Below, piece by piece: positions 1 through 28,727 of a stretch of DNA of 28,727 nt. The position numbers and the translations under genes were made by a program. Each line of letters opens with the position of its first letter. Within the stretch, counting starts at the first letter, position 1. The stretch spans positions 1 to 28,727 of the IMG/VR virus record IMGVR_UViG_3300042465_001063; one strand, written 5' to 3'. This stretch comes from a virus. The notes under the pieces are model-generated. The model worked only from the letters and a program-made list of their open reading frames with translations. It was not told where the DNA came from and ran no database searches.

Positions 1-245
1 GCCCTTGCTCCTGCTCCAGAAACCGAGGCGCTGGGCAAATTAGCTACAAGGTAGTTGGTCGTGGCGGGGATAATCCCGCCCTCTGAGTTCAACTGCCCCA
101 GTACGCCTTGAAGGCGGTTGAAGTACAGGCGCAAGACGTTGTTGAGCTGATCTTGGTAGGCCTGAGAATACTTATCATTTGCCAGAGGCAGGGCGGGTGG
201 CGCTATCTTCTGTAGCTCAGATTCTGAGGTAACGATAAAAGCCAC
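1..245 (-). CDS. Tail protein, N-terminal part (cut by left window edge)
   Basis: This frame is open from a GTG at 245 to the left edge (81 full codons) with no stop. The start is chosen because a near-perfect Shine-Dalgarno, AGGAGGT, lies 5 nt upstream, inside the last codons of the preceding gene, which ends at 249. The protein begins MAFIVTSESELQKIAPP and continues with PALPLANDKYSQAYQDQL and NNVLRLYFNRLQGVLGQL, a mostly helical segment rich in Gln, Asn and Leu. I recognise this opening from phage tail-region proteins of uncultured aquatic phages, but no enzymatic motif is visible and the C-terminal part, which usually gives specificity, lies outside the window. The position directly after the nozzle-like gene fits a tail or fibre component. 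Confidence 0.7.
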   Translation of the reverse strand, partial: MAFIVTSESELQKIAPPALPLANDKYSQAYQDQLNNVLRLYFNRLQGVLGQLNSEGGIIPATTNYLVANLPSASVSGAGAR

Positions 246-248
246 GTC

Positions 249-2156
249 TTACCTCCTGCCATCAGCTTTAATGTCAATTCGAGGAACACCGAGCTGCCAT
301 GTCGTGCCAAGTTGGCTAGATTCCACTTTAAATATAAGCTGTCTGCCGCGCACGCGGATGTACACCTGACCGGTGAACTCTTCAATCGGGGCTGTGGCAA
401 TACGCTGAACTTCAGCAGAGCTACTGTCGTTTGTCGATGCTGGAGTTGTAAATCCAGAGCCAGAGTTCCTCATTGGAATCAGTGTCATATTGCACCGTGG
501 CGTCAAGTCACCCGTTGAGCCCCTGAAGGTTATGTCGGGCAATACGCGCCAGATAAAACCAAAGTTGTGCCCGTTATCAATATCAAACTCAGAAGAGCTA
601 ATTAGCGCGGCAATCGGCAAAGTTGTTTCTGTCTCGTTGTCATCTACACCCTGCTCATGATTAACCAAGTTAAAACTGTAAGTGGCGGCCAGCGGGTAGT
701 CTCGCAACCCCGAGTCCAACCAAGCGGAGCGCCCCATATTGCCGTAGTACCAAATGTCTTCTTCGTAGTTATACACAACGTACTTGTTGATTACAGTGCT
801 GCCAGAGGAGCAATAGAACCACCAAATCTCGTTAAAGCCCTCGTTTGTTCCGGCAAAAACTTGCTGATTCTGGGACTGATTGATGTCGCTGAAGATGTAT
901 TGGCGCAAATCACAACGAAGCGTCTGTGTTCGACCATCGTATTTATAAAACTTGTCCACGCCCATCCAGTAAATCACACCAGAAGCCACGGCTTTTGCGT
1001 TTGGCCCGTAAATGGAAATGTTGCTTGAAAGAAGCTGGGTGCTCCACACCGCAGGTACGCCTACATATTGCAGTGAATAAATAGCCGAATCTGTCCAAAC
1101 AACAATTTCCTGTCGTGTTTGCAGGCACGCAACCAGCTCGGAGCCATCAGATAGCTGAATGCTTCCGGCTTGACTTGTGGCGGATGGCGTCCAGTCTGCA
1201 GCAGACTCTTGATCGGACCAGCGAATCAGCATCGGATTTTGAGTGGCGCTGCCAGCATCATTACAACCAAACGCAAATACAAACCTGCTGGTGTCGGACA
1301 CCAAAATAAACTTCTGCACGGTTGGAACATCTGAAGCGCCACCCAAAGACGACAGCAAAACACCTCTGGTAGTTAGGTCGTTGGAGGCGTCCCAGTAGTA
1401 AATCTGTCCGTCCATTGGCGCAAAAATTAAATCTTCGCCAAAGTTAAATTGGCTCCAAAGACGCATACTGACCAGAGAAAAACCGCCAGTGCCCCAAGCG
1501 CCTGAGCTCCAAGCGCCTGAGCCCCACCCAACAAGTGGAATCTGAAACTCGGGACCAACGTTAATTTGGTATTCGGCTGTTACAGAGCCCCCTCCGGGTG
1601 AGCTTGATACATCGGTGGCGTTGGCATTAACGCCAACATTTATCGTATATGCGTTTACGCTCGACACGGTAACTTGGTACTCTCTGTTGAGTACCTCTGC
1701 AGTAATGTTTCCACCCAACCCCGTGGCTCCGCTGAAAGTGACAAAGTCCCCATTTACACACCCGTGCGCTGAATCTGCAACGGTAACAATCGCTGAGCCA
1801 TTAGAGGCGGTAAAGGGGTTTGTCAGGCTCGCAGTTCTCCTAATGGGTGTGATGTCGTAATACGCCCCGCCACGCTGGATGTAAAATTTTAAGTTTGTTC
1901 CAATTCCTATAAGGTTGAACCCTATCAATGTCACCCAGTTCCATAGCGAGCGGCATACACCAATAAATGTGCTTGATGAAATTCGCTGCCATCCACCAAT
2001 TTTTTCTGGTGTGCCGGAACGAAAGCGCACCTTGTCAGATTCATACCATCCACCAACCACCTGAGCTGCTGGCGAGGAAGAGCCAATCACCTCGGCGGCG
2101 TAGCGGGTTTGCTCTCGATTTACTCCGGGGCGAAATATTATGGACTTCAGGGGCAT
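249..2156 (-). CDS. Tail nozzle/stabilisation-like virion protein (635 aa)
   Basis: This large beta-rich protein probably sits in the lower tail, by analogy with P22 gp10-type stabilisation proteins or T7-like tubular protein B. The N-terminus has the PLKSIIFRPGVNREQTRY and EKIGGWQRI patterns that I associate with this position in podovirus-like aquatic phages. Residues about 110-198 look like an inserted Ig-like or carbohydrate-type beta domain (GDFVTFSGATGLGGNITAEV). A Trp/Gly run, WGSGAWSSGAWGTGG, follows at about 211-225. The rest carries repeated short aromatic strands (IYYWDA, IRWSDQ, IVVWTD, IYWMGVDKFYKYDG) consistent with a beta-propeller. The ATG at 2156 follows GAGGT at 6 nt. It lies 30 bp after the lysozyme and just before the next tail gene. 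The tail assignment rests on context and recalled families and is not proven. Confidence 0.72.
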   Translation of the reverse strand: MPLKSIIFRPGVNREQTRYAAEVIGSSSPAAQVVGGWYESDKVRFRSGTPEKIGGWQRISSSTFIGVCRSLWNWVTLIGFNLIGIGTNLKFYIQRGGAYYDITPIRRTASLTNPFTASNGSAIVTVADSAHGCVNGDFVTFSGATGLGGNITAEVLNREYQVTVSSVNAYTINVGVNANATDVSSSPGGGSVTAEYQINVGPEFQIPLVGWGSGAWSSGAWGTGGFSLVSMRLWSQFNFGEDLIFAPMDGQIYYWDASNDLTTRGVLLSSLGGASDVPTVQKFILVSDTSRFVFAFGCNDAGSATQNPMLIRWSDQESAADWTPSATSQAGSIQLSDGSELVACLQTRQEIVVWTDSAIYSLQYVGVPAVWSTQLLSSNISIYGPNAKAVASGVIYWMGVDKFYKYDGRTQTLRCDLRQYIFSDINQSQNQQVFAGTNEGFNEIWWFYCSSGSTVINKYVVYNYEEDIWYYGNMGRSAWLDSGLRDYPLAATYSFNLVNHEQGVDDNETETTLPIAALISSSEFDIDNGHNFGFIWRVLPDITFRGSTGDLTPRCNMTLIPMRNSGSGFTTPASTNDSSSAEVQRIATAPIEEFTGQVYIRVRGRQLIFKVESSQLGTTWQLGVPRIDIKADGRR

Positions 2157-2186
2157 GTTTTACCTCAGTTTGCAACATTTTCGCAC

Positions 2187-2690
2187 TTAACTTAGGAATA
2201 GCGCAATCTCTGCCTTGCGGCGGCGCACCAGACCCGGCAGGACTTTCCCGCCAGCCTTGGACCAAGCCAAGAACGCCTCGGCTGCACCCTCCCAGTCTTC
2301 CCGAAGAATCTTCTGGCGAATGGTGCTGCGCTGAAAGTTGCCCGAGCCTACATTGAAGGCCAGAGCGACGCAAGCGTCAAACTTGCGCTGATGCCCAGCC
2401 AGATTGGGAGCAAGTCGAAGAACACTGCGTTCAAAAGAGACGAGATCATCTTTGAAAATCTCAACCAGTTCCTCTTTCGACCAGACCCGGCTGTCCTCGG
2501 GTTTGAGTTGGTAATCATCGCGGATCATCCCTGTGTAAACGCCAGTACGCACGTTGGGCAGGCGCAATTGATCGCCATACATGGCGTGGCCCCACCCCAC
2601 GGTCCAGATTTTTGCACTGCATTTATATGGCTTGTTCCGGTAGCCCTCAAATTCGTGCATCAAATGGATGCCTTTGTCAGAAGTTTTCAC
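2187..2690 (-). CDS. Endolysin, GH24 lysozyme (T4/P22-type)
   Basis: A glycoside hydrolase family 24 muramidase that cleaves the MurNAc-GlcNAc bond of peptidoglycan to release progeny. The catalytic signature is Glu-x8-Cys-x5-Thr: Glu in HEFEGY, Cys in YKCSAK, Thr in IWTVGWGH (residues 15, 24 and 30 from the chosen start). Known members have Asp or Cys at the middle position; here it is Cys. The C-terminal motif VALAFNVGSGNFQRST and the GLVRRR segment are typical. I place the start at a GTG at 2690. It overlaps the holin stop in a GTGA and has GGAG 6 nt upstream, giving 167 aa. A GTG at 2702 would add four residues but lacks a ribosome site. No signal peptide or N-terminal anchor is seen, so export should depend on the holin. 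Confidence 0.93.
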   Translation of the reverse strand: MKTSDKGIHLMHEFEGYRNKPYKCSAKIWTVGWGHAMYGDQLRLPNVRTGVYTGMIRDDYQLKPEDSRVWSKEELVEIFKDDLVSFERSVLRLAPNLAGHQRKFDACVALAFNVGSGNFQRSTIRQKILREDWEGAAEAFLAWSKAGGKVLPGLVRRRKAEIALFLS

Positions 2691-3211
2691 TTCTTGCTCC
2701 ACTGGCGGCTACCAAACCAAAATCCCACGATTCCACCCAGCATAGCCATCTCGTCTCCGGAGAAGATTAAGTCGGAGTAGCGAATCACGTCGTCAATGCT
2801 GGTGATCAAGCCGGGATGCTGCCATAGGTAGAAGCAAAGGAAAGCGTTGATTGCCACCAGCTCAAATATAAAGATGTACGTCACCGTGGGGCGTACAGTG
2901 CCCACGTAGTTGGCAACCCATGTGGAAGCTTTGGCAAGCACCGCCTTGTCGTGCTCCTGAGCGCCTTGCACCATGCCAGCCTCGGCCTCGGCCATCTGCG
3001 CTTGGGTCTGCATGGCGACCTGCTCAGTGCGGATTTCCTCGATCTTGGCCTGCGCAGCAAAGCCAGCGGCGGCCATTTGCAACTCGCGTTCGGTCTGCAT
3101 CTGCGCCAGCGCCAGTTCATGCTTTTGATCAGCCTTGTTCTGGAAATACTCTAGCAGCTTGGGCAGGCCAGAGATCAACAGACCCCCAAGTGTTGAGAAT
3201 AGTGAAAGCAT
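2687..3211 (-). CDS. Holin, three-TM (gene-transfer-agent type)
   Basis: A membrane protein of 174 aa that probably forms the inner-membrane lesion releasing the lysozyme encoded just after it. A hydrophobic N-terminus (LSLFSTLGGLLISGL) is followed by a charged Gln/Ala/Glu-rich helical stretch at about 25-95. Then come a hydrophobic segment, TYIFIFELVAINAFLCFYLW, and a final one, MAMLGGIVGFWFGSRQW, near the C-terminus. This order, with the GFWFGSR ending, matches the Holin_3TM family as I know it. The ATG at 3211 follows AGGGGT and overlaps the previous stop as TGATG; a TTG one codon upstream is less likely. The lysozyme starts within its stop codon, so the two are almost certainly translationally coupled. 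Confidence 0.85.
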   Translation of the reverse strand: MLSLFSTLGGLLISGLPKLLEYFQNKADQKHELALAQMQTERELQMAAAGFAAQAKIEEIRTEQVAMQTQAQMAEAEAGMVQGAQEHDKAVLAKASTWVANYVGTVRPTVTYIFIFELVAINAFLCFYLWQHPGLITSIDDVIRYSDLIFSGDEMAMLGGIVGFWFGSRQWSKK

Positions 3212-3819
3212 CAATTACCCCTTTTGGTTAGCATGGCGCTGGCGATCTCCAGCATAAATTTTACCTGTTGAATGTCTTGCGGTGGCTCTGCCCACCCGAC
3301 CGTGACCTGTCCAACAAATCGGTGGCTGTCTGGCGGTACGCTTACCCGGCAGGTGAACGTCACGCCCTTTTCGATGTACCACAAACCCACCTCAGACTGA
3401 GCGTAACGGTACTCCCCGCACGGAATCTCGTTGGTCATCAGTTTGACCACATCCGCGTTATTAGCAGAGTTCTGGCTAAAAAGACCCACATCAACATCTT
3501 CAATCGTCTTGTCCCTGCCGTCCTTGGTGTAGGCTTTGTACAGCACCCGGCTGTTAAACAGCGGGTTGACCTTAAACACAGCCACCACGGTTGCGCCTGT
3601 CTTTTTGAGCAGCATGGAACTGGCATCATCGGCCCTTGCAGCGTTGATCTCGGGCAGCTTCTTCGATTCCTTGTAAGCGTCAAACATGAAAGTCTGGTTC
3701 TGCCAAAGGAAGTACCCGGCAAAGGCCACCACACCCATCACAAGGATGGCAAACAACTTGAACGGGCTGTCTACATACCCAAGAACTTTGTCAATGATGG
3801 ACTCAGGCTTTTCGCTCAT
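3211..3819 (-). CDS. Phage membrane protein, single N-terminal TM, periplasmic domain
   Basis: A 202-aa protein of unknown function. One strong transmembrane segment lies at about residues 20-40 (FKLFAILVMGVVAFAGYFLW), preceded by an acidic cytoplasmic tail. A soluble domain follows, likely periplasmic, with the pattern ATVVAVFKVNPLFNSRVLY and two cysteines (IPCGEY, FTCRVSV) that could form a disulphide. The start ATG overlaps the upstream stop in ATGA, and its own stop overlaps the holin start. It sits in a run of membrane proteins just before holin and lysozyme, so a role in lysis (spanin- or pinholin-like) or in superinfection exclusion is possible. I recognise it only as a conserved unknown of aquatic phages. 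Confidence 0.75.
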   Translation of the reverse strand: MSEKPESIIDKVLGYVDSPFKLFAILVMGVVAFAGYFLWQNQTFMFDAYKESKKLPEINAARADDASSMLLKKTGATVVAVFKVNPLFNSRVLYKAYTKDGRDKTIEDVDVGLFSQNSANNADVVKLMTNEIPCGEYRYAQSEVGLWYIEKGVTFTCRVSVPPDSHRFVGQVTVGWAEPPQDIQQVKFMLEIASAMLTKRGN

Positions 3820-4262
3820 CGCAAATGCTTCATGTAAAGAACGATGCCGCCTACCAGAAGGCCAGCAAGGACGATTACTCCCAATCCAATGGCGATGTAT
3901 TCAACCATGTCCTCAAGCTGCTTTTGCCGCCTCTTTGCTTCTCTGGCGGCTTCTTCCTTGGCTTCCCTGCGTCTACGTGCAGCAGCGGCTTGGAACTTCT
4001 GCCAGTCTTGCCACATGCCGGGTCTACCTTCGTAAACCATCCGTTCACGCAGCTCCACTTCTTGCGCGTTCAGTTGCTCAAGCGCCATGAATTCTTCCAT
4101 GTCGCTGCCGCCGCCCTTCTTGGTGGCTCTTTCTTGGATGATCGCCTTGTTGTCGAAGTAGTCGAACACCCGTGAGCCAAGCGCAGACAGTTCCTTGCCG
4201 TTGGCTAGGGCTTGCTTGATGACGGAAAACGCCGCGTTCGCGGCCATCAACTCAACAATCAC
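3816..4262 (-). CDS. Conserved phage protein with C-terminal TM anchor (148 aa)
   Basis: Function unknown. The N-terminus, MIVELMAANAAFSVIKQAL, is helical. A Gly-rich break (KKGGGSDMEEFMAL) is followed by a long, highly charged coiled-coil-like region of Arg, Lys, Glu and Ala at about 70-118. The C-terminus is a strong transmembrane helix, IAIGLGVIVLAGLLVGGIVL, with a short basic tail. Translation starts at a GTG (4262), placed by a GTGA overlap with the tiny gene upstream, and I recall related proteins starting at the same point. The anchor plus coiled-coil design recalls spanin-like or tail-associated membrane proteins, but no lipobox or Rz-type motif is present, so I leave the role open. 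Confidence 0.75.
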   Translation of the reverse strand: MIVELMAANAAFSVIKQALANGKELSALGSRVFDYFDNKAIIQERATKKGGGSDMEEFMALEQLNAQEVELRERMVYEGRPGMWQDWQKFQAAAARRRREAKEEAAREAKRRQKQLEDMVEYIAIGLGVIVLAGLLVGGIVLYMKHLR

Positions 4263-4351
4263 AGCAGCACCTCAACAAACACCTTGGCGCACCAGACCAC
4301 CAGCCCACAAAGGAGGGCCGCAGCGATGAAGCTAACGGCCCAGTCGTTCAT
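4259..4351 (-). CDS. Small single-TM protein (30 aa)
   Basis: A very short frame that simple gene finding would miss. It reads MNDWAVSFIAAALLCGL followed by VVWCAKVFVEVLL: a short polar start and then an uninterrupted hydrophobic helix with two cysteines. The gene context supports it. The start overlaps the stop of the upstream gene in ATGA (4348-4351), and its stop overlaps the GTG start of the downstream gene in GTGA (4259-4262), so it exactly fills the only gap in the cassette. Upstream of its start lies a purine-poor sequence, so expression would rely on coupling. It could be a small holin, antiholin or membrane peptide; no homologue can be named from sequence alone. Confidence 0.6.
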   Translation of the reverse strand: MNDWAVSFIAAALLCGLVVWCAKVFVEVLL

Positions 4352-4803
4352 GGCTGGTCGGGCCAGTTGATTTCCAAAGGGAATCCAGCTTGCGAAGGAA
4401 TATCACGCAAAGCTTGACGGTACGAGGCCCATGCAACTTTGTCTGCTGCGGAATCCGCCAGTTGAGTCCAGTCAGATTTTGCCAAAAGCATATTTCGCTC
4501 TTCTCGAATTTGATCTGCTTGAATTTCATTGCGCTGCTGCACCTCATTCAAGGTCATATCCCGCACAGTGAACACCTGCACCCAACACTGCTTAGCCTGA
4601 TCAAAAACAGGAGTGCCTTCTTGCAAAATCTGAGAATCCGATACCACTGGAGCTTCGGACATCTCAACCTTGTGCAACCCAAAGTCAAGCAAAGCCTCAT
4701 CGCTTACTTGTTTTGGGAAGCTGGTTTGTCGATTGGCGAGCCGCAAGTCTGTTACGGTGTATGGATAGCGGACGACGGAGCCATTTTCAACCAATGCGTA
4801 CAT
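4348..4803 (-). CDS. Phage tail assembly chaperone-like protein
   Basis: A 151-aa protein. The C-terminal third, starting at RNMLLAKSDWTQLADSAADK and ending WASYRQALRDIPSQAGFP, is the hallmark of the phage tail assembly chaperone (Phage_tail_APC-like) domain found next to tail fibre genes, which helps fibres fold or attach. The N-terminal half (MYALVENGSVVRYPYTVTDL) resembles the small beta domain that often precedes it. GGAG lies 7 nt before the ATG. It ends with an ATGA overlap onto the 30-aa membrane gene and lies immediately after the tail fibre genes, which suits the assignment. There is no frameshift signal, unlike the T/GT type of chaperone. Confidence 0.82.
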   Translation of the reverse strand: MYALVENGSVVRYPYTVTDLRLANRQTSFPKQVSDEALLDFGLHKVEMSEAPVVSDSQILQEGTPVFDQAKQCWVQVFTVRDMTLNEVQQRNEIQADQIREERNMLLAKSDWTQLADSAADKVAWASYRQALRDIPSQAGFPLEINWPDQP

Positions 4804-4806
4804 AGC

Positions 4807-5058
4807 TTACTCCACTTGTTTTTTGATTACAGTCAGCATAATCTTGGCTTTCTTTTGCTCCAGAATTTCTGAAGCCAATAAGCCCCGAAGCTGATCTGAA
4901 AACAAATTTAATTCTTCACGATCATGTTCAGAAAGTAATGCAATTTCTTCCAAAGCAAGCGTGTAGTTGTCAATGTTGATTTGATAGTGCATGACCTCTT
5001 GGATTCGTGCGCTCAAAGCGTCCATTAAAATTTGTTTTCGGTCAAGGTTTACGTTCAT
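4807..5058 (-). CDS. Small conserved phage protein (83 aa)
   Basis: Function unknown. The protein is predicted almost all helical, with patterns LDRKQILMDALSARIQEVMH and YTLALEEIALLSEHDREEL, and a Lys-rich C-terminus (ILEQKKAKIMLTVIKKQVE). The ATG at 5058 is preceded by AAAGGA at about 9 nt. An open extension upstream lies inside the end of the beta-propeller gene and lacks a ribosome site, so I do not use it. It sits 13 bp after the propeller and 3 bp before the assembly chaperone gene. A role as a small chaperone or capping factor for the tail proteins is conceivable from context only. Confidence 0.72.
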   Translation of the reverse strand: MNVNLDRKQILMDALSARIQEVMHYQINIDNYTLALEEIALLSEHDREELNLFSDQLRGLLASEILEQKKAKIMLTVIKKQVE

Positions 5059-5071
5059 ATTAAGTTGTCCT

Positions 5072-6115
5072 TTAAGTTTCAATTTTTCCAAACGCGCATT
5101 TATTTGACAGACCGGCAGGAAGGGTTGTTGGGTTGGCGTACTTGGTTCCATAACCTGAGCCACTCCAAGGATAAGCGGCAATGTAAGGAGAGGTGCTAGA
5201 AGCCACAGCAAGCGCTGTACCGTCGTAATTAAAATTTACGCCCAAGCCAACACTAGAAGGTGAAGTTGCGGGGGAAGCGTATCTTGTCCCAAATCCACTA
5301 CCTGACCACGCATAAGCAATAATAATGTTGGTGTTGGCAGCAAGAGCAAGAGCGGTACCGTCTGGGCTAAATGCACAATCAGGAACGCTAGATGTGGGTG
5401 GTGAAGCAGGATTGGAAAATCTAGTGCCAAAACCCGAGCCACTCCAAGCATAAACATTGATACGAGGGCTTACTGACGAATTGCCATTACCTATTGCAAT
5501 GGCGGTGCCGTCTGGGCTAAATGCAGAACCTCTTCCGGTGCTTGTGGCGGTAGGAAGGGTTGTTGGGTCGGCATACTTAGTGCCATAACCTGAGCCACTC
5601 CAAGGATAAGCGACTACATTAGCAGAACTAGCGTCCGATACCGCAAGAGCGGTACCGTCTGGGCTAAATGCACACCCTCGAGGATTGAGGGGAAAAACTG
5701 CGGGGTCGGCATACTTAGTGCCATAACCTGAGCCACTCCAAGGATAGGCGACTATGCCGGGAGCGGCTGCTACGGCAACAACTGATTGGTCTGGTGTAAA
5801 GGATATTCCAAAACAGTCACCTGTTGGTAAAGTTGTTGGGTTTGCGTATTTAGATCCAAATCCGGCGGGGGTCCAATCGTAAATATTGATAAAAGGACTT
5901 GAGGAAGTTCCTATGGCGATATTTCTTCCATCTGGGCTAAACACTACACTTTCGCCGCTGCTTGTTAAGGCGGTAGATGGATTGGCGTACTTGGTGCCAA
6001 ATCCAGAACTGCTCCAAGAATAAACGGTTACATATGGTGAACTATCGTGAGCCACCGCAAGAAACTCGTAGACAGCGCCACCGCTTGAGGCGGCCAATAG
6101 TTTTGCTGCAAGCAT
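5072..6115 (-). CDS. Seven-bladed beta-propeller tail protein (347 aa)
   Basis: Seven WD40-like blades are visible, each with a Y-x-W-S-x-S-G-[FY]-G-[TS]-[KR] strand; the Trp of each falls at about residues 34, 81, 126, 172, 224, 270 and 317. Most blades also carry the turn FSPDGTALAV or a variant. The chain ends with a lone strand (NKCAFGKIET) and starts with a lone strand (EFLAVAHDSS) that together would complete the last blade, the usual ring closure. Such propellers in phage tail clusters are candidate receptor-binding or carbohydrate-binding heads. The start ATG overlaps the stop of the preceding fibre gene as TAATG. An upstream open extension is unlikely, being Cys-rich and inside the fibre gene. 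Confidence 0.85.
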   Translation of the reverse strand: MLAAKLLAASSGGAVYEFLAVAHDSSPYVTVYSWSSSGFGTKYANPSTALTSSGESVVFSPDGRNIAIGTSSSPFINIYDWTPAGFGSKYANPTTLPTGDCFGISFTPDQSVVAVAAAPGIVAYPWSGSGYGTKYADPAVFPLNPRGCAFSPDGTALAVSDASSANVVAYPWSGSGYGTKYADPTTLPTATSTGRGSAFSPDGTAIAIGNGNSSVSPRINVYAWSGSGFGTRFSNPASPPTSSVPDCAFSPDGTALALAANTNIIIAYAWSGSGFGTRYASPATSPSSVGLGVNFNYDGTALAVASSTSPYIAAYPWSGSGYGTKYANPTTLPAGLSNKCAFGKIET

Positions 6116-7791
6116 TATGCGTCTCCCACACGAGCGCCATAGATAACAGAACCAACTTCCCAAAGCTGGATGACGGTGTATCCGGTTGTGTTTAATATAG
6201 GGGCAGAACCCGCATTTGTTTTCCAAGTTACCGCAAGAGATGTCCATGTAACCGTTCTTGCTGTTCCATCATCAATCATTAGGGTTAGCGACTGCCCGTC
6301 GGCCCATGTGCCAGCGGTTGGTGTGCTGTTGCCAGATAGCGTCCAAGTTTGAATTGAGCCGTTGGTTGGAGACAATGCTGGAGTCGTTCCTGTCACCGCA
6401 AAAACTTCTTCTGTATAACCGTCGTTAAAGATTGGGCCAGAAAGCGTAGGAGCGGTAGCAAATACGGCGGACCCCGTTCCAGTTTCATCGGTCAAAGCTG
6501 TCCGCAGGTTAGCGGAACTAGGTGTTGCCAAAAACGTTGCCACGCCAGCAGCCAAGCCGCTAATGCCCGTAGACACTGGCAAGCCAGTAGCATTGGTCAG
6601 CGTTCCGGATGACGGAGTGCCTAAAACTCCGCCGTTTACCAACGGAGCCCCCGCCGAGCCAACGTTAACTGCAAGGGCTGTTGCTACGCCAGTGCCAAGA
6701 CCAGAAATACCCGTGGAAACTGGAAGGCCCGTGGCGTTGGTCAAAACCCCGGAAGAGGGCGTGCCAAGAGCTGGAGTCACCAAGGTGGGGCTTGTTGCAA
6801 ATACCAAAGCGCCAGTTCCGGTTTCACCAGTAACCGCAGCAGCAAGGTTGGCAGAAGACGGTGTAGCCAAGAATGTAGCCACCCCCGCTCCAAGGCCGCT
6901 AACGCCTGTGCTGATGGGTAAGCCTGTAGCGTTGGTTAAAGTCGCGCTGGAGGGCGTTCCCAAGGCCGGAGTAACCAATGTTGGACTCGTGGCAAACACA
7001 GCCAAACCGGAGCCTGTTTCATCCGTCAAAGCACCAGCAAGTTGTGCTGATGTAAACGACCCGAGTGAAGTGGCATTACCCACCGATGTGACAGCGCCCG
7101 TCAAGTTGGCGTTGGTGGTCACATTGCCTGCGGTCAGGCCCGTCGCTGTCCCAGTAATATTTGTACCAACCAGCGCAGATGGTGTGCCAAGGTTTGGTGT
7201 AACCAGTGTAGGGCTCGTGGCAAACACCAAAGAACCTGTGCCGGTTTCGTTTGTCACTGCAGCAGCCAAGTTTGCAGAACTTGGTGTAGCAAGAAATGTG
7301 GCTACGTTTGTGCCAAGGCCGGACACGCCCGTGGAAATAGGCAGGCCTGTTGCGTTGGTAAGGGTTCCCGATGATGGAGTTCCCAGTGCGCCACCATTAA
7401 CCACCGGAGAGCCAGCAGTTCCCACGTTAACTGCAAGCGCTGTGGCTACGCCAGTACCAAGGCCTGAAACACCAGTTGAAATTGGTAGCCCTGTGGCATT
7501 TGTAAGCGTTGCAGATGATGGCGTACCCAAGGCCGGAGTTACCAGTGTTGGGCTGTTGGATAGCACTACGTTACCAGTACCAGTGGACGTTGTTACACCA
7601 GTGCCTCCGTTTGCCACTGGAGTAATGTTGGCCGAAAGAAGTTTTACTGTGCCAGCAGCATTTTTAAAATACAGCTTCTCGTCAGTTAGGTTAATGGCAA
7701 GTTCGCCGTCAGCCATGTTGCCAGCCGAAGGAACCGCAGCCGCTGTAGATGTGCGGTAAAGTTGGATTTGCGTAAAGCCTGTTGCAGACAT
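6115..7791 (-). CDS. Repeat-built tail fibre protein (558 aa)
   Basis: A tail fibre-like protein. The N-terminal domain (FTQIQLYRTSTAAAVPSAGN, then DGELAINLTDEKLYF) is a common phage fibre attachment module. Residues about 60-430 consist of recurring elements: SPTLVTPALGTPSS, LTNATGLPISTGVSGLG, VATFLATPSSANL and ETGTGALVFATS. These form a shaft likely to be trimeric and beta-helical. The C-terminal about 110 residues (from NDGYTEEVFAVTGTTPALSP, with WTSLAVTWKTNAGSAPIL) form a separate beta domain that may cap the fibre or bind a ligand. The start ATG overlaps the previous gene as TAATG, and the stop overlaps the propeller gene in the same way, tying fibre and propeller production together. 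Confidence 0.88.
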   Translation of the reverse strand: MSATGFTQIQLYRTSTAAAVPSAGNMADGELAINLTDEKLYFKNAAGTVKLLSANITPVANGGTGVTTSTGTGNVVLSNSPTLVTPALGTPSSATLTNATGLPISTGVSGLGTGVATALAVNVGTAGSPVVNGGALGTPSSGTLTNATGLPISTGVSGLGTNVATFLATPSSANLAAAVTNETGTGSLVFATSPTLVTPNLGTPSALVGTNITGTATGLTAGNVTTNANLTGAVTSVGNATSLGSFTSAQLAGALTDETGSGLAVFATSPTLVTPALGTPSSATLTNATGLPISTGVSGLGAGVATFLATPSSANLAAAVTGETGTGALVFATSPTLVTPALGTPSSGVLTNATGLPVSTGISGLGTGVATALAVNVGSAGAPLVNGGVLGTPSSGTLTNATGLPVSTGISGLAAGVATFLATPSSANLRTALTDETGTGSAVFATAPTLSGPIFNDGYTEEVFAVTGTTPALSPTNGSIQTWTLSGNSTPTAGTWADGQSLTLMIDDGTARTVTWTSLAVTWKTNAGSAPILNTTGYTVIQLWEVGSVIYGARVGDA

Positions 7792-8216
7792 TAAAAAGTC
7801 CCTCCAGAAGAGATGTTATTTGCAATTGTAGTGAAGTCAGTGCCATTCCACGCAACCAAGGCATTAAAGCCGGGAGGGATTGTTACTCCGGTTGTTGGGC
7901 CTGCACCGCGAATCACAATTTTTCCGGTGCCTTGATTGATAACAAAATACGCCTTGCTTCTGGCTGGGGCTGTAATGTTGCGCGTTGTGGCCCCATTGCT
8001 TGCCGTCCACCGAATAATTGGCTGACGCGCCTGATTGTCTACAAGGACTGTGGTTGTTAGCTCAACATCAGTGTCAACACTTAATGTGGTTGTGCCCGCC
8101 ACTGCAGAGTCTACTAGCGACGTGATTGAATCATTAACAACATCGCCCCATGTGCCGTTAAGTTCACCCTCAAGTGGCAGCGCCAATCCTAAAAGTGTGG
8201 TGTTTCCTGTCGTCAT
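7791..8216 (-). CDS. Short tail fibre-type protein (141 aa)
   Basis: The N-terminus carries the pattern LGLALPLEGELNGTWGDVVN followed by ITSLVDSAVAGTTTL, which normally opens much longer phage tail fibre proteins. Here it is followed only by a compact beta domain (RWTASNGATTRNITAP, YFVINQGTGKIVIRGAG, NALVAWNGTDFTTIANN) and then stops. It therefore looks like a complete short fibre or an adaptor linking fibre proteins, not a truncated gene, because the frame is intact and the SD AAGGAA sits before the ATG. It ends with a TAATG overlap onto the 558-aa fibre gene, suggesting the two products work together. Confidence 0.82.
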   Translation of the reverse strand: MTTGNTTLLGLALPLEGELNGTWGDVVNDSITSLVDSAVAGTTTLSVDTDVELTTTVLVDNQARQPIIRWTASNGATTRNITAPARSKAYFVINQGTGKIVIRGAGPTTGVTIPPGFNALVAWNGTDFTTIANNISSGGTF

Positions 8217-8225
8217 GCGTGTTCC

Positions 8226-9896
8226 TTAAAAAGTACCACCGTTTACTTCGGTCAGTGTTGCAGTCAGGTTTCCGTTAATCGTTGTTGAGCTTGTTGCGCC
8301 TACAACAGCAGAACCAATGTTGATGTTTGTGGTTGATCCAGAAACTCCGGCTGTTCCAAGGTTGATAGTCTTGGTTATTGCGTTTGCCGTTGCTCCAGTA
8401 GCAAGGTTTAACGTCTGCGCTGCTGTAGATTGACCAACGGTGATAGCGCCAGTTTGCGCTGTTCCGCCAACAATGAAGGTGCCGGTGGTCTGGCTCGTGC
8501 CTAAGTTGATTGCGCTGGTTGTAGTGCTTGCAGTAACCGCCGCAGAAAATGTGGCAGTGCTGCCTACTGTGAGTGTGGAACTAAGAGTCGTTGCCCCCGA
8601 CACTCGAAGCGTGCTATCAAGGCGGGAATCGGATGTAACCACCAAATTCTTGTTGGCGTACAGGCTACCTTCAACAAACAACCCGCTTGAGGAAATCAGC
8701 TCAATTCCATCTGTCTTAGTGCTGTACTGGAATACGGTATCTGCGCTAGAGCCAACAACGTAGGCAACGTCATTGCTGACGTCAATAAACATACCAGTTG
8801 GAGAGACCTCTTGGAATCCGATGTAAAAGTTGTTAAAAAAGACAGAAGTTGAAATGTCCCACGGTGTGGACAGGGTGTATCTGTTTATGTCCAAACCAGT
8901 GCCGCCCAGCACGTACATGCGCGTACCGTCACTTGTGAAGTTGACTGCTTGTGGGGCAGTATCCTGCGCCGCTACAGAGAAGGACTGCAAGAAACTTGCT
9001 GTGCTAACGTTCCAAGCCGTTGCCAAGTCGTACTCATACACCCGGTCATTGATCGTACCAGTCATGTACAGTTTGAGTCCATCTGGCTTGAACCAGATGT
9101 CTGATGGAGCTGTGTCTTGCGCTGCAAAAGAAAAGTCCCTGACAAACGTAATTGTGGAAACATCCCAAGCGGTTGACACACTGAACTCGCGGATCGTGTC
9201 GTTTGTAGTCCCGGTGACATACATCACCGTTCCGTCAGGCTTGAAGAATACCCCCGTTGGTGCTGTTTCTCCGATTGCTGCAGAAACTCTAACAAATGAT
9301 GCAGTGGTAACATCCCATGCAGTAGACAAAGCGTACTGGTTTACGTCATCGCCAGTGGAGCCTATGACGTACATTCGAGTACCGTCAGGGCTAAAGAACA
9401 TCCCGGCAGAAGCGCTTTCTTGTCCCGCAACAGAAAAACTTTTGCCTGAGTACGCCCAAGCTGTCAGGTTGTCATCCTTGATCAGCACCGCATCTGTGGT
9501 ATTTGTTGGAATTACAAAACTGCTGCCCTCAATGCTGCCGGTGCTGATTACGTTTTCAGAAAGCGTTAAGATGCCCGCCTCGTCTATATAAACAGATTTT
9601 TCAGAGGGGTAAGTACAGAAGACATCTTTTGTCCCAGCAGAGAAATTTACCAAAGTTCCGCCAGTGCTGGAGGAAAGCACTGTGGTGCGGGACAGCGTTG
9701 TGCCAGACGCGGTGTATGTTCCAACACCAACCTCCCATTCGTTGCCCGTTTGACCTGCTATGGCGTAATACGTGGCGTTACCGTCTCCCACAGCGGCAAA
9801 AGACTGAAAGCCCGTAGCTGCGCCAGCCAGCGTTACTGTGCCCGTACCCACTGAAGTGGTGGTTTCCTTGACCCGGTCTTTGAGCACTAAAGCCAT
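8226..9896 (-). CDS. Tail fibre with attachment domain and internal beta-propeller (556 aa)
   Basis: Three parts are visible. Residues 1-102 form a well-known phage fibre N-terminal domain: MALVLKDRVKETTTSVGTGT, EWEVGVGTYTASGTTLSR, and the end KDVFCTYPSEKSVY. Residues about 140-398 contain five blades of about 50 residues, each with a STAWDVST-like strand (Trp near 145, 194, 244, 295, 346) and a PDGTRMYVIGS-like turn, so a second propeller of a different type from the one at 5072-6115. Residues about 400-556 are Ser/Thr/Gly-rich repeats (INLGTSQTTGTFIVGG, TINLGTAGVSG) ending in EVNGGTF. SD AAGGAA precedes the ATG. Likely a receptor-contacting fibre; the ligand is unknown. Confidence 0.86.
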   Translation of the reverse strand: MALVLKDRVKETTTSVGTGTVTLAGAATGFQSFAAVGDGNATYYAIAGQTGNEWEVGVGTYTASGTTLSRTTVLSSSTGGTLVNFSAGTKDVFCTYPSEKSVYIDEAGILTLSENVISTGSIEGSSFVIPTNTTDAVLIKDDNLTAWAYSGKSFSVAGQESASAGMFFSPDGTRMYVIGSTGDDVNQYALSTAWDVTTASFVRVSAAIGETAPTGVFFKPDGTVMYVTGTTNDTIREFSVSTAWDVSTITFVRDFSFAAQDTAPSDIWFKPDGLKLYMTGTINDRVYEYDLATAWNVSTASFLQSFSVAAQDTAPQAVNFTSDGTRMYVLGGTGLDINRYTLSTPWDISTSVFFNNFYIGFQEVSPTGMFIDVSNDVAYVVGSSADTVFQYSTKTDGIELISSSGLFVEGSLYANKNLVVTSDSRLDSTLRVSGATTLSSTLTVGSTATFSAAVTASTTTSAINLGTSQTTGTFIVGGTAQTGAITVGQSTAAQTLNLATGATANAITKTINLGTAGVSGSTTNINIGSAVVGATSSTTINGNLTATLTEVNGGTF

Positions 9897-9904
9897 TTTT
9901 TTCC

Positions 9905-10819
9905 TTACACAGTCATCTCAACATCTTCCCAGTTGGGTGTCTGTAAATTGTTTACATCATCCCAATCGGGCGTCTGAGCGTTGCTTACATCTTGCCAACC
10001 CGGCGTTTGAGAGTTGTCTATGTCGCCCCAATTTGGATTTTGCAGGTTATCTACATTTTGCCAGTTTGGTGTCTGGCTGTCATCTATCACGGTCCAGTAA
10101 AAAATATCTACCGCACCAGCGGCACCGATTGCTTGCACGCCAGTCAAGGGCGTCACAATACCGAAAATCGTATTGCCTGTATCGCCCAAGGCTTGAACCC
10201 CAGACAAAAATACCCCGTTTGCAAAACTTACACCACCAACACTGGCCCGAGTTTGCACGCCACTCAGCGCTACCGAAATGGATCGTCCTACGTTTCCAAC
10301 TTGGCCGGAAGCTACAACACCATTTTCGGTGGGGTTGTTTGTCTCTGTAACCGACCCAGCCAGACCCACGGAAGAGACGCCGGTTAATGCTACCGTGCGG
10401 GAGGGAACTACAGTGCCAATTGCGCCAATTGCAGCGACCCCGTTTTCAGATTGGCTGTTGGTTTCCGTTACGTCTCCAACTCGACCTACGGAAGACACGC
10501 CAGTCAAGGCCAATGTACGAGCCCCAACTCCAACGGAGCCAACTTGGCCGAAAGCCACAACCCCGTCTTCAGCCCTGCTATTGGTTTCTGTAACCGAACC
10601 AACTTGCCCCGCAGAGGACACACCCGTCAGAGAAACCGTACGCGACGAATCTATGCTGCCAACTGCACCGCTGGCTAATACGCCATCCTCCGTTCTGCTG
10701 TTGGCTTCGGTAACTAACCCAGCCGCGCCAGATGCCTCAACTCCGGTAAGGGCGACATCAATCGTCTGCCCCGCAAGCGAGGAAAACGGCGCTTCGGAGA
10801 AGGCGGAGATACCGAACAT
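9905..10819 (-). CDS. Tail-associated protein with two repeat arrays (304 aa)
   Basis: The N-terminus FGISAFSEAPFSSLAG is a pattern I know from phage tail proteins. Residues 20-238 are about five imperfect repeats of roughly 40 residues with the core LTGVSSVGxVGSVTETN and NGVVASGQVG. Residues 242-300 are a second array with an exact 11-residue period: Trp at 242, 253, 264, 275, 286 and 297, in the frame Q-T-P-x-W-x-[DN]-[VI]-[DNS]. There is no signal peptide and no cysteine in the repeats. The ATG at 10819 is fixed by an in-frame stop just upstream, though the ribosome site is weak. Probably a structural tail or fibre-linking protein; function beyond that is unknown. Confidence 0.78.
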   Translation of the reverse strand: MFGISAFSEAPFSSLAGQTIDVALTGVEASGAAGLVTEANSRTEDGVLASGAVGSIDSSRTVSLTGVSSAGQVGSVTETNSRAEDGVVAFGQVGSVGVGARTLALTGVSSVGRVGDVTETNSQSENGVAAIGAIGTVVPSRTVALTGVSSVGLAGSVTETNNPTENGVVASGQVGNVGRSISVALSGVQTRASVGGVSFANGVFLSGVQALGDTGNTIFGIVTPLTGVQAIGAAGAVDIFYWTVIDDSQTPNWQNVDNLQNPNWGDIDNSQTPGWQDVSNAQTPDWDDVNNLQTPNWEDVEMTV

Positions 10820-10851
10820 TGGCTACTCGGCAAGTTTCCTTGCCGCCCCCA

Positions 10852-11328
10852 TTAGGTTGTAGCCAGACGCAGCAATGCAGTAGTCGTGGTATTTGCTGGC
10901 ATTGTCAAAGTAAACGTGCCTGCGGTTATGGTTTGCGAACCAAACGTATGCACGCTAACAGATTTATTGGTCTGAGTGCTGTTGTAAATCAGCACTGCGT
11001 CAAACGCCGTGGCTAATGTCACCGTGGTGTATGTGATGCTGGCTGATGGAGTGACAAATGCAACGCCCGCTGTTGTAGAGCTGTTGGTGGCCGTAGGAGG
11101 GGTTCCGAAGGTAACCGCTACGCCGCCTGCCGTGTAACCCGTGCCAGTGACTTCGCCTGTTGAGGAGTAAACTGTTGTTGATGCGTTGATTGTGGCTGAG
11201 GCCAGATACAACGCCGCTTTAAAGTCATCTGTTGCGCCGGATGCACGGATTGGAGCGGTGCCAAAGTTGTGAGTTGCAGTCATCAACTGGCCCATAAAGC
11301 TGGTTGTCATTGCTTGCGTGTTTGCCAT
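10852..11328 (-). CDS. Small beta-rich virion protein, paralogue A (158 aa)
   Basis: A Thr/Ala/Ser-rich beta protein. The pattern FKAALYLASATINASTTVY, GTGYTAGGVAVTF, DAVLIYNSTQTNKSVSV and TFTLTMPANTTTTALLRL aligns along its length with the gene at 11543-11959, so the two are paralogues. I recognise the family from tail-region genes of aquatic podovirus-like phages, always small and in the virion module, but no biochemical role is established to my knowledge. SD AAGGAG precedes the ATG by 7 nt. It lies between a 64-aa gene and the repeat-array tail protein. Confidence 0.8.
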   Translation of the reverse strand: MANTQAMTTSFMGQLMTATHNFGTAPIRASGATDDFKAALYLASATINASTTVYSSTGEVTGTGYTAGGVAVTFGTPPTATNSSTTAGVAFVTPSASITYTTVTLATAFDAVLIYNSTQTNKSVSVHTFGSQTITAGTFTLTMPANTTTTALLRLATT

Positions 11329-11338
11329 GATTGGCTCC

Positions 11339-11533
11339 TTAACTAAAAGATGCGGCTTCTACCGCAGAACTTAAATTTTTCTTGAGGGCCACATGCGCAG
11401 AACGATGGACAAGCTCCCCATTCAGCCAATACTCAACCCAAGTTGTGTATTCGTTGTCATTATCGACAAAACCCTCTTTTTTCTCAAGCAAGGATTCATC
11501 CATTTCGCCTTTGGTGGTCGTAACAAGTGCCAT
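11339..11533 (-). CDS. Small conserved phage protein (64 aa)
   Basis: Reads MALVTTTKGEMDESLLEKKE, then an acidic stretch VDNDNEYTTWVEYWLNGELV and HRSAHVALKKN. The central Trp-x-Glu-Tyr-Trp and the HRSAHV element look like a conserved core. I recognise this as a small gene recurrent in this position in related phages, without known function. A start at 11539 would add two residues, but the AAGGG site is then only 2 nt away; the ATG at 11533 has better spacing. It lies between the two paralogous beta-rich virion genes, 5 bp after one stop codon and 10 bp before the next start. Confidence 0.72.
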   Translation of the reverse strand: MALVTTTKGEMDESLLEKKEGFVDNDNEYTTWVEYWLNGELVHRSAHVALKKNLSSAVEAASFS

Positions 11534-11542
11534 AGTCATCCC

Positions 11543-11959
11543 TTAAATTGAACTTCGAATAAGTGCCGTTGTTGCAGTATTCTGCGGCATGGTGATGGTA
11601 AAGCTTGTCGATGTTTTATCCGAACCAAAATCCAAAATGGCAATAGACCTGTTGGATTTGCTTGAGTTGTAAATTAAAGCGCAACGTGCAGTAACCGAAG
11701 CTCCAAACGCTACATTATTAAAATTTACGTAAGCCGTATAGCCTGATTTGGATACAGTAACTCCGGTCAACTGAACCCCGCCAGCCACGTACCCAGACCC
11801 AATCACCTCTGAATCCGTAAGATAAGCTGTTGTGTCTTCGTTGAGGTTTGCGTTAGCTGTGTACAGGGCAACACGCAAAGTGTCCGTCAGCAAATTGTGA
11901 ATGCCTTCATACAATTCCGCCTTAAAACTGGTGGTCTGTGTTTGAACAATATTGCTCAC
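11543..11959 (-). CDS. Small beta-rich virion protein, paralogue B (138 aa)
   Basis: Beta-rich, with FKAELYEGIHNLLTDTLRVA, GSGYVAGGVQLTGV, ARCALIYNSSKSNRSIAI and SFTITMPQNTATTALIRSS. It is a paralogue of the gene at 10852-11328, sharing the GYxAGGV, LIYNS and TMPxNTxTTALxR elements in order. Start is GTG at 11959, which overlaps the stop of the adaptor gene in GTGA; GGAGG lies 4 nt upstream. Context suggests a small tail or neck component made in step with the adaptor. Function is not known. Confidence 0.8.
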   Translation of the reverse strand: MSNIVQTQTTSFKAELYEGIHNLLTDTLRVALYTANANLNEDTTAYLTDSEVIGSGYVAGGVQLTGVTVSKSGYTAYVNFNNVAFGASVTARCALIYNSSKSNRSIAILDFGSDKTSTSFTITMPQNTATTALIRSSI

Positions 11960-12615
11960 AGAACCTCCGTTCTAATTTGACCATTGCGGTACGCATCGCC
12001 ACGCTGCTTTCCGTCTGCCAAGTTTTTGTACAAGGCAATTGCTTGAGCATATCTCTCTTGATACAACTTGATCATGTCAGCCTCGCCCTTCATATAAGTT
12101 AGGGCTTCACACATCGTGCCATACAGAAGGACGGAGTCAAAATTGTCGCCGAGCCAAGTTGTCCCATCGGCGGCGTCAACAATAGATTCCGGTGCGGCGT
12201 AGTAGTGCAATTCTGCGCTATAAGCGGCATCAGGAGTTGGGCCAACCATAAACACCAATTCGTCGGCATCATTTATTACGGGGCCAAAAATAGCGTAATG
12301 CTTAGGCTTGCCTGTGGTGGCTGGATTTGGGTAGGCTTGCCGAATGAAGTTAACATCTTTGTTCAGCAAATATTCGTACGAACCACCTGCAGCGGGGTAA
12401 ATTGCCAAGCTGTACGCAGACAAAAAATCTTGCGGGCATGCTAGATATTTGTTACCCGATTGCAAATTTCCAGTCACGTTTTTGCGCTGATTGGCAGGTT
12501 GAGCAACGTTGTATATACGCTGCTCCGCCTGCCGAATAAATGTGTCCATATCTACCGTCGAGAACACGTTCTCGCAGTAATCGGAAACAGCAATGACCAG
12601 TTCGTCGTACGTCAT
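11956..12615 (-). CDS. Neck/tail adaptor protein (219 aa)
   Basis: A mainly helical protein opening MTYDELVIAVSDYCENVFS, with DTFIRQAEQRIYNVAQPAN, KYLACPQDFLSAYSLAI, LLNKDVNFIRQAYPNP, and a C-terminal helical part LTYMKGEADMIKLYQERYAQ. This family is common in podovirus-like aquatic phages and resembles the phage adaptor or tail-tubular A-type proteins that connect portal and tail. A second adaptor-like gene lies at 13285-13989, so the neck may use both. The ribosome site before the ATG is weak, but the start is only 3 bp after the previous stop, so coupling is likely. It ends in a GTGA overlap with the small beta protein gene. Confidence 0.8.
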   Translation of the reverse strand: MTYDELVIAVSDYCENVFSTVDMDTFIRQAEQRIYNVAQPANQRKNVTGNLQSGNKYLACPQDFLSAYSLAIYPAAGGSYEYLLNKDVNFIRQAYPNPATTGKPKHYAIFGPVINDADELVFMVGPTPDAAYSAELHYYAAPESIVDAADGTTWLGDNFDSVLLYGTMCEALTYMKGEADMIKLYQERYAQAIALYKNLADGKQRGDAYRNGQIRTEVL

Positions 12616-12618
12616 GTC

Positions 12619-12885
12619 TTATGCCATCGGGCCTCGGGCCATGGTCCCTTTGGTGGCGCAACCATTACCGCGAGTTTTGATGCCGCTGGTCTTGGTGCCC
12701 ATGCCATCAGGCTTATTGCTGATGCCGCCAACGCTCATGCAGACGGTATCCGCGTTGCTGTGGTTTGGCTCTTTGCCGGGGTTGGTGGAGGCCTTAACAA
12801 CCTTACCACTCATGGTGTGGGGTTTTGCATAGACGCTGGCTTGACCAACTTCTTTGCCCATCATTTTCTTGCTGAAGGTAGCCAT
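12619..12885 (-). CDS. Small basic Gly/Lys-rich protein (88 aa)
   Basis: Starts MATFSKKMMGKEVGQASVYA; AAAGGAA lies just before the ATG at 12885. Mid part HTMSGKVVKASTNPGKEP, and C-terminus KTSGIKTRGNGCATKGTMAR followed by GPMA. The end, RG-x-GCATKG-xx-ARG, resembles the C-terminal motif of three further small genes at 14243-15835. The protein is low complexity, positively charged and probably disordered. It lies between the zinc-ribbon gene and an adaptor gene in the neck module, so a virion or DNA-associated role is plausible. No function is known to me. Confidence 0.74.
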   Translation of the reverse strand: MATFSKKMMGKEVGQASVYAKPHTMSGKVVKASTNPGKEPNHSNADTVCMSVGGISNKPDGMGTKTSGIKTRGNGCATKGTMARGPMA

Positions 12886-12895
12886 GTTTTTTCCT

Positions 12896-13285
12896 TTACG
12901 TAACCGATACTTGAACTGTACCAACAAACGCGGTTGCCACCAAGTAATTTGGCGTCAGGGCTGCGTCAAAAAAACTTGCTCCACCCACGGGGTTCCAACC
13001 CCACTGAATGTCTCTTGACCCGCCAGACAAACTTCCTTCCTCATTCAAGCCAGACGTTATGTAGGTTGTGTCTCTGCGTGGGTTTCTCAGTGCCTGCGGA
13101 TCATCTACCGGGAACGTGCCAAGCATTAACTGCGGCTGATCCGGGTCCCAGCACTCTGGGCACACCAACAGCTCGTACTTGCGCTGCTTGATGATTTCCG
13201 TTCTAAGCTGTTTGAGTTTGTATTGCTGACCACAGCGGTCGCACATGGCAATCGCTTTGTGGCCCGCTGCAAACCGGTTCGCCAT
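12896..13285 (-). CDS. Zinc-ribbon phage protein (129 aa)
   Basis: Two CxxC pairs lie at residues 15/18 (MCDRCG) and 42/45 (VCPECW), separated by 23 residues, a typical zinc-ribbon spacing. The stretch QYKLKQLRTEIIKQRKYELL lies between them. The motif DPDQPQLMLGTFPVDDPQAL follows, and then a Gly/Ser/Thr-rich C-terminus with GWNPVGGASFFDAAL and TAFVGTVQVSVT. The start at 13285 is chosen because the ATG overlaps the adaptor stop in TAATG; an upstream extension would run inside that gene. I recognise it as a small gene of aquatic podovirus-like phages sitting beside the adaptor. The ribbon could stabilise a virion protein or bind nucleic acid; neither is shown. Confidence 0.8.
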   Translation of the reverse strand: MANRFAAGHKAIAMCDRCGQQYKLKQLRTEIIKQRKYELLVCPECWDPDQPQLMLGTFPVDDPQALRNPRRDTTYITSGLNEEGSLSGGSRDIQWGWNPVGGASFFDAALTPNYLVATAFVGTVQVSVT

Positions 13286-13989
13286 TAATAGCCACCGTTT
13301 CCAATGTGCATTGCACGAGGGACAAACCTGACTGCTGCCTTCTCTCGGTCTTCGGAGGAAGCCAAATCCCATGCCTCGTCGTACTGCTGCTTCAAAATCT
13401 GTAGTCTGTCCATTGCGCCGGGAATCTTGAGGGCAAGGTGGTAGGCCAAGCCAGCCGTCATGGCTTCATAAAACCGGAATGGCATGTCCATGGTGTTTAC
13501 ACCTGTGCCAGCGTCCTGCATACGGCGTAAGCGCCAATACACAAACACATAGGGCTGCGAGTTGTCTGGAATTGGGTAAACCGTAATGCGCGGTGCATCT
13601 GTCAGGCGCTCAATCCAAACCTGAATGGGGCGACCCTGAGCCAGCTTGTTGGGGATTGTGGCGTAGGTGGAGACGCTGATCCGGGTGATGGTCAGGTCTG
13701 CCTGCGTAGAGGCGCTACCTGCGCCCGTGCGGATAACATGTTCCAACAGGTCAACAGTGTCGGCTGGGAGGTTGTACGTAGCAGTGCCCGCCACCAGATT
13801 GATGGAGCCCTGCTCATACGTGAACATGTTTAAACCACGATTAGCCCAGTTGGAAAACATGAGGTTCATGGACCGACTGGCCGTGCGGAGATCATAACCA
13901 GTGCGCAACTCACCGCCAGCGCGTTCAAACGCCTCCTCCACGATTTCCGTGAGGTCCATGTTAAAAGCGGTAGTGCCTGATGTTGCCAT
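13285..13989 (-). CDS. Head-tail adaptor / tail accessory factor-like (234 aa)
   Basis: Helical N-terminal domain MDLTEIVEEAFERAGGELRT, then GYDLRTASRSMNLMFSNWAN and RGLNMFTYEQGSINLVAGTA. A beta segment follows, with YNLPADTVDLLEHVI and PIQVWIERLTDAPRITVYP, and then a C-terminal helical part GLAYHLALKIPGAMDRLQIL. This order resembles P22 gp4-type and T7 gp11-type neck proteins that join the portal ring to the tail. Length is within that family's range. Start ATG at 13989, 3 bp after the previous stop, with a weak ribosome site, so coupling is likely. It ends in TAATG overlap with the zinc-ribbon gene. Confidence 0.83.
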   Translation of the reverse strand: MATSGTTAFNMDLTEIVEEAFERAGGELRTGYDLRTASRSMNLMFSNWANRGLNMFTYEQGSINLVAGTATYNLPADTVDLLEHVIRTGAGSASTQADLTITRISVSTYATIPNKLAQGRPIQVWIERLTDAPRITVYPIPDNSQPYVFVYWRLRRMQDAGTGVNTMDMPFRFYEAMTAGLAYHLALKIPGAMDRLQILKQQYDEAWDLASSEDREKAAVRFVPRAMHIGNGGY

Positions 13990-13992
13990 GGT

Positions 13993-14241
13993 TTACTTCT
14001 TCGCAGTCTTGGCCGATTGCACAAACGCATTTGCAGTTGGTGCGCCAGCGCTGCCAACCTTGCGCATTTTCTCACCAGAGCCAGCGGCAATCCGCTTTTT
14101 CTTTGCGTTGATGTTGGCATACAACCCAACCGATCCGCCTTCAGCGTATTGCGTGAAGTCAGTGTCATCCCGGCGAGCTTTACGCTTGCCGGAAGGCATC
14201 TTGGAAGGGAGTATGTCTCCCATGCCGCGACTGGCCCTCAT
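13993..14241 (-). CDS. Small basic phage protein with GGSV motif (82 aa)
   Basis: Reads MRASRGMGDILPSKMPSGKR, then an acidic bit (RDDTDFTQYAEGGSVGLYAN) and a basic C-terminus (KKKRIAAGSGEKMRKVGSAG, ending AFVQSAKTAKK). The YAEGGSVGLYANI core is one I associate with small virion-module genes of aquatic phages. ATG at 14241 lies one base after the previous stop (TGACATG), supporting coupling; an internal ATG at 14223 is an alternative. It shares the GGSV element, but not the ADG-KGKT ending, with its neighbours. Function unknown. Confidence 0.72.
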   Translation of the reverse strand: MRASRGMGDILPSKMPSGKRKARRDDTDFTQYAEGGSVGLYANINAKKKRIAAGSGEKMRKVGSAGAPTANAFVQSAKTAKK

Positions 14242-14242
14242 G

Positions 14243-14467
14243 TCAGCACATCCCGCCGCCAGCCATTTTGATCATCTTGCCCTTGGTGTGGGCTTTGGTG
14301 ATGCGGCCATCGGCGCGAGTAACACTGCCACCACTGGCGTACTTCTTTGGCTTGCGCGGCTTGGGAGCCGAGCCGCCATCAATGTCCTGAGGAGGAGGCA
14401 TACCGGAGTCTTCCGTGTAAACGCCATCTTTAATTCCACGGGGTTTCTTCATCATCATGTCGTTCAT
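14243..14467 (-). CDS. Small basic protein with shared C-terminal motif (74 aa)
   Basis: Starts MNDMMMKKPRGIKDGVYTED, then a Pro-rich middle (SGMPPPQDIDGGSAPKPRKP) and the tail YASGGSVTRADGRITKAHTK ending GKMIKMAGGGMC. The GGSV-RADG-TKGK-IKMAxGGxC tail closely matches the C-terminus of the gene at 15422-15835 and more loosely that at 14477-15412. SD AAGGAG lies before the ATG. The terminal Cys and the positive charge are unusual features shared with its neighbours. It is likely disordered. Role unknown; the position suggests the virion. Confidence 0.74.
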   Translation of the reverse strand: MNDMMMKKPRGIKDGVYTEDSGMPPPQDIDGGSAPKPRKPKKYASGGSVTRADGRITKAHTKGKMIKMAGGGMC

Positions 14468-14476
14468 GTTAGCTCC

Positions 14477-15412
14477 TTAACGCATTTTGCAGCGTGTTTT
14501 ACCTTTGGTTGCAATACCGTCTGCGCGTCTTGACGCGCCAGAAATAGAACCGCCGCGTTTAAACTCAACATTTGACTCTTCATCGTCAAACTTTTTGGTT
14601 TTTTTGGCGGTATTTTTTTGTGTGGATTTGGGCTTGGATGAAAACTTTGTAGCATCGCCCTTTGCACGCATTTCAGCGGTGCGACGAGCGGTGGATGCTT
14701 TATTAAAAGCTTTCTGAGCGCCCTTTGCCCCACGCATTTCCATGCCAATAGCGCCTATACCAGCCAGTTTACCGGGGCCAAGAGCAGACAATGTGTTTGC
14801 AACATTGCGGCCAAACTCTGTGCTGTCAACTTTTTCGCCAGTTACGGGTTTTCTTGGGGCATCCAGTGGAATATCCTCTACAGTGCCACGGCGCATTGAG
14901 GGTTTTGGCATGGCTGGCGCAGCCATTGCGCGGTCCTCTGCTGTTGCTCCAAGTTTGCGGGAGTAGGCTGGCTCGCGCTCACCTGTATCGCCGCTTGTAC
15001 GGCGATAAGTCTGCTCTTGCATCTTGGGACTGGCCTTGGCTGGCGCTGCAGGCTTTTCTGCTTGAACGTTTACACGAGGCTTCCCGCCGGGTTTGGGTCG
15101 ATCTGGCTTTGTGTCATTCACTACGCCGGAGCCTGCCTCGTTGAACGCGCCAGAATCATCTTGGCTGCGTTCTGGCATTGCGGCTTCTGCCGACTGACGA
15201 ACTGGGCTTGGAGCCATTGTTTCCACTGGAGTGCGCTCAGCCTTGCCCCGGCCAGCGCCAAAGCGACGGTAGGCTTCAGAGCCTTCGTCATCAATGTTGC
15301 CCATGCGCAAGCGCTCAAAGAAGCCAACCTTATCTTCCTTAGAAGCTTCCAGTCCACGGTCTTTGTCAGACACTCCGCCTTCTTGAAAGCGCTTGATCTT
15401 CTTTGTTGCCAT
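14477..15412 (-). CDS. Disordered basic protein with shared C-terminal motif (311 aa)
   Basis: Long, low-complexity and mostly disordered, with many Lys, Arg, Ala, Pro and Glu. N-terminus MATKKIKRFQEGGVSDKDRG. A more ordered part lies at about 195-250, with GRNVANTLSALGPGKLAGIG and MEMRGAKGAQKAFNKAST. The C-terminal tail is KRGGSISGASRRADGIATKG ending KTRCKMR, the same GGS-ADG-KGKT ending as its neighbours. SD AAGGAG precedes the ATG. The length and composition could suit an internal, ejected or DNA-associated virion protein, but nothing in the sequence proves that. It is not a tape measure or lytic enzyme that I can recognise. Confidence 0.7.
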   Translation of the reverse strand: MATKKIKRFQEGGVSDKDRGLEASKEDKVGFFERLRMGNIDDEGSEAYRRFGAGRGKAERTPVETMAPSPVRQSAEAAMPERSQDDSGAFNEAGSGVVNDTKPDRPKPGGKPRVNVQAEKPAAPAKASPKMQEQTYRRTSGDTGEREPAYSRKLGATAEDRAMAAPAMPKPSMRRGTVEDIPLDAPRKPVTGEKVDSTEFGRNVANTLSALGPGKLAGIGAIGMEMRGAKGAQKAFNKASTARRTAEMRAKGDATKFSSKPKSTQKNTAKKTKKFDDEESNVEFKRGGSISGASRRADGIATKGKTRCKMR

Positions 15413-15421
15413 GATTACTCC

Positions 15422-15835
15422 TTAGCAGGCTTTGCCGCCGCGAGCCATCTTGATCGGGGTGCCTTTGGTTTTGCCTTGGGCGGCAACGCCGTCACGGCTT
15501 GGAGCAGCAGTACGAACTGCGCCCATTTTGGTTGTGCCAACAGAGCCGCCAGCCTTCAAGCCCTTGTGAGCCTTGGAAGCTGGCATACCGGCATGCTTAG
15601 CCAAAGCAGCAGGCATACCCTTTTTAGCCATGTCGGCCTTAGCCATGCCACGACCTTCTTTTTTCATCATCATGTTTTCGGATTTCATATCGCCACCTTT
15701 TGAAAATTTGCGGCCCTTGTCCGCGTTGGAGAAATCTTTGCCCACCGACTGTGGGACGCCTGCCTTCTTCGCAAACTCCGGGCTGTGCGCTACCGCACGC
15801 ATGAAGTTAGCTTGCTTTTTACTCGTGCTGGGCAT
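15422..15835 (-). CDS. Basic protein with shared C-terminal motif (137 aa)
   Basis: Starts MPSTSKKQANFMRAVAHSPE, then FAKKAGVPQSVGKDFSNADK and GRKFSKGGDMKSENMMMKKE. The first 45 residues resemble a small helical domain known from phage proteins, in which KKQANFMRAVAH is a recurrent opening. The middle is Met/Lys-rich and low complexity, and the tail is GGSVGTTKMGAVRTAAPSRD then GVAAQGKTKGTPIKMARGG and KAC. The start at 15835 overlaps the upstream gene by 17 bp; a much longer upstream extension is rejected because it lies in the other frame of that gene. Probably DNA- or virion-associated; function unknown. Confidence 0.74.
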   Translation of the reverse strand: MPSTSKKQANFMRAVAHSPEFAKKAGVPQSVGKDFSNADKGRKFSKGGDMKSENMMMKKEGRGMAKADMAKKGMPAALAKHAGMPASKAHKGLKAGGSVGTTKMGAVRTAAPSRDGVAAQGKTKGTPIKMARGGKAC

Positions 15836-16064
15836 GACCGCCTCGCAGGTTGTCAATTTTGCGTTCAAGTCGGTCAAACCTGTCAAGTAACTGTTGCATG
15901 TCGGCCCGGAACTCTGTTCTCGTAATGTGATCACGCGCCACCTCCTCGCGGGTGCGGTTGAGCAAAATGCCCAGCCGTGCGATCTCATCAAACTTGCCTT
16001 TAAGCAGGAATCCCATAAGGCCCACCACTGCACTCAAGGCTATGTTCCATATCATCATCTCCAT
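15819..16064 (-). CDS. Small membrane-anchored coiled-coil protein (81 aa)
   Basis: An N-terminal hydrophobic segment, IWNIALSAVVGLMGFLL, is followed by a charged helical region (KFDEIARLGILLNRTREEVA, then FRADMQQLLDRFDRLERKID) with heptad-like Leu/Ile spacing. The design is one TM helix plus a coiled coil facing the cytoplasm or periplasm, as in many small phage membrane proteins of the haemolysin XhlA type. The ATG at 16064 lies 3 bp after the preceding stop. It is separated from the lysis cassette by more than 11 kb, so it need not be part of lysis. Confidence 0.7.
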   Translation of the reverse strand: MEMMIWNIALSAVVGLMGFLLKGKFDEIARLGILLNRTREEVARDHITRTEFRADMQQLLDRFDRLERKIDNLRGGHAQHE

Positions 16065-16067
16065 GAC

Positions 16068-16322
16068 TTAGCACTTCCATCTTGCAAGAGAAGCCGCCTT
16101 GCGGGTGGGCTTACCCTTCTCGTCTTTCATTGGACCCGGCATGCCTGACATGCGTGCGCAGAACGAGTCCTTACGCTTGCCACCCTGCGGTTGCGGGGCT
16201 TTGAGGTTGCTGCCGGTTGCAGCGTTGTACTTGGCACGGCCTTTGGCAGTCAAGCCAGCTCCCTTGGAGGCAGGCAGCTTTTCGCCACGACCGATTGCAA
16301 GGGAAGGAGTTTTCTTAGCCAT
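16068..16322 (-). CDS. Small conserved basic phage protein (84 aa)
   Basis: Reads MAKKTPSLAIGRGEKLPASK, then GAGLTAKGRAKYNAATGSNL and CARMSGMPGPMKDEKGKPTR, ending SLARWKC. The LPASKGAGLTAKGRAKYNAA and MKDEKGKPTRKA blocks are a conserved small phage protein family of unknown function that I recognise. Positively charged with a terminal Cys, like its neighbours. The start overlaps the end of the glycosyltransferase gene by 8 bp, so translation is probably coupled. A role in DNA binding or packaging support would fit the composition, but is inference. Confidence 0.8.
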   Translation of the reverse strand: MAKKTPSLAIGRGEKLPASKGAGLTAKGRAKYNAATGSNLKAPQPQGGKRKDSFCARMSGMPGPMKDEKGKPTRKAASLARWKC

Positions 16323-17064
16323 TGACGACTTTCAGTTTGGGTGTGCAGTGCTGCTCGATCAGCGGCATCAACACAGACTCCTTGAAGCTGCGGTGGTATT
16401 CCTGAGAGCCAACGTGCGGCAGGGTGATCTCTGGGTCAATGAAGACCGTGAAGCCGTCCTTGCGAGCACGCTTGCAGAACGTGTAGTCCTCACCCACGTA
16501 CTGCCCATTGGTCAACTCAAAGTCGAACAGGGCGCTCTCGTTGCGGTTGTACACATCGTTGAAGTACGTCCACTCAGGGTGGCTTGCAGCCATCTTCTCT
16601 AGAACATGGCGCTGAATCATCATGAAGCCTGTAGCTACGTTCTCGACCCGCAGCATGCCGTGCTGGTCAAACTCAAGCGTGTTGGCCTCGTCAATGTAGA
16701 TATCCAAAAAGAACTTGCGGTCCTCTGCCCTGCGGGTGTACATGCCAGCGGTAATGTCCTTGCCGGTGCTCAGCGCCAGCAGGCGAAGCACAGACTCTGC
16801 ATCCACCACAATGTCGGCATCGACAAACAGGAAGTCCGTGCAGTCCGACTCCAAGAAGTTGGCGACCAGAATGTTTCTGGCCTTGGTGATAAGAGAGCAG
16901 CCCGACAGATGCGACAGTTGAATCTGGACACCATACGCCGAAGCCTTGACCACGAGATCGGCCAAGGCAAACGAGGTTTTGATGTTCAACTTGCCGTCGT
17001 AGGCAGGGATCGCAATCATCAGTTTGCGACCTGCAACATCCATAGGGCGTGCTTCTTCAGACAT
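16315..17064 (-). CDS. Glycosyltransferase, GT-A fold (family 2-like), 249 aa
   Basis: Opens with LMIAIPAYDGKLNIKTSFAL, the beta-strand and loop that bind the nucleotide sugar. A DxD-type metal motif lies in FLFVDADIVVD (Asp82-Ala-Asp84). Later elements are GEDYTFCKRARKDGF (191-205), resembling the catalytic base region, and LPHVG (215-219), whose His could complete the metal site. It should transfer a sugar from an activated donor; acceptor and sugar cannot be read. It is encoded between a virion protein gene (TAATG overlap at 17064) and small virion-module genes, so the acceptor may be a virion protein or a host surface glycan. No transmembrane segment is seen, so it probably acts in the cytoplasm. 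Confidence 0.88.
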   Translation of the reverse strand: MSEEARPMDVAGRKLMIAIPAYDGKLNIKTSFALADLVVKASAYGVQIQLSHLSGCSLITKARNILVANFLESDCTDFLFVDADIVVDAESVLRLLALSTGKDITAGMYTRRAEDRKFFLDIYIDEANTLEFDQHGMLRVENVATGFMMIQRHVLEKMAASHPEWTYFNDVYNRNESALFDFELTNGQYVGEDYTFCKRARKDGFTVFIDPEITLPHVGSQEYHRSFKESVLMPLIEQHCTPKLKVVNG

Positions 17065-17858
17065 TAGCTTTGCCCGTCATTCTTAATGAGCATCAGTTGC
17101 AACTGAGTAGAAGCAGATGCCGACCCATCGCTCGTAGCAGCCAAGATTTCCAAATCGGCCTTCTCGGGGATGGGTAGCGGGTACGCCGCCTTGCACTCGT
17201 AGATACCACTGGCTGCGATGTGGTACTGCGCCTTGATACCAAACACCCCGCCAAATGGTCGAATGCGCAAGGTGAAACGAGTCCATTCGTCTGGCGTTGT
17301 GTTGCCAGACGACATGGTCCACATATTGATGAACGCCGTATATCCTGCTGGTACAGTGTAAAAACCCGACTCTGTCTCGTTTGCCAAGATGCCCGTCTGG
17401 TTTACAACAACGGCAGGAACGCCAGCAGTGACAGTGCCAGTGCCTGCGTAAATGTTGCCCACGGATGTGCCGCCAGTACCTGCGGTCAAGACAATCATCT
17501 TGTTTACACGAATGTAACTGTTGGTGGTGTTCACCTCCGTCTGACCGTTCAGCGTCACAGTCTCAACGACTGGTTCGTAAGAGGCATTTAAGCCTTGAAT
17601 CTGAACCGTTCTAGCACCAGTACCACTGGGTGATGCGTCATCCGCACTAGAACTTGAAATCTTCAAAACCGAAGCTGCGGCGGGGAATGTGTATGTGTTG
17701 CTGCCAATCCAAACGGTCTCGTTGGACGTACCCACTGCTGTGTTGATGCCAAACTGGCAAAAACTTGAGTGCATCGTGATTTGTCCACGAGCCACTTGCA
17801 ATTCAAACGGCTCGTTCTTACCCATCCGGGTAATCGAAGAAACAACTGAAGTTGCCAT
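17064..17858 (-). CDS. Beta-rich virion structural protein (264 aa)
   Basis: Starts MATSVVSSITRMGKNEPFEL, then QVARGQITMHSSFCQFGINT. A Ser/Thr/Gly-rich middle follows (GTGARTVQIQGLNASYEPVV, ETVTLNGQTEVNT), and a C-terminal half with YIRVNKMIVLTAGTGGTSVG and EWTRFTLRIRPFGGVFGIKA. I recognise the family from virion modules of aquatic phages; it is probably a capsid- or tail-associated structural protein. The ATG at 17858 has AGGAG 7 nt upstream. A TTG two codons earlier is unlikely. The ribosome site can pair with CTCCTG just upstream (see the leader at 17866-17894). It ends with TAATG overlap with the glycosyltransferase. Confidence 0.8.
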   Translation of the reverse strand: MATSVVSSITRMGKNEPFELQVARGQITMHSSFCQFGINTAVGTSNETVWIGSNTYTFPAAASVLKISSSSADDASPSGTGARTVQIQGLNASYEPVVETVTLNGQTEVNTTNSYIRVNKMIVLTAGTGGTSVGNIYAGTGTVTAGVPAVVVNQTGILANETESGFYTVPAGYTAFINMWTMSSGNTTPDEWTRFTLRIRPFGGVFGIKAQYHIAASGIYECKAAYPLPIPEKADLEILAATSDGSASASTQLQLMLIKNDGQS

Positions 17859-17865
17859 AATCAAT

Positions 17866-17894
17866 CTCCTGTAAAGCAGGAGCCGAAGCCCCTG
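17866..17894 (-). promoter_or_regulatory. Two mutually exclusive hairpins at a ribosome binding site
   Basis: In the gap between the 177-aa and 264-aa genes the minus-strand RNA can form CAGGGGC-UUCG-GCUCCUG, seven pairs with one G-U, closed by the very stable C(UUCG)G loop (17894-17877). It can also form CUCCUG-CUUUA-CAGGAG (17882-17866), which hides the AGGAG ribosome site of the 264-aa gene. The two share the segment at 17877-17882. This would allow on/off translation control, or may simply be a processing hairpin after the upstream gene. Pairing is seen in the sequence; the function is inference. Confidence 0.4.
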
Positions 17895-17901
17895 AGATCA
17901 A

Positions 17902-18435
17902 TTAAGCGTCAGCAAAAGGAGTGACAACAGTGCCAGAGGCCAGCAAGACGCCAGTGACCATGTACTTGTTAGCCGCCAACACAGTCACAGTGATGGTGGA
18001 GCCAGCAATACCGCCAGTGGTTGAGCCGTCCAAGTTGATGACATCGTTGGTTGCGCCGGGGGCAAAAGCCGTCACTGCGCCAGAGCTGTCGGTGTCAACC
18101 ATGATCATGGAGCCAACAAATTTGTCAGTGCCGTCAGTCTTGATAGCCACGGCAGTGGCAGCAGTCTCAATGACAAACGTGTAGCTTGTACCCACGTTGT
18201 TAGAGGTGCTTGGGTCTTGGCCGGGACCAGATGTCACAGGATTGGCTGTGGCATTGATGGTAGGCAACGTAATGACCAGCGTAGCGTCATTGGTACGAAT
18301 GGTCTTGCCAGCGTACGAAGCCACATCCAGAGTAACGGTATTGGTGCCGTTAGCCAGATTGACAATAGAAGCAGGACCTTGGGTAATGAAGCCAGCCAAT
18401 GAACGGACTGGGCCTTGGAAAGTAGTCAGAGCCAT
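17902..18435 (-). CDS. Beta-rich virion or head-decoration-like protein (177 aa)
   Basis: Starts MALTTFQGPVRSLAGFITQG, then PASIVNLANGTNTVTLDVAS. A Gly/Thr/Val-rich beta region follows, with SYTFVIETAATAVAIKTDG, FVGSMIMVDTDSSGAVTAFA and TGGIAGSTITVTVLAANKYM. It is the first gene after the terminator that follows the capsid gene, a common place for head decoration or head fibre proteins. The start region FQGPVRSLAGF is one I associate with virion proteins of aquatic phages. It has a 146-bp leader with several hairpins, and its GAGG ribosome site can pair with CCTCA upstream. The specific role is unproven. Confidence 0.78.
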   Translation of the reverse strand: MALTTFQGPVRSLAGFITQGPASIVNLANGTNTVTLDVASYAGKTIRTNDATLVITLPTINATANPVTSGPGQDPSTSNNVGTSYTFVIETAATAVAIKTDGTDKFVGSMIMVDTDSSGAVTAFAPGATNDVINLDGSTTGGIAGSTITVTVLAANKYMVTGVLLASGTVVTPFADA

Positions 18436-18442
18436 GATGATT

Positions 18443-18515
18443 CCTCACATGCGAGTTGAGGCGTCCTGTCTGCATGTCGTCGGCCCGGAGCCGTCAGGAA
18501 CGCCGGATAGTCCGG
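18443..18515 (-). promoter_or_regulatory. Structured leader of the 177-aa virion gene
   Basis: Several stems are readable in the gap after the capsid terminator. An outer stem pairs 18460-18468 with 18495-18504 (GGCGTCCTG with CAGGAACGCC, one bulged base). Inside it CGGC (18481-18484) pairs with GCCG (18490-18493). A neighbouring hairpin is CCGGA-TAG-TCCGG (18503-18515). On the minus strand ACATGC can instead pair with GCATGT, and CCTCA (18457-18461) with TGAGG (18443-18447), which contains the ribosome site. The alternatives compete, so this may be a translation-control leader or a stable processed RNA. Confidence 0.4.
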
Positions 18516-18541
18516 GTTTAAACAAATATACAGCAAAAGAA

Positions 18542-18562
18542 AAGGCCCCACAAGGGGGCCTT
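18542..18562 (-). terminator. Intrinsic terminator after the major capsid gene
   Basis: Perfect 8-bp stem AAGGCCCC/GGGGCCTT with a 5-nt loop. On the minus strand it is followed directly by a T-rich run (TTTTCTTTT, 18541-18533), as expected for Rho-independent termination of leftward transcripts. It lies 19 bp after the stop of the major capsid gene, so it should let capsid mRNA exceed that of the downstream tail genes. The same stem has no T run on the plus strand. Confidence 0.85.
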
Positions 18563-18581
18563 CTCAAATAATCCCGAAGGA

Positions 18582-19490
18582 TTAAGCGCCGGGAGAGCCA
18601 AATACCCCAAGAGGGTCACTGACGCCGAACGAATAACGCTCACGAGCCTTATAACGTACGTTGCCGGTGTCAAAATCCCCGTCCATGGAATTCGCCAGAG
18701 GCGAACGAACGAAGTGCTTCAGACCGTTAGGCACGTCAGTCAACAGGAACCAAGCGTTGGTGTCAGTCAAGAAGTTGTTGACTGTGTAACCACCGGGGAT
18801 GGAGCCGTTGTTCTTGATGGCGTTGATATCGTTGTCAGCAGTGCCGACGCGGAGTTCAGTTTCCAGCAAGCGGGTTGCAACGAATTGCAGCGATGGAGGC
18901 ACGATCAGCTTCTTAGGCTTAGCTGCAATCAGCAAACCGCGTTCGTCTGTCCAAGCTGCGATTTGAATGACGGCGTTTTCCAACGAAGTCTCGTTCAAAT
19001 CGGCTGCCGTGGCAGGACGGTTGCTGTTAACGCCACCAGACACCAGAGGGTGAGCTGTCGAGAACAGGGTCACGCCGTCACCATAGGTGGGGCCGCCGGT
19101 AAAACCGGTGTTCAAGATTGCAGCAGCTTTGACCTGCTTGGTGTACGCCATACCACGGGCCAGAGCTTTGGTATATCGGCTGGACAAGCTGTCGTACAGG
19201 TTGTCTTCGATAGCCTCTTCAGTGATGGAGAAGCCCAAAGCGATGGTTTCGTGGGTGTAGCGAGCTGTAAAAGCTTCCTGAGCATTGTCATAAGCGATGG
19301 CAGCGCCTTCTTTCTTGACAGGAGCTGCGGAGAAGCCGGACAACTTAACTTCCTCTTCAAAGCTACGCTCTGAAGTCTCGGTCTCGTAGATTTCCTTGTG
19401 CTGTTCGCCGTACTTAGCGTACTCCAGACCGAACAAAGCGTTCAAGCCGGGGAGCAATTCTTTCAGCAGTTGTGCGCGTGAAATAGCCAT
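18582..19490 (-). CDS. Major capsid protein, HK97 fold (302 aa)
   Basis: Opens with LLKELLPGLNALFGLEYAKY, followed by an N-arm-like acidic stretch (YETETSERSFEEEVKLSGFS). Then YTHETIALGFSITEEAIEDN, TLFSTAHPLVSGGVNSNRPA, an A-domain-like ERGLLIAAKPKKLIVPPSLQ, and the C-terminal RYKARERYSFGVSDPLGVFG ending SPGA. This pattern is that of the Mu gpT-like branch of HK97-fold capsid proteins. Length is typical for that group and there is no protease gene beside it. It assembles the icosahedral shell with the scaffold encoded at 20581-21537. SD AAGGAG precedes the ATG, and an intrinsic terminator follows, both fitting high expression. Confidence 0.92.
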   Translation of the reverse strand: MAISRAQLLKELLPGLNALFGLEYAKYGEQHKEIYETETSERSFEEEVKLSGFSAAPVKKEGAAIAYDNAQEAFTARYTHETIALGFSITEEAIEDNLYDSLSSRYTKALARGMAYTKQVKAAAILNTGFTGGPTYGDGVTLFSTAHPLVSGGVNSNRPATAADLNETSLENAVIQIAAWTDERGLLIAAKPKKLIVPPSLQFVATRLLETELRVGTADNDINAIKNNGSIPGGYTVNNFLTDTNAWFLLTDVPNGLKHFVRSPLANSMDGDFDTGNVRYKARERYSFGVSDPLGVFGSPGA

Positions 19491-19500
19491 GATTTACTCC

Positions 19501-20097
19501 TTAGACACCAGTGGTGTTGTTGTACTGGTGTGTGTTGATTTTCACCAACAACTCGGTGAATGTGTCAGCAGCGGTAGCTGTTTCTGGCACAACGTCGATC
19601 ACACGGATTGGGATGGTGGCAGTAGTGCCAGCGCCAGTCAAAGTGACGGCGAAAGCAGAATTACCGGTGGTGGTGTTACCAGCGTTCAGGACGAGCGCAA
19701 GGTTAGTGCCAACAACAGTACGGCCAGCGGTGCCCATGGTAGTGCCTGAGGTTACAACAGCAACCTTAAACAAAGCCATTGGGTCATCAACAACGTAAGC
19801 CAGCGCCAGATTGGTTGAAGTAGATGCCAGAGCGGGGATAAACTGACCTTGAACGGTTTGGCCGCTCGAGTTCACGTACTGTCCGCCCATGCAAACACCA
19901 ACGATGTCGCCGGAGTTCGTTGTGGTGGATTTAACGAGATAGCCATCGCTGTTGATCACAACGGTATCGCCATCAAAAATGGCGGTGCCGAAGCCAGCAG
20001 CTACGGGAATCTGACGGATTGCACCTGCATACGGCATGCCATCAATACGATTGATTGGTTGCAGACCGAAGGGTGCCGAAACGGTGGGGTAAGCCAT
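19501..20097 (-). CDS. Head-associated virion protein (198 aa)
   Basis: Starts MAYPTVSAPFGLQPINRIDG, then PYAGAIRQIPVAAGFGTAIF and DGDTVVINSDGYLVKSTTT; later CMGGQYVNSSGQTVQGQFIP. This opening is a conserved family found between scaffold and capsid genes in aquatic podovirus-like phages, probably a minor capsid or decoration protein. The start at 20097 is chosen because the frame upstream of it is Cys/Arg-rich, runs within the next gene and has no ribosome site. It lies just upstream of the major capsid gene in the same transcript. The exact role is not known. Confidence 0.82.
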   Translation of the reverse strand: MAYPTVSAPFGLQPINRIDGMPYAGAIRQIPVAAGFGTAIFDGDTVVINSDGYLVKSTTTNSGDIVGVCMGGQYVNSSGQTVQGQFIPALASTSTNLALAYVVDDPMALFKVAVVTSGTTMGTAGRTVVGTNLALVLNAGNTTTGNSAFAVTLTGAGTTATIPIRVIDVVPETATAADTFTELLVKINTHQYNNTTGV

Positions 20098-20116
20098 GTT
20101 TGGACTCCAAAAAAAG

Positions 20117-20578
20117 TTAAGTGCCTCTGCCGAAAGTGACCTTCGTGCTGCGCTCTTTAAAAAGCGGCATACGCGGGTCGTTCTCTCGCATGTAAGCGTT
20201 ATCCACTGATTGCATCTGCGACTCAGCCTGTTGGGTGTAGTACGCATTCCGCTGCTCGGTGAACTCCACAGGTGTTTTGCAAAGCAACAAACCTCCAACC
20301 TCAATGCTGTCCGGAAAGCGGTTTTGGCCGCCACTGAACAATCGCACTTCGGGGTGATCCGATGCTTTAACGGGTTCCCATCCTTCTCGCAATTTGCCGG
20401 AAACATTCATGGCGTCATCCTTGCCAAGCGTGGCAATCCGAATCCAGCGATAAGCGTAGCCCTCTTCCGGTGTCGGATCAGGCAAAAGCTGGGGTGGCGT
20501 CCATTTTTTTGGACGCTCGGCTGAGTCACGCATTTGCAGAGCACGAGGCTCGCGATTGTCAAGTTCTGTTTTAGCCAT
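20117..20578 (-). CDS. Conserved phage head-module protein (153 aa)
   Basis: Reads MAKTELDNREPRALQMRDSA, RPKKWTPPQLLPDPTPEEGY, AYRWIRIATLGKDDAMNVSG, KLREGWEPVKASDHPEVRL and GGLLLCKTPVEFTEQRNAYY. Proline-rich N-terminus, then a mixed domain with WIRI and GWEPV strands and a helical C-terminus. I recognise it as a recurrent gene between scaffold and capsid, without known function. Two starts compete. The ATG at 20584 overlaps the scaffold stop in ATGA but has only 2 nt after GAGG; the ATG at 20578 has 8 nt and is preferred. A capsid-assembly role is inference from position. Confidence 0.78.
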   Translation of the reverse strand: MAKTELDNREPRALQMRDSAERPKKWTPPQLLPDPTPEEGYAYRWIRIATLGKDDAMNVSGKLREGWEPVKASDHPEVRLFSGGQNRFPDSIEVGGLLLCKTPVEFTEQRNAYYTQQAESQMQSVDNAYMRENDPRMPLFKERSTKVTFGRGT

Positions 20579-20580
20579 TT

Positions 20581-21537
20581 TCATTTCCTCATTTCTGCCG
20601 CAACTGCACGGGCGTACTGCTCATTCGTCAGTCCCAACCGCTTAGCGAGTTCCACCTGCGTTTTTGTCAGCACGATCTTTTTAGGCGCTGTGCTGCGTGT
20701 CGCTGGTGCAACAACATTCGATTTTTTCGGAGAAGGATTAGCATCCTCCGAGGTTTCAGTTTCACCGGACTCGAACGCATCCGGAAAAACTTGTTTCATA
20801 CGGGCGTCGATGCGCTCGTAGTATTCCTGCGATGACGGCGTAATTCCAGATTTAGCCAGCTTGTTGTGGAATCCCAATGCAAAGCTGGTCATCTCGTCGT
20901 CACTGCCAAACCATGTGTTTTTTTCTGTCCATTCCTGAGTTTTCGCATCAAGTCTGGGCCGAACTGGTTCAGCGGTAGGTATTTGTACCTGTTTTTCGTC
21001 AGTTTGTACAGGTGCTGGCCGAAAATTGTTTACACGCTCGGCCTTCATCTTCACCGTCGTCATCTCTTCTTGAGCTGCCGTCAGTGCGTCTGCGTCGCCG
21101 CTTTCGTACGCTTCTTTGAATTTTCGCTTGGCCTGCTCCATCTCATTGGCTACAACCTTCTTAGCCTGCTCGAGTAGAGCGCTTTGACCTTGGTGCAAGG
21201 AGCCTTTGAGTTTTTTGTTCTCCTCAATGATTTGCTGGGTAAGCTTTACAGCTTCTTCGCGCTCGCGCAAGGCAGCCTCTTTGGCTCTGCGTTCTTCGTG
21301 GTAGCCCTTGGTAAAGTGCTGAATGCGCTTGCGCACACCTTCATCGTACTTAGAGAGCTCTTCGTCGGTTACATCCTTTGGCGGCTCTTCCATGGGCTTT
21401 CGGCCACGGTCCTGCTCAGGAGTGTCGTCAATAATCTCAACTTCTGGTTCAGCTTCTACAACCTTGGAGCCAGCACGAGATTGTTTTTCTTCCACCTCAT
21501 CGGGGAAAGTAAATTCGGTTTTGTCGAGTTCAGCCAT
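20581..21537 (-). CDS. Scaffolding protein (318 aa)
   Basis: An acidic N-terminus (FTFPDEVEEKQSRAGSKVVE, then EVEIIDDTPEQDRGRKPMEE) is followed by a long charged helical region at about 75-165 (YHEERRAKEAALREREEAVK, LLEQAKKVVANEMEQAKRKF). A folded part comes next (WFGSDDEMTSFALGFHNKLA) and a basic C-terminus (KKIVLTKTQVELAKRLGLTN). This acidic, coiled-coil and basic-tail design is typical of tailed-phage scaffolds, in which the basic tail contacts the coat protein. SD AAGGAG precedes the ATG. It lies between the co-chaperonin-like gene and the head genes, as expected. No protease domain is seen. Confidence 0.87.
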   Translation of the reverse strand: MAELDKTEFTFPDEVEEKQSRAGSKVVEAEPEVEIIDDTPEQDRGRKPMEEPPKDVTDEELSKYDEGVRKRIQHFTKGYHEERRAKEAALREREEAVKLTQQIIEENKKLKGSLHQGQSALLEQAKKVVANEMEQAKRKFKEAYESGDADALTAAQEEMTTVKMKAERVNNFRPAPVQTDEKQVQIPTAEPVRPRLDAKTQEWTEKNTWFGSDDEMTSFALGFHNKLAKSGITPSSQEYYERIDARMKQVFPDAFESGETETSEDANPSPKKSNVVAPATRSTAPKKIVLTKTQVELAKRLGLTNEQYARAVAAEMRK

Positions 21538-21546
21538 GGTTTCTCC

Positions 21547-21948
21547 TTAAACGCGCTGAATGCCGCGAGGATCATCGACTGTTGCCTCAACAGAATCATC
21601 GTTAATGATCCGCCACTCGGTTCCGTGAATTTTCATTCGCGTTCCAGTGTTTGGGCGCACGATGATGAAATCACCTACCTTGCAGCTTGGGCCGCTAGGG
21701 AAGCGCTTCTCATCTTTAAACGCATCTGGGCCAACCTTTGCCACAAACAGTACCGACGACAGCAGTTCTTCATACTGCATCGTCTGGCTGGCCTTAAGTA
21801 GGCCGCCCTCGTACTCTTCTTTGGCTTCTGGAAGCATGCACAGAAGGTGATAAGTGGCGGGTTCTGGAATCTGCGTGGCCTTATCCTCAACGGGCTTGTT
21901 GAGTAGGCCAGACAGATCAACCGCCTGAACATCAAAGTTAGTCGTCAT
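21547..21948 (-). CDS. GroES-like co-chaperonin (133 aa)
   Basis: Residues 33-133 follow the GroES order. A strand YHLLCMLPEAKEE is followed by a Gly-flanked loop EGGLLKASQTMQYEE in the place of the mobile loop that docks on GroEL. The elements SVLFVAKVGP and CKVGDFIIVRPNTGTRMKIH (strands and roof), WRIINDDSVEATVDD complete it. It likely pairs with host GroEL to fold phage capsid or other virion proteins, as gp31 does in T4. An N-terminal extension of about 30 residues is extra. It overlaps the upstream gene by 11 bp and lies before the scaffold and capsid genes, which fits a head-folding role. Confidence 0.8.
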   Translation of the reverse strand: MTTNFDVQAVDLSGLLNKPVEDKATQIPEPATYHLLCMLPEAKEEYEGGLLKASQTMQYEELLSSVLFVAKVGPDAFKDEKRFPSGPSCKVGDFIIVRPNTGTRMKIHGTEWRIINDDSVEATVDDPRGIQRV

Positions 21949-22135
21949 TGTCGTCTTTCAGTTTACGCACGAGGTCGCCAATTTCACGCTGTGCGGTCTG
22001 GAGACCTCGGATGACCCCGCACAACTCCCGGTAGTGGGCATAGTCTTTCGACTGTCCCACCACCAAAGCCTCTGAATGACTTTTGACGTGCTCCTCAATT
22101 CTTTTGTTGAGAAGCTCCAAAATTTTATTGTCCAT
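21938..22135 (-). CDS. Small helical phage protein (65 aa)
   Basis: Reads MDNKILELLNKRIEEHVKSH, then SEALVVGQSKDYAHYRELCG and VIRGLQTAQREIGDLVRKLK with an acidic tail. Predicted all helical. The DYAHYRELCGVIRGLQTA core is conserved in small genes that directly follow portal genes in many tailed phages. Function unknown to me. GGGGA precedes the ATG at 8 nt, and the gene starts 2 bp after the portal stop. Confidence 0.78.
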   Translation of the reverse strand: MDNKILELLNKRIEEHVKSHSEALVVGQSKDYAHYRELCGVIRGLQTAQREIGDLVRKLKDDNDD

Positions 22136-22137
22136 TT

Positions 22138-24699
22138 TTAGTTCCCCGACGGTTTAGCAGTCGGTTTTGGTTGTTGAAAAGCACGTTCGGCATGGTTCAG
22201 TTTTTGCGCGTGAACCTGACCGCCGTGCGCCATTTTTTGTTGAGTCTGAGCTTGCTGCATGGCAGCTTGCTGTTGGCCTTGAGCTTGCGCTTGTTGCATG
22301 GCTTGTTGCTTAGCCGCCATTTCCATGGCATGCGCTTCTTGCATTTGGGAAATTTCCATTTGCATTCTTTGAGCCGCCATCATTGGGTCTTGCCCGGATT
22401 TCTGGGCGGACTCTTGAGCTTTGAGTCCCAGCTCCTCTGACCGAAGTTGAAGATCCCCTTTGACCTTCATCTTCTTGATTTCCATGTCCTGCTGCTTGAT
22501 CTGCAGCTCTGCTTGCTGCATCTGAATCATTGGGTCTTGCGCCTGCTGTTGGGCTTGCTGTTGTGCAACCTGACCTTTGCTCTGCGCCAGCACTTGCTGC
22601 GAGGCTTGAGCCACCAGACGCGACAACTGAACCTCAACATCCTCTGGCAAGTCTTCATCAGGCCTTGGCATTGGAACACCCAACTGCTCTTCAACCTTCT
22701 TGCGGTAGGCAAAGGCCAAGTGCTCGGAGATGTGAGCCATGATCTCGGCCTGCATCTTTTGGGCTTGGGGGTTCTGCCCAATCTGCGCAGCCATCAATGG
22801 GTCTTGCATCAAAGCAGAGTGAACTGCAATGTGTGCGTCATGGTCTTGGTAGATGAATGCCTTGGTTGGTTTTCCGTTCAAGAAAGCCATGTTCTCGCTG
22901 ACCGGATCGCGGGGCTTCATGTCGTCTTCAATCGGGACAAGCTTGTCTGCGTTCTTGATTCCCAGAACCTCAATCATCTGACGATGCAACTGCGGCAGGT
23001 CATAAATTTGAGGTGCTTGCGCGGACAACTGGATCACAGCTTGGTACTGCATGATCCGCTGAGCCATTGTCGAGCTGTTGGGATCGCTTACTGGGATAAC
23101 CTCGACCATGTCGTAGTCTTCCCGCTTCGCCATACGGTCGCCGCCATGGGGCTCGTACTCGTATTCACTCGGGGTGTTGTCCCGAATGATCTCTTTGAGC
23201 AGTTTGAATTCCTGCTTCATGGCGTAGTGGACACGCGCCTGCACTGCGCTCATGGTCTTGAGTTGACGTTCGAGCAAAGCCAGAGTTGTACCGACAGGAG
23301 AGTTGGCGCTCATATCGCTGATGTTCATGTCAGCGATAGAGCCAAGGCGACGACCTTCTTCTGTGATGCGGTCCAGCAACGCGGCCAGAACTTGTGAGGG
23401 TTCCTTATATGGCAGCGGCATGATGTTGTCGCGCACCGTGCCACCGGGCACATCTACATCTCGCCACTCACCCGGAGCGATTGGGGTGTCGTCTCCCTTG
23501 ATCCTCAAGCCGCGTGACTTCAAACCACCGGGCAGGTTGGACAGGGTTCCTGCGTCCACAAGTTGGCGGATCAGGGATGTACCTGCACGAGCATAGCCGC
23601 CGATCAGGTGGATGTAACCAAAGCCATACGCGCCGAATCCGGGCACGTAGTCATATTGAACAAAATGCTGGCGCTTGAGTTTCTTGGGGTCGTCCTTATT
23701 CCAGTTGCGGTAAACGGACAGAACTTTGTTGGTTCCCTTGTCGATGGTGACGATGTAAGGAAGAGCAATCTCGTCTTCGTCCTCATATCCGGGCATGTCG
23801 TAGTCCACTTGAATCTCAAGGAACTGATAACGCTCATCATCGGTAACGGAGTAGCCCTGCTCTTCGGCCTTCTTTTTCTCCACGTCGTTGTGGATCATGA
23901 CGGGCTCACCCAACTCCACATCACGGTAGAAGCCTGCGACCTGAAGCTTGCGAACATCGTTCTTGGTCTTGCGCATCACATGGGTCACTCGTTCTGCTGA
24001 ACGAGCGCCAGAGCAACCATAAGGGATAACGATATCTTCGGCGGGGCAAAAGATAGACACCTGACGGCCAAGGCTTGGATCGAAGTAAACCTTCTTGAAG
24101 GCAGAGCCTGCTAGACCTAAGTTGAACAGCATGCGCTCATGCTCTGGGCGGTACTCGGGCATTCCGTCAACCAACTGGAAGTTCATGTCGGCACGAACGC
24201 GCTCGGCGGCATCTTCCTTGAGTTTGTCGATTGCACCAATGATCTGCGTCTTGACCGGGCCTTGGGCGGGGAAGGTTTCGATAATGGTCTCTGACTGGAA
24301 CCTCACTGCGGCTTCAGTCAGGAGGGTAGAGAAAACCCCGCAGGCTCCAGTCCAAGGCTCGGTGCGTTCTTCATACTTCATGCCAAGAACCTCAAGGCCC
24401 CTGACATACATCTCTACCCAATCTTTACGGGAAGCAATGTCTGATTCAACCTCTCCAACCAAATCAGAGCCCAGCTTCTCGAGCTCGCCCTCATCCATGA
24501 ATTCAGCCAAGTTGGCATCAAACTCAGGCTCATCATCTTCTGGCATGAGGTCAATTGCCATGCCGTCAACGCCAACCATTACATCATCTGGGTTGTCGAT
24601 GATGATCTCAACTGCGGGGGTGTCATCTTGAATGATGTCCGAGAAATCAATCCCCTCGGGGGCTTGGGAGAGAGACGAAACCATGCTGCTCGTTGCCAT
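22138..24699 (-). CDS. Portal protein (853 aa)
   Basis: The ring-forming portal through which DNA enters and leaves the head. It is large, as in podovirus-like phages. Characteristic regions are the acidic N-terminus (ISFSD-type start, then SRKDWVEMYVRGLEVLGMKY), the TEPWTGACGVFSTLLTEAAV segment and the core PEHERMLFNLGLAGSAFKKV then FDPSLGRQVSIFCPAEDIVI. Near 430-540 comes EPSQVLAALLDRITEEGRRL. Residues beyond about 690 are strikingly Gln/Ala/Met-rich, which would form the helical barrel or a disordered tail. It lies just after terminase, with AAGGA before the ATG. Confidence 0.93.
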   Translation of the reverse strand: MATSSMVSSLSQAPEGIDFSDIIQDDTPAVEIIIDNPDDVMVGVDGMAIDLMPEDDEPEFDANLAEFMDEGELEKLGSDLVGEVESDIASRKDWVEMYVRGLEVLGMKYEERTEPWTGACGVFSTLLTEAAVRFQSETIIETFPAQGPVKTQIIGAIDKLKEDAAERVRADMNFQLVDGMPEYRPEHERMLFNLGLAGSAFKKVYFDPSLGRQVSIFCPAEDIVIPYGCSGARSAERVTHVMRKTKNDVRKLQVAGFYRDVELGEPVMIHNDVEKKKAEEQGYSVTDDERYQFLEIQVDYDMPGYEDEDEIALPYIVTIDKGTNKVLSVYRNWNKDDPKKLKRQHFVQYDYVPGFGAYGFGYIHLIGGYARAGTSLIRQLVDAGTLSNLPGGLKSRGLRIKGDDTPIAPGEWRDVDVPGGTVRDNIMPLPYKEPSQVLAALLDRITEEGRRLGSIADMNISDMSANSPVGTTLALLERQLKTMSAVQARVHYAMKQEFKLLKEIIRDNTPSEYEYEPHGGDRMAKREDYDMVEVIPVSDPNSSTMAQRIMQYQAVIQLSAQAPQIYDLPQLHRQMIEVLGIKNADKLVPIEDDMKPRDPVSENMAFLNGKPTKAFIYQDHDAHIAVHSALMQDPLMAAQIGQNPQAQKMQAEIMAHISEHLAFAYRKKVEEQLGVPMPRPDEDLPEDVEVQLSRLVAQASQQVLAQSKGQVAQQQAQQQAQDPMIQMQQAELQIKQQDMEIKKMKVKGDLQLRSEELGLKAQESAQKSGQDPMMAAQRMQMEISQMQEAHAMEMAAKQQAMQQAQAQGQQQAAMQQAQTQQKMAHGGQVHAQKLNHAERAFQQPKPTAKPSGN

Positions 24700-24707
24700 G
24701 TCGATCC

Positions 24708-26201
24708 TTAATAGAAGGCGGCTTTGCGCCGGAAATAACGCTGTTCTTCGGGTTCATCAGATTCAATCTGAATGAATCCACCCCTTCTAAATCGAAGCAA
24801 GGCTTGGCTTGATGAGTCCACAAGGTCGTCGTGCTCCCCATTTGGGAACGCAGCCAACTCTTCCATCAACTCATCTGCCCATCGGGTTTCAGGGCACCAA
24901 ACAACTCCGGAGGCAAAGAGGTCTGAGATTGCGTTTACACGCGCAATCTTATCGCTTCCTTTACCCGGTGTGTACTCCTCAAGCAAGATTCCTGTCTGCC
25001 GGAGCTCATAGATCAAAGGAGCGCCTGCCGCCTTCTTTTCCACAATCAAGGTATCAGGCTCCCATTCCTTGTACATCTCGAAAGCTTTTTGTTTGAGTTC
25101 AGGAAACTCCATGCGCTGTTTAAACGCATCAAGGCAAATGATGTTGGTTTTTAAATTTCCCTTGTCATCGGGGTGGTCAAAGACTCCCCAAGTCGTGCAA
25201 GCTGAATAATCTGCCCTGTTGGACTTTTCAAAGGCTGTATCCCAGCTTTGAATGATGTAATCGCACTGCGGGGCGGTATCAGACTGCCAAATCCGCCAAT
25301 GCTCGCGCTTAATGATCGCGCCTTCTTCGGATGTGGGGTTCTGTTGGTACTGAGCTTCCCATTTAGCGACAGGAATTTCCGCCTTGATGGCTTCAAGTTC
25401 TGTTTTCTTCCAAAATCCGGGCCATAAAGGGGTGCCAGAGGGCAAAATCGCGGGAAATTCAATCACTTCCCAGTTGTCTACGCCGTCTTTTGAGGCATTT
25501 TTAAGAATCTGCCCAGTCAAATCTCTCTTTGACCAGCGCGTCATCACAATAATGATAGCTCCCCCGGGCTGTAAACGCTGACGAGGGCCAGATGTGTACC
25601 ACTCATACACGTTATCAAAGACTGCAGGGTTGCCTTGCTTGGCTTCTTGCTCCGAATGCGGGTCATCAATGATTAACAGGTCCGCACCCTTACCGGTAAC
25701 CGCTCCTCCAACACCAATAGCGAAGTAGTCGCCTCCGGCTCCTGTGTTCCAGCGCCCTGCGGCCTTTGAATCAGAGGACAGTTTGGTGTCAAACACCCGA
25801 GAGAACGCCTCAGAGGAGACCAAGTTCCTCACCTTACGGCCAAAACCTACGGCAAGCTCTGCGGTGTGAGCAGTCTGGATGATCTTCTTCTCAGGGAATC
25901 TGCCCAGAAACCAAGCAGGGAGCAGATAGGAGGCAAACTCAGACTTGGTGTGCCGGGGAGGCATGTTGATGATGAGCCTCTTCAGCTCTCCCTTGGCTAC
26001 GCGCTCAAAAGCGCTTGCCATGATCTGGTGGTGCTTGCCGGAAATAAACCCGGGCCACATGTGGGAGGCAAAGTAGATGAAGGACTCCTTGCATTTCTCC
26101 ACTCTGTCGTATTCCAGCAACATCATGATCTTGGCACGCTCACCCTCCTCCACAAGAGGAATCAAAGCCCGGTAGTCCTCTACCTCCTTACGGCTCATCA
26201 T
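24708..26201 (-). CDS. terL: Terminase large subunit (497 aa)
   Basis: The motor and nuclease that packages DNA. The ATPase part carries the Walker A-like MPPRHTKSEF (80-89), Walker B LLIIDDPHSE (175-184) and the coupling motif VMTRW (219-223). The nuclease part has SWDTAFEKSN (319-328), VEKKAAGAPL (387-396) and EHDDLVDSSS (456-465), the acidic residues expected for a metal-dependent RNase H-like nuclease. All motifs are intact and length is normal. The ATG at 26201 overlaps the stop of the regulator gene in ATGA. Packaging type (headful or cos) cannot be told from the sequence. Confidence 0.96.
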   Translation of the reverse strand: MMSRKEVEDYRALIPLVEEGERAKIMMLLEYDRVEKCKESFIYFASHMWPGFISGKHHQIMASAFERVAKGELKRLIINMPPRHTKSEFASYLLPAWFLGRFPEKKIIQTAHTAELAVGFGRKVRNLVSSEAFSRVFDTKLSSDSKAAGRWNTGAGGDYFAIGVGGAVTGKGADLLIIDDPHSEQEAKQGNPAVFDNVYEWYTSGPRQRLQPGGAIIIVMTRWSKRDLTGQILKNASKDGVDNWEVIEFPAILPSGTPLWPGFWKKTELEAIKAEIPVAKWEAQYQQNPTSEEGAIIKREHWRIWQSDTAPQCDYIIQSWDTAFEKSNRADYSACTTWGVFDHPDDKGNLKTNIICLDAFKQRMEFPELKQKAFEMYKEWEPDTLIVEKKAAGAPLIYELRQTGILLEEYTPGKGSDKIARVNAISDLFASGVVWCPETRWADELMEELAAFPNGEHDDLVDSSSQALLRFRRGGFIQIESDEPEEQRYFRRKAAFY

Positions 26202-26428
26202 AGCGAAGCGACTTCCCGGACACTCTTGTCAATAACCCGGATGGAGTTGAACTGATAGGGCTTTACCGCAACCAATCCCTCATCCTTCAATTTATGGATG
26301 ATCCGATGAATGTTGGACTTGCTCTTCATGCTGAGTCCACGCGCAATAACGGAATACGACGGGGCCACACCATGGATCTTGATGTAAGCCTTGATGAAGT
26401 CCAAAACCAGTTTGTGTTTCTCCGGCAT
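26198..26428 (-). CDS. LexA-like winged-helix DNA-binding protein (76 aa)
   Basis: A protein made only of a LexA-type winged-helix domain. The pattern HKLVLDFIKAYIKIHGVAPS, YSVIARGLSMKSKSNIHRII and KLKDEGLVAVKPYQFNSIRV lines up with the N-terminal domain of LexA: helix 1, the turn, the recognition helix with SxxNIHRxI, and a beta wing. There is no S24 peptidase domain, so it cannot autocleave like LexA. The ATG at 26428 has GAGG 6-9 nt upstream; an upstream in-frame extension is unlikely. Two copies of GTTTAAAC lie 13 and 30 bp upstream of the start codon, candidate operator sites. ATGA overlap couples it to the large terminase. It probably regulates phage genes. Confidence 0.85.
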   Translation of the reverse strand: MPEKHKLVLDFIKAYIKIHGVAPSYSVIARGLSMKSKSNIHRIIHKLKDEGLVAVKPYQFNSIRVIDKSVREVASL

Positions 26429-26440
26429 AACCGCCTCACA

Positions 26441-26465
26441 GTTTAAACATGCGTGGAGTTTAAAC
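26441..26465. promoter_or_regulatory. Pair of GTTTAAAC palindromes upstream of the regulator
   Basis: GTTTAAAC lies at 26441-26448 and again at 26458-26465, 17 bp apart from first base to first base. They sit in the leader of the LexA-like regulator gene. The same octamer family recurs elsewhere in the window. An autoregulatory operator is the natural guess; the sequence shows only the sites and their spacing. Confidence 0.5.
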
Positions 26466-26509
26466 GCAAAAACGAACGTTCGCAAGAACCTTCTGAAAAA
26501 TATATATAC

Positions 26510-26640
26510 CCCCGGGGGGGTGGGGAATTGCGGATGAAGGGGGGGTGTTCTGGGGAATGTGATGGGATGTGTGGATTACAGCGTAAGCGGGAGCGGGGCC
26601 GTCGCAACGCATTTGGGGTGGTGGGGGATGGGTGGGGTCG
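26510..26640. other. G-run tract on + strand, C-rich RNA on - strand
   Basis: The gap between the terminase small subunit and the regulator (26429-26698) holds no gene. Its core is a dense set of G runs on the plus strand, including two of seven (26514-26520 and 26539-26545) and several of four or five up to about 26637. The leftward transcript is therefore long, C-rich and G-poor, as expected of a Rho loading site; the plus strand could fold into G-quadruplexes. A 10-bp palindrome, CCCCCGGGGG, starts the tract. GTTTACAC occurs at 26652-26659. No clear -10/-35 pair is seen. Confidence 0.5.
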
Positions 26641-26698
26641 CCGTCCCAGCCGTTTACACGCACCGCCTGCCGCCTGATGACCGTTGCCCTCCCTGCGT

Positions 26699-27337
26699 TT
26701 ACACAGCCTTGGCTCTCAGTGGCTTCACGTTGTCCAGTAGCTTGAGGTGACCTGAGAGTTCCCTGCGCAACTGCTCTGCACTGACCTTCTCGATGACCTC
26801 TGCACCCTGTGGTTGGAACATCCCAGCGGCTCTGCCCATGAGTTCCAGTGCTTTCAACCGGGAGCCTTCTTGCTTGCCTCCTTTGCTGAGTGCCAACAGT
26901 TCCTTGAGTACATACCGTTTGGTTGCCGCTGTGTCTTCCGCCAACACCTCCACTGTCTCCCCCCATGCTTCCTGTAGGGTGCTTTGTATCCTTGGATCTC
27001 TACTCAGTCTGTATGCACTGCTGGTGATCACCTGATCATTCCCCTTGGCGTTTGGGTATGCATCTCTGTAGGCTTGTCTCATGGTCTTCCCAATGATCAT
27101 GCCCTTCGTGAATTCCATCTGAGGTGCTGTCAGTGGCTTTGGTCTGGTGTATGCATCTACTCCCTTTGGTCTTCCGTCTGCTCTCATTGGCGGAGGGCTT
27201 GCGTGAGCGGCTAACCGTTCCGCTTCGCTCAGTTCTGCCTCATCCTCCCAGCCTTCGACCCCTTCCATGTCCACGGCCTCCAGTGCCGCCATCAGTTCGT
27301 CTTTGCTTGCCCGTCCCGGCATCCTTGTCTCATCCAT
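26699..27337 (-). CDS. terS: Terminase small subunit (212 aa)
   Basis: Recognises phage DNA and starts packaging with the large subunit. The N-terminal 60 residues are acidic (MEGVEGWEDEAELSEAERLA). Residues about 68-125 form the DNA-binding helix-turn-helix: LTAPQMEFTKGMIIGKTMRQ, AYRDAYPNAKGNDQVITSSA, YRLSRDPRIQSTLQEAWGET. A helical oligomerisation part follows (TAATKRYVLKELLALSKGGK, ALELMGRAAGMFQPQ) and a C-terminal tail that may contact the large subunit. GGGGA lies 7-8 nt before the ATG. This is the first gene of the leftward block. Its stop codon overlaps a GTTTACAC site (26697-26704). Confidence 0.88.
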   Translation of the reverse strand: MDETRMPGRASKDELMAALEAVDMEGVEGWEDEAELSEAERLAAHASPPPMRADGRPKGVDAYTRPKPLTAPQMEFTKGMIIGKTMRQAYRDAYPNAKGNDQVITSSAYRLSRDPRIQSTLQEAWGETVEVLAEDTAATKRYVLKELLALSKGGKQEGSRLKALELMGRAAGMFQPQGAEVIEKVSAEQLRRELSGHLKLLDNVKPLRAKAV

Positions 27338-27391
27338 CGCAGTTCCCCTGTAGTTTCATCCAGCCTGTGTGTTTACACAGCACCGTTCTCA

Positions 27392-27429
27392 TTATCCACA
27401 GCCTGTGCATAACGTCAAGGTTATCCACA
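27392..27429. other. Cluster of three DnaA-box matches
   Basis: TTATCCACA, the strong DnaA box, occurs at 27392-27400 and again at 27421-27429. Between them TGTGCATAA (27404-27412) is the reverse of TTATGCACA, which fits the consensus TTATnCACA. Three boxes in 38 bp of non-coding DNA suggest a site where host DnaA binds, for instance a phage replication origin or a DnaA-responsive control site. No classical AT-rich 13-mer repeat is visible right beside it. Confidence 0.55.
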
Positions 27430-27603
27430 GCCCCGGGATAACTCATCAGTACAGAAAAAACACCGTCCGTCCACCGTTTGATCGACCAGTAGCTTATAGA
27501 AACTACAACTCATCCTTGCCCAAAACACGTTATGTGTACTTGCTTGCTACTTGAATGCCTGAAAGTAAGCGTGAACCTAGTAGAAACCCTATGCCTCTAG
27601 AAT

Positions 27604-27680
27604 CGATTTAAACACCCCTTAAAGCGATTTTGACCCCTTGCCGCCACTACCCCACCAGACTTTGATTTGACCCCCCTTGC
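27604..27680 (+). repeat. Three iteron-like imperfect repeats
   Basis: Direct imperfect copies with the core [CT]GATTT-n-ACmCCC-CTT: CGATTTAAACACCCCTT (27604-27620), CGATTTTGACCCCTT (27625-27639) and TGATTTGACCCCCCTTGC (27663-27680). The first two are 21 bp apart, two helical turns; the third is 38 bp on. Such spaced copies near DnaA boxes resemble initiator or repressor binding sites. Copy divergence makes this tentative. Confidence 0.4.
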
Positions 27681-27721
27681 TGGCCTTCCTAGTCAATATC
27701 AGTACTTGCTTATCCTTAACG

Positions 27722-27749
27722 AAAGTACTCAGTTTCATGTGAGTACTTT
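27722..27749. promoter_or_regulatory. 10-bp perfect inverted repeat
   Basis: AAAGTACTCA and TGAGTACTTT are perfect inverse copies separated by 8 bp (GTTTCATG). Four of the ten pairs are G-C or C-G in AT-rich DNA, with a short T run just to the right on the plus strand. It may be a two-fold operator for a dimeric regulator or, for plus-strand transcripts, a weak terminator. GTACTT is also found in two nearby direct repeats. Confidence 0.4.
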
Positions 27750-27882
27750 TTAGTCCAACTCACCAGAATGCTCCCGACATATATAGATACACATCATCTG
27801 GCAGTCACCCTGTAGACCCCCTCACCATTAGCACCCAGCACCTCATCATCTGGAGTACCCACACGGTTTACTCAGGTATTGT

Positions 27883-27911
27883 TTGACAGGTGTTTACACA
27901 CTAGTGATATC
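27883..27911 (+). promoter_or_regulatory. Candidate rightward promoter
   Basis: A perfect TTGACA (27883-27888) is followed after 17 bp by GATATC (27906-27911), a fair -10; TATCAT two bases further is an alternative at 19 bp. The spacer contains GTTTACAC (27892-27899), so a protein binding that octamer would compete with RNA polymerase. Transcription would read the structured leader and the two rightward genes. The -10 match is imperfect. Confidence 0.5.
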
Positions 27912-27961
27912 ATTCGTCCATGCACTAGCAATGGTGCGGTGAACGGCCCACAATAAGGTCG

Positions 27962-28018
27962 GTCTGAGGCGAAACCCAAGGGAAGCTTGGGAGCAAGTCA
28001 GACAGGGTTCAGCCCTGT
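27962..28018 (+). ncRNA. Structured 5' leader RNA of the rightward genes
   Basis: A perfect outer stem GTCTGA (27962-27967) with TCAGAC (27998-28003) encloses a hairpin CCCAAG-GGAAG-CTTGGG (27975-27991). Immediately after it comes CAGGG-TTCAG-CCCTG (28003-28017), which could stack on the outer stem. It lies about 50 nt downstream of the candidate promoter and about 105 nt upstream of the first gene. It could be an attenuator, antitermination or protein-binding RNA. It matches no tRNA or riboswitch class that I know. Confidence 0.45.
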
Positions 28019-28068
28019 AGCAGTCCACTGTGACGCTAGATAAAACATCCCATATGTGATGCCAATGT

Positions 28069-28101
28069 GATGCCCATGCTGTGGGCATTGCAGTGCCATC
28101 C
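28069..28101 (+). repeat. Leader hairpin element, copy 1
   Basis: GATGCCCA followed by a 5-nt loop and TGGGCAT forms a 7-bp stem (28070-28076 with 28082-28088). It is followed by TGCAGTGCCATCC. The same arrangement and almost the same sequence recur at 28415-28444 ahead of the next gene, at the same distance from the start codon (about 35 nt). It lies between the structured leader and the SD GGAGAG of the gene at 28124. A 10-nt direct repeat, ATGTGATGCC, overlaps its left side (28054-28063, 28065-28074). Confidence 0.6.
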
Positions 28102-28123
28102 CGCACATTACTGGAGAGACACC

Positions 28124-28405
28124 ATGCAAATCACCCTGACCCACGTTCAAGCCCACTGCCTTGCCATGCTCAAGGCCGCCCAGCGCAACTTCAACAAGAA
28201 CCCCAACAGCACCCACTTTGAAGTGCTGACCCATGCCATGTTGACCCACCAGCAAGCCCAGCACATCACCCGTGTTCTCCGTACAAAGGACGACATCAAC
28301 TTGATGCTTGCGCAACTGTCCGCCCTGCCGCTGGGCGACTGGCCCGACCTGATCGTTGAACGTGCCACTGGCTTGACCATCCGTGCCGTACTGACCGCCG
28401 CCTGA
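28124..28405 (+). CDS. Small rightward phage protein (93 aa)
   Basis: Starts MQITLTHVQAHCLAMLKAAQ, then NFNKNPNSTHFEVLTHAMLT, HQQAQHITRVLRTKDDINLM and LAQLSALPLGDWPDLIVERA. Mainly helical, His/Gln/Leu-rich, no catalytic motif that I recognise. The ATG at 28124 has GGAGAG 4-5 nt upstream; an upstream in-frame ATG at 28067 lies inside the leader hairpin and is rejected. It is the first gene of the rightward block and probably early. Codon use is richer in C-ending codons than in the late genes. No homologue can be named. Confidence 0.7.
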   Translation: MQITLTHVQAHCLAMLKAAQRNFNKNPNSTHFEVLTHAMLTHQQAQHITRVLRTKDDINLMLAQLSALPLGDWPDLIVERATGLTIRAVLTAA

Positions 28406-28414
28406 TTTCAGCCT

Positions 28415-28444
28415 GATGCCCTGCGGGGCATTGGAGTGCAATCC
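28415..28444 (+). repeat. Leader hairpin element, copy 2
   Basis: ATGCCC (28416-28421), a 4-nt loop and GGGCAT (28426-28431) form a 6-bp stem, followed by TGGAGTGCAATCC. It matches copy 1 except for a shorter loop and three substitutions in the 3' part. There is no U run, so it is not a plain terminator. It lies 37 nt before the ATG at 28469, and a GTTTAAAC (28445-28452) follows directly. Confidence 0.6.
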
Positions 28445-28468
28445 GTTTAAACACCTGAAAGGAACCTC

Positions 28469-28727
28469 ATGCCTACCATTACCCTGCGCCGCAAAGACGG
28501 CTCTGAAATCGAGACCGTCAAGTCACACCTGCTGGTCTGCCATGCTGGGTCTGTGACCCACACCCTTCACCTGCACCGGGATTCCCTCGGCTTCTGGGCC
28601 GTGTCTGACCCCCGCTCTGGCGGCAAGGTCTTGCACGTTGTCGGGCAGTTCAAGGGACTGCCTGTTGCGTCCAATGGCATGACCCTGCGTGAGATCAGAG
28701 GCTCTGCCCAGCAACAGATCGATGCCC
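28469..28727 (+). CDS. Rightward phage protein, N-terminal part (cut by right edge)
   Basis: Open from ATG at 28469 to the window end (86 full codons) with no stop. AAAGGAA precedes the start by 4-5 nt. Reads MPTITLRRKDGSEIETVKSH, LLVCHAGSVTHTLHLHRDSL, GFWAVSDPRSGGKVLHVVGQ and GMTLREIRGSAQQQIDA. Beta strands alternate with loops; several His are visible but no metal or catalytic motif is clear. It is preceded by the same hairpin element as the gene before it, so the two are probably regulated alike. Function unknown. Confidence 0.7.
   Translation, partial: MPTITLRRKDGSEIETVKSHLLVCHAGSVTHTLHLHRDSLGFWAVSDPRSGGKVLHVVGQFKGLPVASNGMTLREIRGSAQQQIDA

Follow-up and report, generated by a model that had tools for sequence, protein, structure and literature searches.

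A family of structured RNAs of about 53 nt, with three helices (P1, P2 and P3) backed by covariation, was found in arrays of small phage genes, where it lies after a gene's stop codon and ahead of the SD sequence of the gene that follows. In related phages the same position is occupied by type I hammerhead ribozymes. These data suggest that the element either makes cuts between the genes of the phage messenger RNA or marks where they occur, and it is most likely an intercistronic mRNA-processing header. The role of the ribozymes of phage and bacterial operons has been unclear so far, and the presence of two unrelated RNA folds in one stop-to-SD position, ahead of the same genes in sister phages, makes the purpose of these ribozymes directly testable. 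The data also define a compact RNA-plus-gene cassette, which varies between phages at one site.

The window, which is the whole stretch of 28,727 nt that was analysed, is a virus record of 28.7 kb, in which the genes for terminase, portal, capsid and endolysin are oriented leftward, and both copies of the element are located at the right end, ahead of rightward genes. The features of this region are as follows.

27883..27913, + strand: promoter-like TTGACA-N19-TATCAT ahead of the leader (weak)
27939..28044, + strand: structured leader RNA, about 105 nt, 5′ of the first element copy
28055..28107, + strand: pseudoknot element copy 1, heading the first array gene
28056-28061 and 28097-28102: P1 5′ and 3′ strands of copy 1, with the junction CCAAU at 28062-28066
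28067-28075 with 28083-28091: P2 of copy 1
28092-28096 (AGUGC) and 28103-28106 (GCAC): P3 5′ and 3′ strands of copy 1
28124..28405, + strand: first cassette gene, 93 aa, no assigned function
28401..28450, + strand: pseudoknot element copy 2, beginning at the TGA stop of the preceding gene (28403-28405)
28404-28407 (GAUU) with 28440-28443 (AAUC): P1 of copy 2
28413-28421 with 28426-28434: P2 of copy 2, followed by AGUGC at 28435-28439
28445-28452: GUUUAAAC, replacing the P3 3′ strand in copy 2
28469..28727, + strand: second cassette gene, MPTITLRRKDGSEI..., running past the window end

The sequence-only reading of this DNA had described a hairpin duplicated ahead of both rightward genes. Indeed, GATGCCC-N-GGGCATTG occurs at exactly two sites in the window, 28069-28090 and 28415-28433, and at none in 100 dinucleotide-preserving shuffles; as claimed, the GGGCAT arm ends 35 nt before the ATG in copy 1 (28124) and 37 nt before it in copy 2 (28469), and neither hairpin is followed by a U run. 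The stem described there corresponds to P2, which additionally contains two wobble pairs and a C-G/G-C pair, while its extent was underestimated, because the true element is larger, spanning 28055-28107 and 28401-28450. The sequence-only reading had missed the outer helix P1 and the third helix P3, and it had not noted that the element overlaps the upstream stop codon, that a structured leader precedes the first copy, and that hammerheads can take its place. The scores of the two copies against the covariance model CM R1, 67.9 bits (E=1.6e-15) for copy 1 and 56.1 bits (E=1.9e-12) for copy 2, are affected by the fact that sequences matching both copies exactly or almost exactly were used to build this model. 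The element does not have the GC stem and U run of an intrinsic terminator, and no terminator-like site was detected in the window between 27350 and 28727.

From the 5′ end, the element consists of a 6-nt P1 strand, a 5-nt junction YCASY, the P2 hairpin, the P3 strand AGUGC, the 5-6-nt partner of P1 and the P3 partner GCACU, followed by a spacer, the SD and the start codon. P1 and P2 both covary in the 43 seed sequences, where the P2 values arise partly by construction; P1 is independent evidence, because the seeds were gathered by P2 and not by P1. In the alignment of 118 distinct rows, which was fitted to P1 and P2 and is hence biased towards them, 89.5% of the cells of these helices were paired versus 71.6% after shuffling, and the covariation score was 0.399 versus 0.115 for shuffled alignments and at most 0.062 when columns were slid by 1-3 positions. 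Each of the six pairs in P1 and nine pairs in P2 showed two-sided changes in this alignment, and the P1 variants were as different as GAUG/CAUC, GAUU/AAUC, GACAUU/AAUGUC, AAGAGC/GCUCUU, GACUUA/UAAGUC and GACAGA/UCUGUC. The U.G and G.U wobble pairs are conserved in 99 and 93 of the 118 rows. The previous proposal that the element acts at the RNA level is thus supported by stems that covary in relatives.

P3, which was part of no model, could form at least four of its five pairs in 83 of 96 distinct segments (base-composition null 33); the loop measured 5-6 nt in 81 of these. Two of its positions show two-sided changes (AGUGG/CCACU and AGUAG/CUACU) in divergent copies located mostly ahead of a SprT-like gene. 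Since P1 crosses P3, an H-type pseudoknot results, in which the loop of P3 is fully paired, and on the basis of these pairings the family is best described as such a pseudoknot with an extra hairpin. The nucleotides A10 (100%), A43 (98%), C12 (93%), C9 (86%) and GUG (98-100%) are nearly invariant. P3 is absent from 13 of the 96 segments, among them a subclass to which window copy 2 belongs, along with copies in L003, L007, L053, L054 and others; this subclass has a conserved palindrome GTTTAAAC in place of the P3 strand. The AGUG sequence is retained even where P3 cannot form, which argues that it has a role beyond this helix. In the first copies of one lineage (L018, L035, L048, L023, L036 and L097) P1 is replaced by GCTGCTTGCAGC, for which a small separate hairpin is predicted; this hairpin would cover the conserved junction. 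Among the nested folds of the element, the most stable is a long hairpin with CA paired to UG inside the internal loop; it competes with P3, so that switching between the pseudoknot and this hairpin is possible.

A fully paired six-base loop is known from the pistol and pseudoknot hammerhead ribozymes (PMC11300833), which also resemble the element in the short stem that bears this loop, 6-bp pseudoknot helix, adjoining second hairpin, length of about 50-60 nt and phage context (PMC4604425; PMC11300833). The element differs from pistol in the order of helices, with the pairing strand first and the loop hairpin last, and in having no P2 closing helix, and Rfam pistol gave no match at E<=10. More generally, searches of Rfam release 15 (4227 families) at gathering and permissive thresholds gave no family spanning the element: there was no match to its region of the window at E<=10, and in eight relatives none covered it at E<=2. 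The Polynucleobacter-1 RNA (RF01718), which is in Rfam, was also considered and gave no match. Hence, the element is an RNA family absent from Rfam and previously uncatalogued; the open-licence literature contained no description of such a phage arrangement, while an earlier description in subscription journals is possible.

The first strict pattern search of IMG/VR returned 52 stretches, nearly all followed by an SD and ATG. A covariance model made from 43 sequences matched each of the 51 virus records that were searched first; a record contained 1-5 copies (E<=0.001), in most cases within about 2 kb of one another. With a second pattern, 70 viral stretches were obtained; 22 of the loci were new, and all of these fitted the model or had the element. 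One further copy was present in the hammerhead-bearing contig L124, so that 23 contigs beyond the first 51 records contain the element. The combined alignment included 134 matches, 118 of them distinct. All but a few copies come from one phage family and from one site divergent from terminase, as seen in virus records that are fragments. The expectation of more copies ahead of other genes is thereby borne out in dozens of viral contigs; the sequence-only reading was to be abandoned if no further copies existed and the stems were not conserved, and the opposite was observed on both counts. Four matches of this second pattern in bacterial genomes were read as chance: all fall in apparent coding sequence, with neither P1 nor a following SD and ATG. 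The model gave no match in the cultured phages nearest by TerL, and a direct search of cultured-phage DNA did not reveal the element. Weak matches (23 bits) in L127, L132, L179 and L185 were not counted, because they resemble a different hairpin. This other, unassigned stop-to-SD hairpin, GTAATCCTGATGCCC-TTCG-GGGTATCGGGATTGC, for example at L132:3064-3114, is located in a different phage about 400 nt from a hammerhead.

Copies of the element occupy stop-SD junctions and are in the sense orientation. For 118 copies a start codon was called by rule, and 106 of these end 12-20 nt before it (median 16.5). The stop codon of the preceding ORF is located within 7 nt of the element start in 72 of 130 copies, and in 67 at its first 1-3 nt; many of the copies without a nearby stop are first copies, positioned after the leader, whereas later copies of an array begin at the stop of the gene before them. 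The SD follows directly 3′ of P3, outside the structure. Several small riboswitches are pseudoknots near SDs, and the constant distance to the SD and ATG, the stop codon inside or beside P1 and the conserved junction bases would each also fit a translational operator or coupling device, in which the pseudoknot sets the translation of each gene by binding a protein or by coupling to a ribosome that finishes the preceding gene at the stop inside P1. This explanation has a minor but real share of the probability, as the structure leaves the SD uncovered.

The array is divergent from TerS/TerL in nearly all contigs, with TerL 64 to 100% identical to that of the window across the loci compared; L107, from a different lineage (TerL about 35%), nevertheless has a copy in which P1 and P2 pair perfectly. 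Thus, a constant RNA header stands before variable genes within syntenic flanks. The proteins encoded downstream fall into 46 unrelated clusters, including SprT-like (a match below Pfam's own cut-off, with cultured-phage homologues annotated as SprT-like), RadC and DUF6011, which means that the RNA rather than the gene is conserved. Although a compact pseudoknot ahead of the SD could suggest a metabolite riboswitch, this is very improbable, because these clusters share no metabolic function, up to five copies occur in one operon, and bacterial genomes gave no real match. The difference in cassettes between phages at one syntenic locus could also be explained by a DNA-level feature without a role in RNA, such as an operator or a site of cassette-exchange recombination. 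There is very little chance of this, since the conserved wobble pairs and the covariation independent of spacer length make sense only in RNA, and the sense-strand placement at stop-SD junctions also argues against it.

Hammerheads first came to light in two arrays, from a permissive search with Rfam; a core pattern then identified 15 type I hammerheads with complete cores in the same arrays and the same stop-to-SD position. The core pattern performed better than the Hammerhead_HH9 model, which alone missed about half of them. The core, CUGANGA ... GAAA ... UH with three stems, is present in these 15 neighbouring headers and absent from the element. In 14 aligned hammerheads 100% of the cells were paired, and pairs of stems I and II had changed on both sides. 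In most of them the TGA of the CUGAUGA core is the stop codon of the preceding ORF, and the GUC site is 24-28 nt from the next ATG in the 14 clear cases. Examples are located at L047:8218-8270, L020 (reverse complement, 4975-5027) and L049:1097-1149.

The two folds are exchanged ahead of orthologous genes. A gene that follows a hammerhead in L047 follows the pseudoknot in L037, L034 and L003, which encode proteins 92%, 91% and 85% identical, respectively. The same was observed for L027 versus L020 (81%) and for L036 and L048 versus L100 (51-52%), while the L047 homologue of the first cassette gene of the window (64.5% identical) is headed by a hammerhead instead. Because an unrelated fold changes places with a ribozyme before one gene, both should do the same job; a ribozyme is an unlikely stand-in for a protein operator, which argues against translational control. 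Since the job of the hammerhead is cutting, and new classes have been found by such association, the exchange favors a self-cleaving header and makes it a leading possibility beside the putative recognition by a protein or RNase that the sequence-only reading had suggested.

In the mechanism we propose, the header, copied ahead of successive small accessory genes in one rightward phage operon, would cut the polycistronic transcript, or mark where it is cut, after the stop codon of each gene and before the ribosome-binding site of its successor, and so convert it into single-gene mRNAs. We infer that a cut occurs, that the RNA itself makes it and where it falls; the likeliest route would be self-cleavage by a new class of small pseudoknotted ribozyme acting in the hammerhead position. 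To our knowledge, only about ten classes of natural self-cleaving ribozymes are known, and the element is plausibly a new one, as it shares with such classes a covarying secondary structure and a genomic association with known self-cleaving ribozymes. New classes have previously been discovered beside known ones (PMC10085705; PMC4604425). The closest arrangement is that of the clustered hammerheads of phages and prophages (Perreault et al. 2011, PMC3088659), which also form several headers per transcript between genes, some directly before a start codon, and hammerheads are present in these arrays as well. All of those clustered in polycistronic RNAs cut in vitro, yielding single-gene mRNAs, and in one case tandem cutting between genes was also observed in E. 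coli (PMC3088659). The element differs from them in its fold and in the absence of a CUGANGA or GAAA core, and is a candidate for cleavage only. Self-cleavage is weakened by the small number of near-invariant unpaired residues (A10, C9 and C12) besides AGUG, which is below that of typical small ribozymes, by the loss of P3 in 13 of 96 segments and of P1 in the first copies of one lineage, and by the competing nested fold. We therefore hold self-cleavage by the header tentatively, as a little short of an even chance.

The element may instead be cut by a protein nuclease, such as host RNase III or a phage endoribonuclease; a cut is to be expected, because it occupies the ribozyme position. In its nested fold it forms an irregular hairpin that is almost continuous, and the copies without P3 retain P1, P2 and the internal loop. 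In the early region of phage T7, RNase III sites are irregular hairpins with an internal loop, located before the ribosome-binding sites of successive genes, which the element resembles in its nested fold; it differs from them in its conserved sequence and third helix, and cutting by RNase III would be hypothetical here. RNase III needs little sequence, yet A10 and AGUG are nearly invariant, and P3 covaries, which makes this explanation unlikely.

Hammerheads ahead of an SD and ATG are also widespread in other phages, in at least 120 stretches. The contigs L122-L236 contain at least about 110 distinct hammerheads, many directly 5′ of the SD and ATG, and among the hammerhead matches listed a convincing pseudoknot score was obtained at 1 of the 90 loci examined.

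The leader ahead of the array is itself a structured RNA. Its hairpin GUG-AACGGCC-CAC has a loop that pairs with a downstream GGUCG, in addition to stems A, B and C, and the loop and its strand vary as CGGCC/GGUCG, CAGCC/GGUUG and CGUGC/GUACG. In an alignment of 16 sequences 98.1% of the cells were paired, ten pairs had two-sided changes, and none of 500 shuffles reached either value, or the covariation score of the alignment. The leader is conserved in 24 distinct sequences ahead of arrays, and its region gave no Rfam match; that it acts in antitermination or regulates the array as a whole is a guess. The promoter-like sequence upstream of it, which a scan with spacers of 16-18 did not pick up, has an N18 spacer and TATGAT in relatives. 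The region 28124-28727 of the window, like all the arrays, is a hypervariable island of small ORFs without known function, divergent from terminase, and plausibly such an island is a site for host-takeover or anti-defence genes.
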